From positions 1 through 64,000 of the forward strand of contig JAIOQZ010000027.1 in assembly GCA_021108395.1 (NCBI GenBank): 64,000 nucleotides of DNA. The letters are read 5' to 3'. This DNA comes from Candidatus Cloacimonadota bacterium. GTDB lineage: Bacteria; Cloacimonadota; Cloacimonadia; Cloacimonadales; JAIOQZ01. Every line of letters begins with the position of its first letter. Position 1 is the first letter of the stretch. Below are positions 1-64,000 of the stretch, piece after piece. Under the pieces are notes generated by a model, which had not been told where the DNA came from, made no database searches, and saw only the letters and a list, made by a program, of their open reading frames with translations. The position numbers and the translations under genes were made by a program.

Positions 1-34
1 ATAATCGAACCTGATCAAGGTCGTTTTAGATGAT

Positions 35-2857
35 ATGACGCTCATTCTGGTGTGTCATCTGCCGAAAACCGGAAAATGTCATGTAACTTGCGGAAAACGT
101 GATTTGTGCAAAGGTCTTTTCTTGTTATGGAAACGAAACAAAGGCCTGAATATCGTTATCAAGACGATTGAGAGCATTATGGCTGAGTATCCCGATGGAG
201 ACCAGGTTGTTCCAGGTGGATTGGGGATTCAAGACGATGCAGGATCAATCAGGCAGTACTTTTTTGAACAATACATACACCTTGGACTTGTATATGTCTT
301 GCTAGTGGGGGATAACAGCGTATGCCCAATGCGAATCGGATTCTTCAACGATAACGATCCAAGACCACCTTTTCAGATTCCCTGCGATATGTACTTCGCT
401 GAATTTAACGGTGATTGGGAAGTCGATGGGGACAATAATCATGGTGAACCTACCGATAATGTGGACTTTGTGCAGGAAATTTATGTGGGCAGATTACCAG
501 TATCTTCTACAACCCAGGTTGGAGAGGAGCAAATCAACAACTGGCTCGAGAAATTATTGACATATGAAATCAATCCTGGCTACGGTGACGTATCCTACTT
601 GAATCGCATTGTTTATACGGCTTCTGACCAATTGGCTATAGGGGATCCTCTAATCTGCATAGAAAATCAGATTTCGGAATTTATCGACCATGGTTTTTCG
701 ACAACTTTTCTAGTTGAAGAGGATCCGATGCATGGCCCCCTGTCTGAACCATCTGGAAATCAGGTGATTATGGAATTGAATGAGGGATGTGGTAGTGTTT
801 TTCTGAATAATCATGGTAGTATTGCACGGGCTGCGGTTGCAACAAGAGCCCGTAATTATGCTCCGAAATACGGGTTGTGGAGTTTGAATAGCTATGAGCA
901 TCCGGACTATGTAAGCGAAAGTGCGAATGGACTTGATGATATTCTCATGAATGGTAAATTATTTAACCTGTATTCCATATGTTGTGATGTAGCATCCTAC
1001 GATTTAGAAGAGGACGAGATATGTATGGCGAGAGCTTTCACTGTATACTTGAGTGATCAAGGAGGTCCTGCTTTTCTAGGAAACACGCGTATGGGCTGGT
1101 GGGATTACTCACCAATACTCGAAGCTTTCTTTGTTCAACACCTCCTGAACAATGAAACTGTGAAAAACATTGGTATCTTGAAAGCAGAGGCAGACAATGA
1201 CTATTCTGGCGAAAAGAAGCGCTATCTCTCATACACATTGAATCTTTTTGGCGACCCCGAGATGGAAATGTGGACATCGTGTCCTGCGGAGCTGGACGTT
1301 GCCTTCAACCATACGAATCACTCGGTGAGCGTCACCAGCGATGGTTCTCCCGTCGCAGACGCTACCGTCGTGTTCACCTACCCCGGCGGTGAAAACACAT
1401 TCGTCACTTCGACAAACACAAGTGGTATAGCCTCTTGTTCTTTCGACTACCAGGATGTATGCATCACCAAGCACAATTATTTACCTTACATCAGGCGTAT
1501 TGGACGAGTCAATGAGATAATCGATACTTCCACAGTTTTGAAGTGGGACATGATTATCCCCACAGACCGTACGATGACGTTGGAAAGCTCCCTCATCCTT
1601 GGCGGCTTGGGCGGGCGCAATGCCAGGATTATCGTCGAGCAAGGCGCCACGCTCTTGTTGACGGATGGCTCAAACATCAGTGGCCTGAAAGAGACGTTTT
1701 ATCCGGATGAATTCTCTGCGATACAAATCACGATTCCCGGTAACAGCGTCGAAATATATGGGACACTGGAAATAGGAGAAGCTACAAGCATCTATTCCAA
1801 TACTGCCTGGGACGGGCTGCACTTATACGACACAACGGCTTCATGCAACAATGTGTTGTTCTTCAACACTCCCCTATTTCTGGATTACTCCACATTCAGT
1901 GGAACAAACCTGACATTTCTGAATTCACCCATCGATATACGCACCAGCAATCTAACGCTTGACGAATGCCATCTGGATGATTCTGCGGTATATGCGTTCT
2001 ATGCCAATGGACTGGCTGACTACCGGCAGATTACCATCAGGAATTCTACAGTCACCGGGGTACAGCATCAGCCTGCTGTCAAGATCTCGAACTACCCCAG
2101 ATACGAGTTTGTTGGCAATACGATCGAGAGCAACAGTTCGGGATTGTACATAGAGGAATCAGGAACTTCCTGGCCGCGAACGATCGAAGACAATATCATT
2201 CAAGATAACTCATATTGCGGCTTGATCCTATATCACTCATACGCGGATATTACCGGTCACAATCGCATTGAGGAGAACTATCGTGGCATGCTCATCTGTC
2301 GCAATAGCTACTGGAAGATGATCGGAGACGAGGAATATCCAATCCAGAAGGTGCATAACAACACTCGTGAAGAGATTCTCTTCACTGCCGACAGTGCGGC
2401 TGCGGAGGCTGTCTTCTACTACAATCAGGTCAGCGATACCGATACCGGGCACAGCTATGCGTTGTTGAAATGCAGCAGCACTCCGACTGAAACCATCGAT
2501 GTGTCGAACAACTACTGGGGGTCCAATTTCACGGCGAGCAGCGACTTACTGCCAGAGAGCTCCTACTATTATCTACCGATATGGAATCCCGGTCAACCGG
2601 GAATATTGGGTGGCGAGGGTCCCGAAGGACTGTACGAGATGTCGGGCAACGTGCTCGAGTGGTGCGCCGACTGGTTTGACCCGCAGACATACGCCGGTGA
2701 TACCACCCTTGACCCGCGTGGCCCGGAGCAGGGCACACTCAAGGTGGTGCGTGGCGGTGGCTGGTGCTTCCCGGTGCGGCGCATGCGCACCTATTACCGT
2801 GGCTCGGCCAAGCCCACCTCGCGCACCAACTTCATCGGCTTCCGCGTGGCGAGGTAA
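35..2857 (+). CDS. C25 (gingipain-like) peptidase / beta-helix protein with FGE-domain tail; N-terminus abnormal
   Basis: The protein has 940 residues. Residues about 35-420 match the gingipain (peptidase C25) fold: a 'VYVLLVGDN' strand, an acidic loop, 'EIYVGRLPVSS', the His of 'FLNNHGS' (H260) and the Cys of 'YSICCD' (C316/C317), which are the expected catalytic dyad. Residues about 510-850 look like a right-handed beta-helix with short repeated turns. Residues 859-940 are the C-terminal third of a formylglycine-generating-enzyme/SUMF1 domain ('GLYEMSGNVLEWC', 'VVRGGGW', 'GFRVAR'). There is no signal peptide: an in-frame stop at 2-4 closes the frame and the first 30 residues look unlike the family, so the start is probably truncated or frameshifted. 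Such proteins are normally exported by type IX secretion with a sorting domain at the C-terminus, which is missing here. Base composition shifts from AT-rich to GC-rich near 2609. Domain calls are fairly sure; whether the protein works is not. Confidence 0.75.
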   Translation: MTLILVCHLPKTGKCHVTCGKRDLCKGLFLLWKRNKGLNIVIKTIESIMAEYPDGDQVVPGGLGIQDDAGSIRQYFFEQYIHLGLVYVLLVGDNSVCPMRIGFFNDNDPRPPFQIPCDMYFAEFNGDWEVDGDNNHGEPTDNVDFVQEIYVGRLPVSSTTQVGEEQINNWLEKLLTYEINPGYGDVSYLNRIVYTASDQLAIGDPLICIENQISEFIDHGFSTTFLVEEDPMHGPLSEPSGNQVIMELNEGCGSVFLNNHGSIARAAVATRARNYAPKYGLWSLNSYEHPDYVSESANGLDDILMNGKLFNLYSICCDVASYDLEEDEICMARAFTVYLSDQGGPAFLGNTRMGWWDYSPILEAFFVQHLLNNETVKNIGILKAEADNDYSGEKKRYLSYTLNLFGDPEMEMWTSCPAELDVAFNHTNHSVSVTSDGSPVADATVVFTYPGGENTFVTSTNTSGIASCSFDYQDVCITKHNYLPYIRRIGRVNEIIDTSTVLKWDMIIPTDRTMTLESSLILGGLGGRNARIIVEQGATLLLTDGSNISGLKETFYPDEFSAIQITIPGNSVEIYGTLEIGEATSIYSNTAWDGLHLYDTTASCNNVLFFNTPLFLDYSTFSGTNLTFLNSPIDIRTSNLTLDECHLDDSAVYAFYANGLADYRQITIRNSTVTGVQHQPAVKISNYPRYEFVGNTIESNSSGLYIEESGTSWPRTIEDNIIQDNSYCGLILYHSYADITGHNRIEENYRGMLICRNSYWKMIGDEEYPIQKVHNNTREEILFTADSAAAEAVFYYNQVSDTDTGHSYALLKCSSTPTETIDVSNNYWGSNFTASSDLLPESSYYYLPIWNPGQPGILGGEGPEGLYEMSGNVLEWCADWFDPQTYAGDTTLDPRGPEQGTLKVVRGGGWCFPVRRMRTYYRGSAKPTSRTNFIGFRVAR

Positions 2858-2884
2858 CGCCTTCGGGCGTTACACAGTTTCTTC

Positions 2885-2913
2885 TTGACAGATTGAGTAT
2901 AGTCTTCTATGTT
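2885..2913 (+). promoter_or_regulatory. sigma70-type promoter candidate for the small membrane protein
   Basis: TTGACA at 2885-2890 is followed after 17 nt by TATGTT at 2908-2913. It lies just upstream of the start codon at 2941, in a spacer otherwise too short for much else. The -10 box matches the consensus at four of six positions. Confidence 0.4.
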
Positions 2914-2940
2914 CCAAAAGTGATATCCAAGGATATTTAT

Positions 2941-3300
2941 ATGAATAAGAAACAACGAATCGTGATATGGATTGGCATCTCCCTCATAGCTGTATGTGGT
3001 TTACTTGTTCCCTATGAAGGAAATGTTACAGTGGGTGGAATAAACGTTGGTCAATTCATAGGCTATCGTCTAATTTTCTTGCAACCTTCAAGTCGTGATA
3101 TTTACAAAGCCGTTTGGGGAGAACCACTTCCGAGCACAATTACTGAAAATGCGGATTGGCGATATACAGCACATATCATCACCTCCAAGGTGTTGATTCA
3201 TTTCAGCACCGTTATTGTTATCACCATAGGGCTTTATTTCTTACTTGCGGATAAACCTGGCACTTCTCCTCCCAAGAAACCGGATTTGAGTGACGAGTAA
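2941..3300 (+). CDS. small two-helix membrane protein, unknown function
   Basis: I do not recognise this 119-residue protein. The ATG at 2941 follows an AAGGAT ribosome site and a TTGACA/TATGTT promoter candidate, so I prefer it to the upstream in-frame ATG at 2764, which overlaps the preceding gene. Residues about 7-24 (IVIWIGISLIAVCGLLV) and about 83-101 (LIHFSTVIVITIGLYFLLA) are hydrophobic and predict two membrane helices around a polar loop of about 55 residues; the charged tail ends in 'KKPDLSDE'. Codon use is AT-rich, like the preceding gene and unlike the GC-rich genes that follow, so it may have arrived with the upstream region. The ORF looks real but has no assignable role. Confidence 0.55.
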   Translation: MNKKQRIVIWIGISLIAVCGLLVPYEGNVTVGGINVGQFIGYRLIFLQPSSRDIYKAVWGEPLPSTITENADWRYTAHIITSKVLIHFSTVIVITIGLYFLLADKPGTSPPKKPDLSDE

Positions 3301-3404
3301 CCGTATAAGCTTACCCCTCTCCCACCCAGTTTCTGCTTGACACCACTCCCAGTCATATCAAAGGTAACTTCAGTGTGGAGTATAATAACGCCACCGGGCG
3401 TTGA

Positions 3405-3530
3405 ACACCCCATCCCCAGCCCTTCCCCTGCATATGGGAAGGGTGACCGACGGTGCAAGCTGGACGTTTCTCTCCCTCCCTTAGGCAGGGGAGGGAAGCC
3501 GCGAAGCGGCAGGGAGGGGTGCTGTAAAGC
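3405..3530. repeat. intergenic hairpin-forming repeat (copy 1)
   Basis: The gap 3301-3545 holds a dense set of inverted repeats: CCCTTCCC/GGGAAGGG around 3419-3442, CCCTCCC runs near 3474-3497, and a GCCGC-GAA-GCGGC hairpin at 3498-3510 followed by CAGGGAGGGGTGCTGTAAAG. The last part is homologous to the element at 56554-56690, where the same hairpin reads GCCAC-GAA-GTGGC, a compensatory change. This looks like a mobile structured repeat of the REP/MITE type. A TATAAT string lies at 3381-3386 but has no convincing -35 box. Confidence 0.6.
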
Positions 3531-3545
3531 GCAACGGGAGGACCG

Positions 3546-4238
3546 ATGAACCTGGAAGCACGCATCGCCGCAGTGCGACAGCGCATAGCAAACGCCGTGC
3601 GCGACGCCGGACGCGAGCCGGACAGCGTGAAGCTGGTGGCGGTGAGCAAGACCCAGCCGCCGCAGGTGCTGGACGCCGCGCTGGAGCTGGGACTGCGCTG
3701 TCTGGGCGAGAACAAGGTGCAGGAAGCCGCAACCAAGCTGCCGCTCCTCACCCGCGCTATCCCTGAATTCCACTTCATCGGGCATTTGCAGTCCAACAAG
3801 ATAAACAAGCTTATGCCACTGAATCCGGCGCTCGTCCACTCGATAGATAAGCTGTCCACCGCACGCAAACTGCACCTGTGGCTCGAACGGCACGACCGAA
3901 CGCAGGACGTGCTGGTGCAGGTAAACACGTCGGGCGAGGCGAGCAAATCCGGCATCGAGCCGGACGAGACGCACAGTTTCTGCCGTCAACTGGCGGAGCT
4001 GCCGCGACTGCGCCTGCGCGGCCTCATGACCATCGGCGCGCTCACCACCGACATGGAGCGCGTTCGAGACTGCTTTCGCTTGTTGGCCGGTTTGCGAGCA
4101 CGGCTGTTCAACGACGGGCTGCATATGGCCACCGAGCTCTCGATGGGCATGACCAGCGACTTCGAGCTCGCCATCGCCGAGGGCGCCACCATCGTCCGCA
4201 TCGGCAGCGCGATATTCGGTGTACGCCAGACACAATGA
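3546..4238 (+). CDS. YggS-family pyridoxal-5'-phosphate-binding homeostasis protein
   Basis: This 230-residue protein has the length and sequence of the YggS/PLPBP family, cytoplasmic proteins that bind PLP and help balance vitamin B6 and amino-acid pools without a firmly known catalytic reaction. K35 in 'LVAVSKTQ' is the expected PLP lysine. 'LGENKVQE', 'FHFIGHLQSNK', the 'QVNTSGEASKSG' loop and 'LSMGMTSDFELAIAEGATIVRIGSAIFG' are the other family signatures; the last contacts the phosphate. The ATG at 3546 has a GGGAGG ribosome site. The end overlaps the region in which the next gene starts (true GTG at 4252), so the two may be cotranscribed. Confidence 0.93.
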   Translation: MNLEARIAAVRQRIANAVRDAGREPDSVKLVAVSKTQPPQVLDAALELGLRCLGENKVQEAATKLPLLTRAIPEFHFIGHLQSNKINKLMPLNPALVHSIDKLSTARKLHLWLERHDRTQDVLVQVNTSGEASKSGIEPDETHSFCRQLAELPRLRLRGLMTIGALTTDMERVRDCFRLLAGLRARLFNDGLHMATELSMGMTSDFELAIAEGATIVRIGSAIFGVRQTQ

Positions 4239-4251
4239 GAAAGAGGTACAA

Positions 4252-5265
4252 GTGAAATCCATCACCACGCTTTGTATGCTATTGCTCGCCGTCTCGATGA
4301 TGGCCTTCCCCGTCACCAGCTACGACTTCCAGCTCCCCTGGCTACAAGTCTCGCCCGTTACAGCGGGAATCGGCGGCCTCAATCTTTCTCTCACCGGCGA
4401 CCCGGGTATCCTGTATTCCAACCCGGCGATGCTGGCGCACAGCGGCACCTCGGTGGTCTCGCTGGGGATGAAGCTGCAAGACCGCGACCAGATAGACGTC
4501 GTAGAGATGTTTAATGCCGCCAATGTGTTGCGCAAGAACCAGATCGTCAGTCTCCACATGGCCGCTGAGGGCGGTGGATTCGGCATCCGTTCTCTGGCCG
4601 CCATCGACGAGAATCGCACCTGGACGGATGGCGAGGGCAACAACCTACGCGAGCACGAGGACTACCGCCTCACCGCCTACCAGATCGCTATGGCGCAAAC
4701 AGAAGGCCGCCTCACTTACGGCCTGGGCTTCAAGTATCTCAACGGGCGGCTGGTTTATCTGCGCGAGCAGCAGCAATCTGGCGGCTGGCTCACCGAAGAT
4801 TTCGTAGACGACCGCCTGCACGGCCTCTCCTTCGACTTCAGCCTGACGCTGAAATACGGCGCCTTCGTCTGGGGGTTCACCGCCTGGGACATCTACTCTC
4901 ATCTGTGGTGGATGAACAACTCCAACCGGGCAATCACCAGGCGGTTGGGCAGCACCGTAGGCTGGCAGAGCGGCAACACTGCGCTCATTACCGGCGCCCA
5001 GCGCAAGTGGGGCTGCGCCAGTGACCAGACCTATCACATCGGTGTGCAGCAAGCTATCCCAATGGGCGGGAACCCAGAGCAGCCCACCGGCTTTCTGTTA
5101 CGCGGCGGCGCCTACAGCCACGACTTCGACCATGAGGAAACGACCTGGACATCGCTGGGTGTGAGCTATTACATCAAAGCGTTCCGTGTGGATACATCAA
5201 TGGCCACCCACGATCTCGCCCTGAACAAGACAAGGTTCCTGCTCACCGTCTCGATGGGCATGTAA
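4252..5265 (+). CDS. PorV/UPF0164-like outer-membrane beta-barrel protein
   Basis: The protein has 337 residues from the GTG at 4252, which has an AGAGGT site and gives a clean signal peptide ending near 'SMMAFPVTS'. An upstream ATG at 4219 would overlap the YggS gene and add a charged stretch ahead of the signal. The mature N-terminus 'LQVSPVTAGIGGLNLSLTGDPGILYSNPAMLA' is typical of UPF0164/PorV-PorQ outer-membrane proteins (type IX secretion accessory family), where small-side-chain repeats and 'NPA' precede alternating amphipathic strands. The rest, such as 'LTYGLGFKYLNGRLVY', reads as antiparallel beta strands. The role is inferred: it may anchor or shuttle secreted sorting-domain proteins such as those at 43.1 and 56.7 kb. 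Confidence 0.7.
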   Translation: MKSITTLCMLLLAVSMMAFPVTSYDFQLPWLQVSPVTAGIGGLNLSLTGDPGILYSNPAMLAHSGTSVVSLGMKLQDRDQIDVVEMFNAANVLRKNQIVSLHMAAEGGGFGIRSLAAIDENRTWTDGEGNNLREHEDYRLTAYQIAMAQTEGRLTYGLGFKYLNGRLVYLREQQQSGGWLTEDFVDDRLHGLSFDFSLTLKYGAFVWGFTAWDIYSHLWWMNNSNRAITRRLGSTVGWQSGNTALITGAQRKWGCASDQTYHIGVQQAIPMGGNPEQPTGFLLRGGAYSHDFDHEETTWTSLGVSYYIKAFRVDTSMATHDLALNKTRFLLTVSMGM

Positions 5266-5296
5266 TGTTGGGACTTAACACCCCGATGGGCGTATA

Positions 5297-7231
5297 ATGT
5301 TCGGGTTAAGTTTTCTGAACGCAGGCTCGCTGTTTCTGCTGGCTGCCGTGGCCATCCCGCTTCTGGTGCACCTGCTGGCGCGTCGCCGACCCCGCCGCAT
5401 CGTCTTCAGCAGTCTGCGCTTCATCCGCCAGGTGCAGCAGCAGCAACGCCGCCGTATCAATCTGCGGCAGCTTCTGTTGCTCATTCTGCGCACCCTCGTC
5501 ATTCTGCTCACCATCCTGGCAATCTTCCGCCCCGTCATCAAGCTGCCGGGGCTGCGCCGCAGCGACCGTCATCCGCGCACCGCCGTCGCCATCGTCATCG
5601 ACAACTCATACTCGATGGACTGGTTGGTTGACACGCGACCGGCGCTCGAGCTCGCCTTCGAGCGAGCGGGCGAACTAAGCGCAATCCTCGACGAGAACGA
5701 CATCACGCTGCTGCTCACCCGCGACCGCGCCTGGAACCGCCTGCACGGCCACCTGCGGCAAGGGCCGCTGCCGGCAAACGCCCTGGACGACATCGCCATC
5801 ACCCCGGCAGCCATGCCGCTCGACTCACTACTTGCCGAGGCACAGCGACTGCTGGCCGCCAGCGATCTGCCCAACCGCGAAATCTATCTTTTCTCCGACG
5901 CGCAAACAGAGCCGCTGCCCGCCGACCTCGATACCCCCTGGTTCGTGGTTCCGGCAGGGCACAGCGCCCAGCGCGGCAACCTGAGCTGCCAGAACGCGCG
6001 CCTTGAACAAACCCTGACCCAGCGCCGACTCGAACAGGGAATAGCCTTCGATGTGGTCAATCACAGCGCCGCCCCCCAACGCGACGTCCTCTGTCGTCTC
6101 GTGTTAGACGACCGCACCGTAGCCGAAACGGTTGTTGACCTCGAACCGCACCAGCGGTTGCGCACTCGGCTCGGCGCCTGGATCGAGCGCTCTGGTTGGC
6201 ATCAGGGCTATGTGGAGGTGAAGAACGAGCGCCTGCTGTTCGACAACCAGGCATGGTTCGCCTTCCGCTACGACCTTGCGCCTCGCGTCGGCGTCATCAC
6301 CGGCGAACCCCGCCTGCCGTTGCCGCTCGAAGCCGGACTCGAGGTGTTCGTGGACGAGGGTGACGTAACACTGCTCTCCGGCGCTGAACCCCTCGACCAG
6401 CTTCGCGGGTTTGACGCGCTCATCGTCTATAACGCCCACTTCGACACCCGCCTACAGTTCGCACTCGAATCGATGATGGACGACGGCGAGGGCATTCTGT
6501 TTCTCGCTCACCGCGCTTTGGATGAGCGCTGGCGCGAGTGGCTGCGCGAGCGATTCGACATCGACCTGGCCACCCCGCCCACCGGCGCAACGCACAGCGT
6601 GAGCGCCATCGGCGCCAACCACCCGGTAATGCGGCCGTTCGATGGCGCCGGACTCGAAGGCGTCGCTGTGAGCGGCGTCTGGCGAGGGCAACCCGGTGAC
6701 GCCGTGGCGCTGCTGGCCGCCGGAAACAACCCGCTTGTACTGGCCGCCGAAGAAAGCTTTGTCTGGACGTTCGACGTCGGTGCGCTGGACTCGCCCCTGT
6801 TGCTCGACAGCGCTTTCCCCGTGCTGCTTTTTCGCACATTACAGTCACTTGGCGGCGCCGAGATGGCCGGTTCGCGCACAGTGGGCAACAGAATCTACAC
6901 CGCCGGCAAGCCTGTGCGCCACCCAAGCGGCCACATCGTGAACGTACCCTCGGCCTCGGTGGTGGCCGGCGAACCCGGCGTGTGGACGCCAGGCGCCGCT
7001 GACGACGCCCGCCGCGTGGCCGTCAACCTCGACTATGCCGAGAGCGACTACGCTCCGCTCTCCGACGACCACCCCCACCTGCTGCCCGCAGACGGCTGGC
7101 TCGATCTCGCTCTGCCGGGGCGCTATGGCTTCGAGACCTGGAAGCTGCTGCTGGCGGCGGCGCTGCTGTTGCTGGCCGCCGAGATGCTTCTGGTGAAGCA
7201 CGGTGAACGTCGTACGGGAGAAGCGGCTTGA
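5297..7231 (+). CDS. BatA-type membrane protein with VWA domain
   Basis: This 644-residue inner-membrane protein begins with the BatA/aerotolerance N-terminal module: a first helix (SLFLLAAVAIPLLVHLLARRRPR), a basic loop, and a second helix (LRQLLLLILRTLVILLTILA). A von Willebrand A-like domain follows with a MIDAS-type 'VIDNSYSM' (DxSxS) near residue 100. A long periplasmic beta-rich region and a C-terminal helix (LLLAAALLLLAAEMLLV) end the chain. Such proteins usually sit with MoxR ATPases and DUF58 proteins; none is visible here. Its stop overlaps the TTG start of the next gene by 4 nt, implying translational coupling to the radical-SAM protein. Function beyond envelope maintenance is unknown. 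Confidence 0.8.
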   Translation: MFGLSFLNAGSLFLLAAVAIPLLVHLLARRRPRRIVFSSLRFIRQVQQQQRRRINLRQLLLLILRTLVILLTILAIFRPVIKLPGLRRSDRHPRTAVAIVIDNSYSMDWLVDTRPALELAFERAGELSAILDENDITLLLTRDRAWNRLHGHLRQGPLPANALDDIAITPAAMPLDSLLAEAQRLLAASDLPNREIYLFSDAQTEPLPADLDTPWFVVPAGHSAQRGNLSCQNARLEQTLTQRRLEQGIAFDVVNHSAAPQRDVLCRLVLDDRTVAETVVDLEPHQRLRTRLGAWIERSGWHQGYVEVKNERLLFDNQAWFAFRYDLAPRVGVITGEPRLPLPLEAGLEVFVDEGDVTLLSGAEPLDQLRGFDALIVYNAHFDTRLQFALESMMDDGEGILFLAHRALDERWREWLRERFDIDLATPPTGATHSVSAIGANHPVMRPFDGAGLEGVAVSGVWRGQPGDAVALLAAGNNPLVLAAEESFVWTFDVGALDSPLLLDSAFPVLLFRTLQSLGGAEMAGSRTVGNRIYTAGKPVRHPSGHIVNVPSASVVAGEPGVWTPGAADDARRVAVNLDYAESDYAPLSDDHPHLLPADGWLDLALPGRYGFETWKLLLAAALLLLAAEMLLVKHGERRTGEAA

Positions 7232-8244
7232 GCGAGAAATTCCTGCTGTTGCGCACAGTGTTCACTCCGCAGCGGCTGTGGAACACCGTGCAGGCCGCCG
7301 GCGCCTATGGGCTGTCGCTGCTGCTGCGCAAGCCTGTCGTTTGGGGCATGCCGCCCATCGTGATGATGGAGCCGACCAACCTGTGCAATCTGAAATGCCC
7401 GCTGTGTCCGTCCGGCACGGGCACACTCAAGCGCCCCAGGGGCTTCATGGACATGGACATCTATCGCAAGATAATCGACGAGATAGCGCCGCACAGCTCG
7501 ATGCTCATCCTGTGGAATCAGGGCGAGCCGTTTTTGCACCCGCAGTTCCTACAGATGGTGCGCTATGCCGCCGATCGGCGGCTGTTTACGCTGGCAAGCA
7601 CCAACGCCGGTTGCCTGCCCGACGCCGAAGACATCGTGCGTTCGGGACTGCACAGCCTCATCGTTTCACTTGACGGCGCTACCCAGGAAACCTATAATAA
7701 ATATCGCGTCAACGGCGACCTGGCGACAGTGCTGGCCGGGGTTCGCGCTCTGGTGGCGGCCAAGCGCCGACTGCACAGCCCCACGCCCATCATCAAATGG
7801 CAGTTTCTCGTGCTGAAGCACAACGAGCACGAAATCGAGCAAATCCGCCGCCTGGCGCGTGAGATCGGGGTGGACAGCCTACAGTTCAAAACCGCGCAGA
7901 TATACAGCAAAGAAGATGTGGACACCTATCTGCCGCTCAATCCCAAGTACCGTCGCTACAAGGTGGTGGACGGCGACTTCGAGTTGAAGTTCGGCATTGC
8001 CAACCGCTGCCGCCGATTGTGGACGCAGCCGGTCGTCAATCAGGATGGCCGCATGGCGGTGTGCTGCTTCGACAAGGACAACGATGTCAAGGTGGGCGAT
8101 GTGCACAGCCATTCCCTGCGTGAGCTGTGGCACGGCCCGGCGTTCAAGCGGATGCGGCGCATTATACTCACCAATCGGGCTTCTGTGCCCATGTGCCGCA
8201 ATTGCGGCGAGGGCGTGCGCATCCAGTTGAAACAACGCACCTGA
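7228..8244 (+). CDS. radical SAM protein with SPASM domain
   Basis: The protein has 338 residues starting at a TTG that overlaps the previous stop (TTGA), with GGGAG just upstream. The [4Fe-4S]-SAM motif is 'CNLKCPLC' (CxxxCxxC) within the first 60 residues. The C-terminal SPASM part has Cys residues in 'NRCRRLW', 'MAVCCFDKDNDVKVGDV' and 'VPMCRNCGEG', which bind auxiliary clusters. Family members modify peptides or cofactors, or act in cell-wall and lipid pathways. No small precursor peptide is evident next to it. Coupling to the BatA/VWA protein suggests an envelope-related job, but the substrate is unknown. Confidence 0.88.
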   Translation: MSEKFLLLRTVFTPQRLWNTVQAAGAYGLSLLLRKPVVWGMPPIVMMEPTNLCNLKCPLCPSGTGTLKRPRGFMDMDIYRKIIDEIAPHSSMLILWNQGEPFLHPQFLQMVRYAADRRLFTLASTNAGCLPDAEDIVRSGLHSLIVSLDGATQETYNKYRVNGDLATVLAGVRALVAAKRRLHSPTPIIKWQFLVLKHNEHEIEQIRRLAREIGVDSLQFKTAQIYSKEDVDTYLPLNPKYRRYKVVDGDFELKFGIANRCRRLWTQPVVNQDGRMAVCCFDKDNDVKVGDVHSHSLRELWHGPAFKRMRRIILTNRASVPMCRNCGEGVRIQLKQRT

Positions 8245-8270
8245 AACCCGCATCACAAGCCAAAGTATTT

Positions 8271-8299
8271 TCCCTGCCCCAGCGTGACTGTGGGCAGGA
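8271..8299 (+). promoter_or_regulatory. hairpin in the lon leader
   Basis: CCTGCCC and GGGCAGG form a 7-bp stem around a 12-nt loop about 15 nt ahead of the lon start. The arm lies immediately before the GGAGGA ribosome site, so folding could affect lon translation. No T-run follows, so it is not an intrinsic terminator. Confidence 0.35.
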
Positions 8300-8314
8300 C
8301 AGTCTGGAGGAATA

Positions 8315-10651
8315 ATGAGCAAAAAAGCCGCTGGATACCCATCAGCGCCGGTGCTGCCGCTACGCAACGCCATCATGGTACCCTACATCATCACCCCCAT
8401 CCTCGTGGGTCGCCCTGGTTCGCTCGAAGCCATCGAGTCGGCCTATCTGGGCGAGCGCGACATAATCTGCATCGCCCAGCGCAAGAACATGAACTCGGAC
8501 GATGATCCCAAGGCGCGTGAGCTGTACCGCGTTGGCACAGTATGCCGCATCCTGCAGATATTCCGCATGCCCGACGGCAATGCGCGGGTGCTGCTCGAGG
8601 GCAAGCAGCGGGTGCGCGTGAAGCGTTTCCAGCGCGTTGGGCAGATTCTTGAAGCGCGTTACGAGCCAGACCCGTTTCGCTTTGAGGTAATCGACCTGGA
8701 AGCGGAAGCGCTGCTGCGCTCGCTGCACAAGACCTTCATCGAGTATATCCAGCTCACCAAGTCGATTCCTGAAGAAAGCCTGCTGCCCTTCCAGGAGATT
8801 CGCAAGCCCGACGAATTTCTCTACTTCGCGCTCATCAATCTCGAAACAGCGCTGGATACTAAACAGCGTATCTTCGAGATTCAGCGGTTTGACGAGGCGC
8901 TACAGCGGTTCTATGAGATGCTCAGCGGCGAGATCGAGATTATCAAGCTCGAACGCAAGATCGATTCGAAGGTGAAGGGAAAACTGAGCAAGCTGCAACG
9001 AGAATACTACCTCAACGAGCAGCTCAAGGTCATTCACAGAGAGCTGGGCATCACCCAGGAGGAGAAGGAAGACCTGCTGGCCTTTCGCAAGCGCATCGCC
9101 GACACTCCCCTGTCCGGAGAAGCCCGCAAACACGCTGAAGAAGAGCTTAAGAAACTCAGCCGCATCACTCATCATTCCCAGGAATACACTGTCGTCTATA
9201 ACTATCTCAACTGGATTCTGTCCTTGCCGTGGAGCAAGCCCGAACAGGCAGAAATCCTCATCGGCAAGGCGCGCAACGTGCTGGACGAGGATCACTACGG
9301 CCTCGACAAGGTGAAGGAGCGCATCCTCGAATATCTCGCCGTGATGAAGGTGGCTGGTCGCTCACGCGGGCAGATACTGTGCTTCGTGGGCCCCCCTGGC
9401 GTGGGCAAAACCTCGCTGGGCAAGTCCATCGCCCGCTCATTGAGCCGCAAATTCATTCGCCTGAGCCTGGGTGGGGTGCGCGACGAAGCCGAAATTCGCG
9501 GCCACCGCCGCACCTATGTGGGCGCGTTGCCGGGCGTCATCATCCAGAGCATGAAGAAGGCGGGCGCGCGCAACCCGCTCATCATGATGGACGAGATTGA
9601 CAAAATGAGCGTCGATTTCCGCGGCGACCCCTCGGCGGCGCTGCTCGAGGTGTTAGACTCCGAGCAGAACCACAGCTTCCGCGACCACTACCTCGACTTC
9701 GGCTACGACCTCTCGGATGTGCTGTTCATCACCACGTGCAATACATTGTCCACCATCCCCGCTCCCCTGCGCGACCGCATGGAAATCATCCACCTGCCCG
9801 GCTACACGGCCTTCGAGAAGATGCAGATTGCTCAGCGCCACCTGCTGCCAAAGCAGCTCATCGAGCACGAGATTATCGGCAAGATCGAGGTGCACTTTCA
9901 GCCAAGCGCCATTGAGAAAATCATCGGCAGCTACACCCGCGAAGCCGGCGTTCGCGAGCTCGAACGCAAGATTGCCGCCATTCTGCGCAAGATCGTGCGC
10001 ATTTGGGTGGAGAAGCCGGGCAGTAATCGCTTCGCCGTCACCGCACGCGGACTGAGCAAGTTCCTGGGCGCGGCGCAGAGCCTGTATCCCGAAGTCAACC
10101 GCGACGACGCGGTGGGCATCGTCACCGGTCTGGCGTGGACCAACCACGGCGGCGAGACCTTGCAGGTCGAGGTGGTGCGGCTGGCGGGCGAGGGTAAGAT
10201 CAAGCTGACGGGCAAGCTGGGCGAGGTGATGAAGGAGTCGGCGCAGGCGGCGCACAGCTATGCGCGGCACAACGCAGCCGACTGGGGCGTCCCCACCGAC
10301 TTCCACAAGAATTTCGACCTCCACCTGCACATCCCCGAAGGCGCCATTCCCAAAGACGGCCCCTCGGCAGGCGTCAGCATTGTCACCGCCATGATCTCGG
10401 CGCTGTCGGGGCGCAAGGTGCGCGCCGGACTCGCCATGACGGGCGAGATAACGCTGTCGGGGCGGGTGCTGCCCATCGGCGGACTCGAAGAGAAGCTCAT
10501 CGCCGCCAAGCGTGCCGGCATCAAGACAATACTGCTGCCGGTGGCCAATGACGCCAGGCTGAAAGAGATTAAGAAAGAGGTGACGCGGGGACTCGATCTG
10601 CGGTTGGTGAGCAGCATCGACGAGGTGCTCGAAGCCGCCCTGGTGGACTGA
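8315..10651 (+). CDS. lon: ATP-dependent Lon protease
   Basis: The 778-residue protein has the usual LonA length and order: an N-terminal LAN substrate-binding domain (PVLPLRNAIMVPYIITPI), a coiled middle ('REYYLNEQLKVIHRELG'), an AAA+ module with Walker A 'GPPGVGKTS' (about residue 358) and Walker B 'PLIMMDEIDK', and a C-terminal Ser-Lys protease with catalytic Ser in 'KDGPSAG' (about residue 683). It degrades misfolded and regulatory proteins in the cytoplasm. The ATG at 8315 follows GGAGGA with good spacing. Four bases after its stop begins the small DUF4911-like gene. The hairpin at 8271 may act in its leader. Confidence 0.98.
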   Translation: MSKKAAGYPSAPVLPLRNAIMVPYIITPILVGRPGSLEAIESAYLGERDIICIAQRKNMNSDDDPKARELYRVGTVCRILQIFRMPDGNARVLLEGKQRVRVKRFQRVGQILEARYEPDPFRFEVIDLEAEALLRSLHKTFIEYIQLTKSIPEESLLPFQEIRKPDEFLYFALINLETALDTKQRIFEIQRFDEALQRFYEMLSGEIEIIKLERKIDSKVKGKLSKLQREYYLNEQLKVIHRELGITQEEKEDLLAFRKRIADTPLSGEARKHAEEELKKLSRITHHSQEYTVVYNYLNWILSLPWSKPEQAEILIGKARNVLDEDHYGLDKVKERILEYLAVMKVAGRSRGQILCFVGPPGVGKTSLGKSIARSLSRKFIRLSLGGVRDEAEIRGHRRTYVGALPGVIIQSMKKAGARNPLIMMDEIDKMSVDFRGDPSAALLEVLDSEQNHSFRDHYLDFGYDLSDVLFITTCNTLSTIPAPLRDRMEIIHLPGYTAFEKMQIAQRHLLPKQLIEHEIIGKIEVHFQPSAIEKIIGSYTREAGVRELERKIAAILRKIVRIWVEKPGSNRFAVTARGLSKFLGAAQSLYPEVNRDDAVGIVTGLAWTNHGGETLQVEVVRLAGEGKIKLTGKLGEVMKESAQAAHSYARHNAADWGVPTDFHKNFDLHLHIPEGAIPKDGPSAGVSIVTAMISALSGRKVRAGLAMTGEITLSGRVLPIGGLEEKLIAAKRAGIKTILLPVANDARLKEIKKEVTRGLDLRLVSSIDEVLEAALVD

Positions 10652-10655
10652 CCCC

Positions 10656-10901
10656 ATGCGCCTCGACATACGCCTGGACAAGGAAACCGCCCTGCCCGAC
10701 GGCAGCCGCGAATGGCTGCTGAATGTGCCCTCGGTGCAACTCGTGCGCCTGGGCTACATCCTCGAAGCGCTGGATGGCTGGTGCAGCTTCACCACAGTAC
10801 AACGTGGTTGCACAATCCGCCTGCGCGTCGTCGCCCCGCTCGACTGGGCCGGGCCCTGCGCCAAGCTGCTGCGTCAGTTGTCCGCCGCCGCTACGCCTTG
10901 A
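10656..10901 (+). CDS. DUF4911-like small protein
   Basis: This is an 81-residue protein starting 4 nt after the lon stop, so it is probably cotranscribed. The core 'VQLVRLGYILEALDGWCSFTT' followed by a beta strand ('IRLRVVAPLD') and a short helix ('CAKLLRQL') resembles DUF4911, a small alpha/beta domain of unknown function. The match rests on pattern only. Its 3' end overlaps the 3' end of the convergent TldD gene by 11 nt. Confidence 0.55.
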   Translation: MRLDIRLDKETALPDGSREWLLNVPSVQLVRLGYILEALDGWCSFTTVQRGCTIRLRVVAPLDWAGPCAKLLRQLSAAATP

Positions 10902-12330
10902 CGTTCACCACCACATCGCGGAACCGCGCCGGGGCCACGCCGTGCGAAAGGTGCATCGCCTGACCGGGTTCGCCCTTGCCGCAGTTGAACGTGCCGTGAT
11001 AGCTCCATTCCTCAGGGCCGCAGATGCGGTCGCACTTGCCCCAGAACTCCGGTGTGATGCCGAAGTAGGTGGGTTCGCGCACGATGCCCGTGATGCGCCC
11101 ATCCTCGATTTTCCAGCCTATCTCGGTGGTGAACTGGAAGTTGTAGCGATTGTCGTCGATGGACCACGTTTTGGTGAAGTCGAGCAGATAGCCGCGCTCG
11201 GTGTCGGCGATGAGATCGTCGAGGGTACCGCTGCCCGGCGCCAGGCAAAAGTTGCTCATGCGTATCAGCGGGAAGTCATCGGCGGAAGTTGCAAGCATGT
11301 TGCTGCTGGGCGCCAGCCCCAGTTGCGGAGCAATCTCGCGGGATGTCTGCTGGTTGACCAGAATCCCCTGGCGCACGATGTCCACCCTGCGGCCCGGGAT
11401 GCCTTCGTCATCGACGATATGATAGCCGATTCCGGCTTTGTCGGTGCTGTCGGAGTAGATGGTGACGGCGTCGGAACCATAGCGGAAGCTGCCAAGCATC
11501 TCCGGCTTGATGAACGTCTTGCCGGCGTAGGAAATCTCCATGCCGAAGATGCGGTCGGCCTCGGTGGCGTGGCCGACTGATTCGTGCAACTGCAGCGCCA
11601 GGTGGCCGTTGCCGATGATGATGTCGGCGCGCTCTTCGGTGATGGTGGGCGCTGTCAGCAGATCACGCGCTTCCTTGACGATGATGCCTGCCCAGCGCTC
11701 GAACTCGTAGTCGCGAATGACCTCGAAGCCGCCGCGACGTGCGGCCATGTGCCCCGGCCAGGTGCGATTGAACACCTGTTCGCCGTCCGAGGCCAGCACG
11801 CTTATCTCGCCTCGCGTATCATACACCAGCGAATCGACAAAGGCGCCCTCGGTGTTCGCGTATATCTTGTACTGGCGGTAAAAAATGCCCAGCACGGTCG
11901 ATTGCACGATCTGGTCGTGGCCGGTGAGTTGTTTTGCGATAGCGGCGAGGTAGCCGATCTTGGCCTCATCGTCCATGAGAAACGGATCCTCCTGCGGACG
12001 AAAGAAATAGCTGCCGGTAGTGGGTTCGTGAGCGGCAAAGCTGATCTTGTCGCGACGGAAGCGGCTGCCATGCTCGGCGGCTGTGATGGCGCGCTGCACC
12101 GCTTTGTCTATACTGCCGCGAGTGAGGTGATTGGTGCCGGCAAATCCCCAGCAGCCGTTAACAAGCACACGCACGCCCAGAGAAACAGCGTCCAGGCTGC
12201 TGCCATAGCGCTTCAGCTCTCCGCGTTCAAAGCGGATGACCTGCTCGTCGGTGGATGTAAGGCGCACATCGGCAAACTGAACCTTTGGATGCTGCAAACG
12301 CTGTATGGTGTCGAAAACGAGTTTTTTCAT
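10891..12330 (-). CDS. TldD-type metalloprotease (first pair)
   Basis: The 479-residue protein belongs to the TldD/PmbA family. The metal-site motif is 'LHESVGHATEADR' (HExxxH plus E/D) and the C-terminal metal-ligand region is 'NCGKGEPGQ'. In characterised systems TldD and TldE form a heterodimer whose TldD subunit degrades unfolded peptides and matures small peptides such as microcin B17 and CcdA. The partner gene lies 9 nt upstream (12340-13671), consistent with an operon TldE-TldD. A second pair of the same family lies at 52603-55349. Confidence 0.92.
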   Translation of the reverse strand: MKKLVFDTIQRLQHPKVQFADVRLTSTDEQVIRFERGELKRYGSSLDAVSLGVRVLVNGCWGFAGTNHLTRGSIDKAVQRAITAAEHGSRFRRDKISFAAHEPTTGSYFFRPQEDPFLMDDEAKIGYLAAIAKQLTGHDQIVQSTVLGIFYRQYKIYANTEGAFVDSLVYDTRGEISVLASDGEQVFNRTWPGHMAARRGGFEVIRDYEFERWAGIIVKEARDLLTAPTITEERADIIIGNGHLALQLHESVGHATEADRIFGMEISYAGKTFIKPEMLGSFRYGSDAVTIYSDSTDKAGIGYHIVDDEGIPGRRVDIVRQGILVNQQTSREIAPQLGLAPSSNMLATSADDFPLIRMSNFCLAPGSGTLDDLIADTERGYLLDFTKTWSIDDNRYNFQFTTEIGWKIEDGRITGIVREPTYFGITPEFWGKCDRICGPEEWSYHGTFNCGKGEPGQAMHLSHGVAPARFRDVVVNVKA

Positions 12331-12339
12331 GGTTGTCTC

Positions 12340-13671
12340 CTACACTGTCCTGGTTGACGACGATATTTTGAATCCGTCCACCAGCACATGCGGCATGCCG
12401 GCGGTGAGGATGGCGAAGTTGTCATAGTTGGTCGAGAAGGGCACGACGACGCTGGTGTCTTCTACGCAGACGATGCGTTCGAGCACCTCGGTGATGCGCT
12501 GGGTATAGCGCAGGTTGTTCACCACCCGCGTCAGTTTGCCGTCCTTGATGAGGAAGGTGCCGTCCCGCGTGAGACCGGTCACCGAGGTCTCCCTGGGATT
12601 CATGAAGTTCATGTAGTGCAGGCTGGACACATACAGTCCCCGCTTGACACCGGCAATCATGTCGTCGAGGGATGTGTCGCCCGGCTCGAACTCGAGGCAC
12701 ATACCGACATTACCGTTCTTCGTAAGGCCGGTTTTGTGGGCGTAATAGTTATCGACGAGGAAGTTGCGAAACACGCCGTTCTCGATGATGTCCAGCGATT
12801 GATAGAGATGGCCTTCGCTGTTGTAGAGGCAGCGAATCAGCCCGGGATGGTGCGGGTTGTCGCGCACGGTGACATGCTCCGAAAACAGCTTCTTGCCCAC
12901 CTTGCCCTCGAACGGGGAGATGTTCTGGTCGAGGGCGCGGGCGCTCATGAGCCAGCTCAGATATTGCAAAAACTCGGCCAGGCAGCGCGGCGAAAGGATG
13001 ACCTGGTATTCGCCGGGGTCAACGTCCACCACTTCGCGTGTGGCCGCCTGCACCTTGCCCACAAGCTGCCGCGTGAACTCTTCTTCATCGAAGCGGTCGA
13101 GGCTCTCGCCGCCATAGCTTTGCAGCACGGTTACTTCGTTGCTGTCCGAAACTGCCTTCACCTCGAGCATGACGGGGGAATGCGCCATGCTTTTGTCCAC
13201 GCCGTTCGAGTTGATTACCCTGTCGTGCGAGTGGTTGCAGATGAACGTGCCGTAGATGCGAAAGCCCATAGGCTCGACGGCGGAAGCTAGCCGGGCAAGG
13301 ATATTGACCTTGGTCGCCAGCGGCACCGCGTCGATGTTGTTCACATACTCGAACTGCGGCACGGTGCGCAAATCGTCTTCGAGATCGACGAAGTCGGGGT
13401 CGGGCGGAAGCTGGTCGATGATGGCCAGCGTTTCGCTCAGTTTCTCGCGCACAGCGGCCATATCGGGGTCTTCGATGCTGAACGAGCAGGAGCGCTGTCC
13501 TTTGTAAACGCTTGCCGTCAGGTGTGATGATTCACGGCGCACGTTATAGTTGACCTGGCTGCGAAAGAAACGCAGGAAATCGGTCTCCCAGTTCTGGTGG
13601 TGGAATTCGATTTTCAGCTCCGGGTGTTCTCGGCACAGGGCCGACAACTCGGCATGCATAGTGGTGTTCAT
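12340..13671 (-). CDS. TldE/PmbA-type partner of the metalloprotease (first pair)
   Basis: The 443-residue protein has the TldD/PmbA fold but lacks the HExxxH site, as expected for the non-catalytic TldE subunit. Recognisable parts are 'DVDPGEYQVILSPRCLAEFLQYLSW', 'FDNPHHPG'-like 'VRDNPHHPGLIRCLY', and the C-terminal 'RETSVTGLTRDGTFLIKDGKLTRVVNNLRYTQRI'. It is the first gene of the pair, directly upstream of TldD. The start at 13671 has a weak GGTGACGC site; no terminator separates the two genes. Confidence 0.88.
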   Translation of the reverse strand: MNTTMHAELSALCREHPELKIEFHHQNWETDFLRFFRSQVNYNVRRESSHLTASVYKGQRSCSFSIEDPDMAAVREKLSETLAIIDQLPPDPDFVDLEDDLRTVPQFEYVNNIDAVPLATKVNILARLASAVEPMGFRIYGTFICNHSHDRVINSNGVDKSMAHSPVMLEVKAVSDSNEVTVLQSYGGESLDRFDEEEFTRQLVGKVQAATREVVDVDPGEYQVILSPRCLAEFLQYLSWLMSARALDQNISPFEGKVGKKLFSEHVTVRDNPHHPGLIRCLYNSEGHLYQSLDIIENGVFRNFLVDNYYAHKTGLTKNGNVGMCLEFEPGDTSLDDMIAGVKRGLYVSSLHYMNFMNPRETSVTGLTRDGTFLIKDGKLTRVVNNLRYTQRITEVLERIVCVEDTSVVVPFSTNYDNFAILTAGMPHVLVDGFKISSSTRTV

Positions 13672-13810
13672 TGCGTCACCTCGGTTGATGGATTATCGTC
13701 ACAGTGTATCATTGCGTACATCTTTGTCACTCATTTTTTTGCTTATGGCTCGCATGTGCGCCCGCCGCCTGCGCATATTTCTCAAGCATCCTTTTCAATA
13801 TCGATGAGCG
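13672..13810. other. intergenic region between TldE and the lipoprotein
   Basis: About 140 nt without a gene. No clear terminator or repeat is visible; it likely holds the promoter of the TldE-TldD operon, but no convincing -35/-10 pair was found. Confidence 0.3.
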
Positions 13811-14263
13811 TTATTCTTCAATAAATGGCTCTGTCCGTGGAAATTCGACATAAATTTCAATTTTCTCAATATCATCAATAGCAACCTCTCCAACCAAACT
13901 TGTGATTATTCTTGACCTAAGACCAACAATCTTGTTCCCGACTAAAAATACAGTGTCAAAGTACATCTTAACAACCTTTCCATCAGACTTCCTCTTTATC
14001 TCCAATACAGTGTTATTATTGGGAAGTAGATAGACCTTATTTCCGTCTGAGCCATAACATAATATCCTCTTGATCTGGTTGGATTGATATTTACTGCTCA
14101 GAAACATTGAAGCACTTCCGCCCACAGGAATAAATTGAAACACTTCTATCTTATTCTGATTCTCCTCAAGTTGCTGAATCAATTCTACCCTTGAAATTGT
14201 AAAAGTTGAACAACCGGTAAGAAACACTAACAACACGATTATGGACAATAACGTATATTTCAT
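13811..14263 (-). CDS. small lipoprotein, unknown function
   Basis: This 150-residue protein starts at the ATG complementing 14261-14263, preceded by AGGAAGAG. It begins with a lipoprotein signal 'LLVFLTGCS' with the lipobox Cys at residue 18. The mature part is mostly beta-strand-like: 'VYLLPNNNTVLEIKRKSDGKVVKMYFDTVFLVGNKIVGLRSRII' reads like small-barrel strands, and 'DIEKIEIYVEFPRTEPFIEE' ends it. I cannot name the family. It is AT-rich against GC-rich neighbours, suggesting separate acquisition. Confidence 0.6.
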   Translation of the reverse strand: MKYTLLSIIVLLVFLTGCSTFTISRVELIQQLEENQNKIEVFQFIPVGGSASMFLSSKYQSNQIKRILCYGSDGNKVYLLPNNNTVLEIKRKSDGKVVKMYFDTVFLVGNKIVGLRSRIITSLVGEVAIDDIEKIEIYVEFPRTEPFIEE

Positions 14264-14467
14264 ATTTCTCTTCCTATATCCCATGAGCCTGCATGTCGCT
14301 TTTTCTTGATTGCTTACAATCATGGCTTCCTCCAAAAAAACAATTACGGCACAAGAAAAATCGTTACATGAAGGCATCTGTCAAGAATAATCGTTACGAA
14401 ACGCGGTGTTCGGGGTTCTCGGCGGCTCGATGCGGCGGCGAAGGCTATCCTGCGCTGACGAAGCTGA
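14264..14467. other. intergenic region with a short direct repeat
   Basis: About 200 nt. AATCGTTAC occurs twice (near 14362 and 14391). There is no ORF of note; the region changes from AT-rich to GC-rich halfway, consistent with the lipoprotein gene being an acquired piece. Confidence 0.35.
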
Positions 14468-15358
14468 TCACTCCGGCTCCAGATAGACAGCGGGAATGGG
14501 ATGGTAGGGCGGTATCTCACTGCTCATCTCGATGACGTCTTCTTCCGGCTTCTCCACTCCGCGAACGCTCTCCACCTCGAGCCAGGCCGCCTTGATGCGC
14601 AAAGTCGGCTCCATTTCCTGAAAGGGGAATGTGCCATGCTGTGGGTCCACCCGCAGCCGCCCGGTAATCTCATACCAGCCGCCATTCTCCATCAGTTTCG
14701 CCTCGTCAGACGATGCGAAACGCAGCAGCACGCCGGTGGGAACAATCGGGTTGTTGGCGCTTCGTTTGTGAAACATCGCCAGAATGCCCTCGTTATCAGC
14801 CATGGGCACCTTGTGGTCTTCCATCCACGAGCCTACAACGCGGAAACGGTCGGTGCCCACCTTCTCGAGGTCGATGTGGCGAGGGCTGGAACTGAAATGC
14901 GGCTGCTGCACGTTCCATTCGTTGGCGGCCAGACGACGCAATTCATACAGGTTCATCTCGCAGATTTCACCGGAGGCAAAGAACGGTGGCTCTGGCCTCT
15001 CGCTTGTCGAAACAGTCCTGTAGGACGACAAATCGACGCTGTCCCTGATGATGGTGACGCTGCCCACCCCGCCTTCAGACAGCCTGACGCCCGAAATCGA
15101 GCCGGTGTTTGTCGTGAACAGCGTCACTGCCGCGGCCACCAGCAATGCACAGGGCATAATGATGGCGAACAGCGGCGCTCTTTTGCGCACGAGATTCATC
15201 GTTTCAATCGCGGCAAGCAACATCAGGCCACCACCTGTGGCCAGCAGAGGAAATGGCGGGGCGGAAGGCTGTAGTATGAGAGCCCAGTAGAGCAAATAGA
15301 TGCCGCTAAGCCAGGCGGCTACCACCATAATGTGTCGGAACGCGCTTTTTTTATTCAT
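14468..15358 (-). CDS. membrane protein with periplasmic domain, unknown function
   Basis: The chain has 296 residues from the ATG complementing 15356-15358, which follows GGAGAA; the longer upstream frame overlaps the divergent gene and has no signal. Three hydrophobic segments lie near residues 8-27, 36-57 and 64-84 (MVVAAWLSGIYLLYWALI, LLATGGGLMLLAAIETM, AIIMPCALLVAAAVTLF). The rest is soluble and contains 'GSISGVRLSEGGVGSVTIIRDSVDLSSY' and an acidic, proline-rich end. No family is recognised. It is transcribed divergently from the secreted protein at 15485. Confidence 0.6.
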   Translation of the reverse strand: MNKKSAFRHIMVVAAWLSGIYLLYWALILQPSAPPFPLLATGGGLMLLAAIETMNLVRKRAPLFAIIMPCALLVAAAVTLFTTNTGSISGVRLSEGGVGSVTIIRDSVDLSSYRTVSTSERPEPPFFASGEICEMNLYELRRLAANEWNVQQPHFSSSPRHIDLEKVGTDRFRVVGSWMEDHKVPMADNEGILAMFHKRSANNPIVPTGVLLRFASSDEAKLMENGGWYEITGRLRVDPQHGTFPFQEMEPTLRIKAAWLEVESVRGVEKPEEDVIEMSSEIPPYHPIPAVYLEPE

Positions 15359-15484
15359 CTTGGTTCTCCAGTAGCATACCTGTGTCCCTTGTCTAACGCA
15401 GCGGCGAGGAGCGTCAAGTATTTCTGCGATGAAAAAGATTGACCCCTCTGGAGCCGGTTGCATCTTGAAGACAAAGGAGAGACG

Positions 15485-16210
15485 ATGCGACTTGCGTTTC
15501 TGTCCACATTGCTGTTTCTGATGGCCACACTGTCGGCGCTGCGGCTCAACGTGCTGGTTCACCCGATGCTGAGTGACAGCCTGGTGTCTGCGGGCGACAG
15601 CTTGCTCGCCCTGGTGGCGGACGACAGCGCGCCACTGTTGTGCGCAGGGCGAACGCTTGCCCGTGATGTGCGCGCCGACACCACCCTCACCCCCGCTGCC
15701 GCCGACAGCCTCGTACTGGCCGCTCTGCGGCGCGCCGGTTGCCTCTGGTCAGCGCCCAGCGATTACCACTGGCTCGTGCGCAGCGATGTCATCACTGCCT
15801 GCAACATCGCGACAGCCTGGGGCACACCCGCGTTCATCGTACTGCAAGGGGACTCGCTGCGCCTGGGCGTGGCGGCGCTCTATTCGCCGGACACCGCGGT
15901 GCGCTATCCGCCAGGGCCGCAGGCGCGCTATCTGTTCGACATACCGACGCTGCTGCCGGACGTGGTGGACAGTCTGCGCACCCGCTGCGACCTCGTGCTG
16001 CTGCTCACCAATCTGCCTCGGCATGTGCTGCGTCCGTTGCTGGCCACGCTGATCGTGGACGGCATTGTCAGTTTCGACTACATGGCTTCGCGCAGCAGCG
16101 ATCTGGATGGCGTGCCATACTTCAGCGCCGCCGCACCCACGATGTGGACGCTGTGGACGGAAAACACTGACGGCCGCACAGTGTTGCGCGGGGAGCGGCT
16201 CGAACCATGA
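15485..16210 (+). CDS. exported protein, unknown function
   Basis: The protein has 241 residues from the ATG at 15485, preceded by AAAGGAGAG. A signal peptide (LAFLSTLLFLMATLSAL) is followed by 'LNVLVHPMLSDSLVSAGDSLLALVADD'. Leu, Ala and Asp are abundant and a 'CDLVLLLTNLPRHVLRPLLATLIVDGIVSFDY' stretch suggests an alpha/beta fold with an aspartate-tipped loop. The calcineurin-like or 5'-nucleotidase fold is a possibility, but no metal-binding motif is clear. The stop overlaps the start of the recombinase gene by 4 nt (ATGA), so the two are coupled. Confidence 0.6.
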   Translation: MRLAFLSTLLFLMATLSALRLNVLVHPMLSDSLVSAGDSLLALVADDSAPLLCAGRTLARDVRADTTLTPAAADSLVLAALRRAGCLWSAPSDYHWLVRSDVITACNIATAWGTPAFIVLQGDSLRLGVAALYSPDTAVRYPPGPQARYLFDIPTLLPDVVDSLRTRCDLVLLLTNLPRHVLRPLLATLIVDGIVSFDYMASRSSDLDGVPYFSAAAPTMWTLWTENTDGRTVLRGERLEP

Positions 16211-17121
16211 GCGCATCGCTGGCAGAGGGCATCGCCGAGTTCCTGCGGGTGCAAAAGACTCGCGGTCTGTCACCCCAGACATTGCGCGCCTATCGCAGCG
16301 ATCTCGAAAAACTTCACGCCTTTCTGCGCCGCTACTTCGACCCGCAGCCAGTGGACGCCGCCCAGGTGGAGCACCTCTTTCTGCGCGACTACCTGCGCGA
16401 CTGCGCCATGAACGGCTGCGGCAACCGCAGCCTGGCGCGCAAAGCAACCACTTTGCGTGTGTTCTTCACCCACCTGCACCTGCACGGCCTGCTCGAAGAC
16501 AACCCCGCCGCCAAGCTATCCGTCCCGAAATTCGATCAGAAGCTGCCGCAGCACTTCAGCGAGAAAAAGATTGAAGAATTGCTGGGCATCCCGGAAACGA
16601 ACACGCCTCTGGGGCTGCGTAACCGAGCGGTGATGGAGCTGATGTATTCGAGCGGGTTGCGCATCAGCGAAGCGAGCGGATTGACGCTGGGACAGCTCGA
16701 TTTGCGACGCAGGCAGGTAAGAGTGCTGGGCAAGGGCAACAAAGAGCGCGTGGTGCCGCTGGGTGTTCCTGCCGCCGACGCCATGCGCCGCTGGCTACAG
16801 GTGCGGCATTCGCTGGCGAACGAGAAAAGCGGTGACGCCGTGTTTCTCTCGCGTACGGGCAGGCCGGTGTCATCCGATACGCTGCGCCAGATACTCGACC
16901 GCTTTCTGCGGTTGGTGGCCGAGAGCGAGGGCTACTCGCCCCACGCGCTTCGCCACAGCTTTGCCACACATATGCTTTCGCATGGCGCTGACCTCACAGC
17001 CGTGCAGGAAATGCTTGGCCACGAGCGGCTCACCTCGACCGAAATCTACACGCATACCACGCTGGAGCAACTGCGCGAGCAGTACGAACAAGCGCACCCC
17101 CGCAGCAAGAAAAAAGACTGA
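16207..17121 (+). CDS. XerC/XerD-type tyrosine recombinase
   Basis: The 304-residue protein has the size and order of chromosomal Xer recombinases: an N-terminal SAM-like core-binding domain (about 5-95) and a catalytic domain. Catalytic residues are visible: R152 in 'SSGLRISE', K176 in 'GKGNKER', H246 and R249 in 'HALRHSF', H272 in 'LGHERLTS' and the nucleophile Y281 in 'IYTH'. Such enzymes resolve chromosome dimers at dif with FtsK. No adjacent att or integron features are seen, so a housekeeping role is most likely; which of XerC or XerD it is cannot be told here. Confidence 0.93.
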   Translation: MSASLAEGIAEFLRVQKTRGLSPQTLRAYRSDLEKLHAFLRRYFDPQPVDAAQVEHLFLRDYLRDCAMNGCGNRSLARKATTLRVFFTHLHLHGLLEDNPAAKLSVPKFDQKLPQHFSEKKIEELLGIPETNTPLGLRNRAVMELMYSSGLRISEASGLTLGQLDLRRRQVRVLGKGNKERVVPLGVPAADAMRRWLQVRHSLANEKSGDAVFLSRTGRPVSSDTLRQILDRFLRLVAESEGYSPHALRHSFATHMLSHGADLTAVQEMLGHERLTSTEIYTHTTLEQLREQYEQAHPRSKKKD

Positions 17122-17130
17122 GCGCCGCGA

Positions 17131-18012
17131 CTACAGCCGCAACTCTCTCAGTTTCTGCAAATACGCCAACGCCGACTCGCGCAGCTTGTCGAGAGGAGTC
17201 TGTTCATCCAGCGCTCGACGCGCAGCCAGCCGTCCCACCTCGATAAACCGCTCATACTCGTTAAAATCAGCCTCGTCGAGGTCATCCACATGCGCATTCA
17301 CCACCAGGTCAACATCAGCCGAGAACAGCGCTTTGGAGGCCAGATAGTACTGGTTGTTGGCGGTCCATTCGAGGGCGACATGCACGAGACTACGCTTGCC
17401 GCTGCCCAGATTAGCCTCGGAGCCGAGGTCGAGGGTGACGGGATTGTGCGGCACGGGCGGCAGCACATTGACAGCGATGGTGAGCAGGTCTTGATCGAAC
17501 AGGCCGCTGAATTCGATGGGTATCGGGTGCTCGGTGCAACCGTCAACCAGTTCGTAGTCATTCCACACGAAGGGCGCCAGGATGAGTGGCATCGAGCTGC
17601 TGGCGCGCATTGCCCAGGACAATCTGCCGCGATCGATGATGACGGTGCGGCGGCGACGCATGTCATATGCGATGGCGACAAACCCGATGCGCAGGTCTTC
17701 GATCTTCACCTTGCCGGTTACATCGTCGAGCCATTCGATGATGTTACGTCCGCTCATCAACCCCTTGAGCCTCCAGTCGAGGTCGAGCATCGAAAAGATG
17801 TCGCGTGTACTGAGATTGTCGAGCATTCTGTGCATTTCACGAGGCGAGAAGCCGCAGGCATACATTCCACCCACAACGGCGCCCATGCTCGTACCGACGA
17901 TGGCGCGAATGTCATATTCCTCGCGCAGCACATCGATAGCGCCAATGTGGGCGAGGCCGCGAGCGGCCCCGCCACCCAGCACGAGTTTACACGGTTTCTT
18001 CTTAATCCTCAT
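17131..18012 (-). CDS. patatin-like phospholipase
   Basis: The protein has 293 residues from the ATG complementing 18010-18012; a TTG at 18021 is an alternative, and either way the start overlaps the end of the RND pump gene. The oxyanion loop is 'LGGGAARGLAHIG' and the nucleophile Ser is in 'GTSMG' near residue 40. The catalytic Asp should be in 'ELVDGCTEHPIP'; here the usual DGG/DGA reads DGC. Patatins are Ser-Asp lipid hydrolases, often membrane-associated. Its place as the last gene of an efflux operon under TetR control suggests a link to envelope remodelling or detoxification, which is an inference. Confidence 0.9.
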   Translation of the reverse strand: MRIKKKPCKLVLGGGAARGLAHIGAIDVLREEYDIRAIVGTSMGAVVGGMYACGFSPREMHRMLDNLSTRDIFSMLDLDWRLKGLMSGRNIIEWLDDVTGKVKIEDLRIGFVAIAYDMRRRRTVIIDRGRLSWAMRASSSMPLILAPFVWNDYELVDGCTEHPIPIEFSGLFDQDLLTIAVNVLPPVPHNPVTLDLGSEANLGSGKRSLVHVALEWTANNQYYLASKALFSADVDLVVNAHVDDLDEADFNEYERFIEVGRLAARRALDEQTPLDKLRESALAYLQKLRELRL

Positions 18013-21000
18013 TGTTCTCAAGTAACGCCAGGCCGGGCATCTCGGTCAGTGGCTCCTTCGAACGATGCGTGGTGAGCAGATAGAATGTCGGTATCACCAC
18101 CAGCGTTAGCACCATCGAGACCATAATGCCGCCGATGCTAACCACGCCCATCGGCTGACGCATCTCGGAGCCGGCGCTGCCGATGCCAATCGCCATTGGC
18201 AGCATGCCCAGCATGATGGCCAGCGATGACATGACGATGGGGCGAAGCTTGGTGGGACAGGCGATGAGCAATGCCTCACGCGGGCCCCTGCCCTCGCGCC
18301 GCAGTTTATTGGTGTAGTCCAACATGAGGATAGCGTTGTTCACCACGATGCCCACCAGCATGATAATCGACATCATGGCGATGAGATTGAGGGTGGTGCC
18401 GGTGACCCAGCAGGCGCCAAACACGCCGATTAGCGCCAGCGGCAGCGTGGTGAGGATGAGCAGCGGCTGAGTGAAGCTTTCGAGGATGGCCGCCAGCAGC
18501 ATATAGGTGAGAATGATGGCCAGGATGAACGTGCGCGCCATGTCGATGACGGTCTCCTGCATCATCTCGGCGTCACCGCCCCACTTGACGTTATATCCGG
18601 CGGGCATGTCAATCTCATCGACCACGGCATCCAGCTCGTTCACCACCTCGCCCAGCGGTACGCTCGGCGTGGTTTCGCCGGTGAAGGAGATGGTGAGATA
18701 CTTGTCGCGGTGGATGATTTTGTTCACGCCGGAGGTAAAGACCACATCGGCGAGCTGCGACATGCGATAGGTGCCGGTTGGCGTCACCACCGGCAGCGCG
18801 GCAATCTTGCCCGGCGAGTCGGTCGAGGCTTCGGTGAGCACGACGCGCAGGTCATACTCCTCGCCGCCTTCGCGGTATTGCGTGGTCACCAGTCCCTCCA
18901 CCGAGGCGCGCAGCGTCATGGCGAGGTCCAGTGGCATCGCGCCCACTTCGGCCAGCTTGACGCGATTGGGCAGCAGCACAATCTCTGGCCGCCCGGCGCG
19001 GGTGGAGGAGGTGAAGTTGACCAGTCCGTTGATGCGTTGCGACTTCTCCATAATCTGCTCGCTTATCTGCACGAGCGTCTCCATGTCCTGGCCGTTGAGA
19101 AACATCTCGATGGGGGCCTCTCCCCCGCCGCTCGAGTTGCGAACGCTGACGCGGATAGCGGCGTTGGGAATGTCGGACAGCTCGGTGATGAGGATGCCCG
19201 CCAACGCGCTGGTGCTCATCTCGCGCTCGTCCACATCCACCAGCTTCACGTCGGCGCGTCCCAAGTTGCTGCCCTTGTCGAGGTCGCCCAGCGAGCCGAC
19301 GGTGGTCAGGAAGTGGCGCACCTCTGGATGCTGCGTCACCCGCCCTTCGATCTCCTCCATCAAAGCCATTGTCTCATCCAGCGAGTAACCCACGGGCAGC
19401 TCGACCTCGATGCCGATGTTGCCCTGGTCGAGCATCGGCATGAACTCGAAGCCGACGCGGCCAGTGGCCACGAGTCCCAGCGCAAACGCCAGGAGCGCCA
19501 ACGAGACAACCAGCACCAACGACAGATACCAGCGACTTTTGGACAAGCCCCACAGCAGCATCTGGTATCCCCTGTCAAAGCGGTCGAACACGCGGTCGAA
19601 GGCATGGCCGACGCGGCCTTTCTTCATCTTGCGGGGCAGGAAACGGCTGGCCAGCATGGGCGTGAGCGTGAAGCTGACGAGCAGCGAGAATATGGTGGCG
19701 TAGGTGACGGTGAGCGCGAACTCACGGAAGAACGCGCCAACCATCGAGGTCATGGACGCGATGGGCAAAAACACCACGATATTGGTCATGGTCGAGGCGA
19801 TAACCGCCACGGCTATCTCGCTCGTGCCTTTGCCGGCCGCCTCATGCCGTTCCATGCCCTGCCGCTTGAAGCGGAATATGTTTTCGAGCACCACCACCGA
19901 GTTCGTCACCAGAATTCCCACGGAAGTGGACAGCCCCATGAGGGTGAGGATGTTGAGCGAGAAGCCCGAAATCTGCATGAACAGGAAGGTGGCGATGATG
20001 GAGGTGGGCATGGCCACCGCCACGATGAGCGTCGAGCGTATGTCGTGCAGGAAGAACATCAGAATGATGCCGGTGAAAATGATTCCCAGCAAGATGTTGG
20101 TGAGTGTATCGTCCACCGAACTCTTGATGAACACCGATTCGTCGTCGATGATTACGATGGTGGTACCCTCCGGCAGGCCGTCGCGGATCTCCGGCAGCGA
20201 GCGCGCTACCTGGCGCGCCACATCCACGGCGTTACCGTCGGCGCTCTTGATGAGCGATATGCGCACCACGCTCGTCTCTTTGTGCTTGTCGATATTGTTG
20301 TAGTAAGTGGTGCGCTCGGTGACACGGGCGCCGGTATCGAGAACGCCGGCCAGTTCGCCCAGCCGCTTGGGGCCAAAGGCCGTGGGCACCTCAGTGTTGC
20401 GGATGGCCTCGATACCATCATACTCGCCCTGAAAGCGCACGGTGTATTCCTGATCGGCCTGCTCGAAGCTGCCGCCGGGGACGTTGGCGTTCTGCGCCGC
20501 CAGAATCCCGGCAAGCTGTGGCAGACTGATGGCGTGGGAATAGACGACGCGGTCATCCAGCTCGACGCGAATCTCACGCTCCTCGCCACCACTGATGTTG
20601 ACCATCGCCACGCCCTCGATTTGGGCAAAGCGGTCGCGCAAATGGCGCTCGGCGAACTCGCGCAGCATTCGGGGGTCGTCGCTGCCGGTGAACACAAGCT
20701 GCATGATGGGAAACGCGCCGGTCTCGAACTTGCTGATGACAGGCAGTTCGGCATCGCTGGGAAGCTGATTGAGAATGGCGTCAATCTTGTCCTTCACTTC
20801 CTGGTTGGCAATGTCGATGTCCTTGCCCATCTCAAACTTGATGAAAATGAGGCCGACCGACTCCATCGAGTAGGACTGCACCCAGTCGATGCGGCTCACC
20901 GTTGACACGGCGTCCTCGATCTTCTGGGCAATCTGGGTTTCCACCTCGGCGGGGCTTGCCCCCGGATAGATAACCTGGATGGTGACGAAAGGAACATCCA

Positions 21001-21118
21001 CTTCGGGCATCATGTTGAGAGCGAGCGAGAAATATGCCAGCCCTCCAAAAACGAGAAACACCAGGATGAGCATAGTAATCATCACCGGGCGTTCGATTGA
21101 AAGATTCGATAGGAACAT
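18002..21118 (-). CDS. RND-family efflux pump, inner-membrane transporter
   Basis: The 1038-residue length, twelve expected helices and two large periplasmic loops match the AcrB/MexB hydrophobe-amphiphile efflux family. Signatures include 'MLILVFLVFGGLAYF' as the first helix, 'VEIQVIYPGAS'-like 'TIQVIYPGASPAEVETQI', 'ISLPQLAGILAAQN', the helix 4 stretch 'LMGLSTSVGILVTNSVVVLENI' and the C-terminal half repeat 'IMLVGIVVNNAILMLDYTNKLRREG'. Helix 4 lacks the classic double Asp of AcrB, having 'GILVTNS', so proton coupling may differ or another substrate class applies. It pairs with the HlyD adaptor 11 nt upstream and TolC further upstream. Confidence 0.95.
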   Translation of the reverse strand: MFLSNLSIERPVMITMLILVFLVFGGLAYFSLALNMMPEVDVPFVTIQVIYPGASPAEVETQIAQKIEDAVSTVSRIDWVQSYSMESVGLIFIKFEMGKDIDIANQEVKDKIDAILNQLPSDAELPVISKFETGAFPIMQLVFTGSDDPRMLREFAERHLRDRFAQIEGVAMVNISGGEEREIRVELDDRVVYSHAISLPQLAGILAAQNANVPGGSFEQADQEYTVRFQGEYDGIEAIRNTEVPTAFGPKRLGELAGVLDTGARVTERTTYYNNIDKHKETSVVRISLIKSADGNAVDVARQVARSLPEIRDGLPEGTTIVIIDDESVFIKSSVDDTLTNILLGIIFTGIILMFFLHDIRSTLIVAVAMPTSIIATFLFMQISGFSLNILTLMGLSTSVGILVTNSVVVLENIFRFKRQGMERHEAAGKGTSEIAVAVIASTMTNIVVFLPIASMTSMVGAFFREFALTVTYATIFSLLVSFTLTPMLASRFLPRKMKKGRVGHAFDRVFDRFDRGYQMLLWGLSKSRWYLSLVLVVSLALLAFALGLVATGRVGFEFMPMLDQGNIGIEVELPVGYSLDETMALMEEIEGRVTQHPEVRHFLTTVGSLGDLDKGSNLGRADVKLVDVDEREMSTSALAGILITELSDIPNAAIRVSVRNSSGGGEAPIEMFLNGQDMETLVQISEQIMEKSQRINGLVNFTSSTRAGRPEIVLLPNRVKLAEVGAMPLDLAMTLRASVEGLVTTQYREGGEEYDLRVVLTEASTDSPGKIAALPVVTPTGTYRMSQLADVVFTSGVNKIIHRDKYLTISFTGETTPSVPLGEVVNELDAVVDEIDMPAGYNVKWGGDAEMMQETVIDMARTFILAIILTYMLLAAILESFTQPLLILTTLPLALIGVFGACWVTGTTLNLIAMMSIIMLVGIVVNNAILMLDYTNKLRREGRGPREALLIACPTKLRPIVMSSLAIMLGMLPMAIGIGSAGSEMRQPMGVVSIGGIMVSMVLTLVVIPTFYLLTTHRSKEPLTEMPGLALLENNED

Positions 21119-21129
21119 ATGGCGCTCCC

Positions 21130-22152
21130 TCAGCTCTGTATCTTCAGCTTGGCGCCGTCTTTAATGAGATTCAAACCGGTCGTGAGAATGCTGTCGCCTG
21201 CCTGCAAACCCGCTGTCACTTCCAGGTTCAAATCGCTCTGGCGGCCTACTTCGATGTAACGTTTGGCCGCGTTGCCGCCTTCTGCCACAAACACATAGGT
21301 TCCGGTTTCGTCTGTGCGGGTGAGCTTGCGGGGAACCACAATCGCGCTGTCGTTGCGATATGCTTCGACACTCACCTGAGCGGTCATGCCGCTGCGGAAC
21401 ACACGGTCGGGATTAGCGAGCACGATATCGACGCCGAAGCCCTGCATATCGCGGTTGAGGTCGTAGGCCACCTGCGAGATGCGGCCCGTGAAGATGTGCT
21501 CCTGCCATGTGGCGGTGACATCCTGTCCCCGCTGGATCATGCCGATGTCGGCTTCGGGCACGAAAACCCTGGTGCGCATGCGATCTACCTGCGAGATGGT
21601 GAACAGCGGGTCGTCGGGGGCCACGCTGTCGCCCAGCCGCACGTTCATGGCGGTGACGATGCCACTGAACGGCGCCTGGGGTTTGACCATCTTGCCGGCG
21701 GCGACAAAGCCTGCCTCGGCCAGCTCGAAGCCGGTGCGAGTGTTGTCCATTTCCAGCTCGCTGATACCGCCCACCTCATAGAGCGAGCGCATCTTTTCGT
21801 ATGTCTTGCGGGCGTTCTCATAGGCGGCGCGCGCCTGCGTGTATTGCGAGGCGGGGTTGTCTTCGGCGAACTCGACGAGTACCTGGTCGCGCTGCACTCT
21901 GTCACCCACGCGGGCGTGAACGACCTGCACCTTGCCGCCAATCATGCTGCCCTGCACTGTGCGCCGAATGCCCTCGAGCCTGGCGGTGTAGGTAAGTTGC
22001 TGCACGAACGGTTGCGGCTGCAATAGTTGCACCGTTACAGGCACCCCCTGCTCGCGGTGTATCTGGTCCATGTTCTTTGTCTCGACTTCCTCGCGCCCAC
22101 CGCAGGCGGCCAGCAACAGCACGAGCGCCACAAACATCACTGTATTTCGCAT
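21130..22152 (-). CDS. RND efflux periplasmic adaptor (HlyD/MFP family) lipoprotein
   Basis: The chain has 340 residues from the ATG complementing 22150-22152, which has AAGGAGC with ideal spacing; a slightly upstream ATG overlaps the tolC stop. The lipobox is 'LVLLLAACGG' with Cys17. The order is typical of AcrA-like adaptors: 'VQGSMIGGKVQVVHARVGDRVQRDQVLVEF' (lipoyl half), a short coiled hairpin (ARAAYENARKTYEKMRSLYEVGGISELEMDNTR, read in parts), 'APFSGIVTAMNVRLGDSVAPDDPLFTI' (second lipoyl half) and a beta-barrel. It links the inner-membrane pump to TolC. Confidence 0.95.
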   Translation of the reverse strand: MRNTVMFVALVLLLAACGGREEVETKNMDQIHREQGVPVTVQLLQPQPFVQQLTYTARLEGIRRTVQGSMIGGKVQVVHARVGDRVQRDQVLVEFAEDNPASQYTQARAAYENARKTYEKMRSLYEVGGISELEMDNTRTGFELAEAGFVAAGKMVKPQAPFSGIVTAMNVRLGDSVAPDDPLFTISQVDRMRTRVFVPEADIGMIQRGQDVTATWQEHIFTGRISQVAYDLNRDMQGFGVDIVLANPDRVFRSGMTAQVSVEAYRNDSAIVVPRKLTRTDETGTYVFVAEGGNAAKRYIEVGRQSDLNLEVTAGLQAGDSILTTGLNLIKDGAKLKIQS

Positions 22153-22172
22153 CGTCAGCTCCTTATATTGCA

Positions 22173-23585
22173 TTATAGAGTTCTCCCCAAAGATTTTTGC
22201 AGCGCTTCCCAGCTCATGATGGCGCGATAGACCGACTGTAGATACTGCAACCGTGTGGATTTGTACAGCATCTGGGCGTCGAGCACCTCGAGCTGGATGC
22301 CCACATTGTTCTCGAACCGCGCCTCGGCGATAGTCAATCCCTTTTGGGCCAGGGCGATGTTGTTTTCCTGCGTGGCCACGTTCTCGAGGTCGTGCTGAAG
22401 CTGTTGCCACGAGTTGCGCACGTCCAGCTCGATCATCTCCTGCAACTCGCGCAGATCCAGGCGGGACTTGTTCAGTTCATGGCGGGCGCCGGCGCGCTTG
22501 GCTGTGTTCGACATGCCGGTAAACAGCGGCATCTGGAAGCCGATGCCCACCTGCCACATATCGCCAAAGTCGTCTGCCTCGATGCTGAAATCGCTGGACG
22601 CGGTAAACTTGCTGTACATCGCCGAGATAGCGATGTTGGGCAGATAGTTGCCCCGCTCGGTGTGATACAGCACCTCGTTGATGTCCACCTGCACAGACGC
22701 CAGCTCGAGCTCGGTGCGATTGGCCAGGCCTTCGGCGATGGCAGCCTCCAGCGCGAGATGCTCGACAGCCGGCATGGCAATCTCGCCTTCGAGCGTCAGC
22801 TCGCCTTCTTCCCAGCCAATCTGGTCACGAAGGCGCTCCATCACCAGCCTGTAGTTGTTCTCTACGTCGGTAAGCTCAGGACGCATCTTGGCCACCTCGA
22901 GCTCGGCGCGAAGGCGGTCGTATTCGGAAACGACGCCCTGGGCGAACATCTGCTGCACCAGGTCATAGTGCCGTTGCGCCGTATCGAGAGCCTCGCGCTG
23001 TATATCGACCACACGTCGGGTCAGCAGCGCGGCATAGAACAGGTCGGTGGTCTCGAAGACGACCTGCTGTTCGAGAACGAAATAGCTTCTGCGCGTTAGT
23101 GTCTTGACCTTGGCCACCACGCGCAGCCCGTTGATGAGCCTGCCACCCATGAAAACAACCTGGTCGAGCTTGAGTTGCGCCGCCAATGACGCCTCCTCCT
23201 GCTCGCTCGCAGGGGTCAGCCCACCCAGTGCGTCGTCCAGGAAACCGGCGATGGCCTGGTCGTTGCTCATCAGCAGCGTGTCGTTCAGCCCGTGCGGCTG
23301 CGCCAGGTCGTCGGAGTTATAGAGCATGTCGGTGACGGACGGCAGAACCGGCACGGCGGAATCGGGCAGCCAGGTCTTGCTGAGCTGATAGCTGCCTGCG
23401 AAGCTGATCTGCGGAAACAGGCTGCCGCGTACGTTGCGGTATTCGGCATCGATGGCCGCTATGTTTTCTCGCGCCTTCTGTAGAGCGCGGTTGTGCTGCC
23501 GAGCGCGTTCAACCGCCTCCTCCAACGTCAATGCAGACATCAGCAGCGGCAGAATGAGCAGCAGCGTAAGCAGTCGAAATCTCAT
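22173..23585 (-). CDS. TolC-family outer-membrane efflux protein
   Basis: The 470-residue protein begins with a signal peptide (LLTLLLILPLLMSALTLEEAV) and has the long amphipathic helices of OEP/TolC proteins: 'ARQHNRALQKARENIAAIDAEYRNVRGSLFPQISFAGSY' and, in the second half, 'LELASVQVDINEVLYHTERGNYLPNIAIS' (read in parts). It forms a trimeric channel across the outer membrane and periplasm. Its start overlaps the tetR stop by 4 nt (ATGA), and its stop is about 20 nt from the adaptor start. Confidence 0.95.
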   Translation of the reverse strand: MRFRLLTLLLILPLLMSALTLEEAVERARQHNRALQKARENIAAIDAEYRNVRGSLFPQISFAGSYQLSKTWLPDSAVPVLPSVTDMLYNSDDLAQPHGLNDTLLMSNDQAIAGFLDDALGGLTPASEQEEASLAAQLKLDQVVFMGGRLINGLRVVAKVKTLTRRSYFVLEQQVVFETTDLFYAALLTRRVVDIQREALDTAQRHYDLVQQMFAQGVVSEYDRLRAELEVAKMRPELTDVENNYRLVMERLRDQIGWEEGELTLEGEIAMPAVEHLALEAAIAEGLANRTELELASVQVDINEVLYHTERGNYLPNIAISAMYSKFTASSDFSIEADDFGDMWQVGIGFQMPLFTGMSNTAKRAGARHELNKSRLDLRELQEMIELDVRNSWQQLQHDLENVATQENNIALAQKGLTIAEARFENNVGIQLEVLDAQMLYKSTRLQYLQSVYRAIMSWEALQKSLGRTL

Positions 23586-24205
23586 CGAACCTCCCCAATA
23601 AGCATACCGTGTAACAATAAATCGACAATCAGTTCGTAGTCGGTGACGAAGCGGGCGATGCTCTCGGGCGACAGGTCGAAGTCGGTGCGCTTGCAGCCGG
23701 AATCGTGCATCCAGAAATGCAGCCAGCGATGCAGCACCTCAGTCACGAGGGCTGCGTCGAGCTCGGCGCGGATGACGCCCTGGCTCTGTCCGCTCTCGAT
23801 CAACTGCTGAAATGTGAGAAGCAGACGATCGTGATAACGTTGCTTGAACGCCATAATCTTCTGCTGAAAGATGTCGCACTCGCCGGAGAACACATCCATC
23901 AACAACGGTGCGCTCTCGCTCAACAGCTTCACCGGCTTGATGAAGAGCAGGCGCAGCTTTTCCCGCACATCCTTCTCTTGGCGCAATTGCTCTTCGAGAC
24001 GCCGAAAAGTGGTCTCGGCCTGATTGCCCAGGATTTCGACGTAGATGTCTTCCTTCGAGTCGAAGTAGTAGTAGATGGTACCCTTGCCCAGTCCCGCTTC
24101 CTTCGCAATATCGGCGATGGAAGTCTTGTGATAGCCGTATTTCTTGAAGACCTCCAGCGCGGCCTGCGCAATGCGTTCTTTCTTGTCTATCTGTGTGGTT
24201 TCCAT
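23582..24205 (-). CDS. TetR/AcrR-family transcriptional repressor
   Basis: The protein has 207 residues from the ATG complementing 24203-24205, preceded by GGAGGG; the longer frame runs into the promoter and operator region. The N-terminal HTH is 'RIAQAALEVFKKYGYHKTSIADIAKEAGLGKGTIYYYF' (read in parts), the most conserved part of the TetR family. The rest is an all-helical ligand domain with Cys in 'HDSGCKRTDF'. It heads the efflux operon and its stop overlaps the tolC start, so it is cotranscribed with what it presumably represses. A palindrome over the promoter at 24269-24295 is its likely binding site. Confidence 0.93.
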   Translation of the reverse strand: METTQIDKKERIAQAALEVFKKYGYHKTSIADIAKEAGLGKGTIYYYFDSKEDIYVEILGNQAETTFRRLEEQLRQEKDVREKLRLLFIKPVKLLSESAPLLMDVFSGECDIFQQKIMAFKQRYHDRLLLTFQQLIESGQSQGVIRAELDAALVTEVLHRWLHFWMHDSGCKRTDFDLSPESIARFVTDYELIVDLLLHGMLIGEVR

Positions 24206-24268
24206 CAGCCCTCCATATGCACTCGCTGTGTTTCTTGCGTGCGCACATACCATGTTCCAATCATTCAC

Positions 24269-24303
24269 TTCGACCATTATTCTATTTTAGTCGAATATGT
24301 CAA
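24269..24303 (-). promoter_or_regulatory. promoter and TetR operator of the efflux operon
   Basis: On the minus strand TTGACA (24298-24303) and AATAAT (24276-24281) are 16 nt apart, a strong sigma70-like promoter. TTCGAC and GTCGAA arms (24269-24274 and 24290-24295), 15 nt apart, form a 6+6 palindrome covering the -10 box and spacer. This is the classic place for an autorepressor operator, and the next gene is tetR. Binding itself is inferred. Confidence 0.7.
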
Positions 24304-24344
24304 GAAAATGTTGCGCCACTCGCTCCGCGCAAAAGCTTTCTCCA

Positions 24345-24373
24345 ACAAAAAAGCCCCCGCAAATGCAGGGGCT
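24345..24373 (-). terminator. intrinsic terminator of the lipoprotein gene
   Basis: On the minus strand AGCCCCTGC, loop ATTT and GCGGGGGCT form a 9-bp stem (one T-G pair) followed directly by six T. It begins about 20 nt after the stop codon at 24392. Confidence 0.92.
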
Positions 24374-24391
24374 GTGCTGTCTATTGGTTGG

Positions 24392-26794
24392 TTACTGAGC
24401 CATTATCTCGTCGATGAGCAGCTCGAAGGCCGCTTGCATTTCTGTTGGCTGCACCACCGCAAGCGTGTCTGTTGCGAGCATGTAGCAGGGCGGGAATGAC
24501 CACAGGCTGTTGATCTGCGTCATGCCGGGGTACTCGATGACCGGCCGCTGGTAGCTGACGGCGCAAATCTGGTTGTTATGGAGGTCATATTGTTCCTGTG
24601 TCGGAGAGTAGTCATCTGTGCCGGGAAGTTTCAACCCAGTCCGGTATAGCCTTCTGACACCAGTTCTGAAATACTGCGGGTCGAAATACCCGATGGCGCC
24701 CATGCCGCCGCGAGTCCCAATGAGGTTACCAAGCTGATCTGTCAGTCCGCCGAAGTTGAGGTGAATGTCCTCATAGCCTGGTTCCTGCGCTACCGTGTGA
24801 GTGAACCACGGTTTCTCGATGACGCTGCCGGGGATGAACCCGAACGACGATGTGGCGTTCAGGGTGCTGGTAGAGATGCCGAAGTAGTCATACAGTAGCG
24901 GGAAAGCGTTGTTCTTGAAGCCGTTGAAAGAGTCAAACAGGTTTGCCCCGCCGGTCACGATAACGTTGCCACCGTGACGCAGGTAGAGATTGAACACATC
25001 GTATTCTTTATAGAAGTTGTGCTTCTCGGATGCGGACGGGTTATCGGAGTGCCAGATGATGACCTTGTATGTCTGTAGGTCGGTGGGACTGAGCACATCC
25101 CAGCCGTAGTGGAGATTCGAGTCCCACACTTCATCCTGCAAGGTCTGGCGATTGAGATAATCGACGCGGGCGTTGTATTTATCGGTTACGTCCGCATAAA
25201 ACTCCTGGACTTCCGGCTCGGGGGCAAAAGCTGCCACACTCTCATCATCAATGATGAGGATGCCGTTTTTTTGATCGGGCGACTCCGGTTCGTCGAGCTT
25301 GAATTCGTAGCGCGCCGGCGTCACGTCGCCCACGTTCTGCAGGTCAACGGCACGCACTTCAAAGACGTGATAATCTTCCGGATCACGCGGGTCTGTGGCC
25401 GCTATGTTGTTGATGACCACCTCTTGTGCGATATCCGAGTTGATAGGTACGCGCAACCATTCGGTGACGCCATCATCGTCCATATGATAGTATTCGGGGA
25501 TACCCTGATAGGGCGGGTAATCGAACGGAGCGCCATTGAGCCGCAGGTCGAAATACTGGATTTCGGAGAGGTAGTTCACGTTTGTCTCTTCATCCATAAC
25601 GTTGTCATATCTTCTGTCACGCGGGTTGTCACCGGCAAATTCGCCATGATAGCCCCAAGACATGAAGATGCGAATGTCGCTGGACCACAAGGCCACCTGA
25701 CGCGCATCCTTGTCAATGAAGAATGGAGTGGAAAAAATAATGCCGTCAGCTGTCATCTGCGTGGGAATGGTGATGTTGAGGCTGACGTCCTGATAGGTGA
25801 CGAAGTGGTTGGCGCCAAGCACATAGATGTTGTAGTCGTAGATGAGCGTTCCCGGCGAGTAGCCTTCCTTGACCCAGAATTCCTTGGTCTCAGGCTCGGA
25901 AGCAATGCCTGCCTGGTCGTAAACGACAACCGTTATTTGCGTTTTGCTGACCGGATCGTCACTCCCTTCAACATAGTCGGTTGACAAAGCGGGGTCGGTT
26001 TCAGCGCTCAACAGAACACGGGCGCGCCGACCGAAGTCCTCCAGCCAGTACCAATCGGTTTCGGTGCCTGGGATAACATTGCCGTCGGCGTCAAGTTTGG
26101 CCAGCTTGTACTTATACTTCCACGCCTCGCTAACAACATAAGGATCTTCGTCGATCATGGCGAACTCGAAGCGAATGCCGGTGCCAGTGACTTTGTCGGC
26201 AGGGTCACCCTTAGTGGAGGTGACTGTGGCCTGCGGGGTAACCGATTCCGCTATGAAGAAGCGGCGGGCGATTTCGCTTTCGGCGCTTCGATCGTCAATG
26301 CATTTCAGCTCGAACACGCTGGGGACGTTGATGCTGACGCCACTGCTGTCGGCTGCGGGGAAATTGATGATGGCGTATGGCGCGTCTGTCCAGATTGTGC
26401 GGACATTGGGGCTTTCTGCATGCCCCGTCAGCGGAATTGTCTCATCAGCGCCTGGCTTGTAGTGATAGACCCAGCCGTCGGCATCAATTTGGAGGTTGCC
26501 CGGTGTTGGCAGGGGAGCCAGGTCGTTGTCGAGCACACGGTAGGCATAACCGACGACCCAGCCGTCGGGGTCGGTGCCAAACCAGTAAATCTTCTGCTGA
26601 AACAGCACGGTGTCGGCGGGAGCGAGGGTGTCGGGATCGACGTTCACTCCGATGGAATCGCCGTTGTAGGATGTGATCTGCACTGTGGGGGACTGATTGG
26701 GCAGCAGGCTGCCCTTCTTTCCACAAGACATCATCAAGATGGTGGCGGTCAGCACGATGAGTGCGATGAACGCGAGTTTACCAAAGGTGCGCAT
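24392..26794 (-). CDS. large secreted lipoprotein, unknown function
   Basis: The protein has 800 residues. The lipobox is in 'ATILMMSCGKK' with Cys24, so it should be exported and acylated. The first 250 residues look like fibronectin/Ig-type beta modules ('IYWFGTDPDGWVVGYAYRVLD'). From about residue 560 'WHSDNPSASEKHNFY', 'LYLRHGGNVIVTGGAN' and a following GATase-like Gly-rich strand suggest a glutamine-amidotransferase-like or beta-galactosidase-trimerisation fold of the type found in surface proteins of FCB bacteria. There are no obvious catalytic Cys-His pairs. A TTGACG-N17-AGAATG promoter candidate lies upstream in the 26795-26947 gap, and a strong terminator follows. Confidence 0.7.
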   Translation of the reverse strand: MRTFGKLAFIALIVLTATILMMSCGKKGSLLPNQSPTVQITSYNGDSIGVNVDPDTLAPADTVLFQQKIYWFGTDPDGWVVGYAYRVLDNDLAPLPTPGNLQIDADGWVYHYKPGADETIPLTGHAESPNVRTIWTDAPYAIINFPAADSSGVSINVPSVFELKCIDDRSAESEIARRFFIAESVTPQATVTSTKGDPADKVTGTGIRFEFAMIDEDPYVVSEAWKYKYKLAKLDADGNVIPGTETDWYWLEDFGRRARVLLSAETDPALSTDYVEGSDDPVSKTQITVVVYDQAGIASEPETKEFWVKEGYSPGTLIYDYNIYVLGANHFVTYQDVSLNITIPTQMTADGIIFSTPFFIDKDARQVALWSSDIRIFMSWGYHGEFAGDNPRDRRYDNVMDEETNVNYLSEIQYFDLRLNGAPFDYPPYQGIPEYYHMDDDGVTEWLRVPINSDIAQEVVINNIAATDPRDPEDYHVFEVRAVDLQNVGDVTPARYEFKLDEPESPDQKNGILIIDDESVAAFAPEPEVQEFYADVTDKYNARVDYLNRQTLQDEVWDSNLHYGWDVLSPTDLQTYKVIIWHSDNPSASEKHNFYKEYDVFNLYLRHGGNVIVTGGANLFDSFNGFKNNAFPLLYDYFGISTSTLNATSSFGFIPGSVIEKPWFTHTVAQEPGYEDIHLNFGGLTDQLGNLIGTRGGMGAIGYFDPQYFRTGVRRLYRTGLKLPGTDDYSPTQEQYDLHNNQICAVSYQRPVIEYPGMTQINSLWSFPPCYMLATDTLAVVQPTEMQAAFELLIDEIMAQ

Positions 26795-26947
26795 AATCCT
26801 CTCCTCCAGTTCTCTATCAAGTACTTTTCATGTTATGGCGCATTCTCACTTTAGAAATCATTCCGTCAACAAAAACTTTACTCCGCAAGATAAACAATGC
26901 ATTCGTTGACAACATGGACACCTGTGCATAAGATAAACAGAAAGGGA
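26795..26947 (-). promoter_or_regulatory. promoter region of the large lipoprotein gene
   Basis: On the minus strand TTGACG with AGAATG 17 nt downstream lies about 60 nt before the start at 26794, and a GGAGGAGAGG ribosome site precedes the ATG. The -10 match is weak. Confidence 0.3.
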
Positions 26948-27817
26948 TTATCGGTCAATCTTTTTCATGCGCTGCCAGGCATAATATACGTTGCGCACAA
27001 GACAAGCGGTGGTCACAGTACCCACGCCACCAGGCACGGGGGTGATGGCCGACGCCTTTATTGTCACCGTTGTATAGTCAACGTCACCTACGTAGACACT
27101 TGCTCCGCCCTCTTCAATCTGGTTCACGCCCACGTCGATGACAACGGTGCCCTCGCGCACCATGTCGGCGCTCACGAAGCGCGGCCTGCCGATGGCGGCC
27201 ACCAGGATGTCGGCGCGGCGCGTTTCGGCGGCGAGATCGCGGGTGCGGCTGTGACAAACCGTCACCGTCGCATTGCCCGGCTCGTTCTTGTACAGCAGCA
27301 GGTTGGCCAGCGGTCGCCCGATGACGGCGCTGCGCCCCAGAATTGTTACGTTGCGTCCAGCCGTGTGGATGCCGTAGTGACGCAGTATTTCCAGCACGGC
27401 CTGCGCCGTGGCCGGCACGAGTGTCTCCCGATCCAGCGCCAGTCGTCCGACGTTGAGCGGATGCGCGCCGTCCACGTCTTTGGCCGGATTCACCGCAGCG
27501 TCAACAATCGCTGTGTCGATATGGGACGGCAGCGGCTTCTGAACCATCACGCCATGCACGGCGGCATCGGCGTTCAGGGCTTCGATGCGCTGCAACAGCG
27601 CCTGCCGGCTCACATCGGCAGGCAGGCTTTCCACCTCGACGTTGATGCCCACTTTCGCGGCGCGCTTGCTAATGTTGCCCACATAGTATTGCGATGCGGG
27701 GTCATCACCCACCATCAGCACATGCAGGCACGGGGTCGTGGCGGCTTTTTCGAGCGCAGTGCGCACCTCGTTGTATATGGCTTTCGCCACGGGGCGGCCT
27801 TTCAGTTGCTCGCTCAT
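26948..27817 (-). CDS. folD: bifunctional methylene-THF dehydrogenase / cyclohydrolase
   Basis: The chain has 289 residues from the ATG complementing 27815-27817, with GGAG six bases upstream. A GTG at 27832 overlaps the ymdB stop (GTGA) and is an alternative. Family signatures are 'VLMVGDDPASQYYVGNISKRAAKVG' (read in parts), 'VQKPLPSHID' with the active-site Lys region, 'PATAQAVLEILRHYG', and the NADP site 'GRSAVIGRPLANLL'. It interconverts 5,10-methylene-THF and 10-formyl-THF in one-carbon metabolism, which connects to the formiminotransferase-cyclodeaminase at 36.5 kb, since FTCD feeds methenyl-THF. It is the last gene of the infC-to-folD run. Confidence 0.96.
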   Translation of the reverse strand: MSEQLKGRPVAKAIYNEVRTALEKAATTPCLHVLMVGDDPASQYYVGNISKRAAKVGINVEVESLPADVSRQALLQRIEALNADAAVHGVMVQKPLPSHIDTAIVDAAVNPAKDVDGAHPLNVGRLALDRETLVPATAQAVLEILRHYGIHTAGRNVTILGRSAVIGRPLANLLLYKNEPGNATVTVCHSRTRDLAAETRRADILVAAIGRPRFVSADMVREGTVVIDVGVNQIEEGGASVYVGDVDYTTVTIKASAITPVPGGVGTVTTACLVRNVYYAWQRMKKIDR

Positions 27818-27828
27818 GTTCGTCTCCG

Positions 27829-28614
27829 TCACAGATTCACCGTCCGTCGGATGCGCTCTATGCGCACGGCGCGGCCTGTGTCGTCGTCCACCTCCACCAC
27901 CACGGCGTTGATCTGTAGCCCGTCTCGGGCGACTTCATACTGGCGTGGCATTCCGGTGGTCATCTTGTAGAGGATTATCTCCTTCTCGACGCCAATTACG
28001 GAATCGTGCGGGCCGGTCATGCCGACGTCGGTGATGTAGGCGGCGCCTTGCGGCAGGATGTGCTCGTCGGCGGTCTGGATGTGCGTGTGAGTGCCAATGA
28101 CCGCGCTCACGCGGCCATCAGCATAGAACCCCAGCGCCCGCTTCTCCGCCGTCGATTCGGCGTGGAAATCCACCAGGATGCACGGGGTTTGCTCTTGCAG
28201 CTCCGGCAATATCCTGTCGAGTGTGGTAAGTGGGGAGTCGGCGCCGGGCATGAAGCTCTGCCCCACCAGCACCACGAGAGCCAGTCGAGCGCCAGAAGGC
28301 GTCTCGGCCATAGCCCAGGGCGCGCCGGCAGCCTTCTGCGGATAGTTCAGCGGCTTGACGATGCGCCGCTCGCCGGTGATGTATTCAATCGACTGTTTGC
28401 GATCCCACAGATGGTTGCCGCTCGAAAACAGATCGATGCCGGCGTCGAACAGCTCCTTGGCCGTTTCGCGGGTCACGCCACGGCCGGAAGCGAGGTTCTC
28501 GCAGTTCAGAATGCTGATGTCGATGCCGAACTCGGCCTTCAGGCCAGGTAACGCCTGCTTAACCACGCGCCTGCCTGGCCGACCGAACACATCACCGAAG
28601 AACAGAATGTTCAT
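27829..28614 (-). CDS. ymdB: YmdB-family metallophosphoesterase (2',3'-cyclic nucleotide phosphodiesterase type)
   Basis: The 261-residue protein carries the whole metal-site set of the YmdB/TIGR00282 family: 'FFGDVFGRPGRR', 'NCENLASGRG', 'GNHLWD', 'DFHAESTAEK' and 'GTHTHIQTADE'. Homologues hydrolyse 2',3'-cAMP and affect biofilm and motility in Bacillus. Pairing with rny directly upstream is widely conserved, and the stop is next to folD with a 4-nt overlap when the GTG start of folD is used. The start at 28614 sits 9 nt after the rny stop. Confidence 0.94.
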   Translation of the reverse strand: MNILFFGDVFGRPGRRVVKQALPGLKAEFGIDISILNCENLASGRGVTRETAKELFDAGIDLFSSGNHLWDRKQSIEYITGERRIVKPLNYPQKAAGAPWAMAETPSGARLALVVLVGQSFMPGADSPLTTLDRILPELQEQTPCILVDFHAESTAEKRALGFYADGRVSAVIGTHTHIQTADEHILPQGAAYITDVGMTGPHDSVIGVEKEIILYKMTTGMPRQYEVARDGLQINAVVVEVDDDTGRAVRIERIRRTVNL

Positions 28615-28623
28615 GCTGCCCGG

Positions 28624-30201
28624 CTACTTCGCCACTGCCGACTGGCGTGTCTCGCGGATAACCACCACCTTGATCTGGCCGGGATATTGCATCTCTTCCT
28701 CGATCTTCTTGGCGATGTCGCTGGCGATATATGAGGTGCGGGCGTCGTCCACCGATGTCGGATCGACGATGATGCGCAGCTCGCGGCCTGCCTGGATGGC
28801 AAACGACTTGTTGACGCCCTCGACAGTGTTGGCAATCTCTTCGAGTTTTTCGAGACGTTGCATGTAGGTCTCGAGCATCTCGCGGCGAGCGCCGGGGCGG
28901 GCGCCGGAAATGGCGTCGGCGGCCTGCACCAGCACAGCGTATGGACTGGTAGGCTCCACGTCTTCGTGGTGCGCCTCGATGGCGTTGACAATGAGGCGGC
29001 TCTCGCCGTTTTTGCGCGCCAGGTTGGCGCCCAGCGCGGCGTGTGAGCCTTCAAATTCGTGATCGATCGCCTTGCCGATGTCGTGCAGGAAGCCGGCGCG
29101 GCGGGCGATGTCCTGCTTGAGGCCAAGCTCGGCGGCCATGATTCCGCAGATCCAGGCGGCTTCGAGGCTGTGCTGAAGCACGTTCTGGCCGTAGCTGGTG
29201 CGATATTGCAGCCGTCCCAGCAATTTGACGATGTTGGGAGAAATGTTGTGCAGGTTCATCTCGATGCAGGCCTGCTCGCCAATGCGCATCATGTTCTCGT
29301 CCATCTCGATGCGCGTTTTCTCGATCACTTCCTCGATGCGGCCCGGATGGATGCGGCCATCGAGAATGAGCTTCTCGAGTGAGATGCGCGCAATCTCACG
29401 GCGCACCGGGTCGAAGCAGGATAGCACGACGGCCTCTGGCGTATCATCGATGATGAGGTCGGTGCCGCTGGCTTTCTCGAAGGTGCGGATGTTGCGCCCC
29501 TCACGGCCAATGATGCGGCCTTTCATCTCATCGCTGGGCAACGAGACCACCGAGACGGTCGTCTCGGAAACGTAGTCCACGGCGATGCGCTGTACGGCGG
29601 AAGAGAGGATGCCGGTGGCTTCTCTGGTGGCGTTGGTACGCGCTTCGTTCACAATGCGCTTCACCTCTCCGGCGGCTTGCGTGCGAGCGTCATCGTAGAG
29701 ATCATTCTTGATGATTTCCAGCGCCTGCTCACTGCTGAGTCCGGCAATCTGGGTCAGCTTGGCCTGCTGCTGCTCGATGAGGTCGGCCACCTTCTTCCGC
29801 TCGGCGGCAATGTCGTCCTCGCGCTGCTTGTTGCGCTGCTCCCAGTCCGAGAGGTTCTGCTCTTTCTTGTCCATCGCGTCCAGGCGACGGTCGAGATTGG
29901 AAAGCCGGTCGTTGTATCGCTTGTCGAGCCCGCGAAGTTCCTTCTGCCGTTCGAGCAGCAGTTCTTCTTCTTTCTTCTGAACCTTGTACCACTCATCTTT
30001 GGCTTCCAGAATGGTGGTCTTCTTGAGGGTATCCGTTTCTTTGCGAGCTTCATCCACAATGCTGTCGGCAAGGCGGCGGTTTTCCACCAGGTCTTGTTTG
30101 ACCTTGTTCCTGCGGATGATGTAGATGAACATGATGAGGCCGAAACCGACTGCGGCTCCGACTGCGAAATACACAAGGGCTAAGATGTTAAACAACTCCA
30201 T
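28624..30201 (-). CDS. rny: ribonuclease Y
   Basis: The 525-residue protein shows the RNase Y layout: one N-terminal membrane helix (about 5-28), a long charged coiled coil (about 35-190), a KH domain ('GRIIGREGRNIRTFEKASG', RNA binding) and an HD domain with 'GFLHDIGKAIDHEFEGSH' as the metal site. It is an endonuclease that starts mRNA decay at the membrane. The start at 30201 has GAGGTAAT upstream, and the 6S RNA candidate lies in the 250-nt gap before it. YmdB follows it. Confidence 0.98.
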   Translation of the reverse strand: MELFNILALVYFAVGAAVGFGLIMFIYIIRRNKVKQDLVENRRLADSIVDEARKETDTLKKTTILEAKDEWYKVQKKEEELLLERQKELRGLDKRYNDRLSNLDRRLDAMDKKEQNLSDWEQRNKQREDDIAAERKKVADLIEQQQAKLTQIAGLSSEQALEIIKNDLYDDARTQAAGEVKRIVNEARTNATREATGILSSAVQRIAVDYVSETTVSVVSLPSDEMKGRIIGREGRNIRTFEKASGTDLIIDDTPEAVVLSCFDPVRREIARISLEKLILDGRIHPGRIEEVIEKTRIEMDENMMRIGEQACIEMNLHNISPNIVKLLGRLQYRTSYGQNVLQHSLEAAWICGIMAAELGLKQDIARRAGFLHDIGKAIDHEFEGSHAALGANLARKNGESRLIVNAIEAHHEDVEPTSPYAVLVQAADAISGARPGARREMLETYMQRLEKLEEIANTVEGVNKSFAIQAGRELRIIVDPTSVDDARTSYIASDIAKKIEEEMQYPGQIKVVVIRETRQSAVAK

Positions 30202-30220
30202 GATTACCTCACTTTTTATA

Positions 30221-30390
30221 AAGCCCGCGGTACCGTGTGACCATCGTAATTGCTGAACTTTCGTTCAAGTGGGTGTCTGCCGCTTCCGCTTCACACTTCC
30301 TGGTAGGCCAGGCTTGTCCGCCACGGCCGACACGACTCCCGGTAGGTCATCAGTTCATAAACAAACAGTCATCACGCATACCGCAGGCAT
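30221..30390 (-). ncRNA. ssrS: 6S RNA candidate
   Basis: The gap between zapA and rny, a common place for 6S RNA, holds about 170 nt that fold on the minus strand. GCCTGCGGTA (5' end, 30379-30388) pairs with TACCGCGGGC (3' end, 30223-30232) with one G-T pair, and the next bases TGCGTGA/TCACACG extend the stem imperfectly. The 3' half reads CCCACTTGAACGAAAGTTCAG, closely like the E. coli 6S region CACCTTGAACcaaGGTTCAAG, a small hairpin just before the closing stem. The middle can form an open bubble. A covariance-model search would decide; no promoter was identified. Confidence 0.7.
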
Positions 30391-30399
30391 TAATTTACC

Positions 30400-30453
30400 T
30401 GTCTCAATCTTTGGGCGATGTCGCCCGAAATCTGGGCAATGCCGCCCAAACAC
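30400..30453 (-). repeat. two tandem look-alike hairpins after zapA
   Basis: On the minus strand TTTGGGCGGCATTGCCCAGA and TCGGGCGACATCGCCCAAA occur side by side. Each is a GGGCG/CGCCC-type stem, and their cores GGGCGGCATTGCCC and GGGCGACATCGCCC are 12 of 14 identical. They lie directly after the zapA stop. They could be RNA processing or stabilising elements, or weak terminators with no T-run. Confidence 0.6.
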
Positions 30454-30454
30454 T

Positions 30455-30718
30455 CTATTCTGGGAAACTCTCCATCAAATTGCGGAGACGGTCAATCTCT
30501 TTCACCAACTCGGCGTGTTTCGCTCGTTCAGCGAACAACTGCTCCGTCACAACCATAGCGCCGAGAGACAGAACGCGGACGGAGTCGGTAAACTCCATGC
30601 GCTCAGACAGTTTGTCCAACTCGGCGTTCAGGTAATCGGCATACTGGCGAATCGTCTCAGGATCATCGCCACGCAGGCGGTATTGCCTGCCAAAAATCTC
30701 GATGTCAACCGGCGCCAT
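30455..30718 (-). CDS. zapA: cell division protein ZapA
   Basis: The 87-residue protein has the ZapA layout: 'VDIEIFGRQYRLRGDDPETIRQYADYLN' (globular head, read in parts) followed by a long helix 'VLSLGAMVVTEQLFAERAKH' and a coiled-coil tail. ZapA binds FtsZ and bundles Z-ring filaments. It sits 2 nt after the ZapB-like gene and ahead of the 6S RNA candidate, the same arrangement as in proteobacteria, where zapA precedes ssrS. Confidence 0.9.
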   Translation of the reverse strand: MAPVDIEIFGRQYRLRGDDPETIRQYADYLNAELDKLSERMEFTDSVRVLSLGAMVVTEQLFAERAKHAELVKEIDRLRNLMESFPE

Positions 30719-30720
30719 GA

Positions 30721-31041
30721 TTACAGCTCTTCAATCTGGTTGAGTATCTCGTCGAGACGGCCGGCCGCCTCACGGTTATTGCTCTCCAGTTCGTCCAGTC
30801 GCTGCTTCTGGCTCTGGTTTTGCGCTTCAAGCTCGGCCAAGCACTCGTCTTTTGCGGCCAGGCTGCTTTGCAGTTCCTCGATATTGCTCTGCGCCTCATC
30901 GAGACTGCGCTGTTGGCCGGTCATAGACTCATGCTGCTGGCTGCGTTCGCTCTTCAGCGTGTCGAGCTCCTGCTGTAGCTTGCGGTAACGCTCGATGAGC
31001 GAGCGAATCTTCTCTTCCAGGGCGTTGATCGGTTGTTGCAT
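30721..31041 (-). CDS. ZapB-like coiled-coil protein
   Basis: This 106-residue protein is almost all heptad coiled coil from 'IRSLIERYRKLQQELDTLK' to 'RLDEILNQIEEL', rich in Q, E, L and S, with no other domain. Position directly upstream of zapA and the 'LEEKIRSLIERYRKLQ' start suggest the ZapB/small division-accessory class, but such sequences are low-complexity and the assignment rests mostly on context. The start follows the pheT stop by 2 nt. Confidence 0.6.
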   Translation of the reverse strand: MQQPINALEEKIRSLIERYRKLQQELDTLKSERSQQHESMTGQQRSLDEAQSNIEELQSSLAAKDECLAELEAQNQSQKQRLDELESNNREAAGRLDEILNQIEEL

Positions 31042-31043
31042 GC

Positions 31044-33665
31044 TTACCTCATCTCAATCTCGAAAGCCTGTTCGAGCCGCTTCACAACACGGGCGAACAG
31101 GGGATCGATGTAGTCGTCTGTCAGGGTTTTCGCATCTGAATGGAAGTGCAGCCCGAATGAAAGGCTGCGCTTGCCGGCGGCAATCTGCTTGCCGGTGAAC
31201 TGGTCGAACAGCCGCACCTCGCGGATGATGTCCGGCTGCACGGCGCGCATGGCTTTTGTCACCTCCTCCACCGAGAAGCGGCGGTCGAGGGTGAACGAGA
31301 TGTCGCGCAGCACAGGCGGGTATTTCGAGATGGGGCGAAATTCTTCATGGCTGCTCGGCTGGGACTGCCGTAACGCTTTCACGCTCAGGTCAAAAGCAAA
31401 CACCGGCGTCTCGATGCCGAAACGCTCTAACACTTTGGTGTCGAGCCGGCCCACGCTGCCCACAGTTACGCCGCCGATGGCAATATCCGCCGCCATGCCC
31501 TGCATGTAGAACGGCTCCTGCGACACGCTCCACTCGGCATCCTCGATTCCAATGTGCTCCAGCAGGCCCTCGACAACGCCACGCATGTCGAAGAAATCGA
31601 CGGGAGCGGGGTCGCCATCCCAGTGCACAGACTCACGGTTGCCGCATATGAGGCCACTGAGGCAGTATTCCTCTTCGGCCAGATGCATATCCTGACGAAA
31701 GAACACCTTGGTCATCTCGAACAGCCTCAGATCGCGGTTACCGTGGTTGACGTTGTAACTCAGGCATTTCAGCAGCCCGGGCAGTAGCGTGGGCTGCATG
31801 AGAGCAAAGCGCGCCCCTACAGGGTTGAGCAGACGCGGAGCAAAGCGCCGCCTGTCCTCGTCGGCGAGGTTGAGCCAATCGAGCGCCTCAGGGTCGCAGA
31901 ACGCCCAGTTGACCACCTCGAAGAATCCGTCGGCCACCAGCCCGTCTGCAAGAACGCGGCGCAAGACAAACCCGACGCGATCCATGATCTCCTGGTCAAC
32001 AGTCTGCCGCGGCACGTTGTTGTAGCCATGCAGACGGATAATCTCTTCGATCAGGTCGATCTCGCGGGTGAGGTCTTTGCGCCAGTATGGCATCTCGAAG
32101 TTGAGCGCCGCTTCGTCGCGTGACAGCAACCGGCAGCCCAGGGCTTCGAGGTAACGGATAAGACGGCGGTCGGGGATATCGACGGCGAGGAAGGCGCGAA
32201 CACGCTCCGGGCGCAGACTGACACAATGCGGCTGCGGCTTGCTGGGCCATGAATCCAGCACACCACTGTAGAGCGTTCCGCCGGCCACCTCGATGAGCAA
32301 TTGGGCACAGCGTTCGCTGGCTAGCATGGCGCTCTGGTCGCTCATGTCGCGCTCGAAACGGAAAGCTGAATCAGTGAAAATCTTGTGTCGGCCAGACGTG
32401 CGGCGAACGCCACTGTACAAGAAGCTGGCCGACTCGATGACAACGTCGCGGGTCGCGCTGGTAATGTGCGAGTTCTCGCCGCCAATGACACCGGCCAGCG
32501 CGATGGGCTTCTGTGCGTCGGCGATGACGAGATCATCAGTGGCAAGCTTGTAGGTTTCGCCGTCCAGCGCCGAGAATTCCTCACCCTCGTCGGCGCGGCG
32601 CACCACAATGGTCTTGTCGGCCACGAGGTCATAGTCGAACGCATGCAGCGGATGCCCCATCTCATACATCACGAAATTGGTAACGTCAACGATGTTGTTG
32701 ATGGGACGCAGGCCGACGGCGCGCAGGCGATCCTGCAACCACTCCGGCGACGGGCCTACCGTCACGTTGCGGATGAATCGCGCCGTGTAACGCGGGCAGC
32801 GTTCGGGGTCGCGGTTATCCAGCTTCAGCACTTCGTGAATGCTTTGCCACACCTCCTGCACCTCGCCAAAAGGCAGAAAACTGCCCTGAGCCGCGGCCAG
32901 CACCTTGCGCCCGATTTTATCAACCCTGAGCAGGCTTTCGGGATTCTCGAAACCGGTGGTCCGGCGATATTCGGCAATGTAGTTTGCCCGCCTGGGGCCG
33001 ATGTCGGGGATGGTTTGTAGCTGCTTCTCGTCGGCAGTGCGCAGGTCGAGCTTGCGGCCATAGCCATAGCGCATCACACGGGCGCCGCCTACGTCGATTT
33101 CGGGCAGCTTGAGCGGTTTGCCAAGCTGGGCGGCGAGGTCTCGCGCCACGCCGATCATGCCCAGCAGGTCAGCGCGATTGGGGGTAATCTCGACCTCGAA
33201 AACAACATCGCGCAACTTCAGAACATCGGCGAGGCTCTGCCCCACCGGTGTGTCTTCCGGCAACACCATGATGCCATCCTGGTTGTCGCTCAGGCCCAGC
33301 TCTTTCTCCGAGCAGATCATCCCGAACGACTCGATTCCGCGCAGCTTCGCCTTCTTGATGACGAAATCGCCCAGTTGCGCCCCAACAGGCGCCAATGGCA
33401 CAATCTGTCCGGCGGCGCAGTTGGGTGCGCCACACACGACCTGAAACTCCTGAGCGCCGTCGAACACCTGGCACACCGACAGCCGGTCGGCGTTGGGGTG
33501 AGGCTCTTTGCTCTGGATGCGGGCGGCAATGAACTGGCCGAGATGCTCTCCCAGCCGCTCCACCGCCTCCACCTCGATGCCGGAGAAGGTGAGGCGTTCC
33601 TGAAGTTCTTCCGGGGTGAGCGCCAGGTCGATATACTCTTTCAGCCAACTGTAACTGATTTTCAT
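31044..33665 (-). CDS. pheT: phenylalanine-tRNA ligase beta subunit with inserted HhH domain
   Basis: The 873-residue protein has the PheT order: an N-terminal EMAP/tRNA-binding domain (about 40-150), B1 ('ITPNRADLLGMIGVARDLAAQLG'), B3/B4 from 'CPRYTARFIRNVTVGPSPEWLQ' (editing), B5, and a C-terminal anticodon-binding FDX domain ('PPVLRDISFTLDRRFSVEEV'). It forms an (alpha-beta)2 enzyme with PheS. Residues about 206-262 are unexpected: 'LRTADEKQLQTIPDIGPRRANYIAEYRRTTGF' (read in parts) is a double helix-hairpin-helix like ComEA, placed between B1 and B3/B4. This accounts for the length above about 800. The start overlaps the pheS stop by 4 nt (ATGA). Confidence 0.97.
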   Translation of the reverse strand: MKISYSWLKEYIDLALTPEELQERLTFSGIEVEAVERLGEHLGQFIAARIQSKEPHPNADRLSVCQVFDGAQEFQVVCGAPNCAAGQIVPLAPVGAQLGDFVIKKAKLRGIESFGMICSEKELGLSDNQDGIMVLPEDTPVGQSLADVLKLRDVVFEVEITPNRADLLGMIGVARDLAAQLGKPLKLPEIDVGGARVMRYGYGRKLDLRTADEKQLQTIPDIGPRRANYIAEYRRTTGFENPESLLRVDKIGRKVLAAAQGSFLPFGEVQEVWQSIHEVLKLDNRDPERCPRYTARFIRNVTVGPSPEWLQDRLRAVGLRPINNIVDVTNFVMYEMGHPLHAFDYDLVADKTIVVRRADEGEEFSALDGETYKLATDDLVIADAQKPIALAGVIGGENSHITSATRDVVIESASFLYSGVRRTSGRHKIFTDSAFRFERDMSDQSAMLASERCAQLLIEVAGGTLYSGVLDSWPSKPQPHCVSLRPERVRAFLAVDIPDRRLIRYLEALGCRLLSRDEAALNFEMPYWRKDLTREIDLIEEIIRLHGYNNVPRQTVDQEIMDRVGFVLRRVLADGLVADGFFEVVNWAFCDPEALDWLNLADEDRRRFAPRLLNPVGARFALMQPTLLPGLLKCLSYNVNHGNRDLRLFEMTKVFFRQDMHLAEEEYCLSGLICGNRESVHWDGDPAPVDFFDMRGVVEGLLEHIGIEDAEWSVSQEPFYMQGMAADIAIGGVTVGSVGRLDTKVLERFGIETPVFAFDLSVKALRQSQPSSHEEFRPISKYPPVLRDISFTLDRRFSVEEVTKAMRAVQPDIIREVRLFDQFTGKQIAAGKRSLSFGLHFHSDAKTLTDDYIDPLFARVVKRLEQAFEIEMR

Positions 33666-34729
33666 GATGATGCCCCGCTTCCCTGATGCACGCCCTTGTA
33701 CGAGCGGAACTGGCGCAGCATACGCACATCGTTCTCGAACAGCATACGCATGTCGGGGATGCCAAGCAACAGCATGGCTACCCGCTCGATGCCAAAGCCG
33801 AACGCATAGCCGCTATATACTTCGGGGTCGATGCCGCAGGCGCGAAAGACGTTGGGGTCAACCATGCCCGCGCCGCCAAGCTCGAGCCATCCCGAACCCT
33901 TGCACACGTTGCAGCCAGAACCCTTGCAGGCGCTGCACAGGATGTCCAGCTCGGCGCTGGGCTCGGTGAAGGGAAAGAAATGCGGACGGAAGCGGCTTTC
34001 TATCTGCTCGCCAAACACCCTCTTGGTAAAGATGTCAACGGTGTCGCGGAAGTCGGCGAAGGTGACGCCTTTATCGACCACGAGCGCTTCGAGCTGGCTG
34101 AACACCGGCGAGTGGCTGGCGTCGTTGTCGTTGCGATAGCAGCGCCCGGGAGCGATGATGCGAATGGGCGGTTTGTGCGTCTCCATCACGCGAATCTGCA
34201 CCGTCGAGGTCTGGGTGCGCAACAGCACGTCATCCTCGATGTAGAATGTATCCGAGAGGTCTCGCGCCGGGTGGTCGTCGGGAGTATTGAGAGCGTCGAA
34301 GTTGTGGTACTCGTCTTCGATATCCGGGCCTTCGGCCACCTCGAAACCCATGCTGATACACACGTCCTCGATGAAGCGGGTGGCCAGAGTGATGGGATGC
34401 AGAGCGCCAGCCTGACGGCGGCGGCCCGGCATGGTGATGTCGAGACGGCGTTCTTCGAGAGTGCGCAGGTAGTCGGCTTCCTTGAGGGTTTCCTCGCGCA
34501 GGCGCACACACGCCCCCACCTGGCTCTTGGCCTGGTTCACTCGCTGGCCGAATGCCGGACGCTCCTCCTTCGGGAGGCCGCCCAGCAGCTTCATCAGCCC
34601 TTGCAGCTCGCTTTTTTTGCCCAGCCAGCGCGACTTGACCAGTTGCAGGTCGTGCAGGTTGGCGGCCTGGCCGATTTCTCCCTCGGCCCGTGCCACAATC
34701 TCTTGCAACTGCCTATTCTGGGGATTCAT
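33662..34729 (-). CDS. pheS: phenylalanine-tRNA ligase alpha subunit
   Basis: The 355-residue protein has an N-terminal coiled coil and a class II catalytic core: motif 1 region ('HPITLATRFIEDVCISMGFEVAEGPDIE', read in parts), motif 2 ('HTSPVQ'-like 'TSTVQIRVMETHKPPIRIIAPGRCYRND') and motif 3 near 'FGFGIERVAMLLLGI'. It activates Phe and charges tRNA-Phe with PheT. Between them 'ILCSACKGSGCNVCKGSGW' is a Cys-rich segment seen in many PheS proteins. The start at 34729 has AAGGTGGG upstream; the gene follows rplT by 63 nt. Confidence 0.98.
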   Translation of the reverse strand: MNPQNRQLQEIVARAEGEIGQAANLHDLQLVKSRWLGKKSELQGLMKLLGGLPKEERPAFGQRVNQAKSQVGACVRLREETLKEADYLRTLEERRLDITMPGRRRQAGALHPITLATRFIEDVCISMGFEVAEGPDIEDEYHNFDALNTPDDHPARDLSDTFYIEDDVLLRTQTSTVQIRVMETHKPPIRIIAPGRCYRNDNDASHSPVFSQLEALVVDKGVTFADFRDTVDIFTKRVFGEQIESRFRPHFFPFTEPSAELDILCSACKGSGCNVCKGSGWLELGGAGMVDPNVFRACGIDPEVYSGYAFGFGIERVAMLLLGIPDMRMLFENDVRMLRQFRSYKGVHQGSGASS

Positions 34730-34792
34730 CGTCCCACCTTCAGGCTCAACCTGTCACTCACGGCTCCAGCAATGATCTTTTGCGACTGCCGG

Positions 34793-35224
34793 CTACTCTC
34801 CTGCTGGTTCATCGACCTCACCCTGCGGCTCGTCCGTCTCGGTGGGGACAGACTCGACGATGGGGGCGGGGACATCTTCGCCTCGGGCCGCGGCGCAAAG
34901 CTGCGCAAAAGCCTCTGGTTCGTGCCAGGCCAAATGGGCCAGAATCTTGCGATCTACGGCGATGTCGGCCTTGTGCAGGCCATTGATGAGCTGGCTGTAG
35001 GAAAGGCCATTGCTGCGGGCGCCCGCATTGATGCGGATGATCCACAGGCGGCGCATCTCGCGCTTGCGAACGCGGCGATCTCTGTATGCGTATAGCCAGC
35101 CCTTCTCGACGGCCTGGCGTGCGGTACGGTATAGTTTACTGCGGCCGCCCACATAACCACGGGCTGCCTTGAGATACTTTTTCTTGCGGCTCTTATGAGC
35201 AACGTTATTTACTGAACGTGGCAT
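34793..35224 (-). CDS. rplT: 50S ribosomal protein L20
   Basis: The chain has 143 residues from the ATG complementing 35222-35224, with AAGGAG at good spacing; a GTG six bases upstream is an alternative. Residues 1-117 are standard L20 ('NVAHKSRKKKYLKAARGYVGGRS'-type start, 'RRLWIIRINAGARSNGLSYSQLINGL', read in parts). The last about 25 residues are an acidic Glu/Asp/Pro-rich extension beyond the usual 117-120. L20 assembles early on 23S rRNA and, in Bacillus, feeds back on the infC-rpmI-rplT leader; the leader attenuator at 36.2-36.4 kb fits such control here. Confidence 0.97.
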   Translation of the reverse strand: MPRSVNNVAHKSRKKKYLKAARGYVGGRSKLYRTARQAVEKGWLYAYRDRRVRKREMRRLWIIRINAGARSNGLSYSQLINGLHKADIAVDRKILAHLAWHEPEAFAQLCAAARGEDVPAPIVESVPTETDEPQGEVDEPAGE

Positions 35225-35290
35225 GATCACACTCCTTACATATTGTCGTTTCGTCCAACCGGCAAACCGGTGATGCGGCGCTCGTGGCCA

Positions 35291-35485
35291 TTAGATTCCA
35301 ATCATCTTCTTGACGCGGGCCATGTCGCTCTTGGCCACGAGGCCAGACTTGACAAGGTTGCGCTTGCGCTTGGGCGACTTCTTGGTCAGAATGTGACCGT
35401 GACAGGCATGGTTGCGCTTCAGTTTGCCGTTAGCGGTTACTTTGAACCGCTTCGCGGCGCCCTTGCGTGTTTTCATTTTAGGCAT
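35291..35485 (-). CDS. rpmI: 50S ribosomal protein L35
   Basis: The 64-residue chain starts at the ATG complementing 35483-35485, with AGGAGG five bases upstream, and matches L35 length and sequence ('[21 protein letters not shown]', '[21 protein letters not shown]', read in parts). The longer frame upstream is not supported. It sits between infC and rplT, the standard gene order. Confidence 0.97.
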
Positions 35486-35571
35486 TATTCCTCCTTGCGA
35501 AATTTCTCGCGCTTCGTTGTCGGCAAAGCCGACCATCTATGCTCTATCGAGAGTGAGGGCAGTGCTCGATG

Positions 35572-36162
35572 TTATTCGAGATGCTCTTCTTCCCAACTTT
35601 CGATCAGGTTATCGATGTCTTTTTTAGGCGACATGACCATCGAGATGGACCGTGCCTCGTTCTGGATGTCGCGGTCGAGGTCGGCGATATCCTTGAGGTC
35701 TTCCTTCAGGCGATTGAGCAGGTCATAGCCCAGGTCTTTGTGGGCAAGCTGACGGCCACGGAAACGAACCGTGAGCTTCACTTTGTCGTGATGCTTCAGA
35801 AATTTCGACGCGTTCTTCTTCTTGAAGTTGAAGTCGTGCTCCTCGGTGTTGGGACCAAACTTCACTTCTTTCAGCTCGACCGTGTGCTGCTTCTTGCGGG
35901 ACTCACGGGCGCGGCGTTCTTTCTGATAGTGATACTTGCCAAAGTCGAGGATGCGGCAGACAGGCGGGCTGCTCTTGGGCGCCACCTCGACAAGGTCAAG
36001 CCCCGCCTGCTCGGCGCGAGCCAGGGCCTGCTGCGTAGTCACGATGCCAACCTGGGCGCCCTCTTCGTCGATGAGACGAACCTGCGGAACCCTGATCTGG
36101 CGATTGATTCTCTCTTTGGGAACATCGGGGTTGGTTCTTGCCTTCCCTCTTCGTATCCGGAT
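35572..36162 (-). CDS. infC: translation initiation factor IF-3, non-AUG start
   Basis: The 196-residue protein starts at an AUC (36160-36162) or the AUA just upstream (36163-36165), both downstream of AAAGGAGG. No AUG, GUG or UUG lies at the proper place, and the first in-frame GTG (36042) would delete the conserved N-terminal domain. The sequence from '[20 protein letters not shown]' through '[16 protein letters not shown]' is classic IF-3 N-terminus; the C-terminal domain has '[32 protein letters not shown]' (read in parts). IF-3 rejects non-canonical starts, so an AUU/AUC/AUA start on its own mRNA gives autoregulation as in E. coli. Confidence 0.95.
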   Translation of the reverse strand: [196 protein letters not shown]

Positions 36163-36228
36163 TATAAGCGCCTCCTTTCTGGGTGAACGTCAATGATGCC
36201 GGTGGCCCCCGCCACTTGCGCATCGCCA

Positions 36229-36253
36229 TAAAAAAAACGGATGCAAGCATCCG
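36229..36253 (-). terminator. terminator within the infC leader
   Basis: On the minus strand CGGATGC and GCATCCG form a 7-bp stem with a 2-nt loop, followed by eight T (36230-36237), a strong intrinsic terminator. It lies about 70 nt before the infC start, so transcription into infC must read through it. Confidence 0.85.
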
Positions 36254-36463
36254 CTGTGACGCCGGTTGCCCGACATCATTCACGCCTTGCCGCACAAGCG
36301 GCCCAAGACGCACTATCAATAATAACCTTGCCGGTGTCTCCGCCGGTGCAAACCGGAATCATCGAACCGCAAGGCAGAAGCGGATGCTTCTTTTCGCCAT
36401 CAGGCGCAATTAAACGCCTTCGGGCACAATAAACATAGTTTTTGCAGCTGGATATGTCGTCAA
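36237..36463 (-). promoter_or_regulatory. leader RNA with attenuator structures ahead of infC
   Basis: The 320-nt gap 36163-36482 holds no gene but a structured leader. Its 3' end is a terminator hairpin (see next entry). About 125 nt upstream, AAGCATCCGCT (complement of 36379-36389) can pair over 11 bp with the 5' arm of that terminator (AGCGGATGCTT, complement of 36245-36255), which would open it; the same segment also folds alone as GAAGC-ATCC-GCTTC. Between them CCTTGC/GCAAGG closes a domain with CCGG helices, followed by a GCCGC-TTGT-GCGGC hairpin. A promoter candidate TTGACG (36458-36463) with TATGTT 20 nt downstream may start it. An L20-type or tRNA-type signal is possible; the ligand is unknown. 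Confidence 0.65.
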
Positions 36464-36482
36464 GCCTTTTCTTGCTCTGCGA

Positions 36483-38159
36483 CTACGCCTGCGCCGCGAT
36501 CTTCTGCCGCACCGTGTGCTCCACCGCCACGGCCACATCCTCGGTTTGTTTCAGCAGGCCGTCGGCCTTCGCACTGATGTCCCGTTTCCAGGCCTCGTCA
36601 TCCACGCCACTCATGTTGATCTGAATATTGAGGTGTGCGCCCTTAGCGGCGGCGCATGCGTTGATGGCGGCCACTCCGGCGTCGGAGAGAGCGTTGGCGT
36701 TGCCAACGGCGGCGATGCGCTCTGCCAGTTGCACCCCTTCCCAGGCAATCTGCAACGTCTCGAGCGGCGCCAGGATGGCGTTCTTGGTGGACTGCTGGAT
36801 GGCGGCGTTTCTGGCAGCCTTGTCCGCTTCGGTCTTCTTGGGCAGGCGGGCAGCGTCCATCATCTCATAAAAGGCGTCCGTGTCGCTGTCGATGGCGGCC
36901 AGGGCGCGATCTTTGATGCCCTGCCCCTCGACGGCTATCTGCTTCACCTCGGCGTCAACGCCTTCGTAGCCCTTCTTGCCGGCGGTAAGGTTGCCCACCA
37001 TGGCCGAAAGCCCACCCGACAATGCGGCGCACAACGCCGCCACCGAGCCGCCACCCGGAGCGGGAGAGTCGGTCGAAAGCTCGTCGGCGAAATCGTTGAT
37101 CTTCATCGCGACCAGGGCGTCCTTGCGGGCGATAGCGTATTCGATGATCTTTTCGTCGAGGTCGAACGGCCCCAGGTCGTTCAAGCCCATCGACTGGATA
37201 GTCGTTTCCATGAGCATGCGTTCTGGCAGGCCGCAGCTCTCGCCCAGTCGTTCCAGGTAGTACGTTGCCGCCAGAATCATCGCCTCTTTGGGGATGAGAC
37301 CGACCAACTCGCTGCCGGTCACCTGAATGCCGCTTTGCGCGGCCAGATCTCGCACCTTCTCCAGCACGATGTGCGGTGGCGTAATCTTGAAATTGGTGAG
37401 GTTCATGGAAATCTGGGCGCGCATGTATTCGTCGATGAACCAACCCACAGCCTTACAGTTGGTGAACAGTCCCTGCACCCGCAGCTTTTCGCCATTGGCG
37501 TCGCGTTTCACCTTGCCCTTGCTGTCGCGCTCGAAGCGGCCGCTCTCGCGGATGGACAGCGCGATGTCGTGCGCCTTCTTTTTGTCGCGTGTGTTGAGGT
37601 TGATGTTGTATGCGATTAGGAACTCCCGCGCTCCGATGGTGACCACGCCAGACTTGGCGTTGAACACCTGCGGGCCGAAGTCGGGCTTCCACTGCGGGTC
37701 TTTCATCTTGGCGGGCAGGGCTTCATACTCGCCCTTGCGCACCACTGCCAGGTTGCTCCATTCGGGCTTGCTGGCGGCGTGCTCGTAGAGGTAAACAGGG
37801 ATGCCAAGCTCGTCGCCGACCCGCCGGCCCAGCTTGCGCGCCAACTCGACGCACTCGTCCATCGTCATCTCGGACACGGGCACGAACGGACAGACGTCGG
37901 TGGCGCCATGGCGGGCATGCGCCCCGCTGTGCTTGCTCATGTCGATGAGCTCCGCGGCTTTAGCTATACCGCGGAAGGCCGCTTCCACAGCGGCTTCGGG
38001 CGGGCCCACAAAAGTGACGACGGTGCGGTTGGTGTCGGCGCCGGGGTCAACATCCAGCATCGTGATATTCTTGACGGAAGTGATTGCCGCGGCAATCGCG
38101 TCGAGAATTTTTTTATCCCTGCCTTCGCTGAAGTTCGGAACGCATTCGACCAGTTTCAT
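36483..38159 (-). CDS. ftcD: formiminotransferase-cyclodeaminase
   Basis: The 558-residue fused enzyme has an N-terminal glutamate formiminotransferase domain (about 1-325) with 'VECVPNFSEGRD', 'DVDPGADTNRTVVTF' and the catalytic 'HSGAHARHGATDVCPFVP', and a C-terminal cyclodeaminase domain (about 350-558) with 'SPAPGGGSVAALCAALSG'. It transfers the formimino group of formiminoglutamate to THF and releases ammonia, giving 5,10-methenyl-THF. This is the end of histidine breakdown; urocanate hydratase sits at 63.6 kb and FolD at 27 kb uses the product. It follows the guanine deaminase gene by 29 nt. Confidence 0.96.
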   Translation of the reverse strand: MKLVECVPNFSEGRDKKILDAIAAAITSVKNITMLDVDPGADTNRTVVTFVGPPEAAVEAAFRGIAKAAELIDMSKHSGAHARHGATDVCPFVPVSEMTMDECVELARKLGRRVGDELGIPVYLYEHAASKPEWSNLAVVRKGEYEALPAKMKDPQWKPDFGPQVFNAKSGVVTIGAREFLIAYNINLNTRDKKKAHDIALSIRESGRFERDSKGKVKRDANGEKLRVQGLFTNCKAVGWFIDEYMRAQISMNLTNFKITPPHIVLEKVRDLAAQSGIQVTGSELVGLIPKEAMILAATYYLERLGESCGLPERMLMETTIQSMGLNDLGPFDLDEKIIEYAIARKDALVAMKINDFADELSTDSPAPGGGSVAALCAALSGGLSAMVGNLTAGKKGYEGVDAEVKQIAVEGQGIKDRALAAIDSDTDAFYEMMDAARLPKKTEADKAARNAAIQQSTKNAILAPLETLQIAWEGVQLAERIAAVGNANALSDAGVAAINACAAAKGAHLNIQINMSGVDDEAWKRDISAKADGLLKQTEDVAVAVEHTVRQKIAAQA

Positions 38160-38188
38160 GTGTCCTCCTGTATGTTTGTTATATATGG

Positions 38189-39400
38189 TTATTTAACGCG
38201 CCGGCCAGCCACAAAAACGCTGGCCACCGGCATTTCCGCAGACAAGTAAACCAATCGCGACAGCAGGCTGTCAAGCGAAGCCTGCGCCGCGTCGGGAACG
38301 GCCAGAAACACCAGGTCGGCGGCCTTGCCCGGCTCGATGCTACCAATCTCGCTATCGAGACCCAGCACACGGGCGCTGTCCAACGTTGCGCGACGAAACA
38401 GCACAGCCGGCGAGGGCTTCCAGCCGTCCTGGCGATAGGCAGCCATGCGCATCATCTCGGGCATGGAAAGCGTGGTGCCGGCGCCTACGTCGGAGGCGAG
38501 GGCAAAGCGGATACCCGCCTGCTCGATACGCTTCCAGGGAAAGACGCCGCTGCCCAGAAAGAAATTGCTGTCGGGGCAATGAGCAATCGCTGCGTCATGC
38601 GCGGCGATGATGTTGGTTTCCGGCTCGCTGAGATGAATGCAATGCCCCAGAATCGTCTGCGGGGTGAGTATCCCGCAACGGCGATAGACATCGGTATAGC
38701 TGCTCGCCTGAGGAAAAAGCTGCGCCACCAACTCAATCTCGTCGCGGTTTTCCGACAGATGAGTCTGGATAAACACGTCGTGCTCGCTGGCAAAGACGCC
38801 CACACGGCGCATGAGCCGCTCGGAGCACACCAGCGCAAAGCGTGGAGAGAAAATGTAGCGCAACAGCGACGTGGCACGATCCCACTTGTGATACAGCGCC
38901 TCGCTCTGCCGCATGGAAAGGCTCGTGTCTTCGACCAGATCCTCGGGACAGTGCTGGTCCATCATCACCTTGCCGATGAAGGCACGCACGCCCTTCTGCC
39001 GCGCCGACTCGAAGGCGGCCTCGACCGCCTGGGCAAACACGCTCACATAGCACACGGTGGTGGTGGTGCCGCAATGCAGCATGGCGTCGAAAAAGCTGTC
39101 GGCGGTGGCGCGGGCGATGGCAGCGTCACGGCTGCGCATCTCCTCAGGGAAGATGATGTCGCGCAGCCAGGGCAGCAGGCCGTCGCTGGCGCGGCCACGC
39201 GCGTTGTACTGCGAAATATGGGCGTGGGTGTCGATGAAACCTGGTATGCAAAGCTGATGAGTGCGGTCTTCGGCTGGGTCGTCGCAGCGCTCGCTGATGG
39301 CCTCGATGCGGTCGCCCTCGATGCGCAGGAACACGCCGGGGCGGAATGTTACTTTGCCCGAAGCCTGCGCCGAAAGGATATTGGTGCGAACAAGAGGCAT
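38189..39400 (-). CDS. guaD: guanine deaminase / related amidohydrolase
   Basis: The 403-residue protein is a metal-dependent amidohydrolase. The metal site has 'PGFIDTHAHISQ', 'IQTHLSENRDEI', 'LGHCIHLSEPE' and 'ASDVGAGTTLSM'. 'AHCPDSNFFLGSG' and the 'FPEE' after the first His cluster follow the guanine deaminase pattern, so deamination of guanine to xanthine is the best guess; other amino-azine hydrolases are possible. It starts at 39400, two bases before the stop of the CorC-like gene, and precedes ftcD, so purine and histidine catabolism may be cotranscribed. Confidence 0.85.
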   Translation of the reverse strand: MPLVRTNILSAQASGKVTFRPGVFLRIEGDRIEAISERCDDPAEDRTHQLCIPGFIDTHAHISQYNARGRASDGLLPWLRDIIFPEEMRSRDAAIARATADSFFDAMLHCGTTTTVCYVSVFAQAVEAAFESARQKGVRAFIGKVMMDQHCPEDLVEDTSLSMRQSEALYHKWDRATSLLRYIFSPRFALVCSERLMRRVGVFASEHDVFIQTHLSENRDEIELVAQLFPQASSYTDVYRRCGILTPQTILGHCIHLSEPETNIIAAHDAAIAHCPDSNFFLGSGVFPWKRIEQAGIRFALASDVGAGTTLSMPEMMRMAAYRQDGWKPSPAVLFRRATLDSARVLGLDSEIGSIEPGKAADLVFLAVPDAAQASLDSLLSRLVYLSAEMPVASVFVAGRRVK

Positions 39401-39401
39401 G

Positions 39402-40655
39402 TCAGCGTATTACCCGTGTGCACTTCACCCGCTGAATCTTACGCCGCGTAACCTGCATCATCTCGAGATCCCAGTCCCCGACGCGCAGCTTCTGCCCGCG
39501 AGTCGGAATGCGCTCCAGCTTGTCGATGATGAGTCCGGCCAGCGTTTCATAGTTGCCGTTGCCTGGCAATTGTATATCGTATTCGTCATTCAGGTCATCC
39601 ACCTCGACGAAACCCTGAATGAGATAGGTGTTCTCGTTAATCTTCTCGATTTCCTTCTCTTCCTCAGTGTCATACTCGTCCTCGATCTCACCGACGATTT
39701 CTTCGAGAATATCCTCGACTGTAAGCAATCCCGCGGTGCCACCGTATGAGTCAACCACAATCACCATCGTTTTACGGTGGGTCTGCATCTCGCGCAACAG
39801 AGCATAAACATCCATCGTCTCCGGCACATAGTGCACCTCGCGGATGAATTCCCGCACTGTCTGCGCCTGGCTGGTATCGCGCTGTAGCAAATCGTAGATG
39901 ATGAGGATGCCGATTATCTGGTCGAGATTGTCGTCATAGACAGGAAAGCGGGTGTAGCCTTCCTCTTTGGCCAGGGACAGCACGTCATCCAGAGAACTGC
40001 CCGCCTCGACCGCCACAATCTCGGTGCGCGGAATCATCACGTTCTTCGCCCGCAGATCGCGAAACTCGAGCGCGTCCTCGAGCATCTCCTTCTGGTGCTG
40101 CTGAATCTTCGTCTCCGATTTGCTCTGAGACAGGATGTAGGTCAGTTCATCGCGGGTGAGGATGTTGTAGCCGCTCTCGACCTGCAACACCCTGGCAAGC
40201 CAATTGTTGTACATATTGAATATCCCAATGAACGGCTTGAGAATAACAGTCATCACGCGGATGAAGGGGAACGTGCGCGAGACCAGAGTATATGGGAACT
40301 CGCGGAAAAGCGTCTTGGGCAATATTTCGCCAAAAATGAGGATGAGGCCCGCCAGCGCCAGTGTATAGAGCTGCTGCGTGTTGGTGTCGGTCTCGCCGAT
40401 GATGGCCGGCAGCAGATAGACGGTGAACAACGTTGAAAGCACGACCTGACTGACGTTTGTGCCGGTGAGAGTGAGACCAAAGATAACGTCGGGCCTGCTG
40501 ATGAGGTTGACGATACGTCTGGCTTTCGCGTTTCGTTTCGCTTCGTTCTCGAGGCGCAACCGGTCAATTGAGATCAGGCCGGTTTCCAGCCCAGAGAACA
40601 AGCCCCCCAACGCGAACATCAGCACAAACAGCGGCAGGATTAAAGCGAGTTCCAT
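39402..40655 (-). CDS. CorC/HlyC-type (CNNM) membrane protein with CBS domains
   Basis: The 417-residue protein has the DUF21-CBS-CorC layout. Residues about 1-190 form the DUF21 membrane part with several helices ('LILPLFVLMFALGGLFSGLETGLISIDRLRL', read in parts). Two CBS domains follow (about 205-325; 'VMIPRTEIVAVEAG', 'VIVVDSYGGTAGLLTVEDILEEIVGEI'). The C-terminal CorC_HlyC domain (about 340-417) includes 'VEVDDLNDEY' and 'DKLERIPTRGQKLRVGDWDLEM' (read in parts). Homologues regulate Mg2+/Co2+ movement; direct transport is debated. The stop at 39402 lies next to the guaD start. Confidence 0.93.
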   Translation of the reverse strand: MELALILPLFVLMFALGGLFSGLETGLISIDRLRLENEAKRNAKARRIVNLISRPDVIFGLTLTGTNVSQVVLSTLFTVYLLPAIIGETDTNTQQLYTLALAGLILIFGEILPKTLFREFPYTLVSRTFPFIRVMTVILKPFIGIFNMYNNWLARVLQVESGYNILTRDELTYILSQSKSETKIQQHQKEMLEDALEFRDLRAKNVMIPRTEIVAVEAGSSLDDVLSLAKEEGYTRFPVYDDNLDQIIGILIIYDLLQRDTSQAQTVREFIREVHYVPETMDVYALLREMQTHRKTMVIVVDSYGGTAGLLTVEDILEEIVGEIEDEYDTEEEKEIEKINENTYLIQGFVEVDDLNDEYDIQLPGNGNYETLAGLIIDKLERIPTRGQKLRVGDWDLEMMQVTRRKIQRVKCTRVIR

Positions 40656-40656
40656 T

Positions 40657-41724
40657 TCAAGATGTCATTTGCTCATTTTTGTATGCCAGTTTCAAGGCGT
40701 CGATGTATTCATCCAGTTCGCCGCCAAGAATCTCGTTCAAGCGGTACGATGTCAAGTTTATCCTGTGGTCGGTAACACGAGACTGCGGAAAGTTATAGGT
40801 GCGAATCTTGGCGCTGCGGTCGCCGGTGCCCACCTGAGCGCGGCGCTCGCGGCTGATTTCGGCTTCCCGACGAGCTATCTCGAGGTCAAGCAACCTCGAA
40901 CGCAGCACTTTCATCGCCTTGTTCTTGTTCTTCAGCTGGCTCTTCTCGTCCTGGCAGGTGACCACCAGTCCAGAGGGCAGGTGGGTGATGCGGACGGCGC
41001 TGTCTGTGGTGTTCACGCTCTGGCCGCCATGGCCGGTGGCGCGGAACACGTCGATGCGCAGGTCGCCATCGTTCACCACCACGTCGATTTCATCTGCCTC
41101 TGGCAGCACAGCCACGCTCACGGCCGAGGTGTGAATGCGTCCGCTGCTTTCGGTTTGCGGAACGCGCTGCACACGGTGTACACCGCTTTCAAAGCGCATC
41201 GTGCCATAGACGCTTTCGCCCGAAAGCTGAAACACCACTTCCTTGTAACCGCCGATGCCGATACTGTTGACCGACAATAGCGCCAGGCTCCAGCCTTTCT
41301 TTTCGGCATAGTAGCCGTACATACGGAAAAGGTCGGCGGCGAAAAGGGCGGCTTCGTCCCCGCCGGTTCCGGCGCGAATCTCGACGATGGCGTCCTTGTC
41401 GTCGTTGGGGTCACGCGGGGCCAGCAGGTCTCGAATCTCCTGGCGTCTCTCCTCGAGCACAGGTGCAGCCTCGCGGCTGTCTTCCTGCGCCATGAGGATG
41501 AGTTCCCTGTCGCTCTCCTCGTGAATCATCTCACGATTGTCGGCTATGCGCTGTTCCAGTTGCCGTATCTCGTCCAGACATCTGTGGATGGCCGCCAGTT
41601 CCTTGAAGCGGCGCATAAGCTTGCGATAACCACGCTGGTCACCCATCTCCGCCGGGTTGACCACGCGCTTCTCAAGCTCCTCGTATTCCGCCCGCAATGA
41701 TTGCAGTTTCTCGTCTGGTATCAT
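40657..41724 (-). CDS. prfA: peptide chain release factor 1
   Basis: The chain has 355 residues from the ATG complementing 41722-41724, which lies one base after the stop of the YqhQ gene and has GAGG upstream; the longer frame is an overlap shadow. The GGQ motif that triggers hydrolysis is at 233-235 ('[17 protein letters not shown]'). The stop-codon-reading tripeptide lies in '[14 protein letters not shown]', PQT where PAT or PVT is common; the SPF of RF2 is absent, so RF1 is favoured. It reads UAA and UAG. Confidence 0.96.
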
Positions 41725-41725
41725 C

Positions 41726-42679
41726 TCAATCCTCGATAAAGTTGATGTTGTCGTGTTCCAGCGGCAGGTCGAGAGCGGCTCGCAGGGCCAGTATAGCCAC
41801 TTCACACTGTGCTTCGTCCGGTTTCTGTGTGGTGATGCTTTGCAGCCACATGCCAGGCGCCGACAGTATGCGAAGCAAGATATTGTTGCGCTTTCTACCC
41901 GCCGCCTTCAGCACTTCGTAGCTAAGCCCCGACACCAGCGGTACCAGCAAAAGATGGTATAGCCGCACATAGGCGTTAATCTCGATATCGAGCCACAGCA
42001 TGAGAGCGGTGTCGGCCACAGAGAACACCAGAATCGAGACCAGCAGTACCAGAAAGATGAAGCTCGTGCCGCAGCGCGGGTGCTTGGTGGAGAAGCCCAG
42101 AACGCTCTCCGGTGACAGCGAAGCGCCGTTTTCCCAGGCGTGAACCGCGCTGTGCTCGGCGCCGTGATAGGCGAACAGGCGCCGCACATCCTTCATCAGG
42201 CTGATGCCCCAGACATACAGTACAAAGAACACGATGCGCAAGACACCGGCGGAGAGGTTCACCCAGATGTTCTCGTAAGCCATGCCGCCCGGAACGATGA
42301 AGTCCGCCAGGCGCAATGGGAGAAAGAAAAACAGGGCGATGGCCAGCACAAAGGCAATCGCGTAGCTCATGGTGTCCTCGAAGCGTTCACGGGTCTTCGA
42401 CTTCTTCTTGATGTCTTCCTGGTCGAGCTCCCAGCGCTTGGCCGAAAAGCTCAGGCTGCGAAACCCGATAATCATCATCTCGATGAGGGAGACAAACCCA
42501 CGAATGATGGGCAACCCCAAAAACTTGCCGCTGGTCGCTTTGCTCACAAACGGCTGCCTGTCTATGTCGATCGAGTCGTTTGCGCGGCGCACGGCAGTGG
42601 CGATATGCTCGGGGCCGCGCATCATCACGCCCTCGATGACGGCCTGGCCGCCAATTGCAATCTCTTTCTTTTTGTCCAT
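41726..42679 (-). CDS. DUF1385 (YqhQ-like) membrane protein
   Basis: The protein has 317 residues from the ATG complementing 42677-42679, preceded by GGAG. The start '[24 protein letters not shown]' is the DUF1385 signature. Multiple hydrophobic segments follow ('[25 protein letters not shown]', '[23 protein letters not shown]', '[17 protein letters not shown]'), then '[16 protein letters not shown]', '[22 protein letters not shown]' and a Trp-rich end. Function is unknown; proximity to prfA is often conserved. It overlaps neither neighbour and is followed by prfA after 1 nt. Confidence 0.92.
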
Positions 42680-42694
42680 AGTCACTCCAAACAA

Positions 42695-42735
42695 TAAAAA
42701 GAGGCACCACTGTCCGTGTGGATGAAGTGGTGCCT
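42695..42735 (-). terminator. intrinsic terminator after rpmE
   Basis: On the minus strand AGGCACCACT and AGTGGTGCCT form a 10-bp stem around a 14-nt loop, followed by C and five T. It lies between rpmE and the YqhQ gene. Confidence 0.9.
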
Positions 42736-42748
42736 GAAAGGGTTCGCG

Positions 42749-42955
42749 CTAGTTCGATTGCTTTTCGTACTTACGCTTGAATTTCTCGACGCGACCGGCA
42801 GTATCGAGAATCTTCTGCTTGCCGGTGTAGAAAGGATGGCACTTCGAGCAAATCTCGACCCTGAGATTGGCGCGGGTCGATGTTGTGGTAATCTCGTTGC
42901 CGCAAGCGCAAGTCACTTTCACTTCTTCGTACTTCGGATGTATCCCTTGCTTCAT
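42749..42955 (-). CDS. rpmE: 50S ribosomal protein L31
   Basis: The chain has 68 residues from the ATG complementing 42953-42955, preceded by GAGGAGA. It is the zinc-containing L31 form: '[21 protein letters not shown]' supplies two Cys and '[16 protein letters not shown]' the other pair. The longer frame to 43063 has no ribosome site and runs into the upstream terminator region. A strong terminator follows. Confidence 0.96.
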
Positions 42956-43065
42956 AATTTCTCCTCGCAACGCCTTTCGAGAGGCGTCAACCGATTTGGT
43001 AACTTCATTGAACGGACATCTTTTCGGAACCGCTGCATCTGTCAAACAATTTCTGGAGTCCACAA

Positions 43066-43099
43066 CAAAAACGAGACCGGAGCAAAGCCCCGGTCTCGT
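43066..43099 (-). terminator. intrinsic terminator of the Ig-repeat secreted protein
   Basis: On the minus strand ACGAGACCGG and CCGGTCTCGT form a 10-bp stem with a short loop, followed by TTTTTG. It begins about 18 nt after the stop codon at 43117. Confidence 0.92.
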
Positions 43100-43116
43100 G
43101 GGATGTCTGAATTGAT

Positions 43117-46100
43117 CTACCGCATCAGGATCATCTGCTTCGTCTCGACGAAGCTGCCCTGAGTGAGGCGGTAGAAGTAGATGCCAGAACCGACGCCACT
43201 TCCGTTGGTGTCATGGCCGTCCCATACGATGCGATAGCGCTGATCCGCTGTGGTGTTCTCATTGAACACGCGGCGCACCAACTGGCCTTTGACGTTGTAG
43301 ATGTCGAGGGTCGTGGGACCGTCCAGCTTCATCACGAACGAGATGGTGGTCTCGGGATTGAACGGGTTCGGATAATTCTGATGCAGGCCATACTGCACGA
43401 ACTCCGGTGCGCCGTTGTTGCCGCCGGGCTGTTCGGGAGTGAATGGCCAGGCAGCGAAGTAACCGCTGGTGCCATTAAGGTCGATGGCCTCCAGCCAGTA
43501 GTAATAGGTAATGTCGTATCCGATACGGTATTCGTCTTCATAGCTGTACTCGACCGGCTCGGTGCTGTTGACAGCGCCGGCAATCATGTTCGGAGTGAGC
43601 AGAATCGCCTGCTCGGTTTCCAGGGCGTCCAGGCTGAGGCCGCGATACAGATTGAAACCGGCGTTTTCCGTCTCGGTTTCCGTCACCCACGCCAGTGTGA
43701 CTGTGCGGGCATTGTTGCTGATCTGGTAGCTGGACAACTCGACCGGCAGCGGATGCTCGTCACCCGTGATGGGGAACACGCCGCTTATCGTCGTCTTGAA
43801 AGCGAACGGCGCCGTGAACGTCATGTCACTGGCTGCAGTCACCTCTGCCTGTGCTGTGTGGTTCAGGGGAGCGCCCGCGGCCACTTCGACCGACACCAGA
43901 TAGTAGGTGCGTGTGGTGGGAACGTTCACGCCGGGGCTGAAGGTTATGGTCGAGCCTGGGCCCGGGCTGCTGTCACTGTCAAGCAGCGTTGCGCCGGTGA
44001 GAGTGTTTGACGTGTTCGAGTACAGGTGAACCGCGTCGATGTCGGTCCAGGCGTCAACTGTCATTTCTACATCGACAGCAGTGAATGGGCAGGTGCCCTG
44101 GTTGGCGGTAAGATACCACCACAGGACTGCTTCTTCGGTGCCGGGCAATATGACGCCGTTACCGGTGCCGCCACCCGCCACCTCGGTGACATAGCCGTCG
44201 AGGTAATGCGAACGGCCTTGAATGGGGAAGCTGTTATAGCTGGCGGCATCTGATGTGACACCAGATTCATTCAGAGTGAGGCGTATTGTGTGCGTCTCGT
44301 CGATGGTTGCATCGAGATCGCAGTGGACGATGAAATAGCGCGGGCTGTCGGTGATGGTGATCGCTGAACCGCTGAACGCGACGGGAGAAGCGAAGCTGAC
44401 GCTTGACCAGATCTGCGTGTTCGGGCTGCCGTCGTTGTTGGTGTCTTCCCACAGATCGAAAGCGTTTGCCGGGAAGTCTCCCGTAGCAGCCGAGCCGGAG
44501 AAGGCAAACGACAGAGCAGTCATATCAGCAGTCTGAGCACTGTTGGCGACGAGCGAAAAGCGAATCAGATGCTGGTTCGTGGCCGAGGGGCCGGCGAGAG
44601 GCTCATTGGCGAGCGCGATATTGCCCACAGTAACCACCGCCGTCGATGTGTCGTAGATAACGCCGGTGTGTGAGTTGCTCTGGGCGGCATTGCCTGCCAG
44701 GTCTTGGGTGTGGATGCTGACTGTGTATGTCTCACCCAGGGTAAGGCCGGTGGAGCCGAGGCCAAACAATGACAGGCTCGCGTGACCGCCGATATTGGTC
44801 GGGTCAACGTTGCTGATGGCAATGTTTGTGCCCGAGGCGTGGCTGCTGATGGCGAATGTACGGTCTGTCTCCGCTGCGCTGGTGCACACGAACTTGACAT
44901 ACAAGCCGTTGTTGCCGGCCAGAGCCGTTTCCTGTAGGTCATACTGTATCGTGAAGTTGCCTGTAATCGTCTCGTCCACGACTGGCAGGTCGAGGTTGAT
45001 GGCCAGGGTTGACTCGTCGAAGTAGAAGGTGTGCCAGACGGAAGTGGCGGCAGGGTTGCCATCATCGTCCTGATAGCGTACCGCAACGTAGTATTCCTCG
45101 GGTTGGCCACTGTTGTCGTTGAGAGCGTTGTTCGGTGAGGATGTCGTAATCTCGGCATTGTTCGCGATGTTCGTGCTCATGGTCTCGAGGGTCACGGTGT
45201 GGCCGCCGGAGCTTTCGTCGTTGACGAACGTCATAGTCTCGTACACTGCGGCGTGGTTTGCATCATCGTCGAACAGAATCTGAACGGAACCGGTACTGCC
45301 GGTTTCGGGCAGGTTGAACGTGAATGTAATGGTGTCGTTCTGGTAGCTGCTTGCAGACGGGGCGGTTATCGTCGGGGTCTGCGTCGCGCCGTCCCATACG
45401 AAGCTCTGCCAGGTTGTGCGGGCATAGTCGTTACCGGAAGCGTCTTTGTAGCGAACGGCGTAGTAGTAGGTAACGCCATCCGTAAGGCTGGCCGTACCGG
45501 TCACAGAGGTTACCTGATCGCCGTCGCCGCCGTTGTCGGCGGTAACGAAGGGCACGCTGAGGATGAAGCTGTGTGCGCCGCTGGCTGTTTCGCCATTGAG
45601 GCTGACAATGCACTGCACGTTGGTGCCAGCCACTTCACTGCCGGCGGCAGGGTGCGTGGCGTCATCGTCTATGACGACGTCCACGATGCTGCCGGCTTCG
45701 GGCAGGTTGTAGCCACAAGTGAGGGCGGGGCCGCCGTCGGTGCTGTTATAGGCTTCGTCAACCGTGGGGGCGGTGGGCGTCTGGGTGCTTGTGTCGTTCA
45801 AGTAATTGAACGTGCTCGGGCTGACAGAGGTGATTGTGTTGCCGGCCAAGTCGTCATATTCAATCTTGACAGCGTAATTATGGCCATCCACGAGGCTTGC
45901 GAAAAATGAGCCATCGATTGCAACCAGTTGATCGCCGATATCGTTGTTGAAGTCGGAGCCGTCGAGATCGGTGATCGTGCGGGCGCCTGTCAGATATGTC
46001 GAACCGTATGCAGAGCGCACCTGAAGACGGGCGCGAGTCAAACTTGCATCATTGTCGTAGAAGATGAGCCAGAGGTCGTCGGCGTCTTCCTGCAATGTGT

Positions 46101-47079
46101 AGCCGGCATTGACGTGGCCGGTATTCGTGGCGTGATTTTCCCCGGAGATGGTGTTCACCGCCAGAGCGGCGGTGTCGTAGGTCATCTGGTTGGTTGTTGA
46201 ACTGGTGGCCTCTGTGTTGGGCACTGCGTCCTGATAGCCAATCACGAAGCGATAGGCTGTGCCGTTGGTGAGGTTGGCAATGCCGGTGCCGGACGCCACT
46301 GCCGCGGCGGCGTCAAGGTCTGAGCCGTCGAGGGTGAAGCTGTGGTTGCCGGATGTCTCGTATGTGCTTGTCAAAGTAAGCGTGGCCTGATTGACATCGC
46401 TGGTGTTGTTTATGTAGAGCTTCACGGTGCCGGACGAGGCTGCCTCAGGCAGATTGAACTCAACATCGATGGTCACGTTGTCACGCGAGCCGTTTACCGG
46501 CTTGGTGATCGTGGGTGTCTGCGTCGATGTATCTGCGGCATAGGCCATGTATTTCTGCCAGCCTGCCGCCGGGCTGCCCGCAGGCGGGTTATATGTATTG
46601 CGAGTGATGTAACTCGTGTAACGTGTACCATACTGTGTATCAAAATCTACATCGTCGCCATAAAGGCCGAAAAAGACCTGGAATGACAGTGCGCTCGAGG
46701 GAGCCGAGGGAAGAGTGAAGTCGCAGGTGAAGGTTCTGTTGCTTCCGATGCCGCCCTGAGTGACATTGGCGACCGTAGTATTGCTGCTTCCGAGGTATGT
46801 GGAAGTGTTCGGGTCTGCTCCGTTATACCAGTAAATCACCACTTTGCCGGTGTTTACTGTTGTGTAGTAGCAGCTCGTCACATTATCCATTGCCGGGGCG
46901 CCGCTGTCGGTGTCATACTGCGCCGTGATGTAAATCGCTTCGCTCGGCGAAGCCGAGAAATCGCTTGTTCCGCCAGCGCCATGCAGGCCGACATGGTCGA
47001 GCGTAATCCACGGCGAAGCCGCCATCAAACTACCGATACCGAGTGCGAACAACAGGAAAAATAATCCAGTTCTTCTCAT
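43117..47079 (-). CDS. large secreted Ig-like repeat protein with type IX sorting (FlgD-like) domain
   Basis: The 1320-residue protein starts with a signal peptide ([16 protein letters not shown]). Residues about 20-1100 hold about six Ig/fibronectin-like units of roughly 140 residues that share the pattern '[11 protein letters not shown]', 'FNLPEAGS.G.V.', 'FT/SLDG', 'GDQV', 'L.DGTTYYF.V.YQDD.GN'; '[13 protein letters not shown]' marks a linker. The C-terminus '[15 protein letters not shown]', '[15 protein letters not shown]' and '[20 protein letters not shown]' is the sorting domain used by type IX secretion. It is probably a surface or matrix adhesin. A TTGACA-16-TACTTT promoter candidate lies at about 47160-47190 (minus) upstream. 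Confidence 0.9.
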
Positions 47080-47435
47080 GTTTCCTCCAATGCTTATGTA
47101 TGTTTTCTATCTATCATTTCTATGTTATGTTCAAAACACATACCCCTACACATGCGTGAAAGTACCTGTAGGCTAATTATTGTCAATCTTTTTTTGTTCG
47201 TTGCTGCCCGTTTTTTTTCTCAGAGCTTCTGCACCATAGAGCACTTCATCGCGGCACTCTGTTTATGGGCAATTCTGAACCTGATTCGATGCCTGGCTTC
47301 TTACTGCAATGCCAGTGCGTTCCGGCTCATATCGCGTAAATAATGGTGCCTTCGCTGAGTTCTGTCAATATTATTCTTTACAATGTCTGCGCACGCGAAA
47401 ATGGTGTGTCCACGACTCGCCGACTCGGAGGATAA
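47080..47435. other. intergenic region between divergent secreted-protein and uvrA genes
   Basis: About 355 nt without a convincing gene or structured RNA. Toward the minus strand a TTGACA (complement of 47185-47190) with TACTTT 16 nt downstream is a promoter candidate for the 43.1-47.1 kb gene, ahead of a GGAGGAAAC ribosome site. Toward the plus strand TACAAT at 47379-47384 could be a -10 box for uvrA; no good -35 pairs with it. Confidence 0.4.
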
Positions 47436-50267
<2,832 letters not shown>

Positions 50268-50361
50268 CAACCTGCGACTGGCCAACCACTCGCGTCCTGA
50301 AATGCTTGACAATCAGTCTGTTTTAGTATTTCCTGCTACAATTATTTCCAAGGAGTTACGG

Positions 50362-51165
50362 ATGAAGTGGATGATACTGCTGTTTTTGTTTGGCTTTTCT
50401 TGTGCTTCGTGTGCCGAAAACTGGTGTACCAATGGAATGGAAATGTTTGGAAATGGCGACGTTGACGGGGCGATAGAATGCTTCCTCAAGGCAGTCGCGG
50501 TTGATTCCACAGACTCTGCCTCCTATTACAATATGGGTATTGCCTATACAGCAAAAGGTGACCAAGGCAAAGCGATGGAGTGTTATCGCAATGCAGTCGA
50601 GATTAATCCGGATTACGCTCATGCATACCACAATATTGGAGTTATCTATAGCGAAAGGGGCGAGGACGACAACGCGGTTGAATTCTATCGCAAGGCAATT
50701 GAACTTAATCCCGCTGACGCAGAAGCACATAGCGCTATCGGAGTAACCTTTGAAAGAAAAGGCGACTATGCCGAGGCGATTGAGTGGTATCGCAAAGCGA
50801 TAGAAATCGAACCCGAGCTTGCCATGGCCTACTTCAATATGGGGTTTGCCTACGAGAATCTCGACAACATCGCCAAGGCCCTTGAATGCTATCGCAAGTC
50901 GATAGAGATTGCCCCCGCTGTCGCAGACGCATACTACAATATGGGGAATATCTATTTGGTACAAGGTGACTGTGACACTGCGATCGAGTGTTATCGCCAG
51001 CAGACTGAGATTGCTCCAGATTTCGCAGGGGCGTATTTCAATATGGCAATCGCCTATAATCAGAATGGTGAAAGCGAGCAGGTGCTTGAATGTATGCGGA
51101 CAGCGGCAAGACTGGGGCTTCAACAGGCACAAGACTGGATGCGCGATAACGGGCATAGCTGGTAG
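50362..51165 (+). CDS. secreted tetratricopeptide-repeat protein
   Basis: The protein has 267 residues from the ATG at 50362, preceded by AAGGAGT; the longer frame from 50251 overlaps the uvrA end. A short signal peptide with Cys residues ('LLFLFGFSCASCAENW') is followed by about seven 34-residue TPR units with the pattern 'A.YNMG.AY...GD...A.ECYRKAIEI.P..A'. TPRs mediate protein contacts. It sits between uvrA and a repeated uvrA-tail segment, so it may have been inserted there. Composition is less GC-rich than uvrA. No partner is apparent. Confidence 0.85.
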   Translation: MKWMILLFLFGFSCASCAENWCTNGMEMFGNGDVDGAIECFLKAVAVDSTDSASYYNMGIAYTAKGDQGKAMECYRNAVEINPDYAHAYHNIGVIYSERGEDDNAVEFYRKAIELNPADAEAHSAIGVTFERKGDYAEAIEWYRKAIEIEPELAMAYFNMGFAYENLDNIAKALECYRKSIEIAPAVADAYYNMGNIYLVQGDCDTAIECYRQQTEIAPDFAGAYFNMAIAYNQNGESEQVLECMRTAARLGLQQAQDWMRDNGHSW

Positions 51166-51261
51166 TATCTGAGAAAGCATGTGGAGGGGGAGTTAGGGGA
51201 AATGATTGACAAAATGCAAGCATATTACAACAAATGTAGAAGTTATGTTACAGGGGGATGA

Positions 51262-51714
51262 ATGGCAGACTTTTTCATTAGTCAATCTGAAGCAGATATT
51301 CTGCTCAAGATGAAAAAGCAGAGCGCAACAGAAGATGAGCATGAATTTCCGCAAGCTGGAGAGAGAATGGAAATCCCATTGCTCTCCATTAATATGCGCG
51401 AAAAATTCATACTTGACCTTTCCCGAAGACAAATTGATCGAATAAAAATAACATATCAGAATCGCGCTAAACAGATAGTTGTCTTAGCACGATTGGATAT
51501 AGGTGGCAGCCCTCACAGAAACCCAGATGGTGAAGAAATATCATGTCCCCACCTACATATCTACCGTGAAGGCTATCATGATAAATACGCTTACGAATTA
51601 CCACCAGAATTATTTGATAATCCCTCTGATCCCTGGCAAATGCTACATGATTTCATGAAATTCTGCAATATTGTGAAGCCCCCTACCTTTACAAAGGGAT
51701 TACTTTATGATTAA
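51262..51714 (+). CDS. DUF6978-like protein, first gene of an AT-rich two-gene cassette
   Basis: The 150-residue protein has no signal or membrane segment. It contains 'RMEIPLLSINMREKFILDLSRRQIDRIKITYQNRAKQIVVLARLDIGGSPH' (read in parts), then 'CPHLHIYREGYHDKYAYELP' and a C-terminal helical 'MLHDFMKFCNI', resembling the DUF6978 group, which I recall found next to DUF1828 proteins. Several His/Cys/Asp near 'SPHRNPDGEEISCPHLHIY' could bind metal or nucleic acid, but that is a guess. It overlaps the next gene by 8 nt, so the two are coupled. Confidence 0.65.
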   Translation: MADFFISQSEADILLKMKKQSATEDEHEFPQAGERMEIPLLSINMREKFILDLSRRQIDRIKITYQNRAKQIVVLARLDIGGSPHRNPDGEEISCPHLHIYREGYHDKYAYELPPELFDNPSDPWQMLHDFMKFCNIVKPPTFTKGLLYD

Positions 51715-52471
51715 TGAAATACAGAAGATGCTTGATGATTACGCAAAGTGGCTCCGAAATAAAACCACTCTGAAACAAGTTGATGCTTGGGTTCAGATAA
51801 CATGCCCTTTTCTTGATCGACACAATGATTATCTTCAGTTCTATGCAAAAAAGGTTGGAGACACGTATGTGCTTACGGATGACGGCTATACAATAAATGA
51901 CCTGAAACAATCAGGTTGCAAAATTTCTACCCCAAAGCGAAAAGCACTACTTAATGTCATACTTGGTGGTTTCGGCGCTGTTATGAAAGGAGCAGCTATA
52001 CAACTTACTGCGAACTCGGGAAATTTCGCCCTGAAAAAACACAATATGGTTCAGACTATGCTGGCAGTTAATGACATGTTCTACTTGTCATCGTCAATTG
52101 TTTCAAGCCTGTTTTATGAAGATGTCGTCGAATGGCTGGATCAAAATGAAATTCGGTACACAGCACATATTCAATTTTCTGGCAAGAGTGGCTACCTTCA
52201 TTCATTTGATTTTGTTATCCCAAAATCTAAATTCTTTCCAGAAAGAATAATTAAAGCTTTAACGCATCCAGATCGAAACACAGCAGAAAGCCTCGCTTTT
52301 GCCTGGCTTGATACTAAAGAAGTTCGTCCTGATGATTCAAAAGCATATGCATTCCTAAATAATACAGAACGTTCAGTGTCCCCCTCAGTGATGACCGCCA
52401 TACAGAATTATGCTGTCAATCCAGTTCTATGGAGCGATCGAGATCAAGTATTACAAGAACTAGCTCAATAA
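51707..52471 (+). CDS. DUF1828 and DUF1829 protein, second gene of the cassette
   Basis: The 254-residue protein carries DUF1828 (about 1-120; 'DAWVQITCPFLDRHNDYLQFYAKKVGDTYVLTDDGYTINDL', read in parts) and DUF1829 (about 130-254; 'SGYLHSFDFVIPKSKFFPERIIKALTHP', 'YAFLNNTERSVSPSVMTAIQNY', read in parts). The function is unknown. Such pairs with a DUF6978-like neighbour occur scattered in genomes, which suggests a mobile cassette, possibly a defence or toxin-antitoxin-like unit; that is inference. It is visibly AT-richer than both uvrA and the TldD genes. Confidence 0.75.
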   Translation: MINEIQKMLDDYAKWLRNKTTLKQVDAWVQITCPFLDRHNDYLQFYAKKVGDTYVLTDDGYTINDLKQSGCKISTPKRKALLNVILGGFGAVMKGAAIQLTANSGNFALKKHNMVQTMLAVNDMFYLSSSIVSSLFYEDVVEWLDQNEIRYTAHIQFSGKSGYLHSFDFVIPKSKFFPERIIKALTHPDRNTAESLAFAWLDTKEVRPDDSKAYAFLNNTERSVSPSVMTAIQNYAVNPVLWSDRDQVLQELAQ

Positions 52472-52602
52472 CCACTAACCAATCATCCCCCTTTCTTCCC
52501 CAAAAATCTTCTGGACAGATTCCGCCGCCTGTGCGAGAATATCATGTTATTTCATAACCCCCTATAGACCATACAGAACCACTGACCCCGAGGAGGTATT
52601 AC
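52472..52602. other. short intergenic region before the second TldD gene
   Basis: About 130 nt after the cassette. It ends in GAGGAGGTATTAC, the ribosome site for the GTG start at 52603. The rest is AT-rich with no clear promoter or terminator. Confidence 0.3.
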
Positions 52603-54078
52603 GTGGACGTATTGAACCGAATGACAACTGAACGTGACATCCTGCTGGAAGTGGCGATGGAGGCGGCGCGCTCGTATGGCGCACAGTACGCCGACATCCG
52701 CATCCAGAAAACCCGCTCCGAGATGATCTACCTGCGCAACCTGAGCCTGAAGAACACCTCGAGCGGCGTCGTTGACGGCTACGGCATCCGGGTGCTGAAG
52801 GACGGTGCCTGGGGCTTCGCGCACAACAACGTGTTCAGCAAGGACGCCGTGCAGGCCACCGCGAAGAAAGCCGCCGAGATTGCTACGCAGTCGGCGCGGG
52901 TGAAGAACGGCCCCGGCATCCGCCTGACCAGCGAGCGCAGTTACCTCGACACCTACGTCACCCCGATGGAATGGGACCCGTTCGAGATTCCGCTACAGGA
53001 GAAGGTCGAGATGATGCTCGAGGTGAACAAGACCCTGCTCAACTTCACCGACATCAAGATGGCGATGTTCTTCATCGTCTCGCAGACTGACCACAAGCTG
53101 TTCGCCTCGACGCTGGGAACGCGCCTCGATATCACCACGACATTCGTCTCGCCCTACCTACAGGCCACCGCCGTGACAAACGGCGACAGCCAGTCACGCG
53201 GGGTGCGCTATGACGGCGGCGCCGGCGGATGGGAAATCATCGACGACGCCGACTATGTGAGACAGGCGCCGCGCATCGCCGAAGAAGCCATCATGAAGTG
53301 CCACGCCGGCACGTTAGGCGACGAACGCCGCATGAGCCTCATCCTCGACCCGTCCAACCTCGGGCTGACCATGCACGAGAGCATCGGGCACCCCACCGAG
53401 CTTGACCGCGTACTGGGCTGGGAGGCCGACTACGCCGGCATCAGCTTCGCCACGCCGGAGAAGCTGGGCAATTACAAATACGGCGCGGACATCGTCAACT
53501 TCCTGGCCGACAACACGCTCGAAGGCGGGCTGGCCACCATGGGCTACGACGACGACGGCGTACCAGGCCAGAAGTGGCACATCATCAAGGACGGCATCCT
53601 GGTCTCCTACGGCACCACCCGCGAGACGGCCCCGTTCATCGGGCTAGACTACAGCCGCGGCTGCAACCGCGCCACCAACTACTTCAACTTCCCCATCAAC
53701 CGCATACCCAACCTCTACCTGGCGCCCGGCCAGAAGCGGATGTCGCCCGAAGACCTCATCACCGATACCGAGGACGGCGTGATGGTCGAGGGGCTGGGCA
53801 GCTTCTCCATCGACCAGCATCGCGTCAACTTCCAGTTCGGCGGCGACCTGTTCTGGGAGATCAAGAACGGCAAGCGCACGCGTATGCTGAAAAAGGTGCT
53901 CTATAAGTCGAACAACCCCGAGTTCTGGAACGCCTGCGACGCCATCTGCGACCACCGGTTCTGGAAGCCCATCAGCGTCACCAACTGCGGCAAGGGGCAG
54001 CCCAACCAGTCGGGCCGCATGACCCACGGCGCCGCGCACACGCGCTTTCGCAACATCCGCGTAGGAGGCTCACAATGA
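52603..54078 (+). CDS. TldD-type metalloprotease (second pair)
   Basis: The 491-residue protein starts at a GTG with an AGGAGGT ribosome site six bases upstream; an ATG at 52621 is an alternative without a site. The metal motif is 'LTMHESIGHPTELDRVLG' (HExxxH), and the C-terminal 'NCGKGQPNQSGRMTHGAAHTRFRNIRVGG' (read in parts) mirrors the first TldD. It is clearly distinct from the 10.9-kb copy, so this is an ancient paralog, not a recent duplication. Its stop overlaps the next start by 4 nt (ATGA). Confidence 0.92.
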   Translation: MDVLNRMTTERDILLEVAMEAARSYGAQYADIRIQKTRSEMIYLRNLSLKNTSSGVVDGYGIRVLKDGAWGFAHNNVFSKDAVQATAKKAAEIATQSARVKNGPGIRLTSERSYLDTYVTPMEWDPFEIPLQEKVEMMLEVNKTLLNFTDIKMAMFFIVSQTDHKLFASTLGTRLDITTTFVSPYLQATAVTNGDSQSRGVRYDGGAGGWEIIDDADYVRQAPRIAEEAIMKCHAGTLGDERRMSLILDPSNLGLTMHESIGHPTELDRVLGWEADYAGISFATPEKLGNYKYGADIVNFLADNTLEGGLATMGYDDDGVPGQKWHIIKDGILVSYGTTRETAPFIGLDYSRGCNRATNYFNFPINRIPNLYLAPGQKRMSPEDLITDTEDGVMVEGLGSFSIDQHRVNFQFGGDLFWEIKNGKRTRMLKKVLYKSNNPEFWNACDAICDHRFWKPISVTNCGKGQPNQSGRMTHGAAHTRFRNIRVGGSQ

Positions 54079-55349
54079 CCATCGAGCAAGCACACGAATA
54101 CATCCGCAAACACATCGAGGCCGACGACTACACGCTGTACGCCAGTTCGCGGGACATCCTCCAGACCCGCTTCGCCCAGAACGCCATCACGCAGCACATG
54201 CACGGTGCCCACCAGAACATCAGACTGAGCGTGGCGTTTGGCAATCGCACCGGAGTGGCCACGGCCAACAACCTCGAAGAGGACACCATCTCCTGGCTGC
54301 TCGAAACCGCACAGAACATCGCTCGGCTCAACCAGCCCGATCCCGAATACGTCCCCAGCGAGGGCCATCACGAGCTGCCCGAAACCGACAACTACGACGA
54401 AGCAACGGCGGCCTGGCCGATCCAGAGCATGGTTGACGGCGTCGAAGCCTGCGTTCGCAACGCCGAGAAGCGCGAGGCGAAGGTGGCGGGCATCAGCAGT
54501 CGCTACATCATCGGCAGCCAGGTGTTCACCGCCAACGGTTTCGTCGGCGCCGAGCGCTACACCGAGTTCAGCCACTCGATGACGATGAAGAAGGAAGGCG
54601 CCGAAACAAAGGTGAGCCTGGGCGTGAAGCGCATCGGCGCGTTCGACATGACTGCGCTCATCGACCAGATGAACGGCCAGTTCGACAGCCTTACCGGGCT
54701 GTTGCCCATCGAAGCCGGCAAATACACCGTCATCATGCGTCCGCAGGCGGTGGCCAGCCTGTTCAACATGCTGAGCTACTACATGCAGCGCCGCAGCGCC
54801 GACGAGGGCGTCAGTCCCTTCACCGACCAGATCGGCAAGCCCATGTTCGGCGACCGCTTCAACCTGCTCTCCACCTGCGACGACCCCGAAATGTACACCC
54901 CCTCGTTCGACTACAACCTGCGCCCGGCGCACACGGTGTCCTGGGTGAAGGACGGCGTGGTCGAGAACCTGCCCGCTGACCGTTACTGGGCCAAGAAGCA
55001 GGGCGTCGAGCCGGTGACGAGCTTCAACTCATACATCCCCGGCGGCGACGTCACCGAGGCCGAGATGATGAAGCAGGCCGGCAGCGGACTCATCCTCAAC
55101 GACCTCTGGTACATCCGCATGGTTGACCAGAAGCGCGGCGAGTTCACCGGCATGACCCGCGACGGCGTGATGCGCTTCGAGAACGGCAAGATTGTGGGCG
55201 CGGTGCATAACCTGCGCTGGAACGAGATTACCCACGAGGCGATGCAGCGTCTGCTGGCGCTCGGCCCCGCAGTGCTGCTCAGTCCCAACAGCAAGGTACC
55301 CACCATGCTCATCAAGGACTTCAACTTCGTCGATACCACGACGTTCTAA
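54075..55349 (+). CDS. TldE/PmbA-type partner (second pair)
   Basis: The 424-residue TldE-like protein lacks the metal motif and ends 'FTGMTRDGVMRFENGKIVGAVHNLRWNEITHEAMQRLLALGP' (read in parts), the family's C-terminal hallmark. It should form a heterodimer with the upstream TldD. The pair may process a peptide precursor or clear unfolded peptides; no small precursor gene is visible nearby. A strong terminator follows. Confidence 0.88.
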   Translation: MTIEQAHEYIRKHIEADDYTLYASSRDILQTRFAQNAITQHMHGAHQNIRLSVAFGNRTGVATANNLEEDTISWLLETAQNIARLNQPDPEYVPSEGHHELPETDNYDEATAAWPIQSMVDGVEACVRNAEKREAKVAGISSRYIIGSQVFTANGFVGAERYTEFSHSMTMKKEGAETKVSLGVKRIGAFDMTALIDQMNGQFDSLTGLLPIEAGKYTVIMRPQAVASLFNMLSYYMQRRSADEGVSPFTDQIGKPMFGDRFNLLSTCDDPEMYTPSFDYNLRPAHTVSWVKDGVVENLPADRYWAKKQGVEPVTSFNSYIPGGDVTEAEMMKQAGSGLILNDLWYIRMVDQKRGEFTGMTRDGVMRFENGKIVGAVHNLRWNEITHEAMQRLLALGPAVLLSPNSKVPTMLIKDFNFVDTTTF

Positions 55350-55361
55350 GAGGCGATATTG

Positions 55362-55401
55362 TCCCCCCAGGGAGCCGAGGGGCTTGCTGGGGGGATTTTT
55401 T
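55362..55401 (+). terminator. intrinsic terminator after the second TldE gene
   Basis: TCCCCCCAG and CTGGGGGGA form a perfect 9-bp stem around a 16-nt loop, followed by six T. It begins 12 nt after the stop codon. Confidence 0.93.
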
Positions 55402-55419
55402 GTCTGAAGCAGGGGACTT

Positions 55420-55546
55420 GTCTGAATCAGGATTTACTGGATTAGGGATATTTACAGGATTAAGAGATAAGAAAATGCAGCCAGGCTTGTTGTTCTTTAT
55501 TCCGAATCCTGATAATATCTTACATCCTGTAAATCCTGATTCAGAC
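55420..55546. repeat. inverted-repeat element (MITE-like)
   Basis: GTCTGAATCAGGATTTA (55420-55436) and its perfect reverse complement TAAATCCTGATTCAGAC (55530-55546) flank about 90 nt of AT-rich DNA; past one mismatch the arms stay alike (CTGGAT/CAGGAT). Internal GGATTA/TAATCC-type segments suggest further arms. No ORF lies inside. The motif looks like a dispersed short repeat found in many genomes. Confidence 0.75.
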
Positions 55547-55625
55547 ATTTAATTTTCCGCTTGACACGGCCAAACCTCTGACAGACGATAAAATAAGCTG
55601 ACACAGCAAGCACAGGAGAAACAAA

Positions 55626-56474
55626 ATGAGTGAAGCAATTGTTCAAAGTTACCACCCCTCTATTCAAGTGAATGGCCTGAATTCTATTGAACCGAAGGAG
55701 AAAATTGTCTGCTGGTTGGACTTAATGGGGATTGCCAAACGATTTATGCTTTCCCTGGAGTCTTCTGGATATTACATAATGAAGCTTCACATTGCGCTTC
55801 ACCATTGCCTGAATAAGCTCGACGCTAATGTAATGAATAAGTTTCGATTATACCCCCTTCTTGACGGCGCGTATATTGTTTGTTCAGTTGATCAGATGCC
55901 TTCGTTTGAAAAATTCATCAGAGAAGTGTTTTTTTGTTTTGCTCATGATGTTGTATTTCAGAAATCATCATACCATATGTACATACCAAGGGGGAGTGTG
56001 TCAGTTGGCAGAGTAATTGAAGGAAGTGATTTCCAAAACTCAAGTGATGCTGAATCTATGACTCATCAATTGGGAAATGTTAATGTGGAAATTAGCCGTG
56101 ATTATGCCAGTACTTTGATGTTTGGTATGCCCATCTCACAAGCCTACGCGTCGGAGAGCTCTGCACCACCGTTTGGTTTGTATATTCACGAATCAGCACG
56201 TTTCGATAAATTTTCAGGTCAAACATGGTTTCGCTGGTTTGACATTAGAGAACCACAACACATGGAGTGTATTGCACCACTAATAAAGAAATTGGCTGAA
56301 TACTATACGTATTATATCAAGCGTCACAGGGAATTAGGATATGAGCTTGAGAAAATGAAACAGCATTTACTAATGGTTATTGACTACTTTGGCAATCATA
56401 AGGATAAAGAATTAGATACAGAACAAATAAAGCCATTGCGAGAGACATTAGAAGAATTGGAAAAAGCCAAGTAA
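55626..56474 (+). CDS. AT-rich orphan protein with nucleotide-cyclase-like pattern
   Basis: I do not recognise a named family for this 282-residue protein. The order of motifs resembles prokaryotic cyclase-like (ferredoxin-fold) proteins: 'KIVCWLDLMGIAKRF' as strand plus first Asp, 'YPLLDGAYIVCSV' as second Asp region, 'YIPRGSVSVGRVIEG' as the 'RG.iS.G' turn, and 'LMFGMPISQAYASESSAPPFGLYIHESARF' (read in parts) as the 'FG.a...Ay..E' helix. No signal or membrane segment; the tail is a coiled helix. The ATG at 55626 has AGGAG upstream. Placed between two inverted-repeat elements and AT-rich, it looks acquired. A cyclic-nucleotide or defence role is inference only. Confidence 0.55.
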   Translation: MSEAIVQSYHPSIQVNGLNSIEPKEKIVCWLDLMGIAKRFMLSLESSGYYIMKLHIALHHCLNKLDANVMNKFRLYPLLDGAYIVCSVDQMPSFEKFIREVFFCFAHDVVFQKSSYHMYIPRGSVSVGRVIEGSDFQNSSDAESMTHQLGNVNVEISRDYASTLMFGMPISQAYASESSAPPFGLYIHESARFDKFSGQTWFRWFDIREPQHMECIAPLIKKLAEYYTYYIKRHRELGYELEKMKQHLLMVIDYFGNHKDKELDTEQIKPLRETLEELEKAK

Positions 56475-56553
56475 AAAGTTCCTACTCCAGCAATAGCAGC
56501 TTCGTCATCTTGATGTCACAAATTGTGACCTCAAGTTTTCCACCCGGCCGCTC

Positions 56554-56685
56554 TTACACCCCCCTGTCAAGGGGGAACGCCACGAAGTGGCAGGGGGGTA
56601 TTATCTTTGTCTGCCAGTGCGTTCTCTGCTTTTCATACCCCCCTGACCCGCCGACGGGTCTGCCCCCCTTGACAGGGGGGTGTAA
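56554..56685. repeat. nested inverted-repeat element (copy 2 of the 3.4-kb hairpin family)
   Basis: Outer arms of 22 bp match perfectly, one beginning TTACACCCCCCTG at 56554-56575 and its reverse complement ending GGTGTAA at 56664-56685. Inside, a nested CAGGGGGGTAT/ATACCCCCCTG pair and a GCCAC-GAA-GTGGC hairpin (56579-56591) occur. The hairpin and the following CAGGGGGGTA match the copy at 3498-3519 (GCCGC-GAA-GCGGC), with a paired base change that keeps the stem. Confidence 0.8.
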
Positions 56686-56693
56686 AGACAGCG

Positions 56694-58214
56694 CTACTCC
56701 AACAGCAACACCTTCGTCGTCGCTTCGCTGTCGCCCGCCGTCACCCGCGCCAGATAAACCCCGCCGGCCAGTCCGGCGGCATCCCACGAGACGCGCCGTG
56801 TACCGGCAGACACCGCCCCGCTGAACAACTCGGCCACGCGCCTGCCGCGAATGCTATACACGCGCACCTCGGCATGGCACGGCTGCGCCACCGCGAACTC
56901 GATGGTCGTGCTTGGATTGAACGGGTTGGGCCAGGCGCGCAGTCGCACCCCGCCGCTGTGCGGCGCCTCTTCCCCATCCACCGATGTCCAGTCGCCGAAA
57001 AGGTCGTCGAGGGTGAGCACGGTGTAGGGGCCTTCGTAGGCGTAGTGGTCGCTGGTGGTGGTGGCGAAGCCGACTGTCATGGTGGCTGTCTCGAAGCAGA
57101 TGGACTGGAGGTTGTTGCTGCCGCCCGCGGCTCCGGCCAGCAACTTCGGGTTGCGTTCGAGCGTCATCAGCGGGTCGATGTCGAGCGAATCGACGATTGC
57201 GTTGTAGCGGTTGCAATACATGGGCGGGTAGAGCGTGCGGAAGTGGTTGGTGGCGGCGAGGTTCACGCCGGGTACCGCGGTGTTGTCGGCCAGTGTGCGC
57301 ACGCTGACGCCCGCCGCGTCGTTGCTCTCGACGATGCGCGGCTCTTCCTCACCTGGCGAAACTACCAGCGTGACGATGGTGCCGGGGCGTCGCCGGTGGC
57401 TCTGCATGGCGGACACAACGTCGTCGAGGGTGTGCTCGCCGTCGCCGTCGGAATCAAAGCGTTCGACACCGGCGCGCAGGGTGAGCAACTGCGGATGAAA
57501 CGCGTCGCTGCCCGTGCCCAGGGCGTGGGAACTGCCCATGTTGAGCATACAGGCGCGGCCTGTTTCGTCCACCGTGCTCAACGCGCCTATCAGTCCGGGG
57601 TAAGTGAAGCTCGCCCAGCCGATTTCGTCGTCCTCGGAAGGCTGCTGCACGATGATCAGCGGGTTGTCGCGCAGGGTTTGGTTGCTGCTCCAATCCATGA
57701 AGCGCGTCATCACGAGTTCGCCGCCGAGCGTCGGGGCGTTCTGGGTGGCTTCGCCCCAACTACTGAGCGTGGCGCAACCGAAGTAAGTGGGGTCGAAGCG
57801 GAGGGTGATGGCCGAGAGATCGACGATGGCGTTCACAATGAGCACGTCGGTGACATCGAGGTCACGGCTCAGGGCGCTGTTGTAGAGGCTCTGACCACCG
57901 GCCACCGCGCCATCCAGCAGCGCCTGGCCTTCGACCACGTAGTCGGCGTCCACCTCGAACAACTGCTCGAACAGCCCCCTGACCTGCGCGTAGTATATCG
58001 GATTACCGCTCATCAGGTAGTTCAGGAAATAGTCGTTGAACAGTTCGAGCGTTTCCTCGCCCAGCAGATAGCCGAGAGCGTATCCGCGCTCCTGGTGAGT
58101 GCCCCAGACGCGCACCACCTGTTTGTCGTCAAACCAGCGAATCTCGCCGTTTGCCTGCGCCAGAGCGCCGACGGCAATGGTTGCCAGCAGTAAGGCCATC
58201 AGCAGACGTTTCAT
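56694..58214 (-). CDS. secreted C45-like Ntn hydrolase with sorting domain
   Basis: The chain has 506 residues from the ATG complementing 58212-58214, with GGAGG upstream. A signal peptide (LLMALLLATIAVGALA) is followed by a domain resembling peptidase C45/acyl-CoA:6-APA acyltransferase-like Ntn hydrolases: the likely nucleophile is C147 in 'FGCATLSSWG', with 'MTRFMDWSSNQTL' after it. Autocatalytic cleavage before that Cys would be expected. The C-terminus 'LRAWPNPFNPSTTIEFAVA', 'VRVYSIRGRRVAELFSG' and 'GVYLARVTAGDSEATTKVLLLE' (read in parts) is a type IX sorting domain, so it is secreted and probably surface-bound. Substrate is unknown; peptidase or amidase activity is inferred. Confidence 0.75.
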   Translation of the reverse strand: MKRLLMALLLATIAVGALAQANGEIRWFDDKQVVRVWGTHQERGYALGYLLGEETLELFNDYFLNYLMSGNPIYYAQVRGLFEQLFEVDADYVVEGQALLDGAVAGGQSLYNSALSRDLDVTDVLIVNAIVDLSAITLRFDPTYFGCATLSSWGEATQNAPTLGGELVMTRFMDWSSNQTLRDNPLIIVQQPSEDDEIGWASFTYPGLIGALSTVDETGRACMLNMGSSHALGTGSDAFHPQLLTLRAGVERFDSDGDGEHTLDDVVSAMQSHRRRPGTIVTLVVSPGEEEPRIVESNDAAGVSVRTLADNTAVPGVNLAATNHFRTLYPPMYCNRYNAIVDSLDIDPLMTLERNPKLLAGAAGGSNNLQSICFETATMTVGFATTTSDHYAYEGPYTVLTLDDLFGDWTSVDGEEAPHSGGVRLRAWPNPFNPSTTIEFAVAQPCHAEVRVYSIRGRRVAELFSGAVSAGTRRVSWDAAGLAGGVYLARVTAGDSEATTKVLLLE

Positions 58215-58215
58215 C

Positions 58216-58758
58216 TTATCCTCCAAGGTTATATCGCATTTTCAGTTGTATCCAGTTATCCGTAAAAAGGACGCGGTAGTGCGGGTTGTACAGGCGACGA
58301 TAGGCCTCGCTGTGATGTATCAGGGACGACTCCACCGGCAGCGACAGCACGCGGACGCGGGTCTCGTCATCGGGACGAGCAAACCCTTCACGCATCAGCC
58401 ACTGCGCCAGCGGTTTCCAGTCGGCAGGCCAGGCGGCGACATCGTGAACGACCGGCACGGCGGCGCTGCTCAGGAAGGCCTGTAACAGCGGCTCGGTCGG
58501 CAGGCCCTGCGCTTTCCATGGCCCCAGGTGCAGGCGGCCATAGTCGGCGCCGATGGGCTGCCAGAGCGGTTCACCTGTGTTGAGGTCGTCTTCGAGTTCG
58601 CCCAGCAACATTCGGTGAGCAGCGTCTGCGTCGCTCACCATGTGCCCGGGACCATACCGCGCCTGAAAGAACAGCTTGCACCAGTCCTGCAAACGCGCTT
58701 CAGGGTGCAGCAACCGCTCGACATCGGCAATGAGATGCAACTGACGTTCATGTTTCAT
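58216..58758 (-). CDS. conserved uncharacterised protein
   Basis: The chain has 180 residues from the ATG complementing 58756-58758, overlapping the end of the amidohydrolase gene by 11 nt. 'LQDWCKLFFQARYGPGHMVSDADAAHRML' (read in parts) resembles a conserved family seen in various bacteria ('FYQAEFGPGHLI'), with no established function. The sequence has no membrane segment and ends in 'LFTDNWIQLKMRYNLGG'. It is probably cotranscribed with the amidohydrolase upstream. Confidence 0.65.
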   Translation of the reverse strand: MKHERQLHLIADVERLLHPEARLQDWCKLFFQARYGPGHMVSDADAAHRMLLGELEDDLNTGEPLWQPIGADYGRLHLGPWKAQGLPTEPLLQAFLSSAAVPVVHDVAAWPADWKPLAQWLMREGFARPDDETRVRVLSLPVESSLIHHSEAYRRLYNPHYRVLFTDNWIQLKMRYNLGG

Positions 58759-60241
58759 AGACAGTCTCCCCCCGCTTGACCACCCGCAGCACAGCAGGCG
58801 GTTCATCGCCACCCAGCGGGTCATCCGCGAGGCAGACGAAATCGGCCTGCAAGCCCGGCGACAGGTGACCCAGCCGGTTCTCGTCACGGCTCAGATACGC
58901 CGCGCCGGTGGTCCACAGTCCCAGCGCCTGCTGCGGCGAAAGGCTCTCGGCGGGATTGTGCATGTTCACGGCGGCGCGCATACCCGCAAGCGGATCGAGC
59001 GGTGTGATGTACCAGTCGCTGCCGGCGGCCACATGGATACCGCGTGACAGCATCGAGGCCAGGCGGTTGGTGCGCGAGGCGCGTTCCTGCCCCAGCACGC
59101 GAGTATATAATCCAGCCGCCCACAGTCGGTCAAAGGCTGGCTGCATCACGGCGACAATGCCTGCGGCGGCCATGCGGTCGAGCAAGGCGTCGTCGGTCAG
59201 CTCGCAGTGGATAATTGCGTGACGAAGATCGCACGAGTTGCCGCGCTGTGCTTTCTTTACCTGTTGTCGCTGTGCGACTTCGACCGCCGCCACGAACCGT
59301 TCGATGGCCGCGTCGCCGATGGCGTGCGCCGACACCTGCAATCCAAGCTCGTGCGCTCGACCCACGAAGTCGCGCCAGTTGTGCTCGTTGCGATAGAGAC
59401 GGCCACTTGTGCCCGGCATGTCGGCATAGGGCTGGCGAAGAGCGGCGGTGTGGCTGCCCAGGCTGCCGTCAACCAGGATGCAGCCGCCCACTCGCGTGGC
59501 GCCCAGCGAGGCGGCGCGGTCGGCGTCAAATATCTGTGGATAGAGCAGGTATTCGACGGGAAAGCGGTCGAGGTTGTTGCGCAGGAGGGCGTAGTGCAGA
59601 GGGTCGCGGTCGGTGTCGCCCACCATCGTGTGTACGGTGGTGCAGCCGGCGGCCAGCGCGATAGCGGCGGCGCGGTCGTAACAGCGCAGCACGGCTTCAT
59701 CGTTCGGTTGGCGGTGAAACCAGTGCGCGGCAATGTCGTTGTGCTCCAGCAGCAGCAGACCGGAGTCGTCGGGCGGGGAGTGGCCGCGCCAGTCGATGGC
59801 GCGCAGGGCGGCGGTGTTCACCTGGCACGAATGCCCGTCCACGCGACGCAGCAGACAGGGCACGTCTGGGACGACGCGGTCCATCTCGGCGCAGGTGGGA
59901 AAGCGCTGCTCGGCAATGGCTGTCTCGTCGAACCGCCAGGCGAAGACCATCCCGCTCAGCGGCGCAGTGGACGCCAGCAGACCGAAGACGTCATCGAGCC
60001 TGCGCGCCAGCGACAGGTCGGCGCCCAGATTGTACAGCCCGCCCTCGAACGAGTGCGTGTGCGCGTCGATGAAGCCAGGGCAGACGACGGTGCCCTGCAA
60101 ATCCACTCGTGGGACGCCGGGCAGCGACGGCGGGGCGTCGTACAGTGCGTCCACAAGGCCGTCACGCGCCAGCAGCGCCGAGGCCGCCGGGCGCTCGCTG
60201 TCAAGCGTGTGGATGCGCACGTTTATGTAGAGCGTGATCAT
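58748..60241 (-). CDS. Amidohydro_3-family metal-dependent hydrolase (YtcJ-like)
   Basis: The 497-residue protein is in the amidohydrolase superfamily: 'CPGFIDAHTHSFEGGLY' (first two His), 'LEHNDIAAHWF', 'HTMVGDTDRDP', 'VSAHAIGDAAIERFV', 'RHAIIHCELTDDALL' and a final 'AAGSDWYITPLDP' with the catalytic Asp. 'GGCILVDGSLGSHTAAL' is typical of this family. Members are imidase- or formamidase-like with unknown natural substrates. The start at 60241 is AUG; the last codons overlap the next gene. Confidence 0.88.
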   Translation of the reverse strand: MITLYINVRIHTLDSERPAASALLARDGLVDALYDAPPSLPGVPRVDLQGTVVCPGFIDAHTHSFEGGLYNLGADLSLARRLDDVFGLLASTAPLSGMVFAWRFDETAIAEQRFPTCAEMDRVVPDVPCLLRRVDGHSCQVNTAALRAIDWRGHSPPDDSGLLLLEHNDIAAHWFHRQPNDEAVLRCYDRAAAIALAAGCTTVHTMVGDTDRDPLHYALLRNNLDRFPVEYLLYPQIFDADRAASLGATRVGGCILVDGSLGSHTAALRQPYADMPGTSGRLYRNEHNWRDFVGRAHELGLQVSAHAIGDAAIERFVAAVEVAQRQQVKKAQRGNSCDLRHAIIHCELTDDALLDRMAAAGIVAVMQPAFDRLWAAGLYTRVLGQERASRTNRLASMLSRGIHVAAGSDWYITPLDPLAGMRAAVNMHNPAESLSPQQALGLWTTGAAYLSRDENRLGHLSPGLQADFVCLADDPLGGDEPPAVLRVVKRGETVYET

Positions 60242-60338
60242 GGGGCTATTGAAGTAATGAGAAGTGAGGCGTCAAGGAAATGCGTGAAATGCACAGTAGG
60301 ACAACCGGAAGCGTGTACAGATGAGATGCAGAATCGAG

Positions 60339-61277
60339 TTATTGATTGTATTTCACACAGGGTTTATGCACTTCCTGATAATCATCCATCCATGCCATAT
60401 TTCTACTAATGACGAGTTCTTCTTTGGTTACATTATGAGTATTACTCATTGGGATTAACCTCATCTGGAATCCATGTTCCCTGACCATTGCTTTCACTTC
60501 CTCAGAATCGTCATAAGTTATGAGAAATTGTCCCTTTATATCGTCACAAAGCGAGAACAGCTTTTCATGATTAATATCCCAATGACGATAAAGACGTTTG
60601 CCCGCTTTCTTACCACCAGCTGTGTACGGTGGATCGATAAAAAAAATCACATCATCTCGATTGGAATACCTACGAATAATTTCCATCCCATCCTCATGCA
60701 GAAATTCTAAACGATCTGCAATGAAATCAAGCTCAATGAACCTGCGCGCCAAAGTCTTAGGATACCAGCGCGAGCCAACACCCTTACCATTCTCTCCATT
60801 CTTCAATAAACCTGATCCTTTCGCCAGTATTCCGCCATGAGAAGTACGATTCTTCAATATTGTTTGAAATGCGATTTCTCTTTGTTCATTAGCTGACTCG
60901 GATAACTCTCTGACAAGTGTTTCTATTGATAAATCGAACTCCATAATGCGATTTGCCATCCATTTAGCGTTCCCATTAACAACTGTCTCCCAAACAGCTG
61001 CAACTCCATCATCCAACTCTGCCATTACTGCTGAATCTACGTGGTTCTCAAACAAAGCTGTCAGGCTAATGATTCCCCCCCCAGCAAAAGGTTCCACTAA
61101 TAACTGTGGTTTCATGCCAAGTGATCGAATCCAGTTTCTAAATGTAGGAACAAACCAAGTTTTACCACCGGGATAACGGAATGGACTCCTTTGAGGTACA
61201 CTCGAAACATTAACTGGTCTTCTGTGTATTTCTTTGCTGTCCCCAGTTGAAAAAAGTGATAATTGGTGAGAGCACAT
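60339..61277 (-). CDS. Dam-type DNA adenine methylase
   Basis: The chain has 312 residues from the ATG complementing 61275-61277, two bases after the restriction gene's stop (TAATATG), so translation is coupled. It is a D12-class (Dam/DpnM) N6-adenine methyltransferase: 'FRYPGGKTW' (about 33-41) binds SAM, 'LLVEPFAGGGIISL' is the second SAM motif, and 'FFIDPPYTAGGKKAGKRLY' holds the catalytic DPPY (215-218). It should protect the host from the adjacent endonuclease. The recognised site cannot be read from the sequence. The region is AT-rich. Confidence 0.93.
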   Translation of the reverse strand: MCSHQLSLFSTGDSKEIHRRPVNVSSVPQRSPFRYPGGKTWFVPTFRNWIRSLGMKPQLLVEPFAGGGIISLTALFENHVDSAVMAELDDGVAAVWETVVNGNAKWMANRIMEFDLSIETLVRELSESANEQREIAFQTILKNRTSHGGILAKGSGLLKNGENGKGVGSRWYPKTLARRFIELDFIADRLEFLHEDGMEIIRRYSNRDDVIFFIDPPYTAGGKKAGKRLYRHWDINHEKLFSLCDDIKGQFLITYDDSEEVKAMVREHGFQMRLIPMSNTHNVTKEELVISRNMAWMDDYQEVHKPCVKYNQ

Positions 61278-61278
61278 A

Positions 61279-62157
61279 TTAGAATGGCCTTTCGATGCTT
61301 TTTTTGTCGGGTGGGTGTTCGTTCTTTTCGTCAAGTTTCTCCTGTAATTGTGTAACAAATTTATTCATTTTGCCAGGGACAGGAGTTGTTATTGATTGCA
61401 ATGAAGACTCAAAGCCAGTGTACACTTCGTCAATCTTAACAAGTTTGTATTTCTTTTGTCCATCCACCTCAATCATTGCAAGATCATAAATCAACCAAGC
61501 GATATCAGATTGTTCCTTGTTTACTTTCTTCATTGGAGGCAATGTTTCATAGAAACTTTTCCCAAGTGCGACGGCACACTTTTTCTTCCAAGAATGCAGG
61601 ATACCACCCTTAAACAACAACTGGGGCACAAGGCGTTTTCGTGATGATGACAAGTAATCAGGTCGTGGGTATTTTGGTTGATTCGACCAATCCATATTCA
61701 TATGCCGAAGCGGATTTTGAATGTAATGTGCAAATGGCTCATGTACATTCCCTGAAATGTAAACAGCCTGCACTTCGAGAGCGCCAAAATCAGTTATTCT
61801 CCCGTTGCCATCATAAGCAACAAGAACTACATCAATATTTCCTGCAGACCTGCCATTCCCATCGTGTAACCGAACTTCAGTAAGTGAACTCCAAGCCGTT
61901 CCCTCTGGAAAAAAGAAGGAAGCTGCATCACTTGTGATTAACCAGTCTTCTCTGAATCGACTGGGACAGGTAATGACTGGTCCTCCCTTATGAAAAATGC
62001 TACATACTCCCAGTGGATCCTTTGCCTTATCCTTTGTACAATTGGGCACCCCATTGTTAAATGGGCAAAGACGCTGATTTCGAAACCGAACAGCCCTCTC
62101 TGTCTGATCAGATATCAAATGTCCAAATACTTCTGCAAGAGGTTGCTCATCTTTCAT
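61279..62157 (-). CDS. NotI-family type II restriction endonuclease
   Basis: The 292-residue protein resembles NotI-family enzymes. Four Cys at 31, 40, 52 and 64 ('RLCPF', 'NCTK', 'GVCS', 'ITCPSRF') match the Fe-binding Cys4 fold of NotI, and 'EVFGHLISDQ' matches its N-terminus. The PD-(D/E)XK active site is D109 in 'AGNIDVVLVAYD' with E128 and Q130 in 'GALEVQAVYISG'. It cuts DNA at a specific site and is protected by the D12-class methylase downstream. NotI itself recognises GCGGCCGC and pairs with a different kind of methylase, so this combination may have another site. Confidence 0.85.
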   Translation of the reverse strand: MKDEQPLAEVFGHLISDQTERAVRFRNQRLCPFNNGVPNCTKDKAKDPLGVCSIFHKGGPVITCPSRFREDWLITSDAASFFFPEGTAWSSLTEVRLHDGNGRSAGNIDVVLVAYDGNGRITDFGALEVQAVYISGNVHEPFAHYIQNPLRHMNMDWSNQPKYPRPDYLSSSRKRLVPQLLFKGGILHSWKKKCAVALGKSFYETLPPMKKVNKEQSDIAWLIYDLAMIEVDGQKKYKLVKIDEVYTGFESSLQSITTPVPGKMNKFVTQLQEKLDEKNEHPPDKKSIERPF

Positions 62158-62275
62158 GACGCTTTCCTTTCAGCTTCCGATAACAGTCGAAGCATGTATT
62201 ATTTCTATGACATCTTCGTATTTTGTGCCTACAAAACTCAATCGATTCTTTCAAGTCAAGCTATTAGAATAACCA

Positions 62276-63622
62276 CTACTTCCCCGTCAGCATCGTCTTG
62301 GCTTTGAGGCAGAGCTGCTGCGCCAGTTCCGGGGTGGCCGCCTCGACATACACCCGCACAATAGGCTCGGTGCCCGACTTGCGCAGGTGAACCCACCAGC
62401 CCTCGCCCAGCAGCTTGATGCCGTCTGTGCGGTCGGTGCGGTGGCCGACAGCGAACTTTTCGGCGCGTTTCATCACCTCGTCGAGCTGCTCCGGCGGTGC
62501 CACCACCTTGTCCTTGGCGAAGTGATAGTGCGGGATGGCCGCGACAAGCTCCGAGAGCGGCTTGCCGCTGGTGGCCATGTGCGCCAGGACGAGCGCTATG
62601 CCCACCGGCGCGTCACGGGTGGCGTGCACTGCCGGGCAGATGACCCCGCCGTTGCCTTCGCCCCCGATGGGCGCGTTCACCTCGAGCATCTTCTTGCCCA
62701 CGTTTATCTCGCCCACAGCCACGCGATGCACCTTCACGCCATAGCGGGCGGCAATGTCCTCGCCGGCCATGCTGGATGACAGGTTGGTGACGGTGTCGCC
62801 GGGCTGCTGCGACAGCACATAGTCCTCGGCCAGCAGCAGGGTGAACTCCTCGCCCACCGCGACGCCATGCTCGTCCACCAGCGCCAGGCGGTCAACGTCG
62901 GGGTCGGTGGCAAAGCCTACGTCGGCGCCGTACATACGAGCGGCGTCTTCGAGCTGGCTCAAGTTCTTGTTCAGCGGTTCCGGTTCGTGGGCGAAATGAC
63001 CGGTCGCCGCCTCGTTGATGGCGAGAATTTCGCAGTCGAACGCTTCGAGCAATCGCCGTACGATGGGGCCACCGGCGCCGTTGACGGTATCGAAGGCCAC
63101 CTTGAAACGGCGGGCGCGGATTTGCTCTACAGGCACAAGTGGCAACGTCAGGATGCGCTCGATATGCCTGCTCACAGCGTCGTCGTCGTGCGTGAGCGTT
63201 CCCGCATACTGCCATTCAGCCCAGTCCGGCTCGTTGTCAACCAGCGAGAGAAACTCGCGGGCACGCTCTGGAAAGAGGAACATGCCGTTCTTGTCGATAA
63301 ACTTCATCGCGTTCCACTGCGCCGGGTTGTGCGACGCGGTGATGGCGATGCCGCCGGCCGCCAGCAGGTCTTCGACCGCCAGCAAAACCGTCGGGGTACT
63401 TACCACGCCGAGATCAACAACCTCGCAGCCCACCGACAGCAGTCCCGACACAACCGCGTGAAACATGGCTGGGCCAGTGGTGCGGCTGTCGCGGCCCACC
63501 ACGATGCGGCCACGATCCTGGAACACGCCAAACGTGGCGGCGAAACGCAGGGCCACCTCGGGTGTGATACTGTCGCCAAAAATGCCTCGCACACCTGATA
63601 TGGACGCCATCAGCTTGCTCAT
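62276..63622 (-). CDS. phosphohexomutase (phosphoglucosamine/phosphomannomutase family)
   Basis: The 448-residue enzyme has all alpha-D-phosphohexomutase parts: 'ISGVRGIFG', the phosphoserine loop 'TASHNP' with S97, the metal loop as 'TDPDVDRLALVDE' (usually DGDADR), the sugar-binding 'GEGNGGVICPAVHATRDA' and the C-terminal phosphate-binding 'LRKSGTEPIVRVYVEAAT'. It interconverts sugar 1- and 6-phosphates; GlmM or ManB specificity cannot be told. The start overlaps the urocanase stop by 4 nt (ATGA), so it is the next gene in that operon. Confidence 0.94.
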   Translation of the reverse strand: MSKLMASISGVRGIFGDSITPEVALRFAATFGVFQDRGRIVVGRDSRTTGPAMFHAVVSGLLSVGCEVVDLGVVSTPTVLLAVEDLLAAGGIAITASHNPAQWNAMKFIDKNGMFLFPERAREFLSLVDNEPDWAEWQYAGTLTHDDDAVSRHIERILTLPLVPVEQIRARRFKVAFDTVNGAGGPIVRRLLEAFDCEILAINEAATGHFAHEPEPLNKNLSQLEDAARMYGADVGFATDPDVDRLALVDEHGVAVGEEFTLLLAEDYVLSQQPGDTVTNLSSSMAGEDIAARYGVKVHRVAVGEINVGKKMLEVNAPIGGEGNGGVICPAVHATRDAPVGIALVLAHMATSGKPLSELVAAIPHYHFAKDKVVAPPEQLDEVMKRAEKFAVGHRTDRTDGIKLLGEGWWVHLRKSGTEPIVRVYVEAATPELAQQLCLKAKTMLTGK

Positions 63623-64000
63623 ATGGTCTCCTTCGCCATTTCGTCAACCAGGCTCTCTACAAAGTTTTCTTTGGCCAGGTGCGGCTGCGTGATGTGCCCG
63701 CGACCCTCGTTGCGCACGTTCCAGTCGGTCACGGTGTCGATGGCGGGCTGGTTGCGCGCCCAGTTGCGCCGCGCAACGCCACCCATCACGTCCCACGACA
63801 GCGCGCTGAGAACGGCGTCTTCGGCGCGTTTCGAGCCGTCGAGCACCATGCCGTTGCCGCCGTTGCTGGCGCGGCCAATGCCCACGCCGCCGCCGTTGGA
63901 CAGCACCACAAGCGTCATGCCGCGAGCAATGTTGCCGCCAAAGCACTGCACCGACATGTCGGCGGTAACGTTGCTGCCGTCGTAAATGTTGGCTGTCTCG
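63619..64000 (-). CDS. hutU: urocanate hydratase, C-terminal part (runs off the window)
   Basis: The reading frame is open to the window edge at 64000; only about 126 C-terminal residues are here. 'ETANIYDGSNVTADMSVQCF', 'GGNIARGMTLVVLSNGGGVGIG' and 'LSWDVMGGVARRNWARNQPA' (read in parts) match the C-terminal NAD-binding and catalytic parts of HutU. It hydrates urocanate to imidazolonepropionate in histidine breakdown; FTCD at 36.5 kb works two steps later. An internal ATG at 63957 should not be taken as the start. Confidence 0.9.
   Translation of the reverse strand, partial: ETANIYDGSNVTADMSVQCFGGNIARGMTLVVLSNGGGVGIGRASNGGNGMVLDGSKRAEDAVLSALSWDVMGGVARRNWARNQPAIDTVTDWNVRNEGRGHITQPHLAKENFVESLVDEMAKETI

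Follow-up and report, generated by a model that had tools for sequence, protein, structure and literature searches.

A putative L20-responsive transcription attenuator of the Bacillus subtilis type upstream of infC in Cloacimonadota

The stretch of DNA analysed here, referred to as the window, comprises 64,000 nucleotides of a Candidatus Cloacimonadota bacterium (contig JAIOQZ010000027.1) and carries a structured leader upstream of infC on its minus strand. Based on its sequence and on analogy with Bacillus subtilis, this leader is interpreted as an L20-responsive transcription attenuator of the kind found before infC in that bacterium, a reading to which a probability of roughly 0.88 is assigned. 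From sequence comparison it looks like a known type of control element, located in a phylum for which it had no prior description and outside its published Firmicutes range, and not like a new class of RNA.

The leader is located between an ftcD-like gene (end 36483) and infC, and the minus-strand genes following it are, in order, infC (IF3; 35572-36165; TIGR00168, 9.6e-66), rpmI (L35; 35291-35485; TIGR00001), rplT (L20, the presumed regulator; 34793-35224; TIGR01032, 2.3e-42), pheS (33662-34729; TIGR00468) and pheT (31044-33665; TIGR00472). The gene for L20 is part of the operon behind the leader, and co-transcription of pheS and pheT is likely. Among named sequences, this IF3 is matched best by Candidatus Cloacimonadota genomes. 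A Shine-Dalgarno sequence (AGGAGG, 36171-36176) was read before infC, whose start codon is ATA (36165-36163). Among relatives, an in-frame ATA or ATT was found after the Shine-Dalgarno sequence in 47 of the 57 leaders tested (for the remaining ten, the script saw no listed start codon within its short interval). A preliminary description of this DNA had counted the non-AUG start as one of two layers of control of the operon. The start itself is real and conserved, but nothing special attaches to it as a layer, as infC of B. subtilis starts with ATT (PMC6097659); as a second layer of control, a non-AUG infC start readable by IF3 is ordinary.

Further features were identified around the operon. 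The gene directly 5' of the leader (36483-38159, minus strand) encodes a fused glutamate formimidoyltransferase and methenyltetrahydrofolate cyclohydrolase-like protein. Residues 204-257 of PheT match the ComEA family (E 1.3e-6), apparently as a domain inserted between the N-terminal part and the remainder of the protein. A 6S RNA gene (RF00013, 75.4 bits; 30218-30392, minus strand) comes after pheT and a small ORF that looks like a coiled coil.

Read along the minus strand, the leader opens with TTGACG (36458-36463), the likely -35 element of a leader promoter without a confident -10; TTGAC occurs 5' of P1 in 62 of the 63 leaders of the order described below. An AA dimer (36392-36393), a candidate L20 contact, immediately precedes the hairpin AGAAGC-AUCC-GCUUCU (36376-36391), which aligns to P1 of the Rfam L20_leader family (RF00558). 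It is equivalent to H1 of the L20 leader and would act as anti-antiterminator. The P2 helix follows (36325-36375), equivalent to H2, with an inner hairpin and strands GCCUUGC (36375-36369) and GCAAGGU (36331-36325); in relatives its CC/GG pairs are invariant, while flanking pairs change from A-U to G-C. The P1-P2 junction in the window reads GCUUCU-G-CCUU...AAGGU. Downstream of P2, a spacer with two local hairpins in the predicted fold (36257-36310) is variable among relatives and not conserved. The leader ends in an intrinsic terminator (36230-36255), consisting of the stem-loop AGCGGAUG-CUUG-CAUCCGUU (36255-36236, loop of 4 nt) and a tract of eight U (36237-36230), the end of which is 64 nt 5' of the ATA start (36165). 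Of the terminator as first described, with 7 bp and eight T about 70 nt before infC, the T-tract stands; the stem is better given as 8 pairs, with the outer A-U and G.U included, and the distance is the shorter one given here.

Within P1, the strand AAGCAUCCGCU (36389-36379) is an exact complement, over 11 nt, of AGCGGAUGCUU (36255-36245), which forms the 5' arm of the terminator. As the first of these strands is part of the P1 hairpin, the leader has two mutually exclusive folds, in one of which P1 and the terminator are formed and in the other the antiterminator. Both the 11-nt complementarity and the folding of the upstream segment on itself had been pointed out in the preliminary description, the latter corresponding to P1 and giving the exclusive state proposed there. 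When the 235-nt region was shuffled 500 times with its dinucleotide content kept, 3 shuffles contained an exact inverted repeat of at least 11 nt, and the fold of the leader was more stable than those of shuffled sequences (z = -2.96, 3/200). The predicted minimum-energy fold contains the antiterminator (-71.6 kcal/mol, versus -70.6 kcal/mol for P1 plus terminator), the predicted energies of the two states lying within about 1 kcal/mol of each other.

Comparisons were made among 63 infC leaders, one from the genome of the window and the rest from 62 further genomes in its order. P1 and P2 were placed in all 63 (in two of them P1 was positioned manually; a truncated leader was left out). P1, both strands of P2 and both terminator arms were aligned in fixed register, loops and spacer being excluded; nine leaders were set manually into the terminator register after the automatic register had failed. 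A second alignment was made with MAFFT; in a separate MAFFT alignment of the core, the 3' strand of P2 was moved by one base. The five core pairs of P1 are all formed in 60 of 60 distinct rows, and the sequence of P1 is nearly constant within the order. For P2 and the terminator, 95.2% of cells are paired, compared with 34-49% when the partner is slid, and two-sided changes occur in 11 of 14 pairs; they are found in all eight pairs of the terminator. The antiterminator pairing between P1 and the terminator is formed in 89.3% of cells (39-47% when slid), with two-sided changes in seven of nine pairs. In 500 trials, swapping partner strands between species, even within families, gave no pairing as high as that observed for P2, terminator or antiterminator. 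For 53 of the 63 leaders, the duplex of P1 with downstream sequence surpassed 95% or more of the dinucleotide shuffles, shuffle controls of this kind ignoring phylogeny. The AA dimer 5' of P1 is present in all 63 leaders, as well as in ten leaders of other families, and the CC/GG pairs of P2 are the same throughout.

At the level of sequence, the 63 infC leaders have kept P1, P2, the terminator and the pairing of P1 with the terminator, and P2, the terminator and the switch pairing covary. The proposal that infC and its operon are preceded by a terminator/antiterminator leader is thereby borne out, both the 11-bp pairing and the terminator covarying in relatives. For most relatives, prediction gives the terminator state as the more stable at equilibrium, by a mean of 7 kcal/mol, so antitermination would have to be kinetic, occurring during transcription. 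An exact core pattern, searched over 123 genomes, gave a single match in each of 59 and none in the reversed control; this pattern misses families with another P1 as well as the window, where the gap has one base too many.

Against RF00558, the window leader scores 19.5 bits on the correct strand, with P1, P2 and terminator aligned and a cut-off of 58.7 bits. This match ranks third in its own genome (E 0.3), which is chance level; RF00558 alone was therefore dropped as proof for the window copy, and the case rests on the relatives. A second match, on the plus strand (36366-36478, 20.5 bits), was rejected as the near-palindromic P1 read backwards. In relatives, matches are located just 5' of infC and reach up to 53 bits, with E values down to 1e-9 per genome. 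At E<=0.001, 74 of 125 genomes match, some of the matches being elsewhere in the genome; the 58.7-bit cut-off was passed in none of the 125. Only one of 30 comparison genomes passed it, and Clostridia leaders before infC scored 47.7-52.6 bits. The gathering cut-off is a threshold set by curators, not a biological feature, and it misses most of the infC-linked Clostridia leaders tested. At E 0.1, no match at infC was found in representatives of KSB1, Chloroflexota, Gemmatimonadota, Deltaproteobacteria and one Bacteroidota; weak matches of 30-34 bits, taken anywhere in the genome, came from two genomes of Flavobacteriales.

The organisation of the window leader is that of RF00558, as in the infC leader of B. 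subtilis: P1 and P2 with a conserved junction, a spacer, a terminator (H4) and an alternative pairing that precludes it, with a P1 strand as antiterminator, all 5' of infC-rpmI-rplT. The position before infC is also kept in relatives. The core is near-identical (AGAAGC..CCCGCUUCU and CCUU...AAGG, with the junction U-R-CCUU). The same pairing of P1 with the terminator is seen in Bacillota members of RF00558; in Clostridia L20 leaders, among them one above the cut-off, the terminator 5' arm is paired by the loop and 3' arm of P1. The leader had at first been regarded as a possible new attenuator, not obviously of the L20 class; given this shared layout and pairing, and the scores of relatives before infC, that view finds no support. 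Differences from RF00558 were also identified: the Cloacimonadota copies score below the cut-off, P2 of the window is longer and its spacer structured, many relatives have an inner P2 of the CGG/UACUUG type, and antiterminator contacts are shifted in some families.

In B. subtilis, the terminator is described as being stabilised by L20 bound where H1 meets H2 (PMC6097659), and two elements are described as common to L20 leaders and 23S rRNA, namely two G-C pairs in succession and an AA dimer (PMC7247131). The window leader likewise contains an AA and a stack of two C-G pairs, which do not vary in relatives. By analogy, the AA 5' of P1 and the CC/GG pairs of P2 would be the reported elements of the L20 site; no copy of 23S rRNA was found in the genome of the window. 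We infer that the ligand is L20, that an excess of it turns the operon off, and that read-through extends into pheST. With little L20 present, the strand of P1 at 36389-36379 would pair with the emerging terminator 5' arm (36255-36245), and read-through would be the default state, allowing transcription of infC-rpmI-rplT and probably of pheS-pheT too. Once there is more free L20 than 23S rRNA sites to take it up, the protein would bind the P1-P2 junction and keep P1 closed, releasing the terminator 5' arm; the terminator could then form, ending transcription before infC.

The L20-type layout could also serve a different ligand, such as IF3, L35 or PheRS, or belong to a constitutive attenuator, as the operon also codes for IF3, L35 and PheST and binding of L20 is here a prediction from sequence. 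This is considered unlikely, since the P1-P2 core retains the elements reported for L20 recognition and resembles leaders that respond to L20 in B. subtilis (PMC6097659). The presence of pheS and pheT after rplT is in keeping with the earlier suggestion that uncharged tRNA-Phe is sensed, by a T-box or by an attenuator with a Phe leader peptide. T-box leaders exert terminator/antiterminator control, often of tRNA ligase genes, and that mode of control is shared by the window leader. However, the T-box model (RF00230) gave no match in the leader at E<=10 and none in the window at gathering score, which leaves the idea of uncharged tRNA-Phe without support. For a leader peptide, a 13-codon ORF (MAKRSIRFCLAVR) overlaps P1-P2 in the window, but it contains one Phe and has no evident Shine-Dalgarno sequence, and in relatives it is absent, has 1-5 codons or is of unrelated length. 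With no covariance-model match and no conserved ORF, T-box and leader peptide were both rejected as very improbable. Equally improbable is that the FtcD gene before the leader simply has an ordinary terminator, with a complementary segment nearby by chance, for although the terminator also lies 3' of that co-oriented gene, such a repeat was rare in shuffles, TTGAC, P1, P2, terminator and pairing are kept before infC, and the covariation of the pairings refutes this reading.

Homologous leaders were also sought in other families of the class, where the AA-P1-P2-terminator layout was identified in 10 of 11 infC leaders examined (L161-L171), that of L165 showing no recognisable element. The P1 sequence of those ten leaders differs (GGAAC/GUUCC, GAAC/GUUC or GAAAC/GUUUC), and it is the loop and inner 5' arm of the terminator, not the outer arm, that P1 pairs with, for example AACUGCUG with CAGCAGUU in L169. 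This pairing beat at least 95% of shuffles in six of the ten leaders and at least 90% in nine; for so small a set the cross-species controls were mixed, and the pairing is less decisive. RF00558 gave no match to any leader from L161 to L171.

Two groups of leaders deviate in other ways. For L117 and L132 (family f9), the complement of the terminator 5' arm, UCAGCGGG, was found in the P2 loop (CCCGCUGA) and not in P1, and from the sequence the antiterminator contact seems to have moved from P1 to the P2 loop. For L114, L120, L127 and L129 (family f10), a hairpin of ~18-20 bp precedes infC with no four consecutive U behind it; where sister genomes have the U-tract CCUUUUUC, these leaders have CCUGCUUC or CCUGUUUC, lengthening the stem. 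The hairpins of these four leaders may not terminate transcription. It is a tentative and rather doubtful suggestion that the Firmicutes-type L20 leader is old in Cloacimonadota, or was transferred, and diversified there, antiterminator contacts moving and the U-tract being lost in some members of one family. If true, loss of the U-tract would mean that L20 control there no longer works by terminating transcription but in another mode.

The window leader resembles the L20 operator in infC-rpmI-rplT of Escherichia coli in its presumed regulator, its operon and its mimicry of rRNA (reviewed in PMC10931766). The E. coli operator, consisting of a pseudoknot and an irregular hairpin, is translational and spares infC, whereas the window leader has a transcription terminator before infC. 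The proposed L20-Deltaproteobacteria leader (RF03126) also possesses an AA dimer and two G-C pairs (PMC7247131), but its scaffold differs, it is located 3' of infC in delta relatives, and it gave no match to the window leader.

The L20 leader of B. subtilis was described in 2018 as narrowly distributed, in Firmicutes (PMC6097659), and leaders common to several phyla have been termed unusual (PMC7247131). Cloacimonetes are not named in the 2020 leader survey (PMC7247131), and a literature search pairing Cloacimonadota with riboswitch returned no report of this leader in the phylum. As RF00558 also matches Thermotoga maritima among the control genomes, the published range is already too narrow, and a near phylum-wide Cloacimonadota set with covarying switch helices broadens it further. 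The Rfam cut-off is seen to miss most members even in Clostridia, and dozens of diverged leaders are now available for defining the L20 recognition site. For the organisms themselves, the leader predicts feedback control of IF3, L35 and L20, and perhaps of PheRS, in a phylum that is known chiefly through metagenomes.
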